In this document: one piece after another, positions 1-64,000 of the stretch | How positions within the stretch are numbered: the stretch's first letter is position 1 | How the letters are laid out: every line of letters starts with the position of its first letter | Source of the DNA: Butyricimonas faecihominis | Lineage (GTDB): Bacteria; Bacteroidota; Bacteroidia; Bacteroidales; Marinifilaceae | DNA: 64,000 nucleotides | Direction of reading: 5' to 3' | Assembly (NCBI RefSeq): GCF_033096445.1 | Contig: NZ_AP028155.1 | Span: 4,655,880-4,719,879 of the forward strand | Program-made: the position numbers and the translations under genes | The notes under the pieces: model-generated | Told to the model about the DNA's origin: nothing | Databases searched by the model: none | What the model saw: only the letters and a program-made list of their open reading frames with translations

Positions 1-864
1 ACTATCAGAACTGCAGGAAAATATGAAAGTTGTTTGCAATCTTTAATTGCTTTCAAATCTTTGGATATTTCTTTCTTGGAGATCAATCTTCAATTCTTGA
101 ATGAATTTGAGATATTTCTTAGGAAGAAGGGTAATGTAAGTAACACCATTGCCACTAAATTTAGTGTGTTGAAGGCTGTTTATAATAAAGCAATAGAAGA
201 TAAAATTTTTATTTGTAGAGAAAATCCATTTAAGAAATTTAAGGTTGGAAGATTGTGGACACCAACAAGAAAAAGAGCTATTAGTAAGGATGAAGTATTG
301 AAAATTGTAAATCTTGATCTTTCTTTAAAAGGAGGTAATATCTCTCCTTATTTGGAATTTGCTAGAGATATATTTTTGTTTTCATATTATACAGCAGGTA
401 TTAATTTCAAGGATATTGCTAATTTGAAATATTCTAATATAATGGATATGAGATTGTATTATAAGAGAAACAAGACAGGAAAAGAATTAACTTTTCACCT
501 TCTCCCTAATGCTATGGATATAATTGATAAGTATAAGAAAATTGATGCATCTTGTGATGATTACATCTTTCCTATATTAGATAGAAAGATTCATGTAACA
601 GCACAGCAGAAATTTAATAGAGAACAAAAAGTATTGGGACATATAAATACACAATTAGAAGTAATTAGAAAGAAAATAGGTTTGAATTTTCCATTAACTA
701 CTTATGTAGCTAGGCATACTTATGCTACTGTTTTAAAAAGATCTGGAGTAAATATTGGTATAATTTCAGAATCCTTAGGACATTCTGATCTGAAAACAAC
801 ACAAATTTATCTGGATAGCTTTGAAAATTCAGAAATTGATGCAGCAATGAAAAATTTGCTTTGA
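1..864 (+). CDS. Tyrosine recombinase (integrase), 5-prime end outside window
   Basis: Site-specific recombinase of the Bacteroidetes integrase group, which integrates and excises mobile elements. The frame is open to base 1, so the N-terminus is missing; the first visible residues (TIRTAGKYESCL) fit a SAM-like core-binding domain. The catalytic domain follows: ARHTYAT carries the box II Arg (codon 712-714) and His, LGHSDLKTT carries the His at 781-783, and the nucleophile Tyr is at 808-810. The box I Arg position reads AGINFKDI, without the usual Arg, as is common in Bacteroidetes integrases. It is the first of a run of AT-rich mobile-type genes and probably serves that element. Confidence 0.9.
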   Translation, partial: TIRTAGKYESCLQSLIAFKSLDISFLEINLQFLNEFEIFLRKKGNVSNTIATKFSVLKAVYNKAIEDKIFICRENPFKKFKVGRLWTPTRKRAISKDEVLKIVNLDLSLKGGNISPYLEFARDIFLFSYYTAGINFKDIANLKYSNIMDMRLYYKRNKTGKELTFHLLPNAMDIIDKYKKIDASCDDYIFPILDRKIHVTAQQKFNREQKVLGHINTQLEVIRKKIGLNFPLTTYVARHTYATVLKRSGVNIGIISESLGHSDLKTTQIYLDSFENSEIDAAMKNLL

Positions 865-897
865 TGGTAGCTTATGACTCTAAAATTTATTAACATT

Positions 898-926
898 GGG
901 GTCATGTAACAAATTCACTTGACCCC
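898..926. repeat. Inverted repeat between integrase and helicase-like gene
   Basis: Perfect 7-bp arms GGGGTCA and TGACCCC separated by 15 bases lie just upstream of the helicase-like gene. No T-run follows, so an operator is as likely as a terminator. Confidence 0.4.
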
Positions 927-942
927 TACATTTTTTTATATT

Positions 943-3387
943 ATGGATCACAATAAAATTGAAAAATCAATAGAGATTAATGAAAATATTGAACATGAGT
1001 GGGTAGACATGAGCAAGTTCAAAGAAACTCAAATAAAGAAAGAAGCTATTAACTCAAACCATGATAACAACTCCCCCCAAAAGGCTCTGGCTAAAGTAAA
1101 ATATGAAACAATAAAGCAACAAGTCAAGGAGAACAGGGAGACCCAACAGGCACACCTACTGGCAAAACAAATTTCATCTGGAAAAGAAACTTCCAAAATA
1201 CAACAAAATACCCCACCCACTACTCCTAGTGATGAAAAATTAAAAACACTTCAGGCCATAATAAACAGTACTCCACTCCATGAAACAAACCCTGAAATTC
1301 TAGAAGGTATTAACAATTGCACAATCATAGACCCTTCTATTGTAACCTTACAAGTTGAACCCATTTCAAATTCTGGGGATGAAGATAACACATCTCATCA
1401 AAGGGAAAAAGGGATTCTAATTTTTGAATCTGAATACTTGGAAGGTATTGACCAATTACCTTTTGGGATATTCAACAAAAACAGAACTGGGGTTGGGGCA
1501 ACTTCATTAGAATTGAGAAGTGAGAGAAATTCCATCATTGTCTGCCCAACAAGAGCACTAGCATATAACAAGTATAGGAACCATCCAGACAAGTACTTGT
1601 ATGTTGGAAGTCCTATTGGCTCCCTAAATACTACAACAAGTAACAGTAGTATAAATGAATACATGGACATGATCAACAACAAGGAGAAAATGTTCAAAAA
1701 ATTCTTGGTGGTTGCAGACAGCCTTCACCTAGTTATCAATTACTTGAAAAATAGGGGTGAAAACTTGGAAGATTACTTCTTAATGATAGATGAGATTGAT
1801 TCTTTACAATCAGACAGCAGTTTCAGGCCTGTTGCTGAAGATGTTATTGATTATTATCTTGAACATCCCACTCAAAGCAGGTGTCTAGTGTCTGCAACAC
1901 TTAAAGGATTTTCCAATCCCCAGCTTGCAGGTATTGACATCATACATGCTGAATTTAGTTCCCCAAAAGCTAGAAATATAACATCCATTACTTCTTCTTG
2001 TCCAGACATAACAGCAGCAAAACAAATTTTATCCACAACAAGAGATTCCTCCCAGAAGGTGATGATTGCTTACAATTCCATATCATGTATAAAAAACATA
2101 ATAGAACTATTAAAACAGGAAGGGGGAGATGAGATTTCAGGCAAAATTGCAGTTCTGTGTGGAATGTATGGGAGAAAAGAAGTTGGAGAATATTATATTG
2201 AATTAAAAGGTAATAGACTCCCCAAGCAGATCACCTTCATCACAAGTGCATATTTTGTTGGAGTTGATATTGATGAAGACTTTCACCTTATTTCTGTTGC
2301 CAATACTCAAAAAACACAATCACTATTATCAATTGAGAAAATCATCCAAATTGCAGGCAGGTGTAGAAAGCAACTCTTGAGTGACACCATCATCCATAAC
2401 TATCTGCCTGTTAAGAAAAGAGTGGATGTTCAAAAATACAGGCTTGAATTACTAGAAGAGGCAAGACATTTGCAACACATCATTACACATTTGAAAAAGA
2501 TTGAAGGAGACCAGCCTAGATTTCAACATTTGTTCCAAAAAGTTATTGATGCAATCAAAAAGGTTGATATAAAAGGAGTAGAGGGACTTGTAAGGCAAGA
2601 TATTCATGGCAACTACCAAATATCACATCTTCTAATAGACAGCCTATGTGAGAAAATGGAATTAATCAATGACCTGTACAGTTGTGAAGGAAGACTGGAA
2701 TACCTCTTGGAAAAACATGAAGTGGGTGAAATCAGCATGAAAACAGACAAGTCCACAGCAAAGGAAATTTCCAGTTTAAATGAAATCAAGAAAGAAGAAA
2801 AAATACAAAGAAAAGAGAATAGAAGCAATTTCTTGATTGAGGCAAGAGAAAAATTAAAAGAAATAGAGGGGAATTGGGATGAACTGGAAAGAATGATCAA
2901 TACTACCACCTATGATACTCAAATATTCTTAAAGAGAATCAAGTTGCTTGGTTGTTATATAAACTGGACTTTACTAGCCAGCAAATTATTAACACAAAAA
3001 GAAGGCAAACTTCAAAATATAAGAAAAGATGAATTTAGATGGTTATACTTGGGAATAAAGTACTGGGCATTGGATGACAATCACAAGTTCAAACAATTCA
3101 TGAATACTTGTTTTAAAATTGGAGAGAAATACACAGGGGAAATCATTGAAAAAGAATTAAAAGAGATATTCAGATTATTAGCTATTCCTGTTGAATTCAA
3201 AAATAATCAAGCATTAAAACTATTTAACAAGTTAATGTACACAAAAAGAGACAAGAAAGCAAAAGGAGCTAACAGACCCTACATAATAAAAGGTGAATAT
3301 ATTTCACATCTATTTCCAGAGATAACCAAAAAATTACCACTAAAAGATTCTGATTTTGGAAAATATTTTTTAGAAAACCTTCCATAA
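943..3387 (+). CDS. SF2 helicase-like protein of a mobile element, degenerate P-loop
   Basis: 814 aa from the ATG at 943; a TTG at 919 would add eight residues of poor quality. Helicase-like motifs run in order: GVGATSLEL at about 183-191 where Walker A should be, IIVCPTRAL as motif Ia, MIDEID at 281-286 as Walker B, SATLKG near 317, ITSAYFVGVDI as motif V and QIAGRCR near 469 as the arginine-finger motif VI. The Walker A Lys is replaced by Ala. The first 150 residues are polar and low in complexity, and the last third is Lys/Glu-rich helical. Similar proteins occur on Bacteroidetes plasmids and integrative elements, probably in replication or mobilisation. The function here is inferred from motifs and context. 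Confidence 0.6.
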   Translation: MDHNKIEKSIEINENIEHEWVDMSKFKETQIKKEAINSNHDNNSPQKALAKVKYETIKQQVKENRETQQAHLLAKQISSGKETSKIQQNTPPTTPSDEKLKTLQAIINSTPLHETNPEILEGINNCTIIDPSIVTLQVEPISNSGDEDNTSHQREKGILIFESEYLEGIDQLPFGIFNKNRTGVGATSLELRSERNSIIVCPTRALAYNKYRNHPDKYLYVGSPIGSLNTTTSNSSINEYMDMINNKEKMFKKFLVVADSLHLVINYLKNRGENLEDYFLMIDEIDSLQSDSSFRPVAEDVIDYYLEHPTQSRCLVSATLKGFSNPQLAGIDIIHAEFSSPKARNITSITSSCPDITAAKQILSTTRDSSQKVMIAYNSISCIKNIIELLKQEGGDEISGKIAVLCGMYGRKEVGEYYIELKGNRLPKQITFITSAYFVGVDIDEDFHLISVANTQKTQSLLSIEKIIQIAGRCRKQLLSDTIIHNYLPVKKRVDVQKYRLELLEEARHLQHIITHLKKIEGDQPRFQHLFQKVIDAIKKVDIKGVEGLVRQDIHGNYQISHLLIDSLCEKMELINDLYSCEGRLEYLLEKHEVGEISMKTDKSTAKEISSLNEIKKEEKIQRKENRSNFLIEAREKLKEIEGNWDELERMINTTTYDTQIFLKRIKLLGCYINWTLLASKLLTQKEGKLQNIRKDEFRWLYLGIKYWALDDNHKFKQFMNTCFKIGEKYTGEIIEKELKEIFRLLAIPVEFKNNQALKLFNKLMYTKRDKKAKGANRPYIIKGEYISHLFPEITKKLPLKDSDFGKYFLENLP

Positions 3388-3450
3388 CTACAATAAAAAA
3401 CAAACCTCCTTTTCCATGTTTTGGTTACAAAATTTAAATATAGCTGAAAC

Positions 3451-3984
3451 ATGGAAACACTAGAAAAATTATTCAATGTGGCTGAAGTTGAACTGTCTTA
3501 CAAGTGTCACATAAAACCAGCAGACAGGATAAAGATTTCAGATGAGAAAGATGTGTATTCACTAGCCAGAAGTCTCCTAGAAGATAGGATAGAACACCAT
3601 GAAGAGATGTATATAGTGTTACTAGATCAAGCACTAAAGGTATTGGGTGTGGCTCTAGTAAGTAAAGGTGGGATTAGTAACACTGTGGTTGATCTTAGGA
3701 TCATATTTCAAGCTGCAATCCTTGCCAATGCAAGCAGGATAATTCTAGTTCATAATCATCCCTCTGGCAATCTTAAACCAAGCCTGCAGGATGACAAGAT
3801 CACCAAAAGAGTTTATCAAGTTGCATCCATCTTGGGAATAGAATTAACTGATCACCTGATCATTTCAGAAGAGAGTTATTATAGCTATGCAATTGAAGAC
3901 AGGATAGATGTGATGAATCCTAGCAGGGAGGATTACTCTTCACCATTTCTCAATCAGAATGAGATTGTTTTGCCAATTCATTAA
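3451..3984 (+). CDS. RadC-like JAB/MPN domain protein
   Basis: 177 aa. The JAMM metal-binding signature is visible as HNHPSG at 101-106 followed by an Asp near 114 (SLQDDKIT), which fits a zinc-dependent JAB fold. The protein lacks the N-terminal helix-hairpin-helix part of long RadC proteins. Short RadC/JAB proteins are frequent on Bacteroidetes mobile elements, and despite the name a DNA-repair role is not established. It starts 63 bases after the helicase-like gene on the same strand and may be cotranscribed with it. Confidence 0.85.
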   Translation: METLEKLFNVAEVELSYKCHIKPADRIKISDEKDVYSLARSLLEDRIEHHEEMYIVLLDQALKVLGVALVSKGGISNTVVDLRIIFQAAILANASRIILVHNHPSGNLKPSLQDDKITKRVYQVASILGIELTDHLIISEESYYSYAIEDRIDVMNPSREDYSSPFLNQNEIVLPIH

Positions 3985-4136
3985 AGAGTGTTAAAGCATG
4001 GCAAATAAGGCCTCAAATCCTTGATTTAAGCCACTTTCTCCTTCCTTTCATAGGATTCTCTTTAGCATTCATAAAAATGGCAATATAAAGCCTAATTAGC
4101 CTTGTTTTAATCATGAAATTTTGGAAGAAGTGGAGG

Positions 4137-4196
4137 AATTGTCCCAGATGTTTTTAAATGATTATTATATATAAAAATGAAAACAAGTGGGACAAT
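4137..4196. repeat. Inverted repeat AATTGTCCCA / TGGGACAATG
   Basis: Ten-base arms with one mismatch at 4137-4146 and 4187-4196, in the long AT-rich gap after the RadC-like gene. It abuts the next inverted repeat. Possible origin, transfer or operator site; not resolved. Confidence 0.45.
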
Positions 4197-4238
4197 GTTG
4201 CACATAGATGTATATAATATACTAAACTAAGTGCAACA
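4196..4238. repeat. Inverted repeat TGTTGCAC / GTGCAACA
   Basis: Perfect eight-base arms at 4196-4203 and 4231-4238 around a 27-base AT-rich centre. This is the second of three consecutive palindromes in the gap between the RadC-like gene and the Sel1 gene. Confidence 0.45.
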
Positions 4239-4267
4239 ATCATTCAAATCTTCTCCACCCTATGATA

Positions 4268-4310
4268 GTACAGTTCTAATTTTTACCTTTATATAGAATT
4301 AGACCTGTAC
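4268..4310 (+). repeat. 43-bp palindromic repeat, copy A
   Basis: The arms GTACAGTTCTAATT (4268-4281) and AATTAGACCTGTAC (4297-4310) pair with one mismatch. A second 43-base copy in the same orientation is at 7331-7373 and matches at 33 of 43 positions. The outermost pair is G-C here and T-A there, so pairing is kept. The two copies bracket a complete three-gene transcription unit. Confidence 0.7.
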
Positions 4311-4393
4311 ACCATCTTAAGAAAAAGAGAAGATATTTTACCCTTTAATGTGAATTAAATTTATTTTTGTCATAGAGCAGCCCACTAAAGCAC

Positions 4394-4424
4394 TTGCTTA
4401 TAATGCTGAATATTTCTATTTTTG
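4394..4424 (+). promoter_or_regulatory. Bacteroidetes promoter for the Sel1 gene unit
   Basis: TTG at 4394-4396, a 20-base spacer, then TATTTTTG at 4417-4424 fit the phylum consensus. The predicted transcription start is near 4430, about 275 bases upstream of the Sel1 gene start. Confidence 0.55.
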
Positions 4425-4432
4425 TAAAGTTG

Positions 4433-4579
4433 GAGTGAGTAATCACTCTAGCAGACATAGTAGAACAAGAGGCATTAGTTTATCCTTCATTTGGAGATCT
4501 GGTAAATTTTTGAATTGATATAAGGATAAAAGCAAGTGCTTGTCTTCTCATGTATATTATTATCAAGATAATATATGAG
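4433..4579 (+). other. Structured leader or small RNA candidate
   Basis: Directly after the promoter are a hairpin GAGTGA-GTAA-TCACTC (4433-4448) and a long AT-rich hairpin at 4547-4579 with arms CTCAT.TATATTAT and ATAATATATGAG. A short T-run follows at about 4593. This is either a 5-prime leader of the Sel1 gene or a small RNA; no known riboswitch class is recognised. Confidence 0.35.
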
Positions 4580-4705
4580 TTAGGCATGGGCTGTTTTTAT
4601 TTATATCAAGGTTATTACCAGAACCACCAAATGAAATAAATTACAGTTTCCATGCCTTCTTTTTGTGTAATTACCTTTTGGAGATTGAAGGATAATACAA
4701 GAATA

Positions 4706-5290
4706 ATGAGAGAAAATACTCTTGGATGCATTGCTTATGAATATCTTAAACAAAAAGCAGAAACTGGAGATCAAGAAGCACAATACAATCTAGCATTGTA
4801 TTACAAACAAAGTCTTTGCACTCCTATGAATCTAACAGAATCACTTAAATGGATGTTTCAAAGTGCTCAAAAAGGGCATACAAAAGCTCAATATGAATTA
4901 GGGCAATATCATATGAAACTAATAGGACAAGAATTGATCAAAGATTCAGAAGGAAATGTCTATGATGCACATGCAATACAAGCAAGATTTTGGTATAAAA
5001 GTAGTGCAGAAAAAGGACTTAAAGAGGCTCAATCTAAATTAGGTTTTTGTTATATACATGCCATTGGTGGAAGTGAAGATTTAGACAAAGCATTTTTTTG
5101 GTTTCAAAAGAGTGCTTTACAAAATGAACCTTTTGCTTTGTATGCTCTAGGAGTATTCAACCTTTTAGGATATAAAGAGCACACAAAAGATATTGAAAAA
5201 GCAAAAGAATATTTCCTAAAAGGTATTGAATATGGATATGGAACACATGAAATAATTCATTTTATTGACCAACAATATACTAACATTTAA
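4706..5290 (+). CDS. Sel1-repeat protein
   Basis: 194 aa from the ATG at 4706. The upstream ATG at 4652 adds an unconvincing 18 residues. Three to four Sel1 (TPR-like) repeats are visible: AETGDQEAQYNLALYY, AQKGHTKAQYELGQYH, AEKGLKEAQSKLGFCY and a looser final copy ending in KGIEYGYG. There is no signal peptide or membrane segment, so it should be cytoplasmic. Sel1 arrays are protein-protein adaptors. It is the first gene of a three-gene unit, with a two-base gap to the next gene; its partner is probably one of the two following unknown proteins. Confidence 0.7.
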   Translation: MRENTLGCIAYEYLKQKAETGDQEAQYNLALYYKQSLCTPMNLTESLKWMFQSAQKGHTKAQYELGQYHMKLIGQELIKDSEGNVYDAHAIQARFWYKSSAEKGLKEAQSKLGFCYIHAIGGSEDLDKAFFWFQKSALQNEPFALYALGVFNLLGYKEHTKDIEKAKEYFLKGIEYGYGTHEIIHFIDQQYTNI

Positions 5291-5292
5291 TT

Positions 5293-6333
5293 ATGGGATT
5301 TGAAGATTGGATGCTAGAAGATGGCTATGGGGATGAAATGGAATATATGGACTACCTTGAAAGGCAATACTACAAGAGTTGTGCTAAATATATCCCTTCT
5401 ACAAATAATAGACATAAAGATAAACAAGTCCATAATACATTTTACTCAACATGTGTCCAAGGTACTTTAGAGTTTATAGATTCCCAACATGGAGTTTTGT
5501 GTAAAGGAGATGAATATATATATAAAAACATCTTAATCAAAGTTATAGAAGGATTCTTTTGGGACAAAAACAAAATAAATCAAGAGGTTCCACTACATAT
5601 TTTTAAAATGTTAAACTTCAATATTCCAGTTAAATTTGAAGATTTTTTCTCTTTTCCAGATTTTTCTCTCAAATTTGAGAGACACAACATAGAAAGGGGG
5701 AAATTAAAACTAGAGTATTATCATGTAAAAGATCATTCTAATGTTTTTAAAAATCCAGATAAAGCTTGGTATGCAATATATAGAATGCATATATGCAATG
5801 GAAACAGTAATCATATCATGTCTAGGATTACAAAAGAAACAGATTTGGATAGGGTCATTGTAATTCCATGGGAAGAAACTTTTCCATGGGAAGAAACTTT
5901 ATTATATAAAGAATCTAAAGATTCCAATTATGTAAAAATAAAAATCAAGTCAAAAATATTAATAATAAAAGAATGCTGCCAACCTAGTATTCAAGATAGA
6001 ATTATGATATTGACTTTAGAAAAGGAAATCTTAGGAATGTATGATATCAAGATTGGCAGTGACTTAACTGATATTTTTCCTAAATGTAGAATTTCAGTAA
6101 GAGAACAAGTAGGTGAACCATTCTGGAAATTGGAAGATAGAGTACAATCTCCTAAGATGACACCTGCAAATGAAGAAAAAGGTACACCAGCAATGGTTCA
6201 TCTTCATGAAGGATTGCCTATCTACAGGCAAATATGTTTCTGTTTGAATGAAGAAAATCCAAACTATAATGATGCTTTTGTAGAAACCACTGAAATGATC
6301 ACAGAAGAAGAATTCAATACAAGATACAAATAA
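5293..6333 (+). CDS. Unknown protein, middle gene of the cassette
   Basis: 346 aa, not recognised. It starts two bases after the Sel1 gene stop, so translation is probably coupled. The N-terminus is acidic and aromatic (MGFEDWMLEDGYGDEMEYMDY). No signal peptide, membrane helix or catalytic motif is visible. An 18-bp tandem duplication at 5866-5901 makes the repeated peptide PWEETF PWEETL, probably a recent slippage event. AT-rich composition matches the mobile region. Confidence 0.6.
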   Translation: MGFEDWMLEDGYGDEMEYMDYLERQYYKSCAKYIPSTNNRHKDKQVHNTFYSTCVQGTLEFIDSQHGVLCKGDEYIYKNILIKVIEGFFWDKNKINQEVPLHIFKMLNFNIPVKFEDFFSFPDFSLKFERHNIERGKLKLEYYHVKDHSNVFKNPDKAWYAIYRMHICNGNSNHIMSRITKETDLDRVIVIPWEETFPWEETLLYKESKDSNYVKIKIKSKILIIKECCQPSIQDRIMILTLEKEILGMYDIKIGSDLTDIFPKCRISVREQVGEPFWKLEDRVQSPKMTPANEEKGTPAMVHLHEGLPIYRQICFCLNEENPNYNDAFVETTEMITEEEFNTRYK

Positions 6334-6356
6334 AAACTTCAAAATCAATATAGATC

Positions 6357-7088
6357 ATGAACCAACAAGAAATAGCATTTTTGAGGCTACTACTGCCTAT
6401 CATTAAGATTGGATTAACAATATGGGCAGTTTATAGAGCAAAAGAATTAAACAGGAGTAGATGGGGGTGGGGTGTATTTACTTTCTTCTTAACACTACCT
6501 GCATTTATCATTTTATTGTGCTTGGGTAAGAAAAAAGACAAGTCTAGCAAGAAAATAGATTCCTCTCCTATCAGCAAGAAAATTGCAAATAAAATTCCAT
6601 TCATCAGTTTGGAAGTGTTCAAACAACATTTGATCAATAAAAATTGGGTGCTATTAAGAAATTCAGAAGGTCATAGACAAGTGTATATCTTTCAAAAAGA
6701 CCAAACATTACTAATCTCACAAGCAGGAGAGGTTGATAAGGGAAGATGGGAAGAAGTTGGTGACAATTCCATATTAATAGAGGTTGACAATAAAAGCACC
6801 TTGTACAAACCAACTCATAAAACAGAACATTTGTTGATCTTAAAGGTAGATGGAAAGGAGGAATATCTTCATTTTGTGGATGAGAATTTGTATGAAGAGG
6901 GATATAGAAGTATTGATGAAATTAAAATTGCTATTCAAAAGCAGCAAGAAAATAAAAGTAATGGTGAAACATACTCTGCAAATATAACACCAGAAGAAGA
7001 GCAGAAATTACAAAATCAAAGAACCTTGGGTTATTTTCTTATAATTATCCTTGTTGTTGCAGTAATAGTAATAGGGATGTATATATAA
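6357..7088 (+). CDS. Unknown membrane protein, last gene of the cassette
   Basis: 243 aa. Two hydrophobic segments near the N-terminus (about 8-25 and 38-58) are separated by a basic loop. A soluble, mostly beta-rich stretch follows (about 85-190, many Trp/Tyr/Ile residues), then a charged linker and a single C-terminal membrane helix (LGYFLIIILVVAVIVIGMYI). The family is not recognised. It starts 23 bases after the previous gene and ends the unit before a strong hairpin. A membrane effector or anchor next to a Sel1 adaptor is compatible with a defence or toxin cassette, but that is speculation. Confidence 0.6.
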   Translation: MNQQEIAFLRLLLPIIKIGLTIWAVYRAKELNRSRWGWGVFTFFLTLPAFIILLCLGKKKDKSSKKIDSSPISKKIANKIPFISLEVFKQHLINKNWVLLRNSEGHRQVYIFQKDQTLLISQAGEVDKGRWEEVGDNSILIEVDNKSTLYKPTHKTEHLLILKVDGKEEYLHFVDENLYEEGYRSIDEIKIAIQKQQENKSNGETYSANITPEEEQKLQNQRTLGYFLIIILVVAVIVIGMYI

Positions 7089-7284
7089 ATACATATGAGA
7101 AGGGAGTATAATATAAACACTCCCCCTCCTATTCATAAGATACCTTTCACCCCCCCCTACCAACAATATAAAACAAACATCACATATTGAAACTTGGTGT
7201 TAAATAGGTATTTTTTGAATCAAGATTATTGTATTTTCCTAGGAATCAGGAAGTCAAAAAATATTTTAGATATTGCCCACTCTG

Positions 7285-7324
7285 AAAAGGAAGGAGGCAT
7301 CAGCTTTGGCTGGTGTTTCCTTTT
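7285..7324 (+). terminator. Strong hairpin, probable terminator
   Basis: AAAAGGAA (7285-7292) pairs with TTCCTTTT (7317-7324). An inner stem CATCAGC/GCTGGTG with one wobble closes on a TTTG loop. T-rich on one side and A-rich on the other, it could stop transcription both ways and closes the three-gene unit. Confidence 0.6.
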
Positions 7325-7330
7325 GAAATA

Positions 7331-7373
7331 TTACAGGTTTATTTTTCAAGTATATATAGAATTACACCTGTAA
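7331..7373 (+). repeat. 43-bp palindromic repeat, copy B
   Basis: Same length and orientation as the copy at 4268-4310. The right half TATATAGAATTA.ACCTGTA is nearly identical between copies. It lies just after the terminator hairpin, so promoter, genes and terminator are all inside the pair. The rest of the gap 7089-7726 is AT-rich with no supportable gene. Confidence 0.7.
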
Positions 7374-7527
7374 AAGTATTTTAGATAGATAAATCAAATA
7401 TAGAAATAATTTAGGTTAATAATTAAATAATAGAGAATATGAAAGATACAAGTTAGAAAAAGAAATTGGATAGAGTTAGGTAATATGATTATAAATTCAA
7501 ATATAAATTCAATTTGTAGAAATGAAG

Positions 7528-7568
7528 TTTTGTCAAGCAAATTTGTCAAACATTTTGTCAAACATTGG
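7528..7568 (-). repeat. Tandem 12-13 bp repeats downstream of tRNA-Thr
   Basis: Three units of TGTCAARCA begin at 7531, 7544 and 7556. Read on the minus strand they are TGTTTGACA-like units of period 12, resembling the repeats near 12233, 14580 and 49010. Small ORFs across this stretch are not credible. Confidence 0.5.
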
Positions 7569-7726
7569 GTTGAAATCACTATGTTTTGTCTCAAAAATCA
7601 CCCTTTTTTCCACAAAATCTTCTTTTGTATTCCCAAAAATAAGAATCTTACATTGAATTACAATGTCCTGTATGATAAGGATTTGTTTAGTGTAACTATC
7701 TGAATGATAGTATAATAAAACAAAAA

Positions 7727-7748
7727 AGCAGCCAATTTATTGACTGCT
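7727..7748 (-). terminator. Terminator of the SRP RNA-tRNA operon
   Basis: On the minus strand AGCAGTCAA-TAAA-TTGGCTGCT forms a nine-pair stem with one wobble, followed by TTTTTTG. It lies 8 bases beyond the 3-prime end of tRNA-Thr. An intact native terminator here means the mobile element did not insert into the tRNA end. Confidence 0.8.
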
Positions 7749-7755
7749 ACCTCTG

Positions 7756-7827
<72 letters not shown>

Positions 7828-7868
7828 AACTTAAAAAAGAACTTACTCACTTTTCTTCCCTTCTTTTG

Positions 7869-7942
7869 AGCCTCTTGTCGGATTCGAACCAACGACCCCG
7901 AGATTACAAATCACGTGCTCTGGCCAGCTGAGCTAAAGAGGC
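7869..7942 (-). tRNA. tRNA-Thr (TGT)
   Basis: 74-base cloverleaf with acceptor GCCTCTT, loop TTTGTAA (anticodon TGT) and T-arm GGTTCGAATCC. The anticodon stem has one T-T mismatch. It lies between the SRP RNA and tRNA-Thr(GGT), transcribed together with them. Confidence 0.95.
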
Positions 7943-7953
7943 ATTTCCTAAAA

Positions 7954-8049
7954 GGGTAAGCTTACTATGTCGCACCGCTCAACCATCTACCCTTGCTGTC
8001 TTCCGACCCTGGGGGAGTTCGACAGGAGCTGGTCGCATAGGACTTACCC
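7954..8049 (-). ncRNA. ffs: Small signal recognition particle RNA (4.5S)
   Basis: On the minus strand the ends GGGTAAG and CTTACCC pair, and the apical domain has the conserved CAGGGTCGGAAGACAGCAAGG core that binds the Ffh M-domain. About 96 bases matches the short bacterial SRP RNA. With Ffh it targets membrane proteins cotranslationally. The promoter places the transcription start at the 5-prime end of the helix. Confidence 0.9.
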
Positions 8050-8054
8050 GGGCA

Positions 8055-8084
8055 CAAAAGTACAAAAATCTTCTCAGTTACCAA
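8055..8084 (-). promoter_or_regulatory. Promoter of the SRP RNA-tRNA-Thr operon
   Basis: On the minus strand, TTG (8084-8082), exactly 19 bases, then TACTTTTG (8062-8055). The predicted start coincides with the SRP RNA 5-prime end near 8049. Confidence 0.85.
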
Positions 8085-8276
8085 ATGTTTTCAGAGTTTT
8101 TTATAGACTAAATTTAGGGCCTATATTTAATATATTGGCTTATAGAAAGTTGTTTGTAAATGAATTTTAATCTTGTTATATAAAAATGTAGAATCATGTA
8201 ACCTGAAGTGTGAATTTCGTGTATAAATACTAGAAAAAGAAACAAATATTGAGGACTAAACGATCCAAACAAGCGT

Positions 8277-9380
8277 ATGCAGACAGAAAATAACATAACA
8301 GGAGCGGAATTTTTATCTGATTTAAACGTTTTATTATCCACGAGCGTGGGTTTGAATAGAAACGTGAAGCTGGCATTAAAGAAACTGGGAGAACACGAGC
8401 GTGCCGATCAGGTTTATATCGTGAGTATTAATCACGATATGACGTTTACCATATCGGAAGAATGGACTAGTACCGGGGAGTCAGTTTTTCCGGAGTCTGG
8501 AGAGAAGCGCAGTTTCTATTATGACAGGAAGTTGGAGCAGGATTTAGAGAGAGATAATTATATATATATTCGGGATATAAATGACGTGACGAACGAAAGT
8601 CTGAAGAATATCATGCAGGTGATGGGGGTAAATTGCGCTATATTTTTACCCTTGTATATATCCAGTCATCTTTTTTCCTTTTTGTGCTTGAGCCGCTGTC
8701 ACCACGAGGAATCGTGGTCGGGGGAAGAGATTGCGTTTTTGGTACAGGTGGCCTCCGTGCTATCCGGAGCGTTGGAGAAAGAACTGATTTTAAGAAAATT
8801 GGTGAAACATCATGCCTTGTATCAGGACTTTATCGAAAACCGGGTGGATTACATTCTTCGCCTGAACCGGCATTTACATGTCAGTTTCTCGAACAAGACG
8901 TTTTATTCCTTGTTCGGGGATAGTCCGGATGATATTATCGGGAGTCGGATCGGGGATCTAATGACTGAAATGGATATTTCATCAAAGAAATTGGAGGAAG
9001 TGGTGAAGTTCCCGGAGGATTTGTTGACGTTTAATGCCAAGGTGATGCATGGTGACGAGGTGGTATTTATCGAGTGGCATGCTTACTCGGTTAGGTTAGA
9101 TCGAGATCACGCCGAAATTCACTTGATCGGACATGACGTGACTCGTTTTAAAGAGATGGAGCGTGAATTGGCATTGTTGAAAACTGAATTGCAAACTTTC
9201 TCCGAAACCATGTACCCGATGTGGAAATCGATCAAAAATAATTTGTCGGGAGAGAACGAAATTGGTAATAATGAATCATTTGATGATTTAAGTCAAAAGG
9301 CTATGGCATTTAATCGGCTCTACGAGGAACTTTTATCAAAAATTGGTTATAAATTTGTAGTGAATGCATATAGATCATAG
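8277..9380 (+). CDS. GAF-PAS sensory protein without kinase domain
   Basis: 367 aa, cytoplasmic. A GAF-like domain spans about residues 15-170 (pattern VYIVSINHD...CAIFLPLYISSHLFSFLCLSR...EEIAFLVQVASVLSGALEKE). A PAS fold follows at about 185-295 (VDYILRLNRHLHVSFSNKTFYSLFGDSPDDIIG, ending IHLIGHDVTRFKEMERELA). The C-terminus is helical. No histidine kinase or output domain is present. The last 17 bases overlap the next gene, a hybrid kinase, which suggests translational coupling and that the two proteins form one sensor. It follows the tRNA-SRP operon divergently. Confidence 0.8.
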   Translation: MQTENNITGAEFLSDLNVLLSTSVGLNRNVKLALKKLGEHERADQVYIVSINHDMTFTISEEWTSTGESVFPESGEKRSFYYDRKLEQDLERDNYIYIRDINDVTNESLKNIMQVMGVNCAIFLPLYISSHLFSFLCLSRCHHEESWSGEEIAFLVQVASVLSGALEKELILRKLVKHHALYQDFIENRVDYILRLNRHLHVSFSNKTFYSLFGDSPDDIIGSRIGDLMTEMDISSKKLEEVVKFPEDLLTFNAKVMHGDEVVFIEWHAYSVRLDRDHAEIHLIGHDVTRFKEMERELALLKTELQTFSETMYPMWKSIKNNLSGENEIGNNESFDDLSQKAMAFNRLYEELLSKIGYKFVVNAYRS

Positions 9381-10488
9381 TGAATATACAATCCTTTTGG
9401 CTGACGATTCTGTTTCGAATTTGGAAAAGATGAAAAGCCTGCTGGCTGGAGAGAATTTTAAATTATTACCTACTCTGGAAGCGGACGAGGTGTTTCTACT
9501 CGCGAAGTTGAGGTTGCCGGATATGATTATTATTCGCCTAGCTTTAGAGGAAGGAAAGGGGGTTACCGTGGTTCGCCAGTTGAAACAGAGCGCCCTGACC
9601 AAACAGATCCCGATTCTTTACATGACGATCCCCAATCGTTACGAAGATTTTCGGAAAGTAGTTGATTACGAGGGGGTGGAGTTTGTTTCCCGTCCGTTGA
9701 GTAAAAGGGAGTTGATCCTGCGAATAAACAATCAATTGCTTTTACTGGAATCACAACGTATCATCGAGAGGCAGAATGAACGTATCCAAAGCGTATCCCG
9801 TTCTAAAGACAAGCTATATTCCGTTATCGCTCATGATTTGCGAGCCCCGATAGGTACACTTAAAATGATTCTTGAAGCGCTTGATCACCAGAAGGAGAAA
9901 ATTCCGGATGATAATATAAAGAATCTTATCAAGATGTTGCAGGAGACCACGGATGAGGCTTTCCTGTTGCTGGAAAACCTGTTGCTATGGAGTAATAGCC
10001 GGAATGGATTATTACAGCCGTACAGGCAGGCATTTTCTTTCACGGAGGCGGCGAAAGAAGTGATCGTGTTGCAGGAGAATATTGCAGAGGCGAAGGGAAT
10101 AAAAATTTGCAATCATATTGATCGGCCTTTTACCGGGTACGCGGACGTGAACATGATGAAGACCGTGTTGCGTAATTTATTATCCAATGCGATTAAATTC
10201 AGTTACACGGGGGGAAGGATTGATGTGGATTGCAGGGAAGAAAACGCTTTTTTGACGGTAATCGTGAAGGATAGAGGGCAGGGAATCAGTGAGGAACATC
10301 AACAAGGCTTGCTGGATGATGGATTACATTTTATTTCTTACGGGACGCAGAAAGAGAAAGGGAGCGGGTTGGGGTTACAACTCTGCAAGGATTTCGTGAG
10401 AATGAATCATGGGAAATTATGGTTCGAATCGAAAGAGGGAAAAGGTACCACGTTTTATTTTTCCGTGCCCGTGGGAGAGAGTTTATAA
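9364..10488 (+). CDS. Hybrid sensor kinase: pseudo-receiver plus HisKA/HATPase
   Basis: 374 aa. An N-terminal receiver-like domain (about 8-125) keeps the acidic pair DD at 14-15. The phospho-acceptor position reads PDMIIIRL, so Arg58 replaces Asp, and the conserved Lys is Arg110 (SRPLS). It therefore should not be phosphorylated in the usual way. After a coiled linker, HisKA has H157 (IAHDLRAP), and the HATPase has N-box NLLSNAIKF, G1 DRGQGIS and G2 GSGLGLQL, so the kinase looks active. No cognate response regulator is adjacent. It overlaps the GAF-PAS gene by 17 bases and ends 18 bases from a convergent gene. Confidence 0.85.
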   Translation: MHIDHSEYTILLADDSVSNLEKMKSLLAGENFKLLPTLEADEVFLLAKLRLPDMIIIRLALEEGKGVTVVRQLKQSALTKQIPILYMTIPNRYEDFRKVVDYEGVEFVSRPLSKRELILRINNQLLLLESQRIIERQNERIQSVSRSKDKLYSVIAHDLRAPIGTLKMILEALDHQKEKIPDDNIKNLIKMLQETTDEAFLLLENLLLWSNSRNGLLQPYRQAFSFTEAAKEVIVLQENIAEAKGIKICNHIDRPFTGYADVNMMKTVLRNLLSNAIKFSYTGGRIDVDCREENAFLTVIVKDRGQGISEEHQQGLLDDGLHFISYGTQKEKGSGLGLQLCKDFVRMNHGKLWFESKEGKGTTFYFSVPVGESL

Positions 10489-10506
10489 AGTATTACTTTA
10501 CAAACT

Positions 10507-11106
10507 CTAGGACACTTGTTGTAGTTGGCTATTGCCGGATTTTAACGCCTTGTACATTTTTAGCGCCCCCCACGCGTCGGTTGCCGCGTAGTGTAATTGT
10601 GCGGGGGTCAATCGTGGGGCTTCCCAGTTTGACGTCCGTTGTCGTTTGGATATTTTCACCTTGAAAATAATCGACATTAATTTAGAGAATGACATCTCTT
10701 CTATGCCGAATGCCTTGGCAAATATTTGTAAATCCAGAAAGCTTGCCGGGATGAAATTGGCTAGTTTCCTAAGTCCCCGGATGTCATCGCGTATCCCGAC
10801 ACCGATTTTCATTATATTTTCATTGGCCAAAAGATCCTGTAACGATTCGGACAGGCCGCATTTGTTCAATCGGAATAAGTATACCCGTTTGTCGGTGGCC
10901 AGTTGTAACAGGCCTACCTGATGTGTTACCCCTTTCTTGAATGCCGGTTTGGTTTCCGTGTCGAACCCGATGTACGGGTAGGACGATAAATCGTCCACGG
11001 CCGCGTCAACTTTATCTTCATGATCAATCACGATGATCTCCCCGTCAAACGTGAAGTTTGGTAATTCTTCTATTTCTTCCTCGCTGATCTTCGTCTTGTA
11101 TTCCAT
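10507..11106 (-). CDS. 3-prime-5-prime exonuclease domain protein (DEDDy)
   Basis: 199 aa. DnaQ/RNase D-type fold with Exo I FDTETKP (Asp and Glu), Exo II around GVGIRDDIRGL and Exo III HYAATDAWGALKMY (Y-x3-D, the DEDDy class). It lacks the HRDC domain of true RNase D, so it is a stand-alone exonuclease-domain protein common in Bacteroidetes. It is the second gene after the DUF5063 gene, with an 11-base gap, and converges on the sensor-kinase gene. Confidence 0.85.
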   Translation of the reverse strand: MEYKTKISEEEIEELPNFTFDGEIIVIDHEDKVDAAVDDLSSYPYIGFDTETKPAFKKGVTHQVGLLQLATDKRVYLFRLNKCGLSESLQDLLANENIMKIGVGIRDDIRGLRKLANFIPASFLDLQIFAKAFGIEEMSFSKLMSIIFKVKISKRQRTSNWEAPRLTPAQLHYAATDAWGALKMYKALKSGNSQLQQVS

Positions 11107-11117
11107 GTCTATCTCTC

Positions 11118-11654
11118 TTACATGGAGTCGTCCGTGTCTACTACCTTATATATTGCCAAGTGTATCGCTCTTAATACGCTGGCACACGCCTTCCCCCAGT
11201 ATAATTCAAAACTGTTATTTAACTGCCATAATGCTTCCTCGATGACATCGATCATCCCACTGCGATATGCGGAAATGAAATTTTTCAAATCTTGGTAAAT
11301 ATCACAAAGTTTCTCGGAAATCGAGTTCACGACCGGAGTTTCGCTGTATTGCATATTCTCGTCGAAAACTTCCAGATATTCGTCATTCTCGCCCAGTGTC
11401 CGGCTTAATGTCGCGAGCAAGGCGTTGTAATCCTCCTCGGTTACCACCTCTTCCATCATACCGAGGTTGTCACTTTCGCACGAGGGTAACAAACTGCCTT
11501 TCAAGTAAATTAGCGGGATGAATTTTTGTAGCTTCGAAAGTAACTCGCTGGCATCTTCTTCGTGGGAACCTTCTAGGTATCCGCAAAACTCTTTCGCAAC
11601 AGCAACGAATTCAATGACCTCCCGGCTATATCCTATATGTTGTAAATCGTCCAT
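11118..11654 (-). CDS. DUF5063 domain protein
   Basis: 178 aa from the ATG at 11654. A start at 11675 would overlap the predicted promoter, whose transcript starts near 11669, so the shorter form is preferred. It is an acidic, helical cytoplasmic protein (EFCGYLEGSHEEDASELLSKLQKFIPLIY) matching the DUF5063 family of Bacteroidetes, function unknown. It is first in a two-gene unit with the DEDDy exonuclease. Confidence 0.75.
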   Translation of the reverse strand: MDDLQHIGYSREVIEFVAVAKEFCGYLEGSHEEDASELLSKLQKFIPLIYLKGSLLPSCESDNLGMMEEVVTEEDYNALLATLSRTLGENDEYLEVFDENMQYSETPVVNSISEKLCDIYQDLKNFISAYRSGMIDVIEEALWQLNNSFELYWGKACASVLRAIHLAIYKVVDTDDSM

Positions 11655-11674
11655 AATCTTTTTTATTTTCACCA

Positions 11675-11682
11675 CAAAATTA
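11675..11682 (-). promoter_or_regulatory. -7 box of the DUF5063-exonuclease unit
   Basis: TAATTTTG on the minus strand (11682-11675) fits TAnnTTTG and decides the start codon of the downstream gene. No clear -33 box. Confidence 0.45.
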
Positions 11683-11753
11683 CCAAATATCTTAGACTAT
11701 CTGTAATCTGCGGGAAAGTTTTTCATGATTGTTCAATAATATGGAATAAAAAA

Positions 11754-11861
11754 GTGCGGCTACGTTCATCGCGAAGTAACCGCACCGAGACTAGCAACAA
11801 TCTACATTCACTATACTCCCTGGCTGTGACCCCGGGAATTCTCACTCTCTACCTATGCTAG
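11754..11861 (-). ncRNA. Candidate small RNA with intrinsic terminator
   Basis: No credible protein is encoded at 11676-12437. On the minus strand, CTAGCA (11861-11856) pairs with TGCTAG (11796-11791) around an inner TTCCC...GGGAG hairpin. A GC-rich terminator hairpin follows (11785-11776 with 11763-11754, GTGCGGTTAC/GTAGCCGCAC) and ends in TTTTTT. A weak TATTTTTA near 11960 would give a transcript of about 190-200 bases. The size and long bulged stem recall 6S RNA, but identity is not established. Confidence 0.45.
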
Positions 11862-12056
11862 CAATCTCTTTATTTCCCTTTTGATGTTATCATCTGTCTG
11901 GTGAAATTGTACTATTGATACGCCTTGCAGGAAAAATCGTTGTAGAATTCCCGTTAAAAATAGATAAGAATTGGGATTGTTTGCAGTTCTCGTGAAAAAT
12001 AAGAAGAATTAGAATCTATTTTCTCGTCAGAATTATGAGAATTTTCCGGTTGTTGA

Positions 12057-12170
12057 GTGACAGTTGGGTGCTATCACCGCATACTCGTATCTTATCGCTT
12101 GATGATAACCACCATTTTAAAGAGCGATAAGTAAAATTAATAGGAGGTGATTTCAATTTCGTCGTGTCAC
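12057..12170. repeat. Nested imperfect palindrome (114 bp)
   Basis: Three nested arm pairs: GTGACA/TGTCAC (12057-12062, 12165-12170), ATCACC/GGTGAT (12073-12078, 12146-12151) and CTTATCGCT/AGCGATAAG (12091-12099, 12123-12131). Probably a decayed MITE-like element or structured RNA. An 82-codon frame crossing it is not believable. Confidence 0.45.
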
Positions 12171-12232
12171 AAGGATGTCTCCGGCAAACAAAAGTATGTA
12201 TTACATGTAATGCTTTCCGATCGTCTTTAGCG

Positions 12233-12253
12233 TGGTTTAACTGATGGTTTAAT
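12233..12253 (-). repeat. Two 12-bp units TGGTTTAAY
   Basis: TGGTTTAAC at 12233 and TGGTTTAAT at 12245 have a period of exactly 12. They match the repeats downstream of tRNA-Ser (14580) and tRNA-Phe (49010). Confidence 0.5.
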
Positions 12254-12437
12254 TTTCTAGTCAAATCAAGATGGATTAATAATGTTATCTAACTATCTAA
12301 TTATAAATGTATAATTGTTGTTCTAAAAATGTGTTTTTCTTCTTCATGCATGTACATTTTTCATGTTAATATTCACTCTACTGTAAGGCGACTTTAGAGT
12401 TGTTTTTTATGAACTAAATTGTATTATTCTATATTTT

Positions 12438-12746
12438 TCAATCTTGTTGAATATATTTGTTCTTGTTGCTGAACAGAATTATTAACATTAAAATATACAA
12501 AATCGGATGAAGGATATAGTTTAAATATGGAACTTTTAGCCAAGTGAAAATGTAATTCCCAATAATAATGATTATTCCCACAGAAAAAAGTACTTTAAAT
12601 ACGAATTTAGCAAGTTGCTTTACTTTAATTTTTTTCTTTTCTTCATTTGAAAGCGTATTGTACCCCGCTATTGTATTGGGAAATGTGAAGATTATAATAC
12701 TCAATACAATAAAGAATGTACCTATTATTAAATTGGGTGTCGACAT
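12438..12746 (-). CDS. DUF3784 family small membrane protein
   Basis: 102 aa, three hydrophobic segments: about 6-28, 47-69 and 74-93. The sequence GYNTLSNEEKKKIKVKQLAKF after the first helix is the hallmark of DUF3784 proteins, function unknown, inner membrane. It is a single gene in an AT-rich stretch, without a clear promoter box. Confidence 0.75.
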   Translation of the reverse strand: MSTPNLIIGTFFIVLSIIIFTFPNTIAGYNTLSNEEKKKIKVKQLAKFVFKVLFSVGIIIIIGNYIFTWLKVPYLNYILHPILYILMLIILFSNKNKYIQQD

Positions 12747-12919
12747 GCAAATAATTTATAGATAATGTTGATTTAATTGGTAAATATACAAAATTTTGGT
12801 GTTGTTTGACAATTAATAGGATGTTTCGGTTGTATTACTACTAAAAGTAAATTTTGTAATTAGCTATATGTGATATAGGGAGTTTTGAACAAATTCATGT
12901 TGTTCTGCTCTTCAGTTTG

Positions 12920-13105
12920 TGTAGAGAATCAAGTGTAATCTAACCGTGAAGTAATCGAGAAACTACCTCTCGTTCGTTGCTTATTCAGAGCTTAAGCGGG
13001 GCTTATTCTATCCGGGCTGCATGAGCCACGAGTAAGCTCTGAATCAGTTTCGAAAAAGAGGTATTTTCTCTCTTAATTCTCGGTAGGATTCCTATTACTT
13101 CTTTT
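12920..13105. repeat. Long imperfect palindrome upstream of the Fic gene
   Basis: A perfect 12-bp inverted repeat ATTCAGAGCTTA/TAAGCTCTGAAT (12983-12994, 13033-13044) is nested inside GAGAAACTACCTCT/AGAGGTATTTTCTC (12957-12970, 13057-13070). Weaker pairing continues outward to about 12920 and 13105. It resembles a MITE remnant or a long structured RNA. Nothing else is seen in the 452-base gap except the promoter box near 13168. Confidence 0.55.
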
Positions 13106-13167
13106 CAAATGTATATACCGCCCTGAATTTTGTATTTTCCCACTAGATATAAACACTGATAATTTCT

Positions 13168-13175
13168 TACCTTTG
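13168..13175 (+). promoter_or_regulatory. -7 box upstream of the Fic gene
   Basis: TACCTTTG fits TAnnTTTG, 24 bases before the start codon. A three-codon frame ATG GCA ACA TGA at 13191-13202 overlaps the Fic start in an ATGA arrangement. Confidence 0.45.
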
Positions 13176-13198
13176 TAATCAACTAAAAATATGGCAAC

Positions 13199-13960
13199 AT
13201 GAATAGCAAGTTGGTTGATTTATTAAAAGAAGTGGATTTATTGAAAGTGCGGTTATCATCCTTGCGTCCTTTACCTGTTGAGGCGTTAAAGAAAATACAA
13301 GATGCTTTGGATATAGAATACACTTACGAGAGCAACCGTATAGAGGGAAACACCCTCACTTTACAAGAAACAGCACTTGTTGTGAATGAAGGAATCACCA
13401 TTTCTGGTAAATCCATGCGTGAACACTTGGAGGCAATCAATCATGCAGAGGCTATTGACTATATAAAGGAGGTTGCCCAACAGGATATTGAAATAAGCCA
13501 AAGGACAATCAAGGAGATTCATGCACTTGTGTTACATGGCATAGATAGAGAGAATGCTGGAAGTTATAGAACCGTACCTGTAATGATCTCGGGTAGCACA
13601 CACGTACCGTCTCAACCTTGTTTGTTAGAGAAACTAATGGAAGATTTCATGCTTGCATTTCAAAGCATGGAAAAAGAAAATATTCATCCTGTTATTATCG
13701 CCGCTTACTTGCATGGTGAACTGGTGAGGATACATCCATTTATAGATGGTAACGGGCGTACTTCTCGACTTCTGATGAATCTTTATTTACTGCAAAAAGG
13801 TTATACTATCGTTACTCTTAAAAGTGATAATGATATGAAGTTACGTTATTACAAGGCTTTGGAGGTTTCTCACACGGAGCAACAACATGATGATTTTTAC
13901 TTGCTAGTTGCCGAAGCGGAAAAAGCTTCTTTGGAGAGGTATATTTCTATTTTAGAATGA
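13199..13960 (+). CDS. Fic family protein with intramolecular inhibitory helix
   Basis: 253 aa. The catalytic loop HPFIDGNGRTSR (179-190) matches HPFx(D/E)GNGRxxR, so nucleotidyl (normally AMP) transfer to target hydroxyls is expected. SNRIEGN (45-51) is the inhibitory motif upstream of the Fic core, whose Glu blocks ATP binding (class II Fic). No DNA-binding domain is seen at the C-terminus. The protein looks intact and autoinhibited. It converges with an MNT nucleotidyltransferase gene 243 bases away; there is no antitoxin-like gene next to it. The gap 13961-14203 holds nothing recognisable. Confidence 0.9.
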   Translation: MNSKLVDLLKEVDLLKVRLSSLRPLPVEALKKIQDALDIEYTYESNRIEGNTLTLQETALVVNEGITISGKSMREHLEAINHAEAIDYIKEVAQQDIEISQRTIKEIHALVLHGIDRENAGSYRTVPVMISGSTHVPSQPCLLEKLMEDFMLAFQSMEKENIHPVIIAAYLHGELVRIHPFIDGNGRTSRLLMNLYLLQKGYTIVTLKSDNDMKLRYYKALEVSHTEQQHDDFYLLVAEAEKASLERYISILE

Positions 13961-14203
13961 AAAATAACTTCATTTGTTAGAATGTTTCTGTAATTAAAGA
14001 TATTCACGTGTGTAATTTCCTTGTATGGTAAAGTTGGAAATAGAATGTCAAATCAATATATTATCATACATATAAATGTTTGATATTCTGCAATATTCAT
14101 TTGGTTTCCTTGCTTGCAAGTAGTACCTTTGCAACACGTGAACGAACAACCTGATTTACTTACTGTTGTTTGCATTCTTGTTTGTTAGAAATTCTTGGTA
14201 AAG

Positions 14204-14503
14204 TTATCCATATATTAACGCTTTGGTTTGCTCGATATTTTCTTTCAAGTAATGGTTACGAATGGCGTGTTCTTCTAGCAAATCAACTTCTCTTCCCAAA
14301 ATATCTTCTAAAGCGTATTTCAGATCAAAGAAATTATTAAAATAATCTGTTACTTGTGCTTTGTCGAAATTAACTATAAAATCAACATCACTCTCTTTGT
14401 TGAAACGATTCGTGAGGATAGAACCAAACACGAATAATTTACGAACCTTGTACTTCTTGCACAAGGCAATTATTTTATCCATATTTAATTCTATTAAATT
14501 CAT
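14204..14503 (-). CDS. Minimal nucleotidyltransferase (MNT type)
   Basis: 99 aa. The motif FGSILTNRFNKESDVDF (from about residue 26) has the GS pair and the two catalytic Asp (39 and 41) of the pol-beta superfamily. Such proteins usually pair with a HEPN RNase as antitoxin and AMPylate it (HepT-MntA). No HEPN gene lies on either side, so this copy is an orphan or has lost its partner. Confidence 0.85.
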   Translation of the reverse strand: MNLIELNMDKIIALCKKYKVRKLFVFGSILTNRFNKESDVDFIVNFDKAQVTDYFNNFFDLKYALEDILGREVDLLEEHAIRNHYLKENIEQTKALIYG

Positions 14504-14579
14504 GTTGTCATTCTTCTTTCTGTAAAGATAGTGATTGTTGAAGACAAAACAAAAACGTTGGGAATAACAACTTCGTTTT

Positions 14580-14600
14580 CGTTTTAACTCTTGGTTTAAC
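14580..14600 (-). repeat. 12-bp period repeat downstream of tRNA-Ser
   Basis: CGTTTTAAC at 14580 and TGGTTTAAC at 14592, about 105 bases beyond the tRNA-Ser 3-prime end, in the same motif family as 12233 and 49010. Confidence 0.45.
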
Positions 14601-14706
14601 TTTCAGTCGAAAACCGACATTAAAAACACCCTAAAACAGACCATGCTATTAAAACAAAAGAGAGTTAGAATTAACTTCCAACTCTCTGAAATTCAATATT
14701 TCCTAG

Positions 14707-14794
14707 CGGAAAGAGGGGGATTCGAACCCCCGAAACCCTTTAGAGGTTTACACGCTTTCCAGGCGTGCCAGTTCAGCCACTCCTGCATCTTTCC
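14707..14794 (-). tRNA. tRNA-Ser (GGA)
   Basis: 88-base class II tRNA: acceptor GGAAAGA/TCTTTCC, anticodon stem CACGC/GCGTG with loop CTGGAAA (anticodon GGA), a long variable arm and T-arm GGTTCGAATCC. The -7 box lies 11 bases upstream. Confidence 0.95.
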
Positions 14795-14804
14795 AAATGC
14801 GGGA

Positions 14805-14812
14805 CAAAGATA
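14805..14812 (-). promoter_or_regulatory. -7 box of tRNA-Ser
   Basis: TATCTTTG on the minus strand, 11 bases upstream of the tRNA 5-prime end. The -33 box is not clear. Confidence 0.5.
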
Positions 14813-14981
14813 GAAATTATTTTTAATGAACGTGTATGTTTTGGATTATTTTTGATGTTAAATCGTTGTGAGTTGGAAGTCAGTGAATAATATGTTAGAA
14901 CCTTGCCTTGGTTTGCGGGTTACCTTTGATGGTCTTGTTTTTCGGACAATCTATATATTTGTCGGTTACTCGCGTCGTACC

Positions 14982-15114
14982 CTCTTGGGAGTCTCGTTAG
15001 TAAGTTAACGGGAAGTCAACGGGAAGTTAACGGGAAATCAACGAGCGAACGCGGAGAATTTGTCACGGATCTTTACTGGACTTGTAATGGACTAACTAAC
15101 GAGACACCCAAGAG
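14982..15114. repeat. 133-bp element with 20-bp terminal inverted repeats
   Basis: CTCTTGGGAGTCTCGTTAGT (14982-15001) and ACTAACGAGACACCCAAGAG (15095-15114) pair at 19 of 20 positions. No ORF lies inside, and a tandem array sits next to the left arm. The size and terminal repeats are MITE-like. Confidence 0.65.
15003..15046 (+). repeat. Four 11-bp tandem repeats
   Basis: Units AGTTAACGGGA, AGTCAACGGGA, AGTTAACGGGA and a diverged AATCAACGAGC begin at 15003, 15014, 15025 and 15036. They lie inside the 133-bp inverted-repeat element. Confidence 0.8.
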
Positions 15115-15161
15115 AGTATACTGCAATACTGGCGAGAGTGTGGTAAGTGAAATACGAAAAA

Positions 15162-15184
15162 AGCGGTCCCGTTCGGAGACCGCT
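15162..15184 (-). terminator. Rho-independent terminator after the S46 peptidase gene
   Basis: On the minus strand AGCGGTC (15184-15178) pairs with GACCGCT (15168-15162) and is followed by a T-run. It lies about 140 bases beyond the S46 stop. Confidence 0.75.
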
Positions 15185-15321
15185 ATGTCAAGGAATCAAA
15201 CTAAGATCACTTTTTGGTGCGTGCTTCAGTGACCGATTGATTAAAAACATTAAATAATCGTAGTGTGCTTTTCGTATCAAGATTACTCACTCCTTGACCA
15301 AACAAATATAGTAATTTTTTA

Positions 15322-17499
15322 TTATTCAACAATGCTAATTTCGTTTAGTAAATTTGACGCCCCCGCGTATTTGTCTATAATCCACAGTACAAAACGAATG
15401 TCAACGCATACACATTTATTATATTTCGGATTGTAATAAAGGTCTCCGGCCATGGATTCCCAGTTGCCGTCGTATGCCAAACCGATCAATTCGCCCTTGG
15501 CATTGATCACCGGACTGCCGGAATTTCCTCCTGTGATGTCGAGATCCGTGGCGAATCCGGTATAAAGTTTTCCGTCTTTATCGGCATAACGTCCCCAGTC
15601 TCCTTTTTGAATGGCAGCCCAGCAGTCCGGGTTCAAGTCAAATTCCGGGTCATTTTCCACGTATTTTTCCTTGTAACCATCGATGGAAGAACGGTAATCG
15701 TAAGTCACTCCGTCTTTAGGGGAGTAACCGCCAACAGTTCCGTAGGTGATTCGCATTGTCGAGTTCGCATCCGGGGGAAGCACGGTACCCTTGTTCATCT
15801 CGACAAGAGCCTCCATGTAAAGCGTGCGTAAAGCACCTATTTTTTGGTTATTGTCTTTTAAATAATCACGCAGTTCGTAGTTTTTCGTTTGGGCGGATTT
15901 CGTGATCAGGTATGCCGGGTCTTTGTCGATTGTTTTTTGGTCAACACCCTTGTCTAACCAAGCAAACAAGCGTTCTTTCGTTGTTAGTACGGAATTTTTG
16001 TAAACATAGTCCGTCAGTTTCTGGTAGTCACCTTTGAATTTTTTTACGAGGTTACCAATTTCTTCCGGGAAGAATTTCGGGTCGATATTATTCACGTATA
16101 ACTCGATCATGGCAGTGAAGACCTTGCGGTCAACCTGCTCGTCATAGTCCTTGAAATATTGTTCGCAGAAATGTCTCAGGTTCTTGCATTGTGCGCAGTC
16201 TTTGTGTAGGACACAACATCCTTGTTTTTCCATGGCACTTTCGAATCCTTTAAAGCGCATGGCGAGACGGGTTAAGTCTGCCCCGTTTATGATAGCCTCC
16301 CGGTGGAAGATGGCGGTGGCCATATAGGGAGCGGAGAATGCATAGCAAGCTCGTAATTCCTCTATTAGGTTACCATATTTAGCCTTGCGGGTGGGATCTG
16401 CGTTAATCCATGCGGTTAGTTTCGCCTCTTCGGCTGTTTTAAGGCCGACAACATCATATTTTTTTGTGTATTCACATTCACCGATGGCGTATTTCCAGTA
16501 GTTGCTGTTCATGAAGTATTTGGAAGCGTATTGGAGGTTGATCTTCTCGTCGGCATTCATGGCTTCCCTCAGGATAGCTAATTTCGTGTCCCGAACCTTG
16601 ATCATGGCTGGATTCGTGATGTTAATTTTCTCGCTTACCCCGAAAGATGGCGTGTAGCGGGCAGTTGACCCCGGGTAGCCCAATACCATGGCGTAGTCAC
16701 CTTCCTTAATCCCGGCTACTGACACGGGTAACACGTATTTCGGCGTGATCGGCTGGTTGTCCGGAGAGTATTTGGCCGGGTTTCCATCCTTGTCACCGTA
16801 CACCCGGTACATGGCAAAATCTCCTTTATGCTGTGGCCACGACCAGTTATCCGTGTCTTTCCCGAATGCCCCGAAGCAAGTGGGAGGAGCCGCCACAAGG
16901 CGCACATCCTCGTACACTTTATAGTAGAACAAATAATATTTGTTACCTCGTAACATGGCCGCGCATGAGGCTTCGTACCCTTTCTTCGCGTATTTCTTTT
17001 CGATCACGGAGTTGGCTCTTCTTGAAGTATAAGGAGCTGCCTCGTCGTCTTTCTCGAAACTTTTCAGTACTTCCCTGTACTCGTCCGTGACGTCGATCAC
17101 CCGATCTAGGAACATGACCGTTTTGCCCGGAATACGGATTTCTTCACCTTGATTCTTTGACCAAAAACCATTTTTCAAGTAATCGTGTTCAAGACTACTC
17201 AACTTCTGGATGTCGTCGTAAGCGCAATGGTGATTCGTGATCATCAAGCCGTTTTTGGAGATCATACTTCCCGTGCAGCTTCCGAAATCTAGGGCCACGA
17301 TGGCATCCTTTAAAGAAGGAGCGGTTTCACTATATATTTCTTCTGCCGAGAGTTCAACCCCTTTGGCTTTCATTGCCTCGTAATTGGTTTGGGCCATAAG
17401 ATGGATCAGCCACATACCTTTGTCAGCTTTTGCTGTAAACGTGCTACCTGCAATTAAGAGGGCGGCAATAATGCTTTTGATAAATGTTGTTTTCTTCAT
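15322..17499 (-). CDS. S46 family dipeptidyl-peptidase, DPP7-like
   Basis: 725 aa from the ATG at 17499 (MKKTTFIKSIIAALLIAG signal peptide); a longer frame reaching back into the M16 gene is unlikely. It removes dipeptides from peptide N-termini in the periplasm. The catalytic His lies in NHHCAY (near 90) and the Ser in GGNSGSP (Ser 660). Eighteen residues after that Ser is Gly (AYDGNWE). The same position is Arg in the Asp/Glu-specific DPP11 and Gly in DPP7, so hydrophobic or small P1 preference is predicted. It starts 4 bases after the M16 peptidase stop and is cotranscribed with it, suggesting a peptide-degradation pair. Confidence 0.92.
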   Translation of the reverse strand: MKKTTFIKSIIAALLIAGSTFTAKADKGMWLIHLMAQTNYEAMKAKGVELSAEEIYSETAPSLKDAIVALDFGSCTGSMISKNGLMITNHHCAYDDIQKLSSLEHDYLKNGFWSKNQGEEIRIPGKTVMFLDRVIDVTDEYREVLKSFEKDDEAAPYTSRRANSVIEKKYAKKGYEASCAAMLRGNKYYLFYYKVYEDVRLVAAPPTCFGAFGKDTDNWSWPQHKGDFAMYRVYGDKDGNPAKYSPDNQPITPKYVLPVSVAGIKEGDYAMVLGYPGSTARYTPSFGVSEKINITNPAMIKVRDTKLAILREAMNADEKINLQYASKYFMNSNYWKYAIGECEYTKKYDVVGLKTAEEAKLTAWINADPTRKAKYGNLIEELRACYAFSAPYMATAIFHREAIINGADLTRLAMRFKGFESAMEKQGCCVLHKDCAQCKNLRHFCEQYFKDYDEQVDRKVFTAMIELYVNNIDPKFFPEEIGNLVKKFKGDYQKLTDYVYKNSVLTTKERLFAWLDKGVDQKTIDKDPAYLITKSAQTKNYELRDYLKDNNQKIGALRTLYMEALVEMNKGTVLPPDANSTMRITYGTVGGYSPKDGVTYDYRSSIDGYKEKYVENDPEFDLNPDCWAAIQKGDWGRYADKDGKLYTGFATDLDITGGNSGSPVINAKGELIGLAYDGNWESMAGDLYYNPKYNKCVCVDIRFVLWIIDKYAGASNLLNEISIVE

Positions 17500-17503
17500 C
17501 CCG

Positions 17504-20314
17504 TTATTTTTTTGGTAATAATACGAATTCCATTTTATTTTTCTGTCCAAACACGGTTTTGGCGAATTTACGAATATCTGATGGTGTTAGGCCACTCATC
17601 GTGTTTTCGTAATTCGTGAAATTGTCAATTCCGTATCGGTAATAGTCTGATAAAGTTTCCAGCCAATAAGAATTGGTGGAAATGTTTGTCTTGTAAAGTT
17701 TGTTGAAATAACGTTGTGCGTTTTCCAATTCGGAAGATGAGGGGCCATTTTTGACGAGATCATCGATTTCTTTCTGGACAATCTCCAGCATTTCGTCGGC
17801 CATGAAGGGGGCCGTGTCGAAATTCACCTCTATCGTGATCTGGTTTGTCGGGACAGCCTCTTCCGTGGCATTCACGCTGACGCTGTATGCTCCCCCTTTT
17901 TCCTCACGGATGGATTTCATGTATCTGTCCCGGAGAATATAGCGGAAGGCAGCCGAGAGAATTTTGTTTTCGGCGGAGTAGGGGAGTTTTGCCGTGTAAA
18001 GCACACTGATTGAAGCTTTGTCGGTTGTCAACTCTTTCTCGATATGCCGGATGATTTTTCCCTTGGCGTAACGCACGTGGTTATCTTTGTATTCCTGCTT
18101 TACCCCTGTTGTCGGTAGAGAGGCGATGTACGTTTCCACGAGTGGTTTTAATTTTTCTAAGTCAATGTCTCCCGTGAAAATGAACGTGAAGTCTCCGGCA
18201 TTGGCAAAACGTTCTTGGTATATTTGTTTTGTCTTTTCGAAGGTGATCGTGTTTACTTTTTCAAGGGTTAGGCTTGTTTTCCTCGGGTGATGGTTGTATT
18301 TCACGCCTTGAACTTCTTGACTATACTCGGCTTTTGGGAGGCCCTTGCGATTATTTAGTGTACTTTTTATTTTTTCAATTTGATGGTTAAACTCTTGTTG
18401 GTCAAAGTTCGGTTCCGTGACATAAAGATGGATCATTTGCATCAAGGTTTCTAGGTCTCGTTTGGCTGCATACCCGCTCAATGTTTCGTAATACTCCCCG
18501 ATTTCCGGCGTGAGGGAGATGACTTTCCCGACATTGATTTGTTTTAAATCGGCCCGGGAGAAATTCTTCACTCCTATGAGTTGGCAGAAATTGTTGGCCA
18601 TGAATCCATTGGCAAGTTCTTTTTCCGGCAGAGTGGAGGTTCCTCCTTCGCTGAATCCTTTGATGTCAACAATGTCTTTTTTGTTCGGGTATGATTTTAT
18701 GATGACCTTTGCGCCGTTTGAAAGAGTCCATTCAACAGTACCCATCGTGTCATTCTTCTTCTCTTCTAAAATGTTCCCGGATTGCGGTGTCTTCGTGATT
18801 AACCGGGTGTCTTTTAGAGTCCGGTGAACATAAGGCGTGATGTTTTGGTTTTTGGCGTTCCGGACGGTAGCGATTAACTCATGTTCGCCGGGATAACTGA
18901 TACTTTCTCGTCGGGGACCGAGTATCGTGATGAGTATATTGTCATCGGAGAACATCTCTAGGGCTGTACGGTTCAGTTCCTCTAAGGTCAGATTTTGTAG
19001 CGTGGAGACTGACATCTTTTCTAAGAAATCATTCGGCGGGATTGGGGCGCCTGTGGTGAAATGTGCCAAACAGGCTTTCACCATATCTACGCTTTTAAGA
19101 TTCTTTCTCTGGTTCATTTGGAGTTTAACTGATTTAAGCATGTTGGCTTGTAGTTCGTTGAACTCCTCCGGGGTAAACCCGTGCTTTTTTATTCTTTCCA
19201 CTTCGATAGCCAGTTCGTTCAAGGCTTCATTGACTTTATTGTCTTTCACGGCTCCCATGATGAATACCATCTTTTTGTCGGGCGTTAAGTCCGTGTAGTT
19301 TACTGATCCCTGACGGATATAAGGATTGCCTTGTGCAGCTTTGTTGATGATTCTTTTTTTGAATAATTCCGACACAAAGCTTCTTTCCAAGTCGGTTTTG
19401 TAGGCCTTCACCGTTTGTCTTTCACTTGGGGAAGGAAGATCCAGTTTATACATGAGTCTGACTACCATGGCACCGGCATCCGGATCGGTCGAGATGCCAA
19501 CGAGAGGCTCCCGGTTGTCGGGGACCGAATACACTTCTTTTTGTACCGGATGTTGTGCTTTAGGTAGTGGTGATAGAATTTTCTTGATTTTATTTTCCAT
19601 CATGTTCACGTCAAAATCACCGATCACGATCACGGCCTGCAAGTCGGGCCTGTACCATTTGTGGTAAAAATCCAACAAGGTCTGACGTTTGAAGTTCATG
19701 ATGATATTTATGTCACCGATCACGTTACGTTCGGCATACTTCGAATGGTTGTACATCACGGGGTTCAGTTGTTCCGACAGGCGCATACGGGGGATGTCCC
19801 GGGTTCTCCACTCTTCCCGGATAACTCCTCTTTCTGCCTCGATTTCAGCCGAGTCGCAGGTGATGTAACTGGACCAATCGTGAAGCATCAACAACACGGT
19901 GTCGATGATCGTTTCCCGAATTAAGGGAACTTCGGAGATATTGTATGCCGTTACGTTTCTGGACGTGAAAGCGTTCACGTTGGTGCCGAATCGTACACCG
20001 ATGCTGGCAAGGTATTCCAACATGGTTTTCTTCGGGAAATGCTTTGTTCCGTTAAAGGCCATGTGTTCAAGGAAATGGGCCAAGCCGTTCTGGTTGTCCT
20101 CTTCTTGCATTGCCCCCACGTTATGAACGATATAAAATTCTCCCCTGTTTTTAGGATTCTTGGAATGACGAATGTAATAGGTCAGCCCGTTATCCAACTT
20201 CCCGATCCGTATATCGGGATCCATCGGAATTGTTTGGCCTGTACCGATGTCCTGAGCCACCAAGGGACTGATGATCAGGGTGAGTAATATGGTGTAGATG
20301 ATGTTTTTTATCAT
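17504..20314 (-). CDS. M16 family zinc peptidase (pitrilysin/insulinase type)
   Basis: 936 aa with an N-terminal signal segment (IIYTILLTLIISPLVAQ). The inverted zinc motif HFLEH is at 80-84 (HxxEH), with the usual downstream Glu region near 150-160. The second, inactive M16 half follows from about 520 onward, giving the two-homologous-half architecture of about 930 residues. It should act in the periplasm on peptides, upstream of the DPP7-like exopeptidase that follows 4 bases later. No -7 box with clear -33 is seen upstream; the 268-base gap before it holds a palindromic element. Confidence 0.92.
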   Translation of the reverse strand: MIKNIIYTILLTLIISPLVAQDIGTGQTIPMDPDIRIGKLDNGLTYYIRHSKNPKNRGEFYIVHNVGAMQEEDNQNGLAHFLEHMAFNGTKHFPKKTMLEYLASIGVRFGTNVNAFTSRNVTAYNISEVPLIRETIIDTVLLMLHDWSSYITCDSAEIEAERGVIREEWRTRDIPRMRLSEQLNPVMYNHSKYAERNVIGDINIIMNFKRQTLLDFYHKWYRPDLQAVIVIGDFDVNMMENKIKKILSPLPKAQHPVQKEVYSVPDNREPLVGISTDPDAGAMVVRLMYKLDLPSPSERQTVKAYKTDLERSFVSELFKKRIINKAAQGNPYIRQGSVNYTDLTPDKKMVFIMGAVKDNKVNEALNELAIEVERIKKHGFTPEEFNELQANMLKSVKLQMNQRKNLKSVDMVKACLAHFTTGAPIPPNDFLEKMSVSTLQNLTLEELNRTALEMFSDDNILITILGPRRESISYPGEHELIATVRNAKNQNITPYVHRTLKDTRLITKTPQSGNILEEKKNDTMGTVEWTLSNGAKVIIKSYPNKKDIVDIKGFSEGGTSTLPEKELANGFMANNFCQLIGVKNFSRADLKQINVGKVISLTPEIGEYYETLSGYAAKRDLETLMQMIHLYVTEPNFDQQEFNHQIEKIKSTLNNRKGLPKAEYSQEVQGVKYNHHPRKTSLTLEKVNTITFEKTKQIYQERFANAGDFTFIFTGDIDLEKLKPLVETYIASLPTTGVKQEYKDNHVRYAKGKIIRHIEKELTTDKASISVLYTAKLPYSAENKILSAAFRYILRDRYMKSIREEKGGAYSVSVNATEEAVPTNQITIEVNFDTAPFMADEMLEIVQKEIDDLVKNGPSSSELENAQRYFNKLYKTNISTNSYWLETLSDYYRYGIDNFTNYENTMSGLTPSDIRKFAKTVFGQKNKMEFVLLPKK

Positions 20315-20427
20315 GGTGATTTACAATTTGTATGGGTATAAGTCTCGCGGGGTAATCCAAACGGATTACTCTGACAAGATAAAAGCATCGTAAAAAATGA
20401 TTTCAAGTTTCCCGTGGAGGATATGTT

Positions 20428-20558
20428 AAAAGTCGTATTTGTATTTATCAACTACCCCCCACTAACTCCCCCTTGCACAGGGGGAGAAAACGCTTGGTAA
20501 TCAGCTCTCCCCCTGTGCAAGGGGGAGCTGGTGGGGGTAGTTTTTAAAATTGACTTTT
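20428..20558. repeat. GC-rich palindromic element between two operons
   Basis: The arms 20451-20487 and 20505-20542 pair almost completely, with CTCCCCCTTGCACAGGGGGAG-like halves that are themselves palindromic. Weaker pairing AAAAGTC/GACTTTT extends to about 20428 and 20558. This REP/MITE-type sequence may also end transcription of the 4Fe-4S operon. Confidence 0.7.
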
Positions 20559-20582
20559 TGAAAGCCCCTTGGAAACGGTTGT

Positions 20583-22493
20583 TTATTCAACGGTTTTACC
20601 CGGTGTTTTAAAGGTTAGAGTAGCATCAATTTCTTTGGTTGTCCCGTTCGTGTAATGGATTTTCCATTTCGGGGTTTGAAGAATTTCCCAGATTTTATCA
20701 TCGTCCAGAACCTCTTTCACGTATGTGATCCGGATAACCGGAATGTCACCGTTCAGAGCCGTGGCGAATTCCATCACTCCATCTTGCGTGGAAAGGAAGC
20801 TTCCCAAATAGGGTACTTGGCGCTGAACTAACGGTTTATCCAATCCCGGATAGGGCATCTCGTAAACTGCCGTGGCAGCGTCTTCCCCGTATTTCTTCAA
20901 GGCAATTTGAAAACGAGATTTGGTTGCCGGGAACATCATTTCAAGGAATGCCTGACGACCGATCGTGTCCACTTGATTCGAGATGTTTACCAGTTCGTAG
21001 TCACATTCGATCTTCTTAACTCCACCACCATGCACCGGCATCTCGAATTCACGGGTTTCGACGATACTTCTTAATTCTTTTTTGTCGATTGGTTTATTGA
21101 TGTCCATGAATAATTTCACTCTTACCGGGCAGTCGTATTCGGTTTGTATTCCATAGAAACCTTCTTTTTCACGGATGATGTTTCCTAGGAACGTCACGTC
21201 CATTTGGTCAAATAGTTTTTCAACACCCAAGGTGACTATTTTTACTTGTTTCACTCCGGCAGGAGGAGTATTCAGTTTCCGTTTTACCGGGGTAAACATG
21301 GCGTTCTCTACTTTTTCTTTACTCGTTTCACTCGGATCATAATAAACCACGACGGCGAATCGATTCACGTAGGTCGTTACCCCGTAAACTCCCGGGACGT
21401 TTTTCATTCGTGCGGCAAATGCTTTGGAGCTGCCGAAACATTTCACGGTTCTCATGCCGTCGCGTTCGAAGGATTCCAAGTGTTCCAATTTTGCCGGGTC
21501 TCCCCAACGTTCATCTATGGTCGGCAATTCCCAATGGGTACCCATCCACAGCCCGACGAAGAAGAGAACAACGACTAGAATTGCGGGTAACCATCGGAAT
21601 GCCGGTTTACGGTTTATCTGTAAAGCATTTTTATTACATGATCCCATACATTCACCACATAAGGTACAATCGATGTCTTTCACGACTTTCAGGTTCGCCA
21701 CGTCAATTTGTTGTGGGCATTTTTTGCTACACAAACCGCAATGGTTACATTTCTCGTCATCCCGAGTAATGTGGAGTAACGGGAATACCTTGCTTTCGTG
21801 GTACACAATTTCGAAGATATAACCGATCACGCAGCTTGCACCGAGTAACCAATACCATTGCATCGGTAGGCCGAAATAGCCTAGAATTAATGAAAGTATC
21901 AATAAGCCTAGGAACGTGAGCGTGAATTTGAACACGTTGCTCAACGCTCCGAGCGGGCAGATGTATTTACACCAGAACATATTGATGAATAAGTTACCTA
22001 GGAATAGGCAGACGATGGAAATCAACGCCATCCATGCGGTAAGTTCGCCTTTGAATCCGGTTGCGATAGCATAGTACGGGTCAAAGTTCTTACAGAATAG
22101 TTCGCTGCTTGAGATCGTCATGTAGAATATCCAGAATAACAGGATATACTTGATCGCTCTTAAGATTTTGTCGACAATCGAACCTGTGGTGATGTTGATG
22201 TTTATCTTCATCTTTTTGCGCAAAACGGCCATCCATTCTGTTACCGTGCCCAAGGGACAGAGGTAACCGCAGAACAGTTTACTGAAAAGAATAACACCGA
22301 TTGCTAGGGTTACCCCCATCATGATCTGTACGATCGACATGCTACATGCCAGTGTGTTTGAATTCAAGTAGGTTACGAGAGATTGCAGTCCCCCGAACGG
22401 GCAGTAGGCCTCGACGTCGGCTGGCGCACCCCCGAAAAATACTTTCAGAATGAATCCGGCAATGACTGCAATTACACCCAATTGCAGTAACAT
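20583..22493 (-). CDS. Polyferredoxin membrane protein with HMA-like domains
   Basis: 636 aa. About six membrane helices carry the NapH/NosR/CcoG-type motifs CGYLCPLG (75-82) and CKYICPLG (175-182). Two 4Fe-4S motifs, CNHCGLCSKKCP (249-260) and CTLCGECMGSC (276-286), face the cytoplasm. After a last helix (301-318) comes a ferredoxin-like HMA-type domain at about 346-402 with a single Cys (VKCFGSS), a related segment at about 412-490 and a third near 555-615. Electron transfer across the membrane to a bound metal, as in the Cu(II) reductase CcoG, is an inference. It is the last gene of the sigma-factor operon. An upstream ATG at 22524 is one base out of frame; see findings. Confidence 0.8.
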   Translation of the reverse strand: MLLQLGVIAVIAGFILKVFFGGAPADVEAYCPFGGLQSLVTYLNSNTLACSMSIVQIMMGVTLAIGVILFSKLFCGYLCPLGTVTEWMAVLRKKMKININITTGSIVDKILRAIKYILLFWIFYMTISSSELFCKNFDPYYAIATGFKGELTAWMALISIVCLFLGNLFINMFWCKYICPLGALSNVFKFTLTFLGLLILSLILGYFGLPMQWYWLLGASCVIGYIFEIVYHESKVFPLLHITRDDEKCNHCGLCSKKCPQQIDVANLKVVKDIDCTLCGECMGSCNKNALQINRKPAFRWLPAILVVVLFFVGLWMGTHWELPTIDERWGDPAKLEHLESFERDGMRTVKCFGSSKAFAARMKNVPGVYGVTTYVNRFAVVVYYDPSETSKEKVENAMFTPVKRKLNTPPAGVKQVKIVTLGVEKLFDQMDVTFLGNIIREKEGFYGIQTEYDCPVRVKLFMDINKPIDKKELRSIVETREFEMPVHGGGVKKIECDYELVNISNQVDTIGRQAFLEMMFPATKSRFQIALKKYGEDAATAVYEMPYPGLDKPLVQRQVPYLGSFLSTQDGVMEFATALNGDIPVIRITYVKEVLDDDKIWEILQTPKWKIHYTNGTTKEIDATLTFKTPGKTVE

Positions 22494-22555
22494 GTCTCCA
22501 TAAATTTTTCTTAATCTTGCTCATTTCTTTTTTGATATTTGTTGTTTTTGATCCC

Positions 22556-24151
22556 CTAGAATGATAGTCCTATCGTGGCTTGCAACGTTGTCCAGTCTTT
22601 ACCGTCATACAGGCCGCTGGTGGACTTTTTATAATTGACATTACCGATAGCGTACAGGTTCATCCCTTTCTCCTTGTTGAGGAAATAAGTGTAGCGAACG
22701 TTTACTCCTCCGGCTATTTTATCCGATGTGATATACTCGAATTCCTGTTCCAGTAAATCTTTTCGTTGCGGGTATGCGTCGATATTCGGCAAGCCGGTTT
22801 CGGCTTCTTGTTTCATTTTTAACATCGTGCCTCCCCCGATGGTGTAGGCCCCGTTTATGCCGCAATCCAACATCCCTTTTTTGAAAAGGAAATTCTTCTC
22901 GAATGAAAGATAACCTTCGGTGTTTCTCAATATTTGTTGGAATTTAGCTGGATATAGCCGGTATTCTCTTTCTGCATAAAAGCCTTTGGCGCCAATTTGT
23001 GCATTCCAGCAACTGTTATATGCGGTGCGATTGCGAAACAGGTTATAGTTTACGTCATAAACGGAGGATTCGATGGAAGATTTATTCTTTTTTCCGAATT
23101 GTGTCCAAGTGCTATTTTGGTTTATGACTTCTTTTTGCTGGATATTCTCGTAGCCTAGCATATTTGAGAAATTGGCTTGCAGGTTAATGTAGTGGCTGTA
23201 CTTTTCTCCGCTGACATTAAATGCTCCGGTGTAATTGTACGCACGTTGTTTCATTTCACCTCCGCGCTCTTTGTTATAGTTCGCTTTGAAAATCTCCTGC
23301 TTTTTTTCCAGCATGGAGAATTGGTTAAAGAATCGGGTCCGGTGGGTATGGAATTCCACTTGTGCGGCACCTCCTAGCGCTTCATCCCGAATGTCCCGGA
23401 TGATGCTTACGGTTGAACTCACCTGTTCTGACGTGTAGAACCACAATCCCTCGACGGAAAGAAGTTCCGGTGTCCGGCCTGTTCCGATTGTCCTGATATC
23501 AATGTTTTCAGTCTCCTTCTGATAAATGAAATTCAGTCCCAAGTTCAAATATTTGGATCGGTAAACTACTCCCGGGTATACTTTCAAGTTCATGTACGTG
23601 TTCTTGTTACGGGCGTCTTTCTTCTTGGCGTTACTGGCGGTCAGGTAATCGATTTTAGCCCCGATGCTCCAGTGTTTTCCGATCATGTAGCCGATGCCGC
23701 CTTCCAGAATGTAAGTTTCCATGGTCTGACGTCCCGGCATGCTGTCTGCAAAGAATATTGGAGAGCGATACGGGTTGATAACGTTACACCATCCCATTTT
23801 CAGGCGGTTCATGTAGTCAAAACTGAATTTCCCGTAAAAGAATACTTTATTCAATCTTCGGAAGGATTCTGTTTGCAAGTTTGTTTTATTGGATGCCGTG
23901 GGGGCATTCACATTTCTAAAACTACCTTTTCCATATTGAAAGTCGATTTCTACGATGGTGAAATCCTGATTTTCGTTGAACGTTAATCCAGCGTAGTTTA
24001 AAGACTTCGTCCAAGGATTGTTCGCTTTGACCCGATCCATCCGGTAAAAAATCTTCTCGTTGTCTTGGGTTTGGGCATTTACGGCCGACATCCCGGCGAT
24101 GAGTAGACCCAGACCAAGTGTATATATTTTTTTGAATTTCATAATCTTCAT
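22556..24151 (-). CDS. DUF6850 family outer-membrane beta-barrel protein
   Basis: 531 aa with signal peptide (IYTLGLGLLIAGMSAVNAQ). It is rich in alternating aromatic/polar strands (VYPGVVYRSKYLNLGLNFIYQKE, NLYAIGNVNYKK) and ends in Phe (TIGLSF), as expected for a barrel exported to the outer membrane. The family matches DUF6850, which travels with DUF4876 and a TonB-dependent receptor. Its role is unknown; a pore or partner of the receptor is possible. It starts 17 bases after DUF4876. Confidence 0.75.
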   Translation of the reverse strand: MKIMKFKKIYTLGLGLLIAGMSAVNAQTQDNEKIFYRMDRVKANNPWTKSLNYAGLTFNENQDFTIVEIDFQYGKGSFRNVNAPTASNKTNLQTESFRRLNKVFFYGKFSFDYMNRLKMGWCNVINPYRSPIFFADSMPGRQTMETYILEGGIGYMIGKHWSIGAKIDYLTASNAKKKDARNKNTYMNLKVYPGVVYRSKYLNLGLNFIYQKETENIDIRTIGTGRTPELLSVEGLWFYTSEQVSSTVSIIRDIRDEALGGAAQVEFHTHRTRFFNQFSMLEKKQEIFKANYNKERGGEMKQRAYNYTGAFNVSGEKYSHYINLQANFSNMLGYENIQQKEVINQNSTWTQFGKKNKSSIESSVYDVNYNLFRNRTAYNSCWNAQIGAKGFYAEREYRLYPAKFQQILRNTEGYLSFEKNFLFKKGMLDCGINGAYTIGGGTMLKMKQEAETGLPNIDAYPQRKDLLEQEFEYITSDKIAGGVNVRYTYFLNKEKGMNLYAIGNVNYKKSTSGLYDGKDWTTLQATIGLSF

Positions 24152-24168
24152 TTTTAGATACAGTTCGT

Positions 24169-25356
24169 CTATCTGTTTTTTAATGTATTCGGAACTACTT
24201 CGAAATCCTCGCTGGAATTGTTGGAGTCCATGTATATGGTCCTGCCATCGACAACTTCATCCACTTTTCGGCAAACGGAATTCCCTAGGTAACTTGTCGG
24301 TATATAAGTGAATCCTGCATCGATGTTATTAGGGATTCGCTTATTTGCTTTACTGGCACTTGTCACGCATTCAACACCGTCGATTACCCAATCCTTGTGA
24401 ATCATCAAAAATTTCATTGTTGCGGAAGGTTTTACCGGATCTTGTTGAATATTTCCGGGATCTTCAGCATAGGCTTGTGCGCTGATTGCTTCGGATGTTG
24501 GAATTTTGAAAATGACCATAGCCGGGCCTGTCAAGCTGATGGTAAATGCATTACCACTATTTCTCCATATCATTTTTAATGGTTCAACTCCCGGTGCGGG
24601 AACGGATGCTCCTGTCAACAGCGGGTCCCAAAATGCAAAACCAACTTTGGAAAGATCCACGGATTGCGAGGCAATATCCACGTGATTGATGGCATTAAGT
24701 GCGATAATCGTTTCTTCCCCGGGTTGTAAGGGGTAGTCTGTGCCTGTTCCGGGGAATTGCCATGCCATCATGAATAGCGGAATTTCATCCCATAAACTTC
24801 CGTCCGGTTTGGTGAAGTTACTGGGACTGGTACTCGTGACAGGGTTTACGGTTCCGATACAAAGACTGTCCAGATAGGCGATCTCGTCGGAATTGTTGTA
24901 GATTGACATATAAGCATCTTTTCCATAATTTTTACCATCATCTTTTTTACAGGAGGCGTAGTAAATCTCTTTGATGATTAATTGTTGTAATTTGGCATGA
25001 GTCAGGTTTATCGTGTAAGTATCCCCATCTTTTGTCCCTTCACTCAGTACAATTCGCTCCATTCTCCCGTTAAAGATGTCGATCGTGTTTTCTCCCCTTT
25101 CCCGGTGTTGGGCAACAGCCTCGTAAAAACCGTATTCCACGTTGAACGTGGCGATACCAGAGGCATCACATTTGCTCGTGTAGGTCAGACCTGATGTCGT
25201 GCTGTATAATTTCACGTCAATCCCTTCCGGGCTGGTGTTTTCAAAACCTTCCGGCATATTCACCTTGATTAGGGCTCCGATACTCATTTTTTCTTCTTTC
25301 AGACATCCCGTGAAAAGGAATATGACCAGAAGCGTAAGTATATGATATGTTTTCAT
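24169..25356 (-). CDS. DUF4876 lipoprotein
   Basis: 395 aa. The signal peptide ends in the lipobox VIFLFTGC, giving Cys18 as lipid anchor. An N-terminal beta domain resembling a prealbumin/CarboxypepD fold (VKLYSTTSGLTYTSKCDASGIATFNV) is followed by a larger domain (LIIKEIYYASCKKDDGKNYGKDAYMSIYNNSDE) typical of DUF4876. It lies between the TonB receptor and the DUF6850 barrel with 20- and 17-base gaps, so it is probably the surface lipoprotein partner of the receptor. Confidence 0.75.
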   Translation of the reverse strand: MKTYHILTLLVIFLFTGCLKEEKMSIGALIKVNMPEGFENTSPEGIDVKLYSTTSGLTYTSKCDASGIATFNVEYGFYEAVAQHRERGENTIDIFNGRMERIVLSEGTKDGDTYTINLTHAKLQQLIIKEIYYASCKKDDGKNYGKDAYMSIYNNSDEIAYLDSLCIGTVNPVTSTSPSNFTKPDGSLWDEIPLFMMAWQFPGTGTDYPLQPGEETIIALNAINHVDIASQSVDLSKVGFAFWDPLLTGASVPAPGVEPLKMIWRNSGNAFTISLTGPAMVIFKIPTSEAISAQAYAEDPGNIQQDPVKPSATMKFLMIHKDWVIDGVECVTSASKANKRIPNNIDAGFTYIPTSYLGNSVCRKVDEVVDGRTIYMDSNNSSEDFEVVPNTLKNR

Positions 25357-25376
25357 CTTTATTCCTTTTTTATCCG

Positions 25377-28214
25377 TTAAAATTTCAGACTGATTTCGGC
25401 ACCAAAGCTGATGTCGCTGTTTACTCTAAAGTCAGAACCACTGGATTTGTAATATCTCCAAGGTTTTGCGTTCGTGAAATTGTTTGCATAGAAAGAAAGA
25501 GAGGCAAACCTTCCGATTTCTTTCGTCATGCGCAGATTCAACATGAAGTACGGGTCAAGGGAATCCTCCACGAAATAGGTGGATTTACCGCTTTTGATCA
25601 TGTGTTGGAATACCGGATCGTTTGCTTCCGTTTCCGTGAACGGGTGGATGGCTCCATCCCGGTCCATGTATGCTACCGGATTAATATACTTGTTATAGGT
25701 TTTGTCTTTTTCCACATTTCCTTCGACGATGTTTCCGTCGTCATCCTTCATGTAGGCCAGACATTGTCCTTGGTATTTGGATAAGGCTTTTGATTTATCC
25801 ATCCACACGCATTGGGCTCCTAACGTGAAAACAAGACGCAATTGGGGGATGTGGGTTACGAGACGTAGGTTCGTGTTCAAACGTTGATAGAGATTCCCGT
25901 TTCCGACAGTGTTTCCGCCCACGTATAATCCAACATAAGGATAAGGTTCATTATTTATGTATCGGGATTCATAACTCATTTTAAGACTATTGTCGAATGA
26001 TTTGGTATGGAAAAATGCTCCGTCCACGAGAATCGATGTTTTGATCACGTCGATCTTTCCGAAATCAAGGGAGTATTCGATACCCCATTTGTCGGTTGTG
26101 ATCCCGTTGTCCGGGCGTTGGAAAACCCCGAACGTTTGCAAGGTGCGGTAACCCACGGGTGTCCCGTTTTCCACGACTTCCCCGTTCACGTATTCCGGGT
26201 TGGTCAGGCTGGAACTGTAGTTGTATTCCCGGTATTGGTAAGGAACTGCATAACCGGCTTGATTGTATCCATTGGTCAATTTTTCCTTGAAGTAGGCTAG
26301 GCTGGCATTGACATTGAGTACCTTGAAGTCCACGCCGATCTCGAAGTTGTTACTTTTCGGGATTTTCAGGCGATCGTTGTCCGTTTCGAACACATTCGTG
26401 GTAATCACGGCTAATTTATGGTCATTGGCATCGTCTTTGAATGAGAAACTAGCTTTGTCGATATAAGCCGGGTCCGGGTACAAGTAGGCAAGTGTCGGCA
26501 TTTTATGCTGGATTCCCCATCCGGCACGAATGCTCAGGCTTTGCCAGCCTTTCTTGTTCCAGATATTTTCAAATAATGTTAGTCGGGCATTAAAACGCGG
26601 GTCTACGATCACGTCAAAATCAGCTCCTTTGGTGTCAATTTTGGTGAACCGACTTCCGGCAGAAAGTTCTAATGATCTTTTACCCATTTCAATTTTTACT
26701 TTGTCCTCAACGAAGCCGCTGTATTCATTGATATAGGGAATATCTTTGAATGAACGGGGGCGTATATTTTGAGTCGGCGGGTTGTTCGGGTCGAAACTTT
26801 TCCCTTTACCTTCATTTCCTTTCGTACTCCACTCGCCACCTAACATGAAGTTATTGTAGAAAATCCCGTATTTGCCGGAGATATTAGCCGTTAATTTGGC
26901 TTGTGCGTAAACGGGTTTTCCTTCGATCTTCAAGTCACTGTAATATTCGTAGGGGAGGAAACCTGCCACGTGTTCCCCGGATTCCATGGAATTTGTGTTG
27001 GCGGCCCCGACGGTTGTATGTTGTTCGTGGTCCCAGTTATATTGTTTTCCCAAGGAACCGGCTACGGTGTATTTCAGACTGGTTAGCCACGCCTTGTTTA
27101 TCATCCAGTTACCGTATATATTCAAGCTGATTTCCTGATTTTCAACTTTTGTCTTTTCTTCGGATTGCTTGTCCGGGTCACTTTTTTGTTTGTCCAGTGT
27201 GGTCAGACCTTTAAATTTAGCGTTTAGGCTAAAGGCTCTTCCCTGCGGGTTGAACACGTTGGAATAACCGATTTGCGCGGTCAATCGGTTGTAAGACTTT
27301 GCCGGGGTACGAATGTCATTCTGTGATTGCACGTAATCAGCGTCAATATTTAGAAATCCTTTATTTTCTCCCAAGGCAAAACCTTTACCGGCGTAGACCT
27401 GTTTGATTTTTGGGTCTGTCTTGAAACGAACCTCCAAAGGTGATTTTCCTGCCTTTGTTTTAACGATCACGGCTCCCGAGTTCAAGTCCCCGTATTCGGC
27501 AGAAGCGATTCCCCGGATTACCTCGATAGACTCGATGTTATCGACAGCTATCTGGCGGGCGTCAATACCGGTTCCTGCCGACGTGCTTATTCCTTGGGTT
27601 GATAGGGCCGTGGAGGCCATTTGCATATTGGCGTCATTTGACATTCTTGCCCCGTCAACGATTACGGCTGTCCCGAAAGCATTGGTGGCGTCTTTCCCCG
27701 TGACGTCACGGATAGTCAGTCTCGAGATGTCGTTCAAGTTTGGATTGACGGTCAGCGAGCCGGGTAACAATTGCATCACGTCCACGATACTGGAAGCCTG
27801 CACGTGTTCCAATGCTGCTTTTTTAATAGAGGAAGAACTGTTTAACTTGTTCCCGGCTGTAGCGGTCACGGTGACCTCTTTTAGAGCTAGGGTTTGTTCC
27901 TCTAATTTTAGGATGTATTTTTCAATATTTTTACTCAGATTAATTTTCATTTCATAATCTTTGTAGCCGAGACAGGATGCGGTTAGAGTATATTCTCCTT
28001 TTTTTACGTCTTTAAAAGAAAACTTTCCGTTAATGTCAGACGTGGTCCATAGATTTAAGTCCTTGATATTGACCACGACGAAGGGTAGTGTTTCACCGGA
28101 TTTTGCGTCTTGTATCGTTCCGGATAGGCTGACCTTTTCAGATTGGGCAAACAGGTTCATATGCCCGATCAAAAAGATGACCGTGCTTAAAAAAAACAAT
28201 TTTTTCAAACTCAT
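25377..28214 (-). CDS. TonB-dependent outer-membrane receptor
   Basis: 945 aa. Signal peptide, then a CarboxypepD-regulatory-like domain (about 28-105, SGTIQDAKSGETLPFVVVNI), a plug domain (about 110-255, with VIVDGARM and IRGIASAEYGDLNSGAVIV) and a long beta-barrel ending in Phe (ISLKF). It lacks the STN domain and the SusC signature, so it is a classical receptor rather than part of a SusCD pair. It imports an unknown ligand using TonB energy. Since it shares an operon with a metal-sensor-like module and a polyferredoxin, a metal or metallophore is the likely substrate. Confidence 0.88.
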   Translation of the reverse strand: MSLKKLFFLSTVIFLIGHMNLFAQSEKVSLSGTIQDAKSGETLPFVVVNIKDLNLWTTSDINGKFSFKDVKKGEYTLTASCLGYKDYEMKINLSKNIEKYILKLEEQTLALKEVTVTATAGNKLNSSSSIKKAALEHVQASSIVDVMQLLPGSLTVNPNLNDISRLTIRDVTGKDATNAFGTAVIVDGARMSNDANMQMASTALSTQGISTSAGTGIDARQIAVDNIESIEVIRGIASAEYGDLNSGAVIVKTKAGKSPLEVRFKTDPKIKQVYAGKGFALGENKGFLNIDADYVQSQNDIRTPAKSYNRLTAQIGYSNVFNPQGRAFSLNAKFKGLTTLDKQKSDPDKQSEEKTKVENQEISLNIYGNWMINKAWLTSLKYTVAGSLGKQYNWDHEQHTTVGAANTNSMESGEHVAGFLPYEYYSDLKIEGKPVYAQAKLTANISGKYGIFYNNFMLGGEWSTKGNEGKGKSFDPNNPPTQNIRPRSFKDIPYINEYSGFVEDKVKIEMGKRSLELSAGSRFTKIDTKGADFDVIVDPRFNARLTLFENIWNKKGWQSLSIRAGWGIQHKMPTLAYLYPDPAYIDKASFSFKDDANDHKLAVITTNVFETDNDRLKIPKSNNFEIGVDFKVLNVNASLAYFKEKLTNGYNQAGYAVPYQYREYNYSSSLTNPEYVNGEVVENGTPVGYRTLQTFGVFQRPDNGITTDKWGIEYSLDFGKIDVIKTSILVDGAFFHTKSFDNSLKMSYESRYINNEPYPYVGLYVGGNTVGNGNLYQRLNTNLRLVTHIPQLRLVFTLGAQCVWMDKSKALSKYQGQCLAYMKDDDGNIVEGNVEKDKTYNKYINPVAYMDRDGAIHPFTETEANDPVFQHMIKSGKSTYFVEDSLDPYFMLNLRMTKEIGRFASLSFYANNFTNAKPWRYYKSSGSDFRVNSDISFGAEISLKF

Positions 28215-28241
28215 AGTAAGATCTTGTAGGTTTAGCTGTTT

Positions 28242-28535
28242 TTAATTAAAAAGTCTGTCCTCAATACATTCAAGTTTAGTGTCGTTAATATTATACTTTC
28301 CTAGCCACTCCTGCATCGCCACTTGCCGATCGGTCTTGTGCATGTGGTGGTGTATACTGCCCACCAGAATGCCTAGTGCAATTCCCGCGGCAATGCTCAT
28401 GCCTAGGTGTCTTTTGCGGATCACGGGACCGGCATCATCCATTTTATTCCGGGCCATCTTTTTCATGATCCCGTTATAAAAGTCCTCACGCACTTCCCTT
28501 ACCTTGTCCTTTTCGATGATCTCTTCAACTTTCAT
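28242..28535 (-). CDS. Short single-span membrane protein, CnrY-like
   Basis: 97 aa, not a family I can name. A charged cytoplasmic N-terminus of about 43 residues is followed by one membrane helix (LGMSIAAGIALGILVGSI, 44-61), then directly a His/Met cluster HHHMH (62-66) and a short periplasmic tail. Size, topology and position after a sigma factor and a periplasmic sensor match CnrY/NccY-type membrane anti-sigma factors (about 95 aa). The assignment is by architecture only. It lies 27 bases upstream of the receptor gene. Confidence 0.6.
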   Translation of the reverse strand: MKVEEIIEKDKVREVREDFYNGIMKKMARNKMDDAGPVIRKRHLGMSIAAGIALGILVGSIHHHMHKTDRQVAMQEWLGKYNINDTKLECIEDRLFN

Positions 28536-28606
28536 GATTTTCTCTCTCTTTGGTTATATGACAGACTTTATTTTAAAAACTTGCGCTGGCAAGATACTTT
28601 TTTTCA

Positions 28607-29194
28607 TTATTTCGTAATATTTTTTATAGAATCCCTGTTTATTTCTAGTGAATCGGATTCTATGTTCTTGTAATGATGGAACTTAGGACATCTTTTACAT
28701 TTTTCTTGATCCGTGCATTTTTCTGCACATTCCGCACAATGTTTGTTGATCTCCAATAAATCGATGAACATTTTCTCGAGTTTTTTTGATTGTTCCGGGG
28801 TGCATACCTTTTTTATATTGAGTAAATGACGAGCCGTTTGTGTTTTTAATGCTTTATGCAAATGTCCCACGGACGTGGCTATTTTGTTGAGCTCTTCCAA
28901 GGAAGGGTTGGGCTTTGCCAGTTCGTTCAACATCTGATAGCGTCTTTGACAGAGTAGTTTTAAAACGGTTTGATGCCTTCTCAAGACGATTGAATCCAAT
29001 TCATTAATGAGTTTATATTGTTCATCCGTGAAATCCAATTCTTTGCGAAGGAATTCATTAGAAATGGTGGAATCTTCATTCTTATATATTGTTTTTTCGG
29101 GGGTAAAACAAAAGAATACGAGGAGTGCCGTATTCAACATTAGCAGAATAATGTTCACCCAGTAAATCAAATATTTTTTATTTATCTTTTTCAT
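28607..29194 (-). CDS. Periplasmic metal sensor, CpxP/CnrX-like, Cys/His-rich tail
   Basis: 195 aa. One N-terminal membrane helix (9-30) anchors a helical periplasmic domain with the LTxxQ-type hallmarks FTDEQYKLINELDSIVLRRHQ and a later CTPEQSKKLEKMF. The tail has Cys at 153, 156, 160, 166, 169 and His at 152, 173, 174: an evident metal site not typical of CnrX. Proteins of this fold sense periplasmic metals or envelope damage and gate an anti-sigma factor. It is placed between the sigma factor (11-base gap) and the short membrane protein. Confidence 0.75.
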   Translation of the reverse strand: MKKINKKYLIYWVNIILLMLNTALLVFFCFTPEKTIYKNEDSTISNEFLRKELDFTDEQYKLINELDSIVLRRHQTVLKLLCQRRYQMLNELAKPNPSLEELNKIATSVGHLHKALKTQTARHLLNIKKVCTPEQSKKLEKMFIDLLEINKHCAECAEKCTDQEKCKRCPKFHHYKNIESDSLEINRDSIKNITK

Positions 29195-29205
29195 GACAAT
29201 GTCTT

Positions 29206-29751
29206 TTATTTCGTGTTGAATATTTTCTCAAGATTATTTTTCGCACGGAAAAGAAGTGATTCCACGGAGGAGAGAGTAACCCCCATGACCTCTGCAATTT
29301 CCTTGTATGAAAGTTCTTCATACTTATTTAAAATTAGCGCCGTGCGTTGATTTTCAGGAAGTCGGTCGATAGCCCGGTGTAATAATTCCAGTTGTTCCTG
29401 TTCTTCCAATAACTGTTGTTGTGGCATTTCAACCGATTGTGCCACCTCTTGTTGTTTCCATGATTCAATATCGACTTTTATGGCTCGTCCCCTGGGAGAT
29501 TTGCAGTGATTAATAGACCTGTTCACTGCTATCCGGTATAACCACGTGGATAATTTACTTTCAAATCTAAACTTACCTAGAGATTCAAAGACTTGGATAA
29601 AAACGTCTTGGGCAATATCTTCCGCTTCATTCCGATCGTGTACGAAAGCATGACAAGTGTTGACAACCATCAACTGATAGGTGTCAACCAATAGCTTAAA
29701 GGCTTTCTGGTCACCTTCAAGTATCGCTTTTATCATCTCTTTCTCGCCCAT
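29206..29751 (-). CDS. ECF RNA polymerase sigma factor
   Basis: 181 aa. Region 2 (EAEDIAQDVFIQVFESLGKFRFESKLSTWLYRIAVNRSINH) binds core polymerase and the -10 element. Region 4 (LPENQRTALILNKYEELSYKEIAEVMGVTLSSVESLLFRAKNNL) is the -35-binding HTH. It heads a seven-gene minus-strand operon of sensor, short membrane protein, receptor, lipoprotein, barrel and polyferredoxin. No FecR-type anti-sigma is present; control by the CnrX/CnrY-like pair is the inference. It probably activates its own operon. Confidence 0.93.
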   Translation of the reverse strand: MGEKEMIKAILEGDQKAFKLLVDTYQLMVVNTCHAFVHDRNEAEDIAQDVFIQVFESLGKFRFESKLSTWLYRIAVNRSINHCKSPRGRAIKVDIESWKQQEVAQSVEMPQQQLLEEQEQLELLHRAIDRLPENQRTALILNKYEELSYKEIAEVMGVTLSSVESLLFRAKNNLEKIFNTK

Positions 29752-29811
29752 TCCAAGATTTTATCGCACTTCCCGCCCGGGGAAATATCACTCAATCCAT
29801 ACAGGTAAAAT

Positions 29812-29837
29812 GGTATTACAACAAATGGTGTAATATC
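29812..29837 (-). promoter_or_regulatory. Operator-like inverted repeat upstream of the sigma operon
   Basis: GGTATTACA (29812-29820) and TGTAATATC (29829-29837), 8 of 9 paired around an 8-base centre, lie 61-86 bases upstream of the sigma start. Farther up, AACGTTCA (29842) and TGAACGTT (29993), plus two direct copies of TCATTTATTGA (29847, 29985), make this 309-base gap site-rich. No coding frame is seen. Confidence 0.5.
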
Positions 29838-30060
29838 ATTAAACGTTCATTTATTGATCTCAAATATAGTGAAAATATTGAATCTTCAAACAACGGCATT
29901 CATTTTTAATATATGCTGATTGTCAACAAACTGCATTAAAGGACTTGTGTTTAGATAATTATTTACCATCCTTTTTTTAATGTATCATTTATTGAACGTT
30001 TTTTAAAATAGAGAAAAACATTTCACTCCGGCACCGTGTAAGGCCTGTCTTGCGATTGTG

Positions 30061-31509
30061 TTATTTAACGGATGATAGATAAGTGCGCTTATCCGTTGGA
30101 GCGAGAGGGGAATTTGTTCGGATAAAGTCAACCATTGCATTTACTACGGAAATATCCGTATGTAGCCCTTTCCCTTTGTCTGGAAAATCATATTCAATAC
30201 TTACATAATTATTGAGTGCGACTTTATAGGTGTTTTTTTCTGCGAGTGGTCTACCATGATGGTCTTTAAAAATGACGTTTATTCCCTTTCCCTGTTGGTC
30301 CTGGATGATCGTGTAATTCCCGGGTGATACATATAGGTCGATCATATGATCCCCTTGGTTGAAATGATTTAGTATTAACGCTTTTATGTCAGCCAAGGAT
30401 AATTCATGAATAACGATATGGTTACCGAAGGGTTCTATGGAGAGGATGGTTTCCAGCGTGATGTCTCCTAGAGGAAGTTCGGAAAGACGAATGCCACCCT
30501 GATTGTAAAAGGCAAGGTCGGATGCAGCTGAACATCGCATGGCATCGGTCACGATATTACCGATACTTTCTTGAGATTTGAACGGGAGGGAGGTTGCCCC
30601 GATGACTTCTTTAAATTCGGGTTGCTCCATGAAAGAGTTAACTTTCCGTGCTATGTAAGGATCAACCTGTGTAATTGTATCAATCAAACAGGATTGATAG
30701 GAGCGTTCGGTGAGCTTGCCCTTTTTGAATTTTAATATGGTCAAACCTGCGTATTGCAGCTTGAGTCCAGTTTGACCGATCATGACGTTATTTATCTCTT
30801 TCGGAGTTTCTAGTAACGTGTGGGAATGTCCCCCGATAATGATATCCAGTTCCGGCATTTGTGTCGCTAAAATGGAGTCAGCCTCGATCCCGAGGTGAGT
30901 GAGGCCTATCAGCACGTCACATTGTTGCTTGAGTGATCTGTAATCTTTTACCTTGTCGAGATAATCGTCAAAAGTAAGATTTTTCAAATGCTCCGGGTTC
31001 GTGCTTGGTATTTGGTCTACACCTGTTTGTACAAGGCCAATAAAACCTAGATTGATGCCATCTTTTTCGATTACGTGATAAGGAGGAATGCTGTCTAATT
31101 CGCTCCGGGAAGAATTGATGTTAGCGCACACAATCGGGAAGGATGCATTGTTAATTCTGGCACGAAGGATTTTTTGTCCGAAATCGAATTCGTGGTTTCC
31201 TAGCGTTCCGATCTCGTAACCCAGATCGTTCATTAATGAGATTATGGGTAGACCCTTTTCTTGCGCGTGGTCCACGTATGGGTTGCCCGTGAAGCGATCC
31301 CCGGCATCCACTAGAATGACATTCGGGTGTTTCGTCTTTATGCGTTCCACGAAAGTGGCCAACTTGGGGAATTGTTCGATTCTCCCGTGTATATCATTGG
31401 TTGATATGATCACGATCTCTTTTTCCCCGATATTTTTACACCCGGAAATGAGTATTATCCATAAAGGAATAATGTATAAGAATATATGCTTGAAATAATC
31501 GTGATTCAT
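30061..31509 (-). CDS. Lipoprotein metallophosphatase / 5-prime-nucleotidase
   Basis: 482 aa. The lipobox IILISGC places it on a membrane outside the cytoplasm. The metallophosphoesterase motifs are in order: STNDIHGR, VDAGDRFTGNPY, LGNHEFDFG and GGHSHTLLE, followed by the C-terminal 5-prime-nucleotidase domain (YNQGGIRLSELPLGDI, IEPFGNHIVI). UshA-like enzymes dephosphorylate nucleotides for salvage. It is a single gene; a -7 box TATCTTTG lies 20 bases upstream. Confidence 0.92.
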   Translation of the reverse strand: MNHDYFKHIFLYIIPLWIILISGCKNIGEKEIVIISTNDIHGRIEQFPKLATFVERIKTKHPNVILVDAGDRFTGNPYVDHAQEKGLPIISLMNDLGYEIGTLGNHEFDFGQKILRARINNASFPIVCANINSSRSELDSIPPYHVIEKDGINLGFIGLVQTGVDQIPSTNPEHLKNLTFDDYLDKVKDYRSLKQQCDVLIGLTHLGIEADSILATQMPELDIIIGGHSHTLLETPKEINNVMIGQTGLKLQYAGLTILKFKKGKLTERSYQSCLIDTITQVDPYIARKVNSFMEQPEFKEVIGATSLPFKSQESIGNIVTDAMRCSAASDLAFYNQGGIRLSELPLGDITLETILSIEPFGNHIVIHELSLADIKALILNHFNQGDHMIDLYVSPGNYTIIQDQQGKGINVIFKDHHGRPLAEKNTYKVALNNYVSIEYDFPDKGKGLHTDISVVNAMVDFIRTNSPLAPTDKRTYLSSVK

Positions 31510-31529
31510 ATCATTGTATTTTCAAGCGA

Positions 31530-31537
31530 CAAAGATA
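31530..31537 (-). promoter_or_regulatory. -7 box of the 5-prime-nucleotidase gene
   Basis: TATCTTTG on the minus strand at 31537-31530, matching TAnnTTTG, about 21 bases before the start codon. Confidence 0.5.
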
Positions 31538-31554
31538 ATTCAAAAGTAGAATTC

Positions 31555-31925
31555 TTAGTACAAAAATTGTTTCCGAAATGCCGAAATATCTACTTCAAGT
31601 ACTGTTTTTAGGAATTTTTCCACGCTACCGAGTGTTGTCTTGATCTGGTCTAGTTCGGCTTGCAGAAACTCTCTCTTGACAGTGAGTACAGATTTTAGAT
31701 TTGGGTGGATGGCGATTTCTTTGGCATATTTATCGCTCAAGTAAACGTTAGAGGCGAGGTAATCTTCCATCATGGTTTGTTCATTAATCCCCAAGGCATA
31801 TAATATCAGAGCGACTCCCATACCCGTGCGGTCTTTCCCGGCAGAACAGTGAAAAAAGAGGGGGAGATTTTATTTTCCTGATCTTTACAAAGATGGGGAA
31901 ATTCTTTAGAAAAAACCGAGATGTA
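31555..31925 (-). pseudogene. Broken tyrosine phosphatase (N-terminal loss and frameshift)
   Basis: The active-site loop HCSAGKDRTG is encoded just upstream of the ATG at 31821, and the C-terminal helices follow to the stop at 31555 (GVALILYALGINEQTMMEDYL). In that frame a TAA lies at 31872-31870. Moving one base at the AAAA run restores an upstream stretch SVFSKEFPHLCKDQENK joined to LPLFFHCSAG, up to another stop at 31926. So the gene carries a one-base indel and lacks the N-terminal half of a family of about 260 aa (Y_phosphatase3 type). Confidence 0.8.
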
Positions 31926-32019
31926 TTAAAGAATAAAAATAAACTTTTATTGTTCTTCATTCGTATAATTCTGGTGTGATTTTTGTGATAATAATGATAT
32001 AAACCATTAAAATAAAGTT

Positions 32020-32331
32020 ATGAAAGCAGCTTTGTTTTTTGAAGATAACCAACTCTGCCACCTCGGTGAAAATATCGGGAAAAAGGCGATTAAAGTATCT
32101 ACAATTACGACAGAAGATGATAAGGTCGTTTCTATAAAGAATAGTGAAGTGAAAAATCGGAATATGAATTATTTTATCCAGTGGTTAGTGGACTGCGGTA
32201 TAAAAATGATTTACGTCTCCGGTATTGACGAGAAAATAAAACGATTCTTTGAACAAATGAAAATCATCGTGAACGTGAAAGAACAGTCTGATAAGAGTCT
32301 TTTGTTAACTGAAATTACTTCTCAAAAGTAA
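32020..32331 (+). CDS. NifX/NifB-like small domain protein
   Basis: 103 aa. The order of strands and helices (MKAALFFEDNQLCHLGENIGKK, IQWLVDCGIKMIYVSGIDEKIKRFFEQMKIIV) fits the dinitrogenase iron-molybdenum cofactor-binding (NifX-like) fold, which in non-fixers binds metal clusters of unknown use. No nif genes are present. It is a single gene followed by an intrinsic terminator. Confidence 0.6.
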   Translation: MKAALFFEDNQLCHLGENIGKKAIKVSTITTEDDKVVSIKNSEVKNRNMNYFIQWLVDCGIKMIYVSGIDEKIKRFFEQMKIIVNVKEQSDKSLLLTEITSQK

Positions 32332-32350
32332 TAAATTGGATTTTGCAGTT

Positions 32351-32374
32351 AATCCCGGGCTTGAACCCGGGATT
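32351..32374 (+). terminator. Rho-independent terminator
   Basis: AATCCCGGG and CCCGGGATT are perfect nine-base arms around a six-base loop, followed by ATTTTT, 20 bases after the NifX-like gene stop. Confidence 0.85.
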
Positions 32375-32410
32375 ATTTTTAGATTACTTCTATTGCAATT
32401 ATTTTTACTT

Positions 32411-32418
32411 TATCTTTG
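32411..32418 (+). promoter_or_regulatory. -7 box of the YbaK-type gene
   Basis: TATCTTTG matches TAnnTTTG. The transcript would begin near 32424, which favours the ATG at 32446, preceded by AGAGGA, over the farther-upstream start. Confidence 0.55.
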
Positions 32419-32445
32419 CTAGACGATAATTACAGAGGAATTGTT

Positions 32446-32922
32446 ATGTCATTGGAACAAGTAAAACAATATTTTGATAGCTTGGGTTTAGGGCAACGGG
32501 TGCATGAATTGGCTCAATCGAGTGCCACCGTGGAAGAAGCGGCTGTTGCCGTGGGATGTGAACCGGAGCGTATTGCTAAAACCATGTCCTTCCTGTTGGG
32601 GGAGGAACCAATATTGATCGTTACGGCCGGGGATGCGAGGATTGATAATAAAAAATACAAGGAACATTTTCATCAAAAAGCGAAAATGATACCGGGAGAG
32701 TTGGTGGAACAATATGTCGGACACGCGCCCGGGGGAGTTTGCCCTTTTGTTGTTCCGGAGAAAACTCGTGTATTCTTGGATGTTTCGCTCAAACGCTTTG
32801 AGATTGTTTACCCGGCTGCGGGGACAAGTAACAGTGCGGTTGAGTTATCTATCAAAGAACTGGAGGATTGTTCCCGTTCCCGGGAGTGGATTGACGTGTG
32901 CAAGGATTGGTCTAAGGAATAA
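32446..32922 (+). CDS. YbaK/EbsC-type aminoacyl-tRNA deacylase
   Basis: 158 aa from the ATG at 32446. Single-domain YbaK fold: CEPERIAKTMSFLL, ILIVTAGDARIDNKKYK and GHAPGGVCPF are the conserved blocks. These proteins hydrolyse misacylated tRNA in trans (typically Cys-tRNA-Pro or Ala-tRNA-Pro), guarding translation fidelity. Its last 11 bases overlap the 3-prime end of the convergent helicase gene. Confidence 0.88.
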   Translation: MSLEQVKQYFDSLGLGQRVHELAQSSATVEEAAVAVGCEPERIAKTMSFLLGEEPILIVTAGDARIDNKKYKEHFHQKAKMIPGELVEQYVGHAPGGVCPFVVPEKTRVFLDVSLKRFEIVYPAAGTSNSAVELSIKELEDCSRSREWIDVCKDWSKE

Positions 32923-34972
32923 ATCGACTGGGTTTGCCCCAATGCGTGATGGTTAGTTTGTGTATGGCTCTTGTCACGGCAACGTAAAGCATACTTTTGT
33001 CTATAAGCGTGTTGTAGTTGGTGTCGTTCGCTTGCGGAATGATCACCTCGTCGAATTCCAACCCCTTTGCCATGTGGGATGAGGTGACAATGATTCCTTT
33101 AGCGAAAGCCGTACTCTGATGGGATAGGAAATAGAGGTTGTCCGTGTACGATTTGAGTTTCTCTGTGATTTCTTGTGCTTGCATCTCGGTTTTGCATATT
33201 ATCCCCAATGATTTGTAAGTCGACGTTCTGAACGTGACAATTAATTCCGAGATGGCGGAAAGTTCTTCTTCCGAATTCTTGAAAGAGAGGACAGTTGGTT
33301 CTTCCCCGTGTCGGGTGATGGCTTCCAGTTCTTCGTTCGTTTGAATTCTTTGTGCAAAACTCGTGATCTCGAACGTGGATCGGTAACTCTTGCAGAGTTT
33401 CATTACTTCTCCCGTGACAAATGCTTTCTGAATCATATCGGCGGTTGATGACCCATAAGGGTTTACCGATTGACAGGCATCCCCGAGAATCGTTTTCCGA
33501 CAAGGATAAAGTTTCTGAATGATCTTGTATTGTATGGGTGAGTAATCCTGCATCTCGTCAATCAAAAGGTGTTTGACCCGGGAAAGGGTAGGAGTGCCCT
33601 CTAACGCTATGTGGAGATATGCCAAGGGGGCCAGATCTGCGTATTCCAGCGTACGGTTCTTGCGCATTTTGAACATTTCGGGTTTCCCGATCCACGTGAA
33701 AAAGTCTTTGTAAACTTGAATGTCGTTGTTCCCGGCAAACATCTTTTGAATTTCCTTTTTCAACAGGTTCCTTTCGGCAGTTGTCGCTTTGAAATAATGT
33801 TTCAAAGACATCATTTCTAAGATATAGTCCGTCATCGTCTCGAAACGTTGGCGCATCGGGTAACGGTTGAACCGTCGGAATTGTTCATCGATAAACTCGG
33901 CCGGAACGGTAATATGTTTGGTCAGTTTGACATCTGTTGCCTTAAAATAGTTGTTCTCCATGTAAAGAACAAACTTTTCTAATTGCGAGATGAAATCAAA
34001 GGAAGCTTTGTATTGAATCCGTTCAATAAATTCCGGTGTCGGTTTATCTAGTAATTCTGTTACTTGTTCAAAGAAATTTTGGTATTTGTATTTGTTATCG
34101 AGAACCCCCGAAAGGATTTGTTCCATGCTGGTTTCTGGAACCGTTTCTTCGCCGAGTTCCGGGAGGACGTTCGAGATATAGTCGGCGAAAACCTTGTTCG
34201 GGGAGATAATCAGAATATCTTTTGAAGTAATTTCCCCTTTTAGCGTGTAAAGCAAATAAGCGATACGATGCAAGGCAATGGATGTTTTCCCTGATCCTGC
34301 CACTCCCTGAATGATGAGCGTTTGTGCTTCTTCGTTTCGGATAATCCGGTTTTGTTCCCGTTGTATCGTGGTCACGATATTCTTCATTTTATCGTCGGCA
34401 TTGGAACTCAGTTCTTTTTGCAGGATATCATCGTGAACGGTCAATGAACTCTCGATCATGTACTCCATCTTACCTTTGCGGATACGATATTGTCTTTTGA
34501 GGGAAATGTCTCCGTCAACCTCTCCGGAGGGGGAAGAATAGGATGCGTTCCCTAGTTCATGGTCATAAAACATACTGGATATAGGCGCTCTCCAATCGTA
34601 GATTAGGTTGGCTTTTTGGCTGGGGTCATAGAACGTGTGAATCCCGATATATAATGCCATTGTTTCGCATCCCTCTTTCTTTTCCGTGAAATCTATCCGT
34701 CCGAAATAGGGAATATCCAGAATCTTTCCCAGTCGTTTGCGTTTATCAATGACGCTCTCGCCTGTTGCAAAATGACGTAGGATGCTTTCTCTCATGGAGC
34801 GTATCTCGTGTGGATCGATGTCTTTATTCGACCACAGATATTCCTTGTACTCTTGTAACGTGTCAACGTGTTCCTTGACGGATTTGTCCGTGTTATTGAT
34901 CGAATCGTTTATAGTGTTGATAATCTGTCGTAAATATTCTTTTTCCTGTTCTTCCGTTTTGTTGAATACCAT
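32912..34972 (-). CDS. HelD-like UvrD-family ATPase
   Basis: 686 aa. SF1 helicase motifs: Walker A GVAGSGKT (223-230), Walker B LLIDEMQDYSPIQ, KSYRSTFEI and, near the C-terminus, AVTRAIHKL. The N-terminal helical region (1-80) and the block IYDWRAPISSMFYDHE (124-139) are hallmarks of HelD, which binds RNA polymerase and recycles stalled or terminated complexes rather than unwinding DNA. It is a single gene with a -7 box TAACTTTG about 43 bases upstream. Confidence 0.85.
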   Translation of the reverse strand: MVFNKTEEQEKEYLRQIINTINDSINNTDKSVKEHVDTLQEYKEYLWSNKDIDPHEIRSMRESILRHFATGESVIDKRKRLGKILDIPYFGRIDFTEKKEGCETMALYIGIHTFYDPSQKANLIYDWRAPISSMFYDHELGNASYSSPSGEVDGDISLKRQYRIRKGKMEYMIESSLTVHDDILQKELSSNADDKMKNIVTTIQREQNRIIRNEEAQTLIIQGVAGSGKTSIALHRIAYLLYTLKGEITSKDILIISPNKVFADYISNVLPELGEETVPETSMEQILSGVLDNKYKYQNFFEQVTELLDKPTPEFIERIQYKASFDFISQLEKFVLYMENNYFKATDVKLTKHITVPAEFIDEQFRRFNRYPMRQRFETMTDYILEMMSLKHYFKATTAERNLLKKEIQKMFAGNNDIQVYKDFFTWIGKPEMFKMRKNRTLEYADLAPLAYLHIALEGTPTLSRVKHLLIDEMQDYSPIQYKIIQKLYPCRKTILGDACQSVNPYGSSTADMIQKAFVTGEVMKLCKSYRSTFEITSFAQRIQTNEELEAITRHGEEPTVLSFKNSEEELSAISELIVTFRTSTYKSLGIICKTEMQAQEITEKLKSYTDNLYFLSHQSTAFAKGIIVTSSHMAKGLEFDEVIIPQANDTNYNTLIDKSMLYVAVTRAIHKLTITHWGKPSRFIP

Positions 34973-35014
34973 AGACTCCTAGTTGTTTTAATTAAAATTG
35001 TGCGAAAAGAGGAA

Positions 35015-35022
35015 CAAAGTTA
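35015..35022 (-). promoter_or_regulatory. -7 box of the HelD-like gene
   Basis: TAACTTTG on the minus strand, fitting TAnnTTTG; no clear -33 element. Confidence 0.4.
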
Positions 35023-35076
35023 ATGCAACAACGTGGAGGGGGAAATAGTTATTTATAGCTATTTAATGAGTTTGAT

Positions 35077-36462
35077 TTATCTATTGTAATCTTTCTTTAT
35101 TTGTTCCCCTTGCTCTGTTAGGCGGTATCTTTGAGATCTACTGTTGGGTTTATCTGGTTTTGTCATTTCGATAACACCATATTCTAGTGCAGGTTTTAAA
35201 TAACTTCGCCGGAAGTGTTCTCTATCTGCAAGATTTAGTTGTTCTTGGAGTTCTAAACGATTCATCTCTCCCGTCAATACTTTTAAAAGTTCTTTGACTT
35301 GCGGGGTAACTTGCGGGGTAACTTGCGGGGTGACTTGCGGGGTGACTTGGGGGGTAACCTTTTCTAAAGCTGGGAATGTCATGCGTAAAAAGTTCTCTGT
35401 GAATTTGAAACATTCTTTTCCGTAACTCCTTAAAATACGGGGGATTCCTGAGCCTAGATGTTCTACTAAATCCAAATCTCTGAATACTCGCATCAATTCC
35501 TTGTTGCGGGGTACGGAATATCCTTCAAAGAATTCTTTTTCGGTCATACCCTGTGGTAAACTTCCAAATGAAGTGATTTCTATTCTGTCATCAAAAAATT
35601 CAAATTTAGGAGGTATTTCTGAAGTATAATCGTTGTGTACGATGGCGTTAATTACCGCTTCTCGTAGGGCGACGGAATTCCATAATCTTTTTTCCTCTCG
35701 TTCTTTTGGGGTAATCCTTGCTAAGGTTTTATTTTCCACGTTGATCTTGTCTAATACTTGCTTCGTCGCTTTGACCAACGAGCAATAACCGTATTCATTA
35801 TTCTCCATTAGGTCTACCCGATCAACCCCTTCGTATTTGGCAACTTTTATAGACATTCCATTCAAGTCGGCTAATAAATAAGCCACGTAATTATATTGTC
35901 CTTCTTCAGAGAGCAATTCAAGGTTTGATGTAAATTGTTGATTTAATGCTTTGTTAGCCCCCTCGTAATATATCTTTAATTGTTCAAAAGTAAGATTCTG
36001 ATTGGGTGATTTTATCTTGCCAATAGAGTTCCGGATTCGTTTGGCAAAGAGTGATTCAATCATTTTTACAGGCATTGGTTCTGCTGCAGTCCCGACTCGG
36101 ATGAATGTGCCTTTTTCTGACATTCCAAGCTTTTTTATATAATAAGGTTTTTCCGGACCACTGGCAAATGTAATTTTTATTACATCCCTTGAATCAATAT
36201 TTTCCGTCGCGATATCGAATAACCCCATACAAGATGGTGTAATGTTATTTTTCAAACGATCTTTGATTTTGAGCATATCGCTATCAATATCAATAACTCC
36301 GATTGCTGTACCCGTTTTTTCAATTCCGATATAGAGTACCCCTCCTTCCGGGTAATTGAGAAAGGCTACGGCTTCTTTTTCTAAATCATCAGTGAGTTCT
36401 TGTTTGTATTCTATGCGGTTTGTCTCGGAATTCATAAACTTGATATTAGCTTTAAAGATCAT
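35077..36462 (-). CDS. AlbA_2 domain ATP-binding protein with TPQV repeats
   Basis: 461 aa. The N-terminal Schlafen-type AlbA_2 domain (about 10-125: NRIEYKQEL, NYPEGGVLYIGIE) is followed by an ATP-binding C-terminal helicase-like/HATPase_c_4 region (ALREAVINAIVHNDY, FDDRIEITSFGSLP, LVEHLGSGIPRI) and a winged-helix tail (LNLADREHFRRSYLKPALEYGVIE). Between them is a TPQV four-residue repeat. The family is usually annotated as putative transcriptional regulator. The ATG at 36435 (MNSETNRIEY) may be the true start, because the promoter would put the mRNA start near 36472. Confidence 0.85.
   Translation of the reverse strand: MIFKANIKFMNSETNRIEYKQELTDDLEKEAVAFLNYPEGGVLYIGIEKTGTAIGVIDIDSDMLKIKDRLKNNITPSCMGLFDIATENIDSRDVIKITFASGPEKPYYIKKLGMSEKGTFIRVGTAAEPMPVKMIESLFAKRIRNSIGKIKSPNQNLTFEQLKIYYEGANKALNQQFTSNLELLSEEGQYNYVAYLLADLNGMSIKVAKYEGVDRVDLMENNEYGYCSLVKATKQVLDKINVENKTLARITPKEREEKRLWNSVALREAVINAIVHNDYTSEIPPKFEFFDDRIEITSFGSLPQGMTEKEFFEGYSVPRNKELMRVFRDLDLVEHLGSGIPRILRSYGKECFKFTENFLRMTFPALEKVTPQVTPQVTPQVTPQVTPQVKELLKVLTGEMNRLELQEQLNLADREHFRRSYLKPALEYGVIEMTKPDKPNSRSQRYRLTEQGEQIKKDYNR
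35297..35356 (-). repeat. Five in-frame 12-bp repeats in the AlbA gene
   Basis: Units ACTTGCGGGGTR begin at 35297, 35309, 35321, 35333 and 35345, the last with one change. They encode Thr-Pro-Gln-Val linkers before the winged-helix tail; copy-number change keeps the frame. Confidence 0.9.
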
Positions 36463-36477
36463 GATTCTTGTTTCTTA

Positions 36478-36485
36478 CAAAGATA
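36478..36485 (-). promoter_or_regulatory. -7 box of the AlbA-domain gene
   Basis: TATCTTTG on the minus strand, 16 bases before the annotated start and 43 before the alternative start at 36435. Confidence 0.5.
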
Positions 36486-36530
36486 CTATTTTGTAGCTGT
36501 TTAGTCAATAGAAATGATGACAAATACGAA

Positions 36531-37298
36531 TTATTTCAATAGCCCTAATTCGATCCCTTTGTTGATAGCCTCGATGGAATTCTGTACTTCCAGTTTGTGT
36601 AGTAAGTTTTGTCTGTGAATGTTTACCGTGTGAATACTGATTTGGAGTTTGTTGGCAATCTCTTTGCTTAGTAAGCCTTTTTGAATCAAGTGGAATATTT
36701 CCGTTTCCCGCTTTGTCAGATGGATGGTCGGGGAGGATAATAATGCCGGGGAAAATAGTTCTCCGTTTCTGAGATTGAGAACGGTACAGTCAACTTGTTC
36801 TGAATTCTTCTGATCCGGAGAAATACTCATGTTGCCTAGTATAAGCCATGCTTTTCCTGAAAGTCCTTGTTCCAAAACTTGCAATCTGTTGGTTACCCTT
36901 ACATATTGTTGCTTGGCGTTACGTACCCGAAAACTGTAAATATTGCAATAATCATTTCGTTGTTCCACGGGCAGGCTATAAATGAATTGTCCCAGTTTGA
37001 TTTGTAAATCCACTAATTGATCGAAGTCATCTGGATGGAACCGGGATTCCAGATAATCTCCCTGCCTTTCCAATGTGGCAATTTTGTTTGAATCATATCC
37101 TAGTAAATCTGCGAAATTAGAGGAGGCATATACATACTTACTCTTGTAAACATCAACAACAAACGTGCAACTCTGATTTACTTTTGCCATCTGGTGGAGC
37201 ATGGCTTTATCCCGTTCCCACGCGGCATAATCAATGTCATGTATCGATAAATGTTGTCTGGCCCACATTTCTTCCCGAGTGATATTGGTTGGCTTCAT
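36531..37298 (-). CDS. PAS-LuxR transcriptional regulator
   Basis: 255 aa. A PAS-like domain lies at about 40-170 (VVDVYKSKYVYASSNFADLLGYDSNKI, YSFRVRNAKQQYVRV). A LuxR/GerE helix-turn-helix follows at about 190-245 (LTKRETEIFHLIQKGLLSKEIANKLQISIHTVNIHRQNLLHKL). No receiver domain, so it probably senses a ligand directly or through a partner. It is divergent from the structured RNA and the SusCD operon downstream of it and is a candidate regulator of them. -7 box TATATTTG is at 37353-37346. Confidence 0.85.
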   Translation of the reverse strand: MKPTNITREEMWARQHLSIHDIDYAAWERDKAMLHQMAKVNQSCTFVVDVYKSKYVYASSNFADLLGYDSNKIATLERQGDYLESRFHPDDFDQLVDLQIKLGQFIYSLPVEQRNDYCNIYSFRVRNAKQQYVRVTNRLQVLEQGLSGKAWLILGNMSISPDQKNSEQVDCTVLNLRNGELFSPALLSSPTIHLTKRETEIFHLIQKGLLSKEIANKLQISIHTVNIHRQNLLHKLEVQNSIEAINKGIELGLLK

Positions 37299-37345
37299 GC
37301 TGTATTATTGCTAATGGATTAAAAAAACTTGAGATGATTCTAATA

Positions 37346-37353
37346 CAAATATA
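37346..37353 (-). promoter_or_regulatory. -7 box of the PAS-LuxR gene
   Basis: TATATTTG on the minus strand, 48 bases before the start codon; no convincing -33 box. Confidence 0.45.
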
Positions 37354-37512
37354 ACAAAGATTCCTCATAAATGAACTAGTTTTTCTATTGAGAAAACAAG
37401 TTGGGTGGTCTGTGATTTTATCGAATTTTAAGGAATAAGATATGATTATTTTATAGAAGTAATGAATGCTGCTATATTGTTTTATTTTGGATGGTTAAAT
37501 TGTGGAGTGATA

Positions 37513-37543
37513 TTTGTTTTTTATAAAAATGTTACTATATTTG
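37513..37543 (+). promoter_or_regulatory. Promoter of the structured RNA
   Basis: TTTG (37513-37516), exactly 19 bases, TATATTTG (37536-37543): a near-perfect Bacteroidetes promoter. The predicted start is at about 37549, exactly where the closing helix of the RNA begins. Confidence 0.85.
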
Positions 37544-37548
37544 TGATG

Positions 37549-37720
37549 TCTAACATACTCAAGGGCGGGGAGTCCTGCCACAATGTAGCGGGCATTTTTT
37601 ATGCCTGCTATCTCCATACGGCGGTTCCGAACCCCCGTGATGGAGTGTGTAATGCACCCACAGCCCTTGAGGTGTTAGACAGCGGGACAGGCGGAACCGT
37701 TTCTTTTCGCTCTAATCTTT
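37549..37720 (+). ncRNA. Structured non-coding RNA, pseudoknot-containing
   Basis: TCTAACA..CTCAAGGGC (37549-37566) pairs with GCCCTTGAG.TGTTAGA (37663-37679) to close a domain of about 130 bases. Inside are a ten-pair hairpin TAGCGGGCAT/ATGCCTGCTA (37586-37610) and CTCCATACGG/CCGTGATGGAG (37612-37645). The loop of the latter, CGGTTCCG (37622-37629), is fully complementary to CGGAACCG (37692-37699) outside the domain, giving an eight-pair pseudoknot. A weak 3-prime hairpin AGCGGGA/TTTTCGCT closes it. GC-rich in an AT-rich gap. An 86-codon frame runs across it but starts upstream of the promoter. It may belong to the described Bacteroidales-1 type motifs, unverified. Confidence 0.75.
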
Positions 37721-38149
37721 AATAAAAAAGGCTTATGGAGGTAAATCGTAATTGTATCTCTGCGTGTAAAAGGGGGAATCCGGCTTTAATAATTCTTTTG
37801 ACTTTGTTGTTAGACAAGTGGTGTAGAGGAACCATTTAGTTTGTAATGAGATCGGCGTGACGAACATTCGTGTTGTGGGCCGGGAATGTTCAGATCTTTG
37901 TATTTCTTCATCAGTTTTTATAGAATCCTTATCTTGAATGACAAAGGGGTAGTTTGTTGTGCCATCGTTGTCATGATGGAGCGGAATTGTAATCGTTTAA
38001 CTGAAATGAGAATAAAATGAAATAGTTAGAGTAAAGTACGTTGAGAAAAGCAACGGAAGAATAGAAAAGGGAGGTATCCTCTGCCTGGAAAACTTTGAAT
38101 ACCATCCCTTTATGTAATCAATCTTATCAATTAATTAACAATCAAAGTT
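37721..38149 (+). other. Intergenic leader region before SusC
   Basis: 429 bases without a credible gene. No clear TAnnTTTG box near the gene and no strong hairpin were seen. It should hold the promoter and 5-prime leader of the SusCD operon. Confidence 0.4.
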
Positions 38150-41100
38150 ATGAAAAAAACTTATGACAGGAATGTTTTTAAGCGAAAGTTACTGTCGGAT
38201 CGAAGGACGGTAACCGTGACAATCCGGTTATTTATGATTTTATTGTTGGGCTTTCCGCTATTGACGAGGGCCGGGACGGTGGATTCCACTCGTGTGGCAA
38301 ACCGGGAAGTGAGGGGAAAGGTGATAGACGAGAAAAAGCAGCCCATTCCGGGAGTTTCGGTACGTCTGGGAGGAACATCAATGGGAACAGCCACTGATGT
38401 AGATGGGAAGTTCAAGTTATTGATCCCGGCTGACACGGCCACGCTAGTCGTTTCCTTTATCGGGATGAAGACGGAGGACGTGAGGATTCCCCGGTTGAAA
38501 GCGGGCGTGGAACAGAAGGAGTTGACGATCGTGTTGCGGGAAGAGGACGTGAAACTGGAAGACGTGGTGGTGACGGGTATCTTCACGCGTAAGAAGGAAA
38601 GTTTCACGGGATCGGCATCCACTTACTCGGCTGCCGAGTTGAAAACGATGGGTACGCAGAACGTGCTGCAAAGTTTGAAGACGCTGGACCCGGCTTTCGC
38701 CATTATCGAGGATAACCAGTTCGGGTCGGACCCGAACCGTTTGCCGAACATGGAAATCCGGGGAAAGTCGAGTATGTTAGGTTTACGGGACGAGCTAGAT
38801 GCCGACCCGAACCAGCCGTTGTTTATCCTTGATGGGTTTGAGTCAACGTTGGCAGCGATTAATGATTTGGATATAAACCGGGTGGCCTCGATCACGATCT
38901 TGAAAGACGCGGCGTCGACGGCCATTTACGGTTCGAAGGCGGCTAACGGGGTGATCGTGGTGGAAACGGTGAAACCGGAGGCCGGGAAATTGCAGGTAAG
39001 TTATACCGGAAACATGAATCTCTCGATGCCCGATTTGTCGAGTTATAACTTGATGAATTCAAGGGAAAAGCTGGAATTTGAATTATTGGCAGGGAGGTAT
39101 GATCCGGTGAATTGGTCCACGACGAACGAGGTGGAATTAACCCGTTTGTATAACGAGAAATTGAAGAAAATCGAGAGTGGTGTAAACACGTACTGGTTGG
39201 CTGAACCTTTACGGGTAGGAGTGAACCAGAAACATTCACTCTACGTGCAGGGAGGCGAGGGGAATTTCCTGTTCGGCTTGGGAGCGGGATACAACGGGAT
39301 TTCCGGGGTGATGGAAAAGTCGGAGCGGGATGTGATCAGTGGCAATATCGACTTGATTTACCGGATGTCGAAATTCCAGTTCTCTAACAAATTCTCGTTG
39401 ACCTCAACTCATTTCAAGAACCCGATCGTGGCATTCAGCGCGTATGCTGCGGCGAATCCTTATTACAAAAAGTATAATGACGAGGGAACGGTGGATAAAT
39501 GGTTGGAATATAATGATTACTTCAAAGCTTCGAATCCACTGTGGAACGCGAGCCAAAATAGTCGGGATAAGGGAAGTAATCTCTTGTTGAACAATTATTT
39601 CATGGCGGAATATTTCCCCACGACGGAATGGCGGGTACGTGCCCGGTTGGGATTGACTTACGGGAATGATGACACGGAGAAGTTCTATTCCCGGAATGAT
39701 ACCCGATATGAGAACGTGGAAACTACTAAAAAGGGAGAGTTTCATTCAAATAACGTCCGAACAAATCAAGTTGAGGCGGAGTTAAGTGTCACGTACGCGA
39801 AAGTACTGGGAAAACACAGGATTAACTTGGTTGCCGGGGGAAATATTTCCAGCAATAAATCGCTTACGCAGGGGTATTCTGCGGTAGGATTCCCGGACGG
39901 AGATTTTTCTTACCCCTCTTTTTCGAACGGCTACCCGGAATACGGGACTCCTGCATACTACGAGTCGGTTTCCCGTTCCGTGAACGGTTATTTCAACGCG
40001 GGGTATTCTTTTGACGATCGTTACTTGATGGATTTCAGCCTGCGGACGAGCGGTTCATCGGTTTTCGGTACTTCCCGGAGATACAATACGACGTGGTCGG
40101 TCGGGTTGGGCTGGAACTTGCACAAGGAGAAGTTTATCATGGATCACGTGGCATGGATTAATATATTGAAACTGCGGGCCTCTATTGGAAATCCGGGGAA
40201 CCAGAGTTTTGACTCCGCGCAATCCTTGTTGACTTACTCGTTCCAGTTTGGTTCCATGAACTACTTCGGGATCGGGGCGGAATTGTCGCAGATCGGAAAC
40301 CCCGATTTGGAATGGCAGATCACGGTGGATAAGAATATCGGTTTGGACGTGACGTTGTTTAATAAACGCTTTTCGTTGACGGCAGATTACTATTACAAGG
40401 TGACCGACCCGTTGTTGATCAAGGTAAGTACACCGCTTTCTTCCGGAACATCCACTTACATGACGAACGCGGGAGAACAGGTGTCGCAGGGGTTGACGGC
40501 ATCGGTGTCCTATTTTATTTTCCAAGATTTCGAGAAACGCTTCTCGTGGATGGTACGGGCGAACGTGCGGACGCAGAAAACCCGGATTGACAAGATCGGG
40601 AACAAGCTTTCCTCTCTGAATGCCAGTGGAAAGGGAGAAAACACGGTGAGGTATTATGACGGGGCCGACCCGGATGATATTTGGGCGGTAAGGTCCGCGG
40701 GGATTGATCCCTCGAACGGGAAGGAGTTGTTTTATGCCAAGGACGGGAGTTACACGTACGATTTCTCGTATGATGACGAGGTGATTTGCGGGAATACCCG
40801 CCCGGACGTGGAGGGCGTGATTGGTTCATCGCTCAATTGGAAGGGATTTTCCGTGAGCTTGAATTTCCGTTACCAGATGGGGGCTGACGTGTTCAACGAG
40901 GCTCTTTATAACAAGGTGGAAAATATTTCGAGAAATGATCTGAACAAGAATCAGGACAAGCGGGCGTTGTACGAGCGTTGGCAGGAAGTGGGGGACATCG
41001 TGCATTTCAAGGATATTGCCAGTGCGGAGACGACCCCGATGTCTTCCCGTTTCGTGCAGGAAGAGAACGTGTTGACCTTGGAATCTATCTACGTGGGATA

Positions 41101-41260
41101 CGAGTTCTATGACGGATGGATCAAAAAATTAGGGTTAAGTAGTTTGAAGATTCAAGCATCCATGCGTGACGTGTTCCGGGCATCGACCATCCGGTCCGAG
41201 CGAGGAATTGCCTATCCTTTTGCCCGGAGTATGGAGGCAGGACTTTCGTTTAATTTTTAA
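38150..41260 (+). CDS. SusC/RagA-type TonB-linked outer-membrane transporter
   Basis: 1036 aa. Signal segment near 23-42, a CarboxypepD-regulatory domain (about 50-135: VRGKVIDEKKQPIPGVSVRLGG, GTATDVDGKFKLLI), a plug domain (about 140-270) with ILKDAASTAIYGSKAANGVIVV, and a barrel ending in LSFNF. It forms the TonB-driven pore capped by the SusD lipoprotein. There is no STN domain, so no FecR signalling is expected. It is first in a four-gene operon ending at the terminator at 45245; without glycosidases the substrate is unknown, and peptides or host molecules are as likely as glycans. Confidence 0.95.
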   Translation: MKKTYDRNVFKRKLLSDRRTVTVTIRLFMILLLGFPLLTRAGTVDSTRVANREVRGKVIDEKKQPIPGVSVRLGGTSMGTATDVDGKFKLLIPADTATLVVSFIGMKTEDVRIPRLKAGVEQKELTIVLREEDVKLEDVVVTGIFTRKKESFTGSASTYSAAELKTMGTQNVLQSLKTLDPAFAIIEDNQFGSDPNRLPNMEIRGKSSMLGLRDELDADPNQPLFILDGFESTLAAINDLDINRVASITILKDAASTAIYGSKAANGVIVVETVKPEAGKLQVSYTGNMNLSMPDLSSYNLMNSREKLEFELLAGRYDPVNWSTTNEVELTRLYNEKLKKIESGVNTYWLAEPLRVGVNQKHSLYVQGGEGNFLFGLGAGYNGISGVMEKSERDVISGNIDLIYRMSKFQFSNKFSLTSTHFKNPIVAFSAYAAANPYYKKYNDEGTVDKWLEYNDYFKASNPLWNASQNSRDKGSNLLLNNYFMAEYFPTTEWRVRARLGLTYGNDDTEKFYSRNDTRYENVETTKKGEFHSNNVRTNQVEAELSVTYAKVLGKHRINLVAGGNISSNKSLTQGYSAVGFPDGDFSYPSFSNGYPEYGTPAYYESVSRSVNGYFNAGYSFDDRYLMDFSLRTSGSSVFGTSRRYNTTWSVGLGWNLHKEKFIMDHVAWINILKLRASIGNPGNQSFDSAQSLLTYSFQFGSMNYFGIGAELSQIGNPDLEWQITVDKNIGLDVTLFNKRFSLTADYYYKVTDPLLIKVSTPLSSGTSTYMTNAGEQVSQGLTASVSYFIFQDFEKRFSWMVRANVRTQKTRIDKIGNKLSSLNASGKGENTVRYYDGADPDDIWAVRSAGIDPSNGKELFYAKDGSYTYDFSYDDEVICGNTRPDVEGVIGSSLNWKGFSVSLNFRYQMGADVFNEALYNKVENISRNDLNKNQDKRALYERWQEVGDIVHFKDIASAETTPMSSRFVQEENVLTLESIYVGYEFYDGWIKKLGLSSLKIQASMRDVFRASTIRSERGIAYPFARSMEAGLSFNF

Positions 41261-41272
41261 AGATGAATGGTT

Positions 41273-42748
41273 ATGAAATTATGGAATATCATTTGGATCG
41301 GGGTTGTACTCGTGTGTGGTGTAGGATGTTCGGATTTTCTGGATGTTCAGCCCAAGGATAAACAGTCTGAGGAACAGTTGTTTTCGACGAGAGGCGGATT
41401 CTACACGGCGGTAAACGGGATATATAACAAGGTGGCCTCCACGGCTCTTTACGGGAAAAATCTTTCTTACGAGTTGGTGGACGTGATCTCGAAACGGTAC
41501 GCACCGTTGCAATCAAACACGTACTTGACAGCGTTGAGTACCTTCGATTACACGGAGGCTTCGGTGCAGACCGGGTTATCGAACACGTGGACTGAGGCTT
41601 ACAACACGATATTGAATTGTAACGTGGTGTTGGATAATCTTGAAAAGAGCGATGGCGTGTTGTTGCCTGCTGAATACCGGATGTTGAAAGGAGAAATGCT
41701 GGCTCTCCGAGCCTTCTTGCATTTTGATATGTTACGTTTGTTCGGTCCGGTTTACAAACTTCATCCGGAGATGGAGTCGATCCCTTACAACGAGTCATCG
41801 AGAGTATCAGCCTTGCCGTTGTTGACGGCTGATTCTGTACTACATGAGAAGATTCTGCGGGATTTGGATGAGGCTGAGCGTATGCTGGTGGATAGCGACC
41901 CCGTGATTGAAGGCGGGCGGATGGCTTCGCAGGAGGGGGATGAGGATGTGTATTTGCGTTATCGCCAGTTGCGGATGAATTATTATGCCGTGCTGGCATT
42001 GAAGGCGAGGGTGTACCTGTACGCGGGAGAAGAGGCGAAAGCTTTGGCCGTGGCTCGTGAATTACTGACCGATTCGAAAGTGGATGAATATTTCCCGGCT
42101 GTTGATCCCAATAAACTTCTGGCGAATCAGGATAACCCGGATCGGGTGTTCTCGACAGAAGTGTTGGCCGGAATCTATGTGAAAGATCGGGCCGATATTC
42201 ATACTACTTATTTCAGTTCAGAACAGGCGGGAACGAATTACCTGCACCCCCGGAAGAATTACGTGAATGCGAACCTTTTCGCGGAAGAAACGCAGGATTA
42301 TCGTTTTCAATCGTGCTGGCGTACAGCTTCTAACGAGAACGAAGGAGGATATGACTTTATCAAATACGAGGAGATTGCTAAACCTACTCAAGCGGGAGAG
42401 ACCGAGTATTTTTATGCCGTTTTCATGTCGTTGATCCGGTTGAGCGAGGTGTATTATATCGCGGCCGAGTGTGAACCCGTGCTGGCAGATAAATACGAGT
42501 GGTTGAATAAAATGCGGGAGCGCCGAGGTTTGAGTGCTTTAACCGTGGTTTCGGATGAGGATTTCATGAAGCGTTTGCGTATGGAATATTTGCGGGAGTT
42601 CATGGGTGAAGGACAGATATTCTTCATGTACAAACGGTTGTATGCCCATCTCCTCAGCGATGAGAACGGGAATGATGCAAATGCTTATGAAGCTCGGGAA
42701 GAGCGTTACGTGTTGCCGTTACCTTCCGGGGAAATCGCTAATCGTTAA
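41273..42748 (+). CDS. SusD/RagB-type surface lipoprotein
   Basis: 491 aa from the ATG at 41273. The pattern gttATGAAA shared with SusC and the next two genes favours it over the ATG at 41267. The lipobox VCGVGC anchors it on the outer surface. Helical TPR-like core with conserved SusD blocks (SDFLDVQPKD, AEYRMLKGEMLALRAFLHFDMLRLFGPVY, VYYIAAECEPV, RRGLSALTV). It captures ligand over the SusC pore. Confidence 0.93.
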   Translation: MKLWNIIWIGVVLVCGVGCSDFLDVQPKDKQSEEQLFSTRGGFYTAVNGIYNKVASTALYGKNLSYELVDVISKRYAPLQSNTYLTALSTFDYTEASVQTGLSNTWTEAYNTILNCNVVLDNLEKSDGVLLPAEYRMLKGEMLALRAFLHFDMLRLFGPVYKLHPEMESIPYNESSRVSALPLLTADSVLHEKILRDLDEAERMLVDSDPVIEGGRMASQEGDEDVYLRYRQLRMNYYAVLALKARVYLYAGEEAKALAVARELLTDSKVDEYFPAVDPNKLLANQDNPDRVFSTEVLAGIYVKDRADIHTTYFSSEQAGTNYLHPRKNYVNANLFAEETQDYRFQSCWRTASNENEGGYDFIKYEEIAKPTQAGETEYFYAVFMSLIRLSEVYYIAAECEPVLADKYEWLNKMRERRGLSALTVVSDEDFMKRLRMEYLREFMGEGQIFFMYKRLYAHLLSDENGNDANAYEAREERYVLPLPSGEIANR

Positions 42749-42759
42749 ATAGTAAGGTT

Positions 42760-43593
42760 ATGAAATGGAAAATAATATTGTTTGTTTTAAGCTTGAATAT
42801 TGCTTTTAGTGCTTGTGAAAAGAAAGATATTTCGGTGTTCTCCACGGATGATACCGGGATTTATTTTCAAATGATAAGAGGGTATTACGGGACGAATACG
42901 GAAGTGTATATCGATTCACTGGACTTTTCTTTCGCTTCGGTTCAGGCTTCTATAAGAGACGTGATTCTTAACGCCACGGTTCGGACAATGGGAAAGGTGG
43001 CCGATCATGACCGTCCTTTCAAGGTGGTTGTGGATAAAGAAGGAACGACTGCCATGGAGGGAGTGCATTACGAGATTGACGTGGACACGGTGGTGATTCC
43101 CGCCGGGGAAAGCACGGCGTATGTCAACGTGCGTTTCTTCCGGACAGATGATTTAATGGAAAAATCGGTCCGTCTGGCTCTTCGTTTGGAAGATAACGAG
43201 TATTTCAAGTGTTATTTCCCGGAATATAAGAACATGAATACCTACACGACCACGGGCGTGCAGATTCACGGGGATTCATTCTCTTTCACGTTGAGTGAAA
43301 TGTACACGATTCCTTGGTATTGGAGGGTGATTATTGAAACCGATTATTTCGGGGAGTGGACGCCTAAAAAGTTTGTAGTTATTAATATGGTTTGTGGTTT
43401 TACGATGGCTGATTGGGATCGAGCAGGGGGGACCGGGGCTAAAATAATATACGGGCGTTGTGGCTTTTTCGCGACGATGGTTCAAAAGTATTTACAGGGA
43501 CAGGCGGACGCTGGAACTCCGGTGCTGGACTCGGATGGAAAATATATGCAGCTTGACCCGGATTACGCGGTAGATTATTCCCGGTATGAATAA
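42760..43593 (+). CDS. DUF4843 lipoprotein
   Basis: 277 aa. Lipobox LNIAFSAC, then a Calx-beta-like domain (TTAMEGVHYEIDVDTVVIPAGESTAYVNV) and a C-terminal region with conserved Trp/Tyr (WYWRVIIETDYFGEW) typical of DUF4843, a frequent third gene of SusCD operons. It is probably an accessory surface protein for the same substrate. It begins 11 bases after SusD. Confidence 0.85.
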   Translation: MKWKIILFVLSLNIAFSACEKKDISVFSTDDTGIYFQMIRGYYGTNTEVYIDSLDFSFASVQASIRDVILNATVRTMGKVADHDRPFKVVVDKEGTTAMEGVHYEIDVDTVVIPAGESTAYVNVRFFRTDDLMEKSVRLALRLEDNEYFKCYFPEYKNMNTYTTTGVQIHGDSFSFTLSEMYTIPWYWRVIIETDYFGEWTPKKFVVINMVCGFTMADWDRAGGTGAKIIYGRCGFFATMVQKYLQGQADAGTPVLDSDGKYMQLDPDYAVDYSRYE

Positions 43594-43610
43594 TATTAAA
43601 AAGTGATGTT

Positions 43611-45221
43611 ATGAAAATAAAGTGTATTATATTGTTTTTGTTTGGCGTATCCCTTTGTGCTTGTTTTGATGATAAGGGGAACTATGATTACCGTGATATG
43701 GCGGATATAACGATAGAGAATGTCCCGGAGGTGATCGAGGTGTTGGGAAATTCCGATCATATCGTTATAACTCCTAAAATTATTTCTTCTTTGGATGGAG
43801 AGGTGAAGGAGGATAATGGCAATTTCGAGTTCTCGTATAAGATCGAGAAGAAATCCGGGGGGACGATGGTTGCCGGGCAGAAGTGGGTGGATTTGAATCC
43901 TTCGAAAACCTTAAATTTGGACACGTTGGCCGCTTTCGCAGCCGACACGTATATCGGGTGGTTTGCCGTGACAGATAAACGTTCGGGGGTGCAGACGTCG
44001 ACCACTTTTGATATTAAAGTGTCTTCCCCGACTTACGAGGGATGGATGGTGTTGTGTAACGAGGGTGAACAGGAACGGGTGCGTATGGATATGATTTCTG
44101 TGATCTCTGCGGAACGGGTTATTCCGGCATATGATGTGTTGGCACCCTTGGGATTCCCGGAGGTGAAACACGCGAGAGGGATCGGTTTCTATCCAACCCG
44201 TCTGGCGAATCCGGATGACGTGATCTACGTGATGTCGGAAGAGGGAACGTATAAATTGAACAAGGAAACGTTCAAGACAGATGAATCTTGGAATATGAAT
44301 AACGTGGATTTCATTATTCCCCCGACCGATGAGCATGTCGTGTATTATAACACGGTGAATAGTAGTAATGCCTCGGCTGCATTGGCCTGTCTTTGCGTAA
44401 CGGATGCCGGGAATGCCTACGCGCAGGTGTTGAATACTCCCGGTGCGGCTTTCGAAAAACCGATAAATACTTCCGCCCGGGGAGAAGCCCCGACTTACCG
44501 GGTTGCCCCGTATATCGGGGTGAGCATGGCTCGTCCCGGAAATGGAAAAGCGGCTATTTTTTATGATGTGGATAACCAGCGTTTTATGGGTTGGAAACAG
44601 GGGTATGTAGATTTTTTGATGCAGGTGTTGAATCCTATCCGGGATAAAGATGGGGCTTTGTTTACATTTAAAACGGGAATGGACTTGGTGTACATGGAGA
44701 GTACCCGTTATTCCAACGGATTGGTATACGCGATCTTGCAGGATGCTGCGGGGAAACGTTGTATTTACGGTATCAATATGTCTGGTAACGGGTATGTTCC
44801 GGAATCGAAGTACGAGGATTTGAATGCTCCCGATTTTGATAAGGCGACGCTCTTTGCATTCCATTCTCAGTTCCCTTATATGTTTTATGCCGTGGGGAAC
44901 AAGGTGTATTTGCATAACTTGGGAACAAACACGACTTACCCGGTGAATAATATTGTTTTAGGGGAAAACGAGACGGTTACGATGTTGAAATTTAACCTGT
45001 ACAGGCAATGTTCATTGAAAGATCTGAACAACCAGTCGGAGGAATTTATGGCCCGGCAGTATGAACTGATGGTAGGCTCTTATAATGCTGCGACACCGGA
45101 TAACAATGGTGGTAGATTGGGATTTTACCCGGTGGATGGGGTGAATAACAGCGTGACGAAAAGGATCGAGTATAGCGGTTTTGCGAAGATTCGGGATGTG
45201 GTGTATCGTGAACGACGGTAA
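43611..45221 (+). CDS. PKD-like family lipoprotein
   Basis: 536 aa. Lipobox LFGVSLCAC, an N-terminal Ig/PKD-like domain (ITIENVPEVIEVLGNSDHIVITPKI, up to about 140), then a long beta-rich domain with propeller-like spacing (YVMSEEGTYKLNKETF, IFYDVDNQRFMGW, VYAILQDAAGKRCIYGINM). Such PKD-like lipoproteins often close SusC-SusD-DUF4843 operons and are assumed to bind ligand on the cell surface. It is the last gene before the operon terminator. Confidence 0.85.
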   Translation: MKIKCIILFLFGVSLCACFDDKGNYDYRDMADITIENVPEVIEVLGNSDHIVITPKIISSLDGEVKEDNGNFEFSYKIEKKSGGTMVAGQKWVDLNPSKTLNLDTLAAFAADTYIGWFAVTDKRSGVQTSTTFDIKVSSPTYEGWMVLCNEGEQERVRMDMISVISAERVIPAYDVLAPLGFPEVKHARGIGFYPTRLANPDDVIYVMSEEGTYKLNKETFKTDESWNMNNVDFIIPPTDEHVVYYNTVNSSNASAALACLCVTDAGNAYAQVLNTPGAAFEKPINTSARGEAPTYRVAPYIGVSMARPGNGKAAIFYDVDNQRFMGWKQGYVDFLMQVLNPIRDKDGALFTFKTGMDLVYMESTRYSNGLVYAILQDAAGKRCIYGINMSGNGYVPESKYEDLNAPDFDKATLFAFHSQFPYMFYAVGNKVYLHNLGTNTTYPVNNIVLGENETVTMLKFNLYRQCSLKDLNNQSEEFMARQYELMVGSYNAATPDNNGGRLGFYPVDGVNNSVTKRIEYSGFAKIRDVVYRERR

Positions 45222-45244
45222 GTAGTAGTAAATCAAAATGTAGC

Positions 45245-45273
45245 AATAAGTCCGGGATTATCCCGGACTTATT
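45245..45273 (+). terminator. Rho-independent terminator of the SusCD operon
   Basis: AATAAGTCCGGGA pairs with TCCCGGACTTATT around a three-base loop, followed by a T-run, 23 bases after the last stop. Confidence 0.92.
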
Positions 45274-45295
45274 TTTTATCGTGACTTATTTGTCC

Positions 45296-45363
45296 TACAT
45301 TTGCACCCGCTAATTGCATTTGGTATGCAATATATTGTAAAACAGATCACGGGGAGCCGTGAT
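45296..45363 (+). promoter_or_regulatory. Promoter and two-hairpin leader of the MATE gene
   Basis: TACATTTG at 45296-45303 is the -7 box. The leader then carries TTGCAT-TTGGT-ATGCAA (45314-45330) and ATCACGG-GGAG-CCGTGAT (45346-45363) before the start codon at 45386. No known riboswitch class was recognised. Confidence 0.45.
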
Positions 45364-45385
45364 TCTTAAAGTGCGAGAACGATAA

Positions 45386-46744
45386 ATGAAAGAGTTGGAT
45401 TTGACACAAGGCCGGGTGCCAAAGGTATTACTTCAGTTTGCCGTCCCGTTTTTAATTGCGAATGTTCTTCAAGCGTTATATGGTGGTGCGGATTTATTTG
45501 TCGTGGGACAATATGACGATGCGGCCAGTGTTGCCGCAGTTGCTATCGGTAGTCAGGTGATGCAGACCATCACGGGAATCATTCTTGGGCTCACGACGGG
45601 GACGACGGTGTTAATCGCTATTGCCACGGGAGCGAGGGACGATCGGCAGGTGGCCTCGACAATCGGTTCATCTATTTGGTTATTTGCCTTGTTGGGTATA
45701 TCGCTTACATTGGTTATGACTCTGTGTCATGGTTCGATAGCCTCGCTAATGCATACACCCGTGGAGGCGATGCGTGACACGAAACATTACATTTTGATCT
45801 GTTCCATTGGAATTCCTTTCATCATGGGGTATAACGTCATTTGTGGTATTCTCCGCGGACTGGGCGATTCCAAAACACCTCTCTATTTCGTGGGATTAGC
45901 CTGCGTGATTAATATCGTGCTTGATTTCATCTTGGTCGGGTATTGTGGTATGCGGGCGGCGGGGGCTGCCATAGCGACCATCTCGTCACAGGGAATCAGT
46001 TTCGCCACGGCGTTATGGTTCCTCTACCGGAAAGGCTTTCGTTTCGAGTTCTCGAGACATGATATTCGCTTGGATCGTATTCTTTCGAAAAAGATCGTGA
46101 CCTTGGGGGCTCCCATTGCTTTGCAAGATGCTTTGATTAATGTCTCCTTTCTCTTGATCACTGTAATCGTGAACCAGATGGGAGTGATCGCGTCGGCCTC
46201 CTTGGGTGTCGTGGAGAAAATCATTGTATTTGCCATGTTACCCCCGATGGCCATATCCTCGGCGGTAGCCACGATGACGGCACAGAATTACGGGGCGAAA
46301 TTAATCTCTCGTATGAATCGTTGTCTTTATTCGGGTATCGGGATGGCATTGGTCTTCGGGCTATCGGTTTGCATTTACTCGCAATTCCTGCCGGAAACCT
46401 TGACGGGAATATTCACGAACGATCCGGCGGTTGTTGCCGTGGCGGCGGAATATTTGCGTGGTTATAGTATCGACTGTGTACTGGTGAGTTTCGTGTTCTG
46501 TATCAACTCCTACTTTAGCGGACAGGGAAACTCCGTGTTCCCGATGATTCACAGCATGATCGCCACCTTTTTGGTGCGAATCCCCCTTTCGTATCTATTC
46601 AGTCTGATCGACCCGTCTTCCTTGTTTATCATGGGATTCGCCCCACCCATTTCGACTTTCGTGTCCTTGCTGATTTGCATTTGGTATATGCGATACACCC
46701 GAAACAAAAATCGAATGGCGGTAAACGTGGCGACTTCGTGTTAA
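45386..46744 (+). CDS. MATE family efflux transporter
   Basis: 452 aa, twelve predicted membrane helices in two halves. The N-terminal block LLQFAVPFLIANVLQALYGGADLFVVGQY and the internal-repeat equivalents (VTLGAPIALQDALINVSFLLI) are typical of MATE multidrug or metabolite exporters driven by Na+ or H+ gradients. It is followed by GNAT and DUF2867 genes on the same strand, 50-odd bases on, which may be cotranscribed. Confidence 0.92.
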   Translation: MKELDLTQGRVPKVLLQFAVPFLIANVLQALYGGADLFVVGQYDDAASVAAVAIGSQVMQTITGIILGLTTGTTVLIAIATGARDDRQVASTIGSSIWLFALLGISLTLVMTLCHGSIASLMHTPVEAMRDTKHYILICSIGIPFIMGYNVICGILRGLGDSKTPLYFVGLACVINIVLDFILVGYCGMRAAGAAIATISSQGISFATALWFLYRKGFRFEFSRHDIRLDRILSKKIVTLGAPIALQDALINVSFLLITVIVNQMGVIASASLGVVEKIIVFAMLPPMAISSAVATMTAQNYGAKLISRMNRCLYSGIGMALVFGLSVCIYSQFLPETLTGIFTNDPAVVAVAAEYLRGYSIDCVLVSFVFCINSYFSGQGNSVFPMIHSMIATFLVRIPLSYLFSLIDPSSLFIMGFAPPISTFVSLLICIWYMRYTRNKNRMAVNVATSC

Positions 46745-46795
46745 TCAAGCGGAAAATGAACATGGCCTTGTGTATAATAATTAAAATGTAGATAG

Positions 46796-47248
46796 ATGAT
46801 GAGAGTAATATCTGTACGGGAAAACCCGGAATATAAAGAGGTCGCCATAAAATATTTCCCCAGCAAGTGGACGGAAGTAGCCCCGGAAATATACGAGGAT
46901 TGTATCACTCATGCCGTGGGGAGTGAGGATGTTTTGCCACAATGGTATCTGTTGGAAAAAGAGGGGGGTATCATGGGATGTGCCGGCTTGATCACGAATG
47001 ATTTTATCAGCCGGATGGATTTATACCCTTGGCTTTGTGCCTTGTATATCGAGGAGGCGTATCGGGGAAATGCTTATGCCGTGTTGTTGATTGAAAAAGC
47101 GAAAGAAGATACCCGTAGGGCGGGATTCAGCCGTATGTACCTTTCAACAGAACACGTGGGGTATTACGAGAAATACGGGTTCCGCTATATCGGAAAGGGA
47201 TACCATCCGTGGGGCGAGAACTCCCGGATTTACGAGATCGAAGTTTGA
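46796..47248 (+). CDS. GNAT family N-acetyltransferase
   Basis: 150 aa. Single GNAT fold; the acetyl-CoA-binding motif A is LCALYIEEAYRGNAYAVLLIEKAKEDTRRAG, followed by LYLSTEHVGYYEKYGFRYIG, the typical C-terminal wedge. The substrate is unknown. It lies in a small cluster with a MATE exporter, a DUF2867 protein and a second GNAT, perhaps a resistance or detoxification set. Confidence 0.88.
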   Translation: MMRVISVRENPEYKEVAIKYFPSKWTEVAPEIYEDCITHAVGSEDVLPQWYLLEKEGGIMGCAGLITNDFISRMDLYPWLCALYIEEAYRGNAYAVLLIEKAKEDTRRAGFSRMYLSTEHVGYYEKYGFRYIGKGYHPWGENSRIYEIEV

Positions 47249-47272
47249 ACTTCTATTTAAAATGTCACACCA

Positions 47273-47725
47273 ATGAATGGTACGAACGAAACGGGTCGGC
47301 TAATTGAAAAATATCTTCCGGTGGATTACCATGACACATTTTCGGTACAAACCGACGTGAACGGGTTATCTCCGGCGGAGATCATTACAAGAATATTCTC
47401 GTATAATCCCGCATGGCTCCGGGCTTTATACAAATTCCGGGCCTTTCTCGTGAAACCTTTCGGGATCGAAACGAAAACTCCACGGGTAAAGAACTTGATC
47501 GTGGAGGAAAATGAACGGGAGGCGATCATGCGTAAGGATGATAGTCATTTACTTTTTTACGTTTCGGTATTTATTTGCCCGGAAGAAGGAGGCAGGCAGA
47601 CCACGGAAATCTCCACATGGGTGAAATATCACAACCGGATAGGTCGGATCTATTTCTTCTTTATCAAGTCGTTCCATCGGGTGATTGTCCCACGGGTCTC
47701 GAAACGGGTATTAATAAAAGAGTGA
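47273..47725 (+). CDS. DUF2867 family protein
   Basis: 150 aa, no signal peptide. The blocks YHDTFSVQTDVNGLSPAEIITRIFSYNPAWLRALYKFR and HLLFYVSVFICPEE match DUF2867, a START-like small domain family of unknown function. It starts 24 bases after the GNAT gene. Confidence 0.7.
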   Translation: MNGTNETGRLIEKYLPVDYHDTFSVQTDVNGLSPAEIITRIFSYNPAWLRALYKFRAFLVKPFGIETKTPRVKNLIVEENEREAIMRKDDSHLLFYVSVFICPEEGGRQTTEISTWVKYHNRIGRIYFFFIKSFHRVIVPRVSKRVLIKE

Positions 47726-47762
47726 TGTTCCTCTATTTTGGATCTCTTTACAAAATGTGTTA

Positions 47763-48632
47763 ATGATAAATAATATGGTAGATATTAGAATTAAATCTTT
47801 GAAAAATACGAGTTTCGATGAGTTATTCGAGGCGTTCCGGCAGGCTTTTGCCGAGTATGAGATGCAATTGAATCGTGCGGAGTTACAGGCCATGTTGAAA
47901 CGACGAGGTTTTGATCCGGAATTTTCTTTTGCCGCTTTTGACGGGGATAAGATCGTTTCGTTTACTTGTAACGGGATCGGGGATTTCAACGGGATTCGGA
48001 CAGCATACGACACGGGAACCGGAACATTGAAAGATTACCGGGGAACCGGGTTGGCAACACGGGTGTTTGAGTCCTCCATTCCTTATTTGAAGGAGGCCGG
48101 AATTAAAGAATACTTGTTGGAAGTGTTGCAACATAACACGGGAGCGGTTTCCGTTTATCGGAAGATTGGTTTCCGGGTGACGCGGGAGTTTTATTATTTT
48201 AGGGCGGAGAACAGACAGGTCCGGAACGAGGTACACGTTGATATTCCTTACACGTTACAGGCTATTCGGATCGAAGATCACGTTTCGATCTCTGATTTCT
48301 GGGATTTCAAGCCGTCTTGGCAGAATAGTTTGGAGGCGATAGGCAGGGCGGCTGATACTTTCGTTTGCTTGGGTGTTTTCACGGAAGACAGGTTGGTTGG
48401 GTACGGGGTTTTCGAACCCGTGTCCGGGGATGTTACCCAGATTGCTGTTGACAGATCGTTCCGTCGTAAGGGCATAGGTTCCTTGCTGTTTCAAAAGATG
48501 CTCGAAATGAATAAATTAAATTCCGTAAAGATATTGAACACCGATGTTACTTGCGATTCGATGACCGCATTCCTGCGCTCGAAAAATATTGAACCGACGG
48601 GAAAACAATTCGAGATGATAAGGCAGTTGTAG
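47763..48632 (+). CDS. Tandem GNAT acetyltransferase
   Basis: 289 aa from the ATG at 47763; an ATG at 47775 (MVDIRIKSLK) is also possible. Two GNAT domains: the first has TGTGTLKDYRGTGLATRVFESSIPYLKEAG, the second has VTQIAVDRSFRRKGIGSLLFQKMLEM, both with the R/Q-x-x-G-x-G/A loop. The acceptor is not predictable. It is the last gene before a repeat-rich 459-base gap. Confidence 0.88.
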   Translation: MINNMVDIRIKSLKNTSFDELFEAFRQAFAEYEMQLNRAELQAMLKRRGFDPEFSFAAFDGDKIVSFTCNGIGDFNGIRTAYDTGTGTLKDYRGTGLATRVFESSIPYLKEAGIKEYLLEVLQHNTGAVSVYRKIGFRVTREFYYFRAENRQVRNEVHVDIPYTLQAIRIEDHVSISDFWDFKPSWQNSLEAIGRAADTFVCLGVFTEDRLVGYGVFEPVSGDVTQIAVDRSFRRKGIGSLLFQKMLEMNKLNSVKILNTDVTCDSMTAFLRSKNIEPTGKQFEMIRQL

Positions 48633-48790
48633 GTGCGGTTACTGTATCGCGGTTCGACAATTCGTGTGGCCCTTTTTTAGTAAAGAGCCCGGTAGGTGAA
48701 CCCTTTTTTATAGGATTTAACGGGTTTTTCCTAGGGTAAATCATGGAAATTGCTAGGTCGTTGGGCGCCTCTTAAAAGGCTGTTAGGCGC

Positions 48791-48830
48791 TGTCGCCCGA
48801 TTGTCGCCCGATCATCGCCCGATTATCGCC
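48791..48830 (+). repeat. 11-bp tandem repeats in the gap after the GNAT gene
   Basis: TGTCGCCCGAT at 48791 and 48802, CATCGCCCGAT at 48813 and a partial fourth unit. Just upstream, GCGCCT (48765) and AGGCGC (48785) form a small inverted repeat. No gene is seen at 48633-49091. Confidence 0.8.
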
Positions 48831-49009
48831 GCCATTTTAACAAGATATAAGCAAAGATAACATTTGCCGAGAAAAAGTGTGGAGAGACAACAGGGAGGCA
48901 GCCTGCAGGCAAGAATAAATCAACGGTTACTCGTAATCCCGAGACAAGGGTAAATGTTGTTTATGTCTTTCCATTTTTGATGTATCGTTAAGGAATGAGA
49001 TCAAAATCT

Positions 49010-49042
49010 TGGTTGACATTCTGGTTGACAAATTGGTTTAAC
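49010..49042 (-). repeat. Three 12-bp units downstream of tRNA-Phe
   Basis: TGGTTGACA at 49010 and 49022 and TGGTTTAAC at 49034 have an exact period of 12, about 85-115 bases past the tRNA-Phe 3-prime end. Related arrays are at 7531, 12233 and 14580. Confidence 0.65.
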
Positions 49043-49091
49043 CGTAGTTTAAACATTGGGCTGAAAATGGCATTTTTGAGGGTAAAAGAAA

Positions 49092-49115
49092 AGAGAGTCA
49101 CTTTCGTAACTCTCT
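49092..49115 (-). terminator. Terminator of tRNA-Phe
   Basis: On the minus strand AGAGAGTTAC-GAAA-GTGACTCTCT followed by TTTCTTTT, ten bases after the tRNA 3-prime end. Confidence 0.85.
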
Positions 49116-49124
49116 CATTTTCAG

Positions 49125-49197
49125 TGGTGCCACCAGGAATCGAACCGGGGACACAAGGATTTTCAGTCCTTTGCTCTACCAACTGAGCTATGGCACC
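49125..49197 (-). tRNA. tRNA-Phe (GAA)
   Basis: 73-base cloverleaf: acceptor GGTGCCA/TGGCACC, anticodon stem AAGGA/TCCTT with loop CTGAAAA (anticodon GAA), T-arm GGTTCGATTCC. It is a single-gene unit with its own promoter and terminator. Confidence 0.95.
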
Positions 49198-49218
49198 ATC
49201 GTTATTGTTTAACGGGTG

Positions 49219-49248
49219 CAAAAGTAGGGAAAATTTTTGAAATCGCAA
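49219..49248 (-). promoter_or_regulatory. Promoter of tRNA-Phe
   Basis: Minus strand TTG (49248-49246), exactly 19 bases, TACTTTTG (49226-49219). The start would be near 49213, 16 bases before the mature tRNA. Confidence 0.8.
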
Positions 49249-49388
49249 GCGTTTAGGGAGAAAAAGTGGAGGAAAATGTAAAAAAAATGATGAATATGGA
49301 ATCGAGTTAAGGAAAACAGGCTGTGATTCAATATCTATGATAAGGGAATAAATCTGGTGTAAAATAAAGAAAAAATGCGTGATTAATT

Positions 49389-49417
49389 TTTGATTATTAA
49401 GAAATTACTTATATTTG
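49389..49417 (+). promoter_or_regulatory. Promoter of the RRM protein gene
   Basis: TTTG (49389-49392), 17 bases, TATATTTG (49410-49417). It gives a 5-prime leader of about 90 bases before the GTG start, AT-rich and without a clear hairpin. Confidence 0.6.
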
Positions 49418-49512
49418 TCGCATTAGAAGATAAATAGTTGTTTATCGTTGAAACCAAAGATATACCTCTACGTACCCTTCTATATGTATTATTAATTTTA
49501 ATTATTTTTATT

Positions 49513-49818
49513 GTGAATATTTTTGTTGCAAAGTTAAGTTCCACGACCACAAGTGAGGACTTACAGGCTCTTTTCTCAGAGCATGGTTCTGTTTCTTCAG
49601 CCAAAGTTATTATGGACAAAGAAACTGGTAACTCTAAATGTTTTGGTTTTGTTGAGATGGAAGATGAAACGGAAGGTTTCAACGCGATCAATGCCTTAAA
49701 CGAAACTGAATTCCAAGGAAGAAAAATCGTTGTGAAAAAGGCTAGACCCAGAGAAGAAGGTGGCGACGACAGAGGTCAAAGATTCCCAAGAGAAAGAAGA
49801 TTTAATTCGAATCGTTAA
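49513..49818 (+). CDS. RRM-type RNA-binding protein
   Basis: 101 aa from the GTG at 49513. The upstream ATG frame would add a hydrophobic stretch that belongs to the leader, whereas family members begin (M)NIFVAKLSS. A single RNA-recognition motif has RNP2 IFVAKL and RNP1 KCFGFVEM, followed by a basic Arg/Gly/Asp tail (PREEGGDDRGQRFPRERR). Bacteroidetes use such small RRM proteins as global RNA-binding proteins, the phylum lacking an obvious Hfq in many species. An intrinsic terminator follows. Confidence 0.9.
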   Translation: MNIFVAKLSSTTTSEDLQALFSEHGSVSSAKVIMDKETGNSKCFGFVEMEDETEGFNAINALNETEFQGRKIVVKKARPREEGGDDRGQRFPRERRFNSNR

Positions 49819-49828
49819 GAATGAGAAA

Positions 49829-49854
49829 ACAGAGAGTTTGAAAAAGCTCTCTGT
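49829..49854 (+). terminator. Rho-independent terminator of the RRM gene
   Basis: ACAGAGAG (49829-49836) pairs with CTCTCTGT (49847-49854), then a run of T. The A-rich left flank lets it also serve the convergent gene ending at 49864. Confidence 0.88.
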
Positions 49855-49863
49855 TTTTTTGTA

Positions 49864-50466
49864 TCATTTTCGGTACTTCGCTTTCAAATAAGCGTATAAC
49901 ACTTGGTGCATTAATTGTGCTTCCGTCAGTTCTTCGTCCGTGAGGTTGGGAGCGAGTTCTATGCCGTTGCAGACATCTGTCAATTGTTCATCCCGGTCGA
50001 TACGGTCATCGAAATTCTGTTCTATCAAGAAAATATCGAACAATTGCATCCGTTCGATGGATTCCAAGGCTAGATTTCGGGCTTCCAACAGGTTGTTCTC
50101 CCGGTATTTTTTCAAGAAGACTTCGATTAGGCTATCCGTGAAATAGTCTGCGAAATAGTGCATTAGGATAATACGCTTTTTGAGGCACTCGTAGATGTGT
50201 ACCGGGGCTGACGAGATACACTCGCTGATGCCCAGATAAGCAAGTTCTGCCAGCTCAATGCTTTCCTCTTCTTCTTCATCTAGTTCAAGTAGGAGAATCT
50301 TGTATAACAAATCGGCGTATTCCTCCTGACGGGTGATGTCCCGGCTTTCATGGTAATAATGAAAACGATCGGGGATGACTTTCTTCAATAACAGACGGAG
50401 GGCCTTCCGGTCCCCGCTGGCACTGTGTAGTAAAGATTCGTCAAGAATGTTTTCCAGTTTGTTCAT
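49864..50466 (-). CDS. Conserved-looking unknown protein downstream of thiL
   Basis: 200 aa, not recognised. An acidic all-helical soluble protein (runs DEEEEESIELAELAYLG, DRIDRDEQLTDVCNGIELAP, ending AYLKAKYRK), no signal or membrane segment. It starts 9 bases after thiL and is probably cotranscribed, but no thiamine-related motif is visible. Confidence 0.7.
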   Translation of the reverse strand: MNKLENILDESLLHSASGDRKALRLLLKKVIPDRFHYYHESRDITRQEEYADLLYKILLLELDEEEEESIELAELAYLGISECISSAPVHIYECLKKRIILMHYFADYFTDSLIEVFLKKYRENNLLEARNLALESIERMQLFDIFLIEQNFDDRIDRDEQLTDVCNGIELAPNLTDEELTEAQLMHQVLYAYLKAKYRK

Positions 50467-50475
50467 GGTGGTCTG

Positions 50476-51528
50476 TTATTTTTCTTCGGACGGGTTAAAG
50501 TTTACCCAGCCTTGGGCTTTCAGCTCGAATGAATTACCGTCCTTCGTGATTAAATTATAACCTTCGCTTTTGGCACAAGTATGTCCGATGATACTGATCT
50601 CTTCCATGGTAATCAGTTTATCGTAGGCATCCAGTGGTGTGGTGAACAAGAGTTCATAATCCTCTCCCCCGGAAAGAGCGCATACCGTGGCGTTCATGTT
50701 AAGCTCCTCGGCCATTTTGAACGTCTGGTAATCAATTGGAATCTTTTCCTCGTAGATGTTGCAACCTAGGCCGGAATCATGACAGATGTGCAATACCTCG
50801 GATGAAAGACCGTCGGAAACGTCCATCATGGCAGTCGGCTTAATACCTTTTTCCTTGAGTAATTGGATGATATCCATTCTGGCTTCCGGTTTTAGCTGGC
50901 GTTCGAGGATATATTCATACCCCGAGAAGTCCGGTTGGGCGTTGGGATTTTCCTTGAACACGACTTTTTCTCTCTCCAACAACTGAAGTCCCATGTAAGC
51001 GGCACCCAGATTCCCACTGACACAAATCAGGTCATTTTCCCGTGCGGTATTGCGATAAACAATATCTTCCTCGTTAGCCTCTCCGATCACCGTGATACTG
51101 ATACACATTCCCGTTTGGGAAGAGGTCGTGTCACCCCCCACGAGATCAATCCCGTAGTGGTCGCAGGCAAGATAAATTCCCTCGTACAATTCATCGACCG
51201 CTTCCAAGGAGAAACGATTGGAAACAGCAAGGGAAACCGTGATCTGCCGGGGAGTTCCGTTCATGGCGTATATGTCGCTGGCGTTTGTCGCTACAGCCTT
51301 GTACCCTAGATGTTTCAACGGGGCATAGGCCAGATCGAAATGTACTCCTTCGATCAGCATATCCGTGCTGACCAGCACTTTTTTGTCCTTGTAATCGAGT
51401 ACGGCCGCATCGTCGCCGACTCCTTTCAATGAAGATTCGTTTTTTAATTTTATATCTTGTGTCAGGTGGCGGATCAAGCCGAATTCCCCTAACGTGGATA
51501 GTTTCGTCAATGGTTTGTTTTCACTCAT
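50476..51528 (-). CDS. thiL: Thiamine-phosphate kinase
   Basis: 350 aa. It phosphorylates thiamine phosphate to thiamine diphosphate with ATP, the last step of the pathway. AIRS/PurM-like architecture with GEFGLIRHL at the N-terminus, the metal/ATP-binding GVGDDAAVL, STDMLIEGVHFDL, VGGDTTSS, and MDVSDGLSSE plus SGGEDYELLFT in the C-terminal half. First gene of a two-gene unit; the promoter TTG-N21-TATTTTTG lies at 51585-51553. No TPP riboswitch is seen upstream. Confidence 0.95.
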   Translation of the reverse strand: MSENKPLTKLSTLGEFGLIRHLTQDIKLKNESSLKGVGDDAAVLDYKDKKVLVSTDMLIEGVHFDLAYAPLKHLGYKAVATNASDIYAMNGTPRQITVSLAVSNRFSLEAVDELYEGIYLACDHYGIDLVGGDTTSSQTGMCISITVIGEANEEDIVYRNTARENDLICVSGNLGAAYMGLQLLEREKVVFKENPNAQPDFSGYEYILERQLKPEARMDIIQLLKEKGIKPTAMMDVSDGLSSEVLHICHDSGLGCNIYEEKIPIDYQTFKMAEELNMNATVCALSGGEDYELLFTTPLDAYDKLITMEEISIIGHTCAKSEGYNLITKDGNSFELKAQGWVNFNPSEEK

Positions 51529-51552
51529 GTTTCAGTTCTTATATATCGAAAA

Positions 51553-51584
51553 CAAAAATACGCTAAATTGATGAATCGAGCAAA
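51553..51584 (-). promoter_or_regulatory. Promoter of thiL
   Basis: Minus strand TTG (51584-51582), 21 bases, TATTTTTG (51560-51553). Confidence 0.6.
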
Positions 51585-51716
51585 TGATAATGTGGCTACG
51601 CCACGTTACAGGTTACAAGTTTGCAGGTTACAAGTTTATGATGAGGTATTTCGCAAGAGAGAATGAATCATAGCGGGGATTTATCACGTAATAGATATTA
51701 TCTACCTGATAGATGA

Positions 51717-51745
51717 TTGATAGGTAATATTTTTTTGTACTTTTG
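51717..51745 (+). promoter_or_regulatory. Promoter of the suf operon
   Basis: TTG (51717-51719), 18 bases, TACTTTTG (51738-51745); start near 51751. Overlapping it are AGATATTATCT (a perfect 11-base palindrome) and TACCT...AGGTA arms, suggesting an operator. Upstream at about 51606-51637 is a near-perfect tandem pair CAGGTTACAAGTTT. Confidence 0.7.
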
Positions 51746-51784
51746 CACAGATTGATAAATTGGAGATAATAGGGTATAAAAGTT

Positions 51785-53230
51785 ATGGCTAAAGAACAAG
51801 ACGATATATTGAATGAAGTAACTGAGGGCGAGTATAAATACGGTTTTGTTTCTGACGTGGAAACCGAGATGATCGGGAAGGGATTGAATGAATCGGTGAT
51901 CCGCTTGATTTCACAAAAGAAGGAAGAGCCGGAATGGCTCTTGGAATTCCGTTTGAAGGCTTACCGTCATTGGCTTACGATGAAAATGCCCACGTGGGCG
52001 AAGTTGGAGATTCCTCCGATTGATTATCAGGACATCGTGTACTACGCGGCCCCGAAACAGGAGGTAAAGAAATCGTGGGATGAGGTCGATCCCGAGTTGA
52101 AAGCGACGTTTGACAAATTGGGTATTCCTTTGGATGAACAAAAAGCGTTATCCGGGGTGGCTGTGGATGCTGTGATGGATAGCGTGTCCGTGAAGACCAC
52201 GTTCAAGGAGACTCTGGCAGAGCGGGGAGTGATCTTTTGCTCGTTCTCCGAGGCCGTGAAGAATCACCCGGATTTAGTGAAACGTTATCTGGGTTCGGTT
52301 GTCCCCTATGCTGACAATTTTTTTGCCGCGTTAAATTCGGCCGTGTTTAGTGACGGATCGTTTGTTTACATCCCGAAAGGGGTTCGTTGCCCGATGGAGT
52401 TGTCCACTTATTTCAGGATCAACGCGGCAAACACGGGACAGTTTGAACGTACTTTGATCGTGGCAGAAGAGGAGAGTTTCGTGAGCTATTTGGAAGGATG
52501 TACCGCACCGCAACGGGACGAGAATCAGTTACATGCTGCCATCGTGGAGATCGTGGTGGAGAAGAATGCAGAAGTGAAATACAGTACCGTGCAAAACTGG
52601 TACCCGGGAGATAAGAACGGGAAAGGTGGTATCTATAATTTCGTGACGAAACGGGGTATCTGTAAAGGGGAGAATGCCAAATTGATCTGGGCACAGGTGG
52701 AGACCGGATCAGCGGTTACATGGAAATACCCGAGTACGATATTGAAGGGAGACGGATCTGTCAGCGAGTTTTACTCCGTGGCCGTGACTAATAATTACCA
52801 ACAGGCAGACACGGGAACCAAGATGATCCATATCGGAAATAACACCCGTAGCCGGATCGTATCGAAAGGTATTTCGGCGGGATATAGTTCCAATTCTTAT
52901 CGGGGACGGGTGAAGGTGGTGAAAAACTGTAAGAATGCTCGGAATTTCTCACAATGTGACTCTTTGTTATTGGGAGATAAATGCGGGGCTCACACGTTCC
53001 CTTATTTGGAAGTGGCGAATCCCACGGCTCAGGTGGAACACGAGGCAACAACCTCCAAGATTGGGGAAGACCAGATATTCTATTGTAATCAGCGAGGAAT
53101 TTCAACAGAAGATGCCATTGGTTTGATCATCAAAGGATATGCCGGAGATGTGATCAATAAAATGCCGATGGAATTTGCCGTCGAGGCACAAAAGCTGTTG
53201 CAAATCAGTTTGGCGGGAAGCGTGGGATAG
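51785..53230 (+). CDS. sufB: Fe-S cluster assembly scaffold SufB
   Basis: 481 aa. SufB builds clusters with SufC and SufD as the SufBC2D complex in the cytoplasm. The right-handed beta-helix core has the conserved blocks [47 protein letters not shown] and [20 protein letters not shown], with the Cys believed to receive sulfur within this core and CNQRGI near the C-terminus. It is the first gene of sufB-C-D-S-E, a SufT-like gene and queG. The 146-base gap after it is unusual for the operon and holds low-complexity repeats. Confidence 0.97.
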
Positions 53231-53232
53231 GA

Positions 53233-53280
53233 AACTAAAAGCTAAAAACTAAAAGTTAAAAGCTAAGAGCTAAAAGTTTA
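53233..53280 (+). repeat. Degenerate AGCTAAAA-type repeats between sufB and sufC
   Basis: About six variants of (A)AGCTAAAA / AACTAAAAG in tandem, followed by AATCTGAAATCTAAATTT-like repeats before sufC. Low-complexity, no hairpin or promoter seen. Confidence 0.6.
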
Positions 53281-53376
53281 TAGATTTATCGATTTATGAA
53301 TTACGATTTATGATTTTGGAATGGAGGCGGTTCGAGGGATTGGAATCTGAAATCTAAATTTAAAATCTAAAATAAA

Positions 53377-54141
53377 ATGGGTTTATTAAAGATAAAAAAC
53401 TTACATGCCGCGATAGACGGGAAAGAAATATTGAAAGGGATTGATTTGGAGGTGAATGCCGGGGAGGTTCATGCGATTATGGGACCGAACGGGGCAGGGA
53501 AGAGTACTTTGTCGGCCGTGCTTACGGGACGGGAGTGTTTCGAGGTGACGGAAGGGGAAGTTTGGTTTAACGGGAAGAATCTGTTGGAACTTCCGGCAGA
53601 AGACCGGGCAAGGGAAGGGATATTCCTAAGTTTCCAGTATCCGGTAGAGATTCCGGGTGTAAGTACTGTTAATTTCTTGAAGACCGCTGTAAACGAGCAA
53701 CGCAAATACAAGGGATTACCCCCTTATCCGGCAAGCGAGTTTCTGAAAATGATCCGGGAGAAAATGGAGATGGTGAACATTGACAGTCGTTTGTTGAACC
53801 GTTCTCTGAATGAAGGTTTTTCCGGCGGGGAGAAGAAAAAGAACGAAATATTCCAGATGGCGGTGTTGGAACCGAAATTGGCTATTCTGGACGAAACGGA
53901 TTCCGGTTTGGACATTGACGCATTACGTATTGTTGCTAGCGGGGTGAACAAGTTGAAACGACCGGATAACTCTACTATCGTGATTACTCACTACCAGCGT
54001 TTGTTGGATTACATCGTGCCGGATGTCGTACACGTGTTGTATGACGGCCGTATCGTGAAGACGGCTGGAAAAGAGTTGGTCTTGGAGTTAGAGAAGTATG
54101 GTTATGATTGGATTAAACAGGAAGTTGCGTCCGGTAAGTAA
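53377..54141 (+). CDS. sufC: Fe-S cluster assembly ATPase SufC
   Basis: 254 aa ABC-type ATPase. Walker A GPNGAGKST (36-44), signature FSGGEKKKNE, Walker B LAILDETDSGLD, switch His in ITHYQRLLDY. It drives conformational changes of SufB-SufD for cluster assembly. Six bases separate its stop from sufD. Confidence 0.97.
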   Translation: MGLLKIKNLHAAIDGKEILKGIDLEVNAGEVHAIMGPNGAGKSTLSAVLTGRECFEVTEGEVWFNGKNLLELPAEDRAREGIFLSFQYPVEIPGVSTVNFLKTAVNEQRKYKGLPPYPASEFLKMIREKMEMVNIDSRLLNRSLNEGFSGGEKKKNEIFQMAVLEPKLAILDETDSGLDIDALRIVASGVNKLKRPDNSTIVITHYQRLLDYIVPDVVHVLYDGRIVKTAGKELVLELEKYGYDWIKQEVASGK

Positions 54142-54147
54142 TGGAAG

Positions 54148-55509
54148 ATGGAAAGATTAGAAAAGATAAATAATGATTTCGCGACTCTGTTTCGGGAGGG
54201 ACAACGGTTACTGCAGGAAGGATGCGGTGACGTGATGAACCGACACCGGGAGGAGGCGTTTCAACGTTTCGAGGCCTTGGGAGGAATCCCCTATAAAACG
54301 GAGGACTATCTTTATGCGGATACCTTACCGGTGTTTGATCGGGATTATAGGGTGGTACTGAAATATATCAAGCAAGAGGTTGAAGTGGGCGAGATATTCA
54401 AGTGTCACGTGCCGAATTTGGACACCAATCTGATTTTGACGATCAACGGTTGGTTCGTGCAGGAGAATGTTGTACCGGAAATTCCCGAAGGCGTGGTGAT
54501 TTGCAGTATGGCAGAGGCCAGCGTGAAGTATAAAGAGTTATTTGAAAGACATTATAATCAGTACACGAAACCGGCAGATGCGGATGGATTAGTGGCACTG
54601 AACACGGCATTTGCCCAAGACGGGGTATTCGTGTATGTTCCGGATCGGGTAGTGATGGAGCGTCCGTTGCAGATTGTGAACCTGATGCGGGCGAATGCGG
54701 ACTTGATGTCGTTCCAGAGGAACATGGTTATCTTGGGACGTGATGCTAAGGCGACTATTTTGGTTTGCGACCACACGCTTTCCGATGATCGCTTTTTATC
54801 GAATAATACCACGGAAGTGGTTGTCGGGGAGAATGCGGCTTTTGAATACTACCATGTTCAGAATCAACATATCGAGGCTTCCCAGATAAACAGCGTGTTC
54901 GTTTCCCAGAAACGCAATTCTCGGTATGATGCAAACGTGATTACCCTATATGGCGGGTTCATTCGTAACAATCTTTTTGCCGCTTTGACGGAAGAAGGAT
55001 GCGAGAGTAATCTTTACGGGATGTATTTGTCGGATAAAAAACAACAGGTGGACAACTTCACCTTTATCGACCATATTGCACCTCATTGTACAAGTAATCA
55101 ACATTTCAAAGGCGTGTTGGACGATGCGGCACTGGCTAATTTTGCCGGACGGATTGTCGTGCGTCCCGATGCTCAAAAAACGGAGGCTTATCAAGCGAAC
55201 AATAACTTGTTGTTGACGGATACAGCTCAAGTGAACACGAAACCCCAGTTGGTGATTGATGCCGATGACGTGAAGTGTAGTCACGGGGCCACGGTCGGAC
55301 AGATCGACGAGGAGGCCATGTTCTATCTTCGTTCCCGCGGGATCGGGGAGGCCGAGGCTCGAATGATGATGATGTTCGGTTTTGCACATGAGATTGTCGG
55401 ACGGGTAAAACTTGAACCGCTCCGGGAAGAGATCGATAGTTTGGTGGATAAACGATTAAGAGGAGAATTAACCAAGTGTCACAATTGCGTGATGCATTGT
55501 AAGAAATAA
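54148..55509 (+). CDS. sufD: Fe-S cluster assembly protein SufD
   Basis: 453 aa, SufB paralogue and partner in SufBC2D. The N-terminal helical part is followed by the beta-helix (GVFVYVPDRVVMERPLQIVNLM, FAGRIVVRPDAQKTEAYQANNNLLL, KCSHGATVGQIDEEAMFYLRSRGI), the last block holding the conserved His used in cluster formation. The C-terminus ends in a Cys/His-rich tail (KCHNCVMHCKK), longer than usual. Confidence 0.95.
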   Translation: MERLEKINNDFATLFREGQRLLQEGCGDVMNRHREEAFQRFEALGGIPYKTEDYLYADTLPVFDRDYRVVLKYIKQEVEVGEIFKCHVPNLDTNLILTINGWFVQENVVPEIPEGVVICSMAEASVKYKELFERHYNQYTKPADADGLVALNTAFAQDGVFVYVPDRVVMERPLQIVNLMRANADLMSFQRNMVILGRDAKATILVCDHTLSDDRFLSNNTTEVVVGENAAFEYYHVQNQHIEASQINSVFVSQKRNSRYDANVITLYGGFIRNNLFAALTEEGCESNLYGMYLSDKKQQVDNFTFIDHIAPHCTSNQHFKGVLDDAALANFAGRIVVRPDAQKTEAYQANNNLLLTDTAQVNTKPQLVIDADDVKCSHGATVGQIDEEAMFYLRSRGIGEAEARMMMMFGFAHEIVGRVKLEPLREEIDSLVDKRLRGELTKCHNCVMHCKK

Positions 55510-55512
55510 ATT

Positions 55513-56733
55513 ATGTTTGACGTCAATCGGATTAGAAAGGATTTCCCGATACTGGAGGAAAAGATTTATGGCAAACCGTTGGTTTACCTTGATAACGGGG
55601 CTACAACCCAGCGACCTTTGCGGGTGGTGGAAAAGATGACGGAATATTATTTACGTTACAATTCCAACGTGCATCGGGGAGTGCATTATCTGAGTAATAA
55701 ATGTACGGATGCCAATGAACAAGCCCGGGAAACCGTGAGAGAGTTCATCAACGCGGAGTCCACGGACGAGGTGATATTTACCCGGGGAACGACCGAGAGT
55801 ATCAATCTCGTGGCTTACACTTTCGGGGAGACTTTTATCCGGGAAGGTGACGAGATCATCGTGACGGAAGTGGAACACCATGCCAATATTGTTCCTTGGC
55901 AAATGCTATGTGAACGCAAGAAGGCCGTGTTGAAAGTGGTTCCTTTTAGAGATAAGGGCGAGCTGGACATGGAGGTGTTCCGGGGACTTTTGAATGAGCG
56001 GGTAAGATTGGTGTGTGTGGCTTATGTTTCTAACGTGTTGGGTACGGTGAATCCCGTGAAGGAGATGATTGATGCGGCACACGCTTTGGGAGCATACGCT
56101 TTGGTTGACGGGGCTCAGGCTATCCAACATATCCCGGTTGACGTGCGAGCATTGGATTGTGACTTTTTCGCTTTTTCAGGGCATAAGGTGTACGGGCCCA
56201 CGGGAGTTGGTGTCCTGTATGGAAAGCGTAGCCTGTTGGAACAGATGCCACCTTGGCAGGGCGGGGGAGAAATGATCAAGGAAGTTCGTTTCGAGAAAAC
56301 GACTTACAACGAATTGCCTTTTAAATTCGAGGCAGGAACTCCGGATTTTATCGGGGTTGTCGGTTTAGGTGAGGCCTTGGAGTACGTGAAAAGTATCGGT
56401 TTGCAAGAGATTGCCGAATATGAACATGGTCTGATGGATTATGCCATGAAACAGGTTCGGGAGGTTCCGGGCATTATTTTATATGGGGATGCCGCAAATA
56501 AGTCTTCTGTGATCTCGTTTGGAATCGAGGGCATACATCCTTTCGATTTGGGTACTTTGCTGGATAAGATGGGGATTGCCATACGTACGGGACAATTGTG
56601 CGCCGAACCCGTGATGCAACATTACGGGGTACAGGGAATGGCTCGCGCTTCCATAGCCATGTATAACACCCGGGAAGAAATTGATGTTTTCTGTGAAGGG
56701 TTAAGAAAGATAGAAAAGATTTTCAAATTATAA
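55513..56733 (+). CDS. sufS: Cysteine desulfurase SufS
   Basis: 406 aa PLP enzyme (group II) that takes sulfur from cysteine for the SUF scaffold. PLP Lys is in FSGHKVYGPTGVGVLYG and the persulfide-forming Cys in RTGQLCAEPVM near residue 360. Conserved TEVEHHANIVPWQ and VDGAQAIQH blocks bind PLP. It starts 3 bases after sufD. Confidence 0.97.
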   Translation: MFDVNRIRKDFPILEEKIYGKPLVYLDNGATTQRPLRVVEKMTEYYLRYNSNVHRGVHYLSNKCTDANEQARETVREFINAESTDEVIFTRGTTESINLVAYTFGETFIREGDEIIVTEVEHHANIVPWQMLCERKKAVLKVVPFRDKGELDMEVFRGLLNERVRLVCVAYVSNVLGTVNPVKEMIDAAHALGAYALVDGAQAIQHIPVDVRALDCDFFAFSGHKVYGPTGVGVLYGKRSLLEQMPPWQGGGEMIKEVRFEKTTYNELPFKFEAGTPDFIGVVGLGEALEYVKSIGLQEIAEYEHGLMDYAMKQVREVPGIILYGDAANKSSVISFGIEGIHPFDLGTLLDKMGIAIRTGQLCAEPVMQHYGVQGMARASIAMYNTREEIDVFCEGLRKIEKIFKL

Positions 56734-56738
56734 GAGTA

Positions 56739-57155
56739 ATGACGATAGAAGAGATTCAGAATCAAATCGTGGATGAGTTTTCCATGTATGATGATTGGAT
56801 GGATAAATATGCTTATCTGATAGAAATAGGTAATGGCTTGAACGCGATGGACGAAACGCACAAGACAGATGACAATTTGATTAAAGGATGTCAGTCTAGG
56901 GTGTGGTTTCATGCCGAATTGCGGGATGATAAGTTGTATTTTGAAGCGGATAGTGATGCCATTATCACGAAAGGTATTGCCGGGTTATTGATCCGGGTAT
57001 TCTCCGGTCAGACGCCTCACGACATCGTGAATGCTAATCTGGATTTTATCGACAAGATCGGTTTAACTCAACACCTGTCACCGACACGTTCTAACGGGTT
57101 GTTGTCGATGGTGAAACAAATAAAGTATTACGCCTTGGCATACGAGGGAAAATAA
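56739..57155 (+). CDS. sufE: Sulfur acceptor SufE
   Basis: 138 aa. It accepts persulfide from SufS through the Cys in LIKGCQSRVW (near 51) and passes it to SufB. The family fold is visible in YAYLIEIGNGL and LLIRVFSGQTPHDIV. It starts 5 bases after sufS. Confidence 0.95.
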   Translation: MTIEEIQNQIVDEFSMYDDWMDKYAYLIEIGNGLNAMDETHKTDDNLIKGCQSRVWFHAELRDDKLYFEADSDAIITKGIAGLLIRVFSGQTPHDIVNANLDFIDKIGLTQHLSPTRSNGLLSMVKQIKYYALAYEGK

Positions 57156-57163
57156 CGAGAGAT

Positions 57164-57478
57164 ATGGGAAAAAGTTTAATGGAAGATTTAGTGATCGAGA
57201 AATTGTCTACCGTTTATGATCCGGAAGTTCCGGTGAATATATGGGAGTTGGGACTCGTTTATAATATTGAATTCCCGAAACAAAACGAGGTGATTGTTAC
57301 CATGACCCTTACTGCTCCGGGATGTCCGATTGCCGACCAGATCGTGCAGGAGGTGCATGATGTCGTGTTGACGATCGACGGAATTGATGAAGCCACGGTA
57401 AACCTGACTTTCGAACCGATGTGGACTCCGGAAAGAATGAGCGAAACGGCCCGGTTGGAATTGGGTTTTGATATTTAA
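57164..57478 (+). CDS. SufT-like MIP18/DUF59 Fe-S carrier
   Basis: 104 aa. DUF59 domain with DPEVPVNIWELGLVY and TLTAPGCPIADQI, where the Cys is the conserved ligand of MIP18/SufT proteins that help deliver Fe-S clusters to targets. It sits eight bases after sufE and before queG, as in many Bacteroidetes suf operons. Confidence 0.9.
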   Translation: MGKSLMEDLVIEKLSTVYDPEVPVNIWELGLVYNIEFPKQNEVIVTMTLTAPGCPIADQIVQEVHDVVLTIDGIDEATVNLTFEPMWTPERMSETARLELGFDI

Positions 57479-57486
57479 GTTCATAA

Positions 57487-58380
57487 ATGGAGTCATTGTT
57501 GAAAAAAGCCAGAGAGTGCGGGTTTGATGCCTGTGGTGTTGTTCCGGTGGATGTTTTATCCCGGGAGAGGGAGCGGTTGGAGCGATGGATCGGACAAGGA
57601 TTTCATGCGGGAATGAATTACATGGCGAATAATATAGAAAAGCGGGAGAATCCCGCTTTACTTGTTGAAGGGGCCTGCTCGGTGATTGTAACTCTGACTA
57701 ATTATTATACTCCGAAACTCCAATCGGAAGGCATTCCGGTAGTTGCCCGCTACGCATACGGGAAAGATTATCACCGGGTGGTGAAAGACCGGTTATTTAA
57801 ATTGCATACTTGTCTGGAAGAAGTGACCGGACGAAAGATTACGGGCCGGGCATTCGTGGATTCCGCTCCGGTGTTTGAACACGAGTGGGCCCGACGGGCC
57901 GGGTTGGGATGGATTGGACGGAACTCTTTGTTGATTCATCCTCGTTTGGGGTCCTATTGTTTTATTGGTGTTATTATATCGGATTTTGAACCTTCAAGGT
58001 ATTCTCTACCCGAAGAACGGAATTTCTGTGGTCAGTGTAACCGATGCGTGGAGACTTGTCCCACGGGAGCCCTTTCCTCGCATGAAGTGAATGCCAACCT
58101 TTGTATTTCTTATAACTCGATCGAGAGAAAAGATGACATCCCGTCAGAAATAAAGAAAAAGATGGGAGATCGCTTTTTCGGGTGTGACGCCTGTCAGGAG
58201 GTCTGTCCGTGGAATCGGAAAGCTGTACTGCATCATGTAGAGGAATTTTCCCCGAATGAATGGTTGATGCGGATGAGCCGGGATGAGTGGTTGGCACTTG
58301 ATGAGGAGGCATTTCAAGTCCGCTTTAAGGAATCCCCGCTCCAGAGGCCCGGTTTGGAACGGATAAAACACAACTTGTAA
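57487..58380 (+). CDS. queG: Epoxyqueuosine reductase QueG
   Basis: 297 aa. It reduces epoxyqueuosine in tRNA to queuosine, using cobalamin and two 4Fe-4S clusters, the last step of queuosine synthesis. Cluster ligands are in CGQCNRCVETCPTGAL and CDACQEVCPWN; the catalytic Asp block is RAFVDSAPVFEHEWARRAGLGWIG. The family often exceeds 300 aa and has C-terminal HEAT repeats; this one is of the short type. An Fe-S client at the end of the suf operon makes biological sense. Confidence 0.93.
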   Translation: MESLLKKARECGFDACGVVPVDVLSRERERLERWIGQGFHAGMNYMANNIEKRENPALLVEGACSVIVTLTNYYTPKLQSEGIPVVARYAYGKDYHRVVKDRLFKLHTCLEEVTGRKITGRAFVDSAPVFEHEWARRAGLGWIGRNSLLIHPRLGSYCFIGVIISDFEPSRYSLPEERNFCGQCNRCVETCPTGALSSHEVNANLCISYNSIERKDDIPSEIKKKMGDRFFGCDACQEVCPWNRKAVLHHVEEFSPNEWLMRMSRDEWLALDEEAFQVRFKESPLQRPGLERIKHNL

Positions 58381-58453
58381 TTTCGGATCATTCATACATT
58401 GTTTTTTTCTTGCTAAAATTCCCCTTGATTTTAGATTCACCGGATAAAAATTC

Positions 58454-58461
58454 TATTTTTG
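58454..58461 (+). promoter_or_regulatory. -7 box of the ECF sigma gene
   Basis: TATTTTTG; the start of transcription near 58467 excludes the upstream ATG at 58410 and supports 58485. Confidence 0.5.
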
Positions 58462-58484
58462 TATCAAAATGGATTCAATCTGTT

Positions 58485-59066
58485 ATGATGAGACAGCGGT
58501 CGGTGAAAGATCAAGAAATTTGTGATTTGTTAAATGCTCGTGATCAACGAGGGATGGAGCTTTTATTTGAAGCTTATTATAAATCTCTGGTTTCATGGGC
58601 TAATACTTTTTTGAATGATCTCGGGGTAGCAGAGGACGTTGTGCAGGAATTTTTTATTGCTCTGTGGAATCAAGAGATTCATCGAGAATTAAAGCCGGAA
58701 ACACTTTCTTCTTTTTTGCGGGTGTTGGTTCGAAATCGTTGCTATAATCGCTTGACGAAACGTGATATATTCACGTGTTTTGTGCGTGTGGAACGTGTCG
58801 ATTGTATGTTTGAGGAATATGATGATTCGAAGGACCAGTTGATCGCTAAAGTGATGGATGAAGTTGCTCTTCTTCCGAATCGTAGTCGGGAAATATTGAA
58901 TGGCGTTTTTGTTGAGGGAATGAAATATCAAGAAGTGGCAGATCGTTACAATATTTCGGTTTCTACGGTAAAAACTTTGTTAGGAACATCTATACGGAAA
59001 CTACGGGAGCGGATGGGGCGTGAAGGATTTCTTGATTTTTTACTCGTTTATTGCCGGTATTGTTAA
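58485..59066 (+). CDS. ECF RNA polymerase sigma factor (FecI-like)
   Basis: 193 aa from the ATG at 58485. Region 2: FLNDLGVAEDVVQEFFIALWNQ and LVRNRCYNRL; region 4: LPNRSREILNGVFVEGMKYQEVADRYNISVSTVKTLLGTSIRKL. It is followed by FecR and an STN-bearing SusC, the classical signal-relay trio in which ligand uptake releases the sigma factor. It may direct the downstream SusC promoter. Confidence 0.92.
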   Translation: MMRQRSVKDQEICDLLNARDQRGMELLFEAYYKSLVSWANTFLNDLGVAEDVVQEFFIALWNQEIHRELKPETLSSFLRVLVRNRCYNRLTKRDIFTCFVRVERVDCMFEEYDDSKDQLIAKVMDEVALLPNRSREILNGVFVEGMKYQEVADRYNISVSTVKTLLGTSIRKLRERMGREGFLDFLLVYCRYC

Positions 59067-59163
59067 AAAATAATGTTTTTGGGATAATTGATGATTTTTC
59101 TTCAAAAATCACTAGACTTTTTCATCCTCTTTTTTGTACATAAGATGAAAAAGGATCAAATCT

Positions 59164-60333
59164 ATGGAAAAAACGAAATTGGATCACGAAACAGAGGATT
59201 GGTTAATTGCTTTTCTGAGTGGTGAATTAGACGAGCGGGAAGAGGAAAATGTGCGTGTATGGTTGGAGGCGAGTCCAGAGAATCGGAATGCTTACGAATC
59301 TTTGATGAAGGATTATTTACGAATCCGGTGGGTACAAGAAAATGTACAGATACGGGAAGAACAGGCAAAAAAGATCATATTCTCTTCTTTGAAAAAGAAA
59401 AGGAATCTGACGCCTTATTACGGAGTGGCAGCTTCAATAGCGGTGTTATTAATTGTGACATTATTCTTTTTTATTCGAGAGGATAAACAGATCGTTTCTG
59501 AAAAACTTGTTACGTCGGAAATAAAGCCAATTCAATCAAAGGCAATATTAGTTCTGTCCACGGGTGAACAAATTCAGTTAACAAAATCGACGCAAAAGAT
59601 TCAGGAGCAAGACGGTTCCGTGTTGAAAATCGACAGTGTCATGGGAGTACAATATGATTCTTTATCTACAAAGAGAGCTGAAAAGCCGATCTACAACAAA
59701 ATTGTCGTTCCGCGGGGAGGTGAATATTTTGTGACATTAAGTGAAGGTACGAAAGTGTGGTTGGATGCGGACTCTGAATTAGAGTATCCGGTATTTTTTT
59801 CTGGAGATTTCAGAGAGGTAAAATTGAAAGGAAATGCTTATTTCTGTGTTACGAAAAAAAATGATAAGCCTTTTGTCGTACGTGCAGGGGAATTTTCGTT
59901 GAAGGTATATGGGACTGAGTTTAACGTGAATGCTTACGATTTACAAAATATTGAGACTGTCCTCGTGAACGGATCAATAGGGTTTAAGGCGAATGAAAGT
60001 ACTCCGGAACGGATGATGGAACCCAACGAGTTAGCTGTTTCGGATTCCCGGACGGGGCTGAGTGAAATACATCAGGTGGATATATATCCTTATATTGCTT
60101 GGAAAAATCAAAACATAGTGTTTGTCAACGAGCGGTTAGAATCTATCATGGAAAAAATGGCTCGTTGGTATGATGTAACCGTGTTTTTTCAAGATGAAAG
60201 TCTGAAAGATTTACGGTTTGATTGTAACATGAGACGGTATACTGATATTAGGGATTTGTTTTTCTTTTTGGAGAAAACCTCAAATGCCCGGTTTGCTCTG
60301 AATGGACGAACAGTTGTCATAAGTAAAAAATAA
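59164..60333 (+). CDS. FecR family anti-sigma factor
   Basis: 389 aa inner-membrane protein. The cytoplasmic N-terminus (1-84) should bind the sigma factor. One membrane helix (about 85-104) is followed by the periplasmic FecR domain (VVPRGGEYFVTLSEGTKVWLDADSELEYP, DREVKLKGNAYF-like strand, VYGTEFNVNAY) and a C-terminal DUF4974 domain (NERLESIMEKMARWYDVTV). It interacts with the STN domain of the SusC-like protein encoded next. Confidence 0.93.
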   Translation: MEKTKLDHETEDWLIAFLSGELDEREEENVRVWLEASPENRNAYESLMKDYLRIRWVQENVQIREEQAKKIIFSSLKKKRNLTPYYGVAASIAVLLIVTLFFFIREDKQIVSEKLVTSEIKPIQSKAILVLSTGEQIQLTKSTQKIQEQDGSVLKIDSVMGVQYDSLSTKRAEKPIYNKIVVPRGGEYFVTLSEGTKVWLDADSELEYPVFFSGDFREVKLKGNAYFCVTKKNDKPFVVRAGEFSLKVYGTEFNVNAYDLQNIETVLVNGSIGFKANESTPERMMEPNELAVSDSRTGLSEIHQVDIYPYIAWKNQNIVFVNERLESIMEKMARWYDVTVFFQDESLKDLRFDCNMRRYTDIRDLFFFLEKTSNARFALNGRTVVISKK

Positions 60334-60435
60334 GTGACGAAGAAATGAGCCTCTTCATCACTTACAGATAACTAATAGATAGGTTCAATTGAGCCTGAAC
60401 CTATCCAGTATTAATTTTAGTTCAATCACAAATGT

Positions 60436-63400
60436 ATGAAAAAAAAGAGAATCATGTGGCACATCTTGGATGAGTCGCATAAAAAAAATTGGATGATCAT
60501 GAGGTTGTGTGTCATGTTTGTGTTTTTTTTGCAATTTACCGTATTTGCAAATAGTGTAGCACAAGATCAAGTGATTAGCTTGAACTTGAAAAACGTGAGT
60601 TTTTATCAGTTATTTGATGAAATTCATAGACAGACGGGGTTACGGTTTATTTATAACACGAACCAACTGGAGAAAATGGACAAGTTGGACATTCATGCGG
60701 AAAAGAAGAAAGTTAAAGATGTTTTACGTGATGCGTTGGCTGAAACCCCATTTACCTTTTTGTTTGATAAGGACGTGGTGATGTTGGTGCAAAAAGAGGA
60801 GAAAGAAAAGAAATCAATCCGGCTTAAGGGATTTGTGTATGACACGAAGAAGCAACCGATGCCGGGCGTGACGGTGAAGTTGATAGGGACTTCCGTGGGT
60901 ACGGCAACTGATGCTAATGGGTGGTTTTCCGTGGTATTGCCGGTGAAAAAGGGGCAGTTGGAATTCTCTTTTATCGGTTTCCGTAGCCAAATTGTGTATT
61001 TTTTAGAAAAGACGGAAACCGATACTTTAAAGATAACGTTGCATGAGGATATGCAAGCGATTGATGAAGTGGTGGTAACGGGTTACGGTGACGTGAGCCG
61101 GAAAAACTACACTGGAGCAGCGACAACAGTACGGGCAGCGGATATTTTAATGCCGGGAGTCTCCTCTATCGATCAGATGTTACAAGGTGTTGTTCCCGGA
61201 ATGTTAGTATGGAACACAACAGGGCAAGTGGGGGCAACACCCAAGATTCGAGTTCGGGGAACTTCCACTTTGTTGGGGAGTCAAGAACCGGTATGGGTAG
61301 TGGATGGCGTAATCCAACGGGATATTCAACCTTTTAACTCGGAGGATAACACGAAATTTTCCACGGATGCTGATGATATTAAACAATTGGCGGGAAATGC
61401 CATTTCGTGGTTGAATCCCAATGACATTGAATCCATAACCGTGCTGAAAGATGCTTCTGCCACTGCTATTTACGGTTCCAAGGCGGCGAACGGGGTGATC
61501 GTGATTACCACGAAAAAAGCCACTGTGGGGAAGGTGCAGGTTAGTTACAGCGGAAATGTATCCATTGGCCAGCGTCCCCGTTACGGGTTGTATGACTTGA
61601 TGAACTCGGCAGAGCACATGCAATTTCAACGGGAAATACATGAGGAACGCAAACAATACCCTTCTGGTTCTCTTGTGTTACCTATGGGGTATTATGGTTT
61701 ACAGCAGAAATTATTGCGGAAAGAGGTCACGTTAGAAGAGATGAATAAAGAGTACGAGAAATTAGCTCGGATGAACACGGATTGGTTTGACATTCTATTC
61801 CGCAATTCATTTAATCATTCTCATTCGTTAGGGATCAGTGGCGGTTCGGAGAAAATTCAAAATCGTACATCCTTGGGATATACACAAGAAAAAGGAGAGG
61901 CAAGGGGAAACGATATGAGGAGTTTCACGATGTCTTCCAATACAACGGTGTCACTTTGGGAGCGCATGGTTCTTAATTTATCGCTCAATGGAAGTGTCCG
62001 GAATGTGGAAGGTTTTGCTTATGATGTGGATCCGTTTAATTACGCTTACAACACTTCTCGTGCGATTCCGGCTTACAACGAGGACGGTTCGTTGTTTTAT
62101 CATGAGAAAATAGGTAGTACAAGTACAGCGATAGGTGGTAAAACGACTTATAACTATAATATTTTGAATGAATTGGCAAACACGGGAAGCGAAAATGAAA
62201 CCCGGACATGGAGTGCCACGGTGGATTTGCAATGGGAGATTTTGCCAGGTTTGAGTTATCAGGGATTGTTCTCTTACTCTTCTGCTTCGGCGGACACGGA
62301 ACAATATGCGGGGGAACGCTCTTTTTATATTTCCAGTTTTCGAGGGTACGAGTACGGGAGTGTATCCCCCAATGGAAATGAAACAAAATGCACCCGTTTG
62401 CCCATGGGGGGATTGCAAGAAAGCAGTTTGACGAACACCAAGGGTATCTCGGTACGTAATAGTCTAGTTTACAATCGATCGTTTAAAGAAAAACACCGGA
62501 TAACGTTGCAATTGGGAATCGAGACAAATTCAACAAAGACAAAGGGAGCATCCAATAAACGCTACGGATATATGCCGGATCGCGGGGAATCTTTTGCCAC
62601 TCCCCCAGCTACTTATTACTGGGCAATGTCTATCGAGAGAGACAATAAAGACGTTGTTAGCGGGGAACACTCCATCGTGAATCGCATAGAGAATAGTTTG
62701 AGTGAATTTGCCACGGCGGTGTACACGTATGATAATCGTTACGTGTTGAACTTTAGTGCCCGCCTGGATGCTTCAAATCGTTTCGGGCAAGATAAAAACA
62801 AGCGGTTCCAACCCACTTGGTCGGCAGGTTTCAAATGGAATGTGGCAAGTGAGCCGTTTGTGGCTGCTTCTTGGTGGTTGAATAACTTGGATATTTATAC
62901 CTCATACGGTTACCAGGGAAATGCGGTCTCTTCTGTCGGTCCGGAATTGATCACTACAGAGAAATACCTTGATCATTATGGAGCGTATGGGTTAGAGATT
63001 AAATCGTTGCCTTACCCTGATTTAGGTTGGGAGAAAACGAAAACTTGGAATTTGGGAATAGATGCCTCTTTTTTGAAAGGACGTTTGAATTTCACGTTCA
63101 ATTATTTCAAAAAAATCAGTGATGTACTTTCTTCCCGCGGTATAGCTGTTGAGAACGGCATGACAAATGGCATCGTTTCCGGCTCCACGATGGAAAATAG
63201 TGGGTATGATTTCGTGATTAATGTGGTCCCAGTTCGGACGAAAGATTTCACGTGGCAACTTTCATTAAATACCTCCATCACGGAAAATAGCGTGGATAAG
63301 AATGAGCGTATCAATACCTTAGATGATTATTTGAATGGCTCTGCCGTGGTGGAAGGTCGTGCTTTTTCCACGTTCTACTCTTACGAATTTGACGGTTTGG

Positions 63401-64000
63401 ACGAAGAGACGGGAATGCCCACGTTCAAACACATGGATATTGCTTTCGAGGATGCCGAAAGCCCGAAAGATTTCTTGGTGAAAAGCGGTAAGTTTATCCC
63501 GGATTTCTCGGGGGGATTGAATACGATGTTTAAGTACAAGAATTTTTCTCTTTATGCGTTGTTTGCCGTGCAATGGGGAGGACACAAGCGCTTACCGGAT
63601 TTATATCCCTCTGGCGGCGTGGTTGCTGGCTCTGGACTCCCTCGTCCGGAACAAAATGTTTCACGGAAATTGATCGATCGTTGGAAATCTCCGGGAGAGC
63701 AGACCATTTACCCCTCTTTACCGAGTTCTACCCAAGATGAAATCATATATCTCCCTGAAACAAAAACATCCTCAGAGCAGGAAGAGAATAGATATGTCAT
63801 GTATAATTTCTCTGATATTCGTGTGGCCAACACGGACTTTATACGTTGTCGTTCACTTTCTTTCAGTTATGATTTCACGGGGAAATCGTTGAGGAAAATG
63901 GGATTGGGTTATTTGCGATTATCAGCGAGCATGACGAACCCATTCATGTGGGTATCAGACAAAAAATGGGATGGATTAGACCCGGAAACGGGAGATTGGC
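60436..64000 (+). CDS. SusC-like TonB-dependent receptor with STN domain, cut by window end
   Basis: The reading frame runs from the ATG at 60436 without a stop to base 64000 (1188 codons visible). Signal region near 20-43; the STN signalling domain at about 45-105 (LNLKNVSFYQLFDEIHRQTG, FLFDKDVVMLVQK); the CarboxypepD domain at about 130-205; the plug at about 215-350 with TVLKDASATAIYGSKAANGVIVIT; then the barrel. STN plus neighbouring FecR and sigma genes means substrate uptake also signals gene expression. The SusD partner is expected just beyond the right edge. Confidence 0.95.
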   Translation, partial: MKKKRIMWHILDESHKKNWMIMRLCVMFVFFLQFTVFANSVAQDQVISLNLKNVSFYQLFDEIHRQTGLRFIYNTNQLEKMDKLDIHAEKKKVKDVLRDALAETPFTFLFDKDVVMLVQKEEKEKKSIRLKGFVYDTKKQPMPGVTVKLIGTSVGTATDANGWFSVVLPVKKGQLEFSFIGFRSQIVYFLEKTETDTLKITLHEDMQAIDEVVVTGYGDVSRKNYTGAATTVRAADILMPGVSSIDQMLQGVVPGMLVWNTTGQVGATPKIRVRGTSTLLGSQEPVWVVDGVIQRDIQPFNSEDNTKFSTDADDIKQLAGNAISWLNPNDIESITVLKDASATAIYGSKAANGVIVITTKKATVGKVQVSYSGNVSIGQRPRYGLYDLMNSAEHMQFQREIHEERKQYPSGSLVLPMGYYGLQQKLLRKEVTLEEMNKEYEKLARMNTDWFDILFRNSFNHSHSLGISGGSEKIQNRTSLGYTQEKGEARGNDMRSFTMSSNTTVSLWERMVLNLSLNGSVRNVEGFAYDVDPFNYAYNTSRAIPAYNEDGSLFYHEKIGSTSTAIGGKTTYNYNILNELANTGSENETRTWSATVDLQWEILPGLSYQGLFSYSSASADTEQYAGERSFYISSFRGYEYGSVSPNGNETKCTRLPMGGLQESSLTNTKGISVRNSLVYNRSFKEKHRITLQLGIETNSTKTKGASNKRYGYMPDRGESFATPPATYYWAMSIERDNKDVVSGEHSIVNRIENSLSEFATAVYTYDNRYVLNFSARLDASNRFGQDKNKRFQPTWSAGFKWNVASEPFVAASWWLNNLDIYTSYGYQGNAVSSVGPELITTEKYLDHYGAYGLEIKSLPYPDLGWEKTKTWNLGIDASFLKGRLNFTFNYFKKISDVLSSRGIAVENGMTNGIVSGSTMENSGYDFVINVVPVRTKDFTWQLSLNTSITENSVDKNERINTLDDYLNGSAVVEGRAFSTFYSYEFDGLDEETGMPTFKHMDIAFEDAESPKDFLVKSGKFIPDFSGGLNTMFKYKNFSLYALFAVQWGGHKRLPDLYPSGGVVAGSGLPRPEQNVSRKLIDRWKSPGEQTIYPSLPSSTQDEIIYLPETKTSSEQEENRYVMYNFSDIRVANTDFIRCRSLSFSYDFTGKSLRKMGLGYLRLSASMTNPFMWVSDKKWDGLDPETGDW

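Follow-up and report, generated by a model that had tools for sequence, protein, structure and literature searches.

A predicted phage-borne RNA family of Bacteroidota, probably of switchable leaders, with a copy before a SusCD operon of Butyricimonas faecihominis

To our knowledge, RNA-based regulation is poorly characterised in the temperate phages of gut Bacteroidota. By analogy, the described RNAs that appear closest in action to the element reported here are IsrK, the CI RNA of satellite P4 and c4, and a sequence relation to these three was compared through Rfam only. IsrK of prophage Gifsy-1 in Salmonella has its own promoter and yields a short terminated RNA and a read-through mRNA with mutually exclusive structures (PMC4825925). 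It would resemble the present family in the antirepressor-like gene behind it and in an RNA part that pairs with downstream sequence, but it belongs to another host phylum, pairs inside orf45 and has a short form that activates in trans; the described parts of IsrK contain neither a closing helix that repeats the start region nor a pseudoknot (PMC4825925). The P4 CI RNA is similarly an antisense RNA with complementary sequences (seqA and seqC) up- and downstream in the same transcript, but, as far as this source describes it, it acts by transcription termination, is a processed product and comes from another phylum (PMC4825925). The c4 RNA of phages P1 and P7 controls antirepressor translation near the ribosome site and is linked to heteroimmunity; in the portion of the source used here it is 77 nt long with complementary sequences that likely lie in loops, whereas the present family measures about 165 nt and has a closing helix and a pseudoknot (PMC12197685).

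Two further systems share single traits with this family. The folds of the timPR mRNA exclude one another, and its active form contains a pseudoknot; it differs in having a separate antitoxin RNA and one enterobacterial toxin gene, and the portion of the source used here mentions no closing helix that repeats the start region (PMC11228461). FopS of Bacteroides thetaiotaomicron is multicopy, has a sigma-ABfr promoter, is linked to SusC regulation and has its sequence also in a phage, but at about 65-70 nt, with nine intergenic copies, four antisense copies and one in a 3' UTR, and with its action in trans on SusC start regions, it is set apart from the present RNA by its description, so far as that source gives it (PMC11697453).

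The window analysed here is a stretch of 64,000 nucleotides from Butyricimonas faecihominis, at positions 4655880-4719879 of its contig, and the features of the element all lie on its plus strand. Transcription would be driven by a promoter of the established Bacteroidota consensus, TTTG / TAnnTTTG. Its -33 element TTTG (37513-37516, exact position verified in the sequence) is followed at a spacing of 19 by the -7 element TATATTTG (37536-37543), exactly where the original prediction had placed both; the pattern TTTG-N19-TAnnTTTG alone is not rare, with three occurrences on the two strands of the 64 kb. The closing helix P1 also lies at the place predicted for it, but it has 19 pairs and one bulged A instead of 16-17 pairs and begins at 37547 instead of 37549. 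Its 5' strand (37547-37566), supported by covariation, consists of an outer part TGTCTAACAT, the bulged A (37557) and an inner part CTCAAGGGC; its 3' strand occupies 37663-37681. There are also a candidate early hairpin P2 (GGC...GCC, 37563-37579), which on a reading of the sequence would compete with inner P1 and which has only two of its pairs in the consensus structure, hairpin P3 (37586-37610; helix 5, 85.2% of cells paired, changes mostly one-sided) and hairpin P5 with a UAAU loop region (37641-37660; helix 8, two-sided changes in five of seven pairs). A further hairpin of the single-sequence fold, P4, was rejected, as by eye it forms no separate helix in distant copies.

The pseudoknot joins this domain to the tail through eight PKa pairs and five PKb pairs, both in the consensus fold. 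The PKa 5' strand (CGGUUCCG in RNA, CGGTTCCG in DNA, 37622-37629) has its exact partner in CGGAACCG at 37692-37699, as claimed beforehand, and covariation supports the match. PKb (CCCGU, 37634-37638, with 37682-37686) shows no two-sided changes and so lacks covariation support. A U-run (37700-37707) follows the pseudoknot and is the likely 3' end of a terminated RNA. The segment 37549-37720 folds at -76.7 kcal/mol (z = -5.8), a value reached by none of 200 shuffles, and the described contrast between a GC-rich element and an AT-rich gap holds (G+C 0.55 in 37548-37705 vs 0.36 in 37300-38149, RNA included). Behind the RNA lie a 34-codon ORF directly 3' of it (37735-37839; its codons 4-5 encode N-R, as in 10 of the 11 copies compared within the genus) and, as foreseen, genes for a SusC-like TonB-dependent receptor (38150-41260) and a SusD-like lipoprotein (41267-42748). 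The interval from the RNA to SusC holds no TAnnTTTG box; this agrees with read-through into SusCD without showing it. On the other side, the RNA is adjoined by a divergent gene for a LuxR-type regulator (36531-37298, minus strand) with a sub-threshold PAS-fold match, which could control the SusCD operon.

Homologues were collected by sequence and by structure. A BLAST-type search returned three copies in the organism's own 4.85-Mb genome (E < 1e-30) and matches at E < 1e-3 in 12 other genomes (96 searched). With a covariance model built from 27 sequences (R1), five copies were found in the own genome, and matches in 15 of 56 genomes of the family and 19 of 393 of the order (E up to 0.01), as well as in three of 395 of the phylum (E up to 1e-4), of which the own genome and one other (G219) were already among the order matches; these genome counts are lower bounds because stricter filters apply in such large searches. 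The distribution is sporadic, and tandem copies occur, for example three within 0.8 kb of one locus (L143).

Phage and plasmid collections gave no match to the window sequence by blastn, and a first viral pattern hit four contigs, three at 13-15 bits and one without a model score, that were taken as chance (stretches of 67-69% G+C). Core patterns that leave P1 open matched 47 + 11 IMG/VR contigs, on which R1 made 61 matches covering all 58 contigs (weakest E 0.0016); as these contigs are not independent, they were reduced to 51 nonidentical RNAs from 48 contigs by removing identical and tail-less rows. The core pattern likewise met 76 stretches of named genomes, and R1 matched all 76 with 84 matches in total. 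Named hosts include Bacteroides, Parabacteroides, Alistipes, Barnesiella, Tannerella, Prevotellaceae, Flavobacterium and Chitinophagaceae. One copy (L218) sits on a metagenome-assembled contig titled Merdimonas, a genus outside Bacteroidota, perhaps through misbinning or transfer. As judged from these searches, the predicted RNA family is phage-borne and extends across Bacteroidota. It should be noted that weakly conserved copies are under-sampled, since loci were found by sequence or core pattern. From 209 model matches, removal of 12 without a recognised tail anchor and 27 identical repeats left 170 homologues; 28 of these have no ORF of the required size nearby, leaving 142 loci for the start-region tests, and the strand-pairing and local-fold tests used 165 and 152 of the 170, the rest being left out for length.

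The fold is conserved well beyond the window. When the 27 homologues were aligned without reference to structure, 91.1% of cells were paired, and there were 132 two-sided changes as opposed to 44.2 after shuffling and 13-28 with partners slid, carried by P1, P5 and the pseudoknot. RNAalifold alone chose the loop-to-tail pairing and omitted P1, which crosses that pairing. Among the 165 nonidentical sequences, the cognate pairing of P1 5' with P1 3' ranked in the best 5% in 153, and that of the tail with its pseudoknot partner in 64, the latter result being equalled in none of 2000 permutations. The -7 box TAnnTTTG stands at one fixed offset in 100 of the 170 nonidentical homologues.

These homologues also speak on the nature of the product. 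The long ORF (37462-37722) starts upstream of the promoter, as noted before, and was held to be probably no protein by the original prediction, which had named codon-level conservation as the sign to the contrary. At least one frame is open through the RNA in 58 of the 170 homologues, any given frame is open in 28 at most, and all three values modulo 3 occur among the lengths; this combination makes a conserved protein gene unlikely, and that reading was discarded on the count of open frames. A known Rfam family was likewise discarded. Searching 37300-38160 against Rfam 15 (including Bacteroidales-1) up to E = 10 gave no match and no support for the suggestion of one of the Bacteroidales conserved RNA motifs, and at the gathering score the window and ten homologous loci contained only tRNA and SRP RNA, outside the element. 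Those of the window are a Bacteroidales small SRP RNA and two tRNA genes (7950-8056 and 7756-7942, minus strand) and another tRNA gene (49125-49197, minus strand). By its sequence and its comparative fold the element is a member of an RNA family of about 165 nt that is absent from Rfam. No description of this RNA was found among the matches listed for open-access papers; an earlier unnamed prediction elsewhere, as in the candidate lists of PMC8040213, is possible. The original interpretation is partly supported overall: there is good support for a structured RNA, regulatory or stand-alone, that has a promoter of its own and a pseudoknot that covaries, and what is new is the phage-borne family and the match of the P1 3' strand to the start of the next gene in most phage copies.

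Where a gene was found behind the RNA, its start codon lies at a median of 54 nt after the tail. Pfam assigned, among 86 downstream proteins, 12 to Bro-N, six to ANT, four to Rha, two to SymE and one each to KilA-N, HEPN and SAP30_Sin3_bdg, so that 27 of the 86 at most have a Pfam match; among the PHROG matches, anti-repressors are the most frequent, with up to 15 members. Many short proteins stand behind phage copies, and within the window's family the RNA precedes SymE and two protein families without a Pfam match above the cut-off. In Odoribacteraceae (L040, L054, L060, L134-L138, L058), the RNA is followed by two families of proteins, sometimes fused, that by eye resemble each other (helical, and a repeated 'LxGLSxxQLxxL' unit); the members scanned lack a Pfam match above the cut-off. 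At three loci (L123, L124, L131; L122 by position) the RNA and small ORFs lie in the structural region upstream of a tail tape measure gene (PHROG), in a moron-like arrangement. An H-[EQ]-[TKS] motif occurs within the first 40 codons of unrelated downstream proteins in 14 of 138 cases as against 2.2 after shuffling (maximum 7); its carriers (L150, L155, L178, L182, L187, L215, L228, L231, L241, L258 and others) often encode it by a near-constant stretch similar to GCCCACGAAACGGGC. Such a stretch could fold into a small hairpin and is perhaps a further RNA element in the coding region.

In most phage relatives, the next gene has a start region to which the P1 3' strand is complementary. Across the 142 nonidentical loci that have an ORF close by (50 codons or more, or 20 at contig ends), the mean energy of this strand with the own start region is -13.72 kcal/mol, compared with -8.58 for all pairs. 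No mean among 2000 permutations was as low, and the strand beats 95% of swapped strands in 83 loci; as related sequences remain in the set, these permutations do not count as independent trials, and the negative controls share that relatedness. The share in the best 5% was 36 of 49 for viral loci, 28 of 55 for named genomes and 19 of 38 for loci fetched by place, and 59 loci with a nearby gene fall outside it. Control segments set against the same start regions reached the best 5% in 10 (P3) and 11 (P5) of 142 loci, with 397 and 1712 of 2000 permutations as low; for the upstream flank the count was 4 of 141. Against a stretch inside the coding region the P1 3' strand scored slightly above swapped strands (14 of 142; as low a value in 50 of 2000 permutations). 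Exact words of eight or more letters common to the P1 5' strand and the own start region were present in 65 of the 142 loci, the swapped mean being 5.6 and the maximum 14 in 1000 permutations.

Loci with two cassettes allow a comparison within one locus: each start fits its own P1 best in five of seven, with a tie in L228 and one reversal in L236 (by longest shared word). Two paralogous genes of L195 begin MHSTENTCLQRNN and MLYTENTCLQRNN, and the codons that differ (2-3) match their own P1 strands. A mobile-element or intron reading, with the P1 5' strand and the start region as flanking repeats, was set aside, since the complementary internal strand changes with both repeats and the L195 paralogues differ in codons 2-3 just as their P1 strands do. 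Complementarity of an RNA segment to the translation start of the downstream operon, as in c4 and P4 CI RNA, is present at the level of the family and absent from the window copy. Given the start-region match in most phage loci, the P1 3' strand would pair either with its own 5' strand or with the start codon, and the RNA probably controls the gene behind it in phages. Pseudoknot-free folding of the 142 read-through leaders kept P1 in 127, gave the blocked state in two and neither in 13; as these folds favour P1, the blocked state would need the pseudoknot, the order of folding, processing or a partner RNA.

A second alternative concerns the tail. A run of at least four T follows the pseudoknot in 148 of 170 homologues, as against 28 of 170 in a control stretch, and the pseudoknot helix together with the U-run would end transcription. 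In most copies the tail has a second partner, a stretch 3' of the U-run that competes with the pseudoknot for it and gives hairpin T. Its cognate energy is -12.85 vs -10.81, with 21 of 165 in the best 5% and none of 2000 permutations as good, a weak test because the tail hardly varies; in local folds at least five tail bases lie in a downstream hairpin in 134 of 152. This was not the case in the window and four of its ten sister copies (L036, L039, L041, L043). A possible hairpin T can be read in the window sequence (GCGGAA with UUUUCGC, 37691-37710), where it would compete with PKa for the tail, but it is uncertain there, and the lowest-energy local fold of the window tail is another hairpin. 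One phage group (L166, L175, L183, L190, L197 and others) has a long tail-competing hairpin whose 3' arm resembles the pseudoknot 5' strand (by eye; L190 folded).

Copies of the window's own genus form a setting of their own. Eight of eleven, the window included, lie before a SusC-like gene (called by Pfam for the window, L036 and L045, and by near-identical starts for the remaining copies), and it is in copies of this genus that the SusCD setting was seen. The other three lie before a sigma factor and FecR (L041), with FecR as the next gene on the strand (L047), and before a Golvesin_C-domain protein (L050). Each of these eleven RNAs is followed by an ORF of 15-37 codons. None of the eleven P1 strands beats 95% of other P1 strands against its start (best 93%), and the window P1 3' strand found nothing above chance at the SusC start or anywhere within 600 nt. 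In the same eleven copies 98.4% of cells are paired, with 32 two-sided changes vs 9.1 after shuffling, distributed over 11 pairs and above all in P1. The fold is still selected while the match to the start is absent, so that the window copy keeps the RNA and not the start-codon address. It may be a domesticated leader or small RNA; most likely it works as an attenuating SusCD leader or as a small RNA on another target.

We consider it probable that the window element is a copy of a phage-borne Bacteroidota RNA family acting as a switchable leader. The pairing alternatives are shown by sequence comparison, and what they would do to expression we infer from them. Transcription would start at P1, and this helix would close the pseudoknot into which the RNA folds. 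Some transcripts would end at the U-run 3' of the pseudoknot, giving an RNA of about 160 nt, and read-through transcripts would carry the next gene. In phage copies two choices would then set the expression of that gene. The tail would pair either with the hairpin loop, giving the pseudoknot and favouring termination, or with the downstream stretch, giving hairpin T and favouring read-through; the P1 3' strand would pair either with the P1 5' strand, leaving the start codon free, or with the start-codon copy, blocking translation. Accessory genes, antirepressors among them, would be held in check during lysogeny in phages, with P1 as the address that separates neighbouring cassettes. The window copy has lost the start-codon copy and kept promoter, P1, pseudoknot and U-run, with no clear hairpin T. 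A different division of labour, possible if rather doubtful, would be that of a trans-acting antisense immunity RNA like c4 of phage P1 or CI of satellite P4, in which the short RNA represses its own read-through mRNA and that of superinfecting phages and helix P1 sets the specificity of immunity. The P4 layout of seqA, CI RNA and seqC, in the portion of the source used, resembles the order P1 5' strand, P1 3' strand and start copy (PMC4825925), antirepressor genes stand downstream as they do for c4 in its source (PMC12197685), and neighbouring cassettes have different P1 helices with matching starts in five of seven loci. The P1 3' strand of the short RNA is, however, already engaged in a long helix, and an antisense role would need P1 to open. 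The absence of an Rfam match also weighs against such an RNA, c4 being among the Rfam families.

Many riboswitches have a closing helix whose 3' strand also pairs downstream, and a conserved core closed by a variable P1 of this kind would suit a ligand-sensing riboswitch in which a metabolite or ion bound by the core would stabilise P1 and release the start codon; no common pathway was found, however, among the genes behind the RNA (antirepressors, SymE, SusC, sigma, FecR and many small proteins), and we regard this reading as quite improbable. Type I-like toxin control, with the RNA silencing small toxic proteins, is unlikely: the SymE family behind some copies, the many short proteins behind phage copies and the precedent of the timPR mRNA, whose folds exclude one another and whose active form has a pseudoknot in the portion of the source used (PMC11228461), speak for it, but SymE accounts for only 2 of 86 first downstream proteins, and antirepressors and SusC are no toxins. 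There is similarly little probability that the window copy is a vestige, duplicated along with the SusCD block and without function, because the fold is selected in the very eleven genus copies (two-sided changes in 11 pairs, and pairing in 98.4% of cells) that all lack the P1-to-start match and of which five have an unclear hairpin T, and because promoter and U-run are present in the window. Returning to the switchable leader, we tentatively propose, as an idea somewhat more apt to fail than to hold, a portable two-layer RNA switch. A near-invariant pseudoknot core would be combined with a freely variable address helix that recurs in three places, as the P1 5' strand, as its complement and in the start region of the next gene, so that cassettes with unrelated genes would be orthogonal within one phage. 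Hosts would have captured the core and set it ahead of operons for nutrient transporters and sigma factors; there the address would have been detached and the RNA would have gained a new target.

A family that is absent from Rfam, occurs on 58 viral contigs, has hosts ranging from Bacteroides to Flavobacterium and displays a visible address code would provide a handle on the silencing of antirepressors and accessory genes in these phages. It also suggests a route by which a phage regulatory part may end up before SusCD operons.
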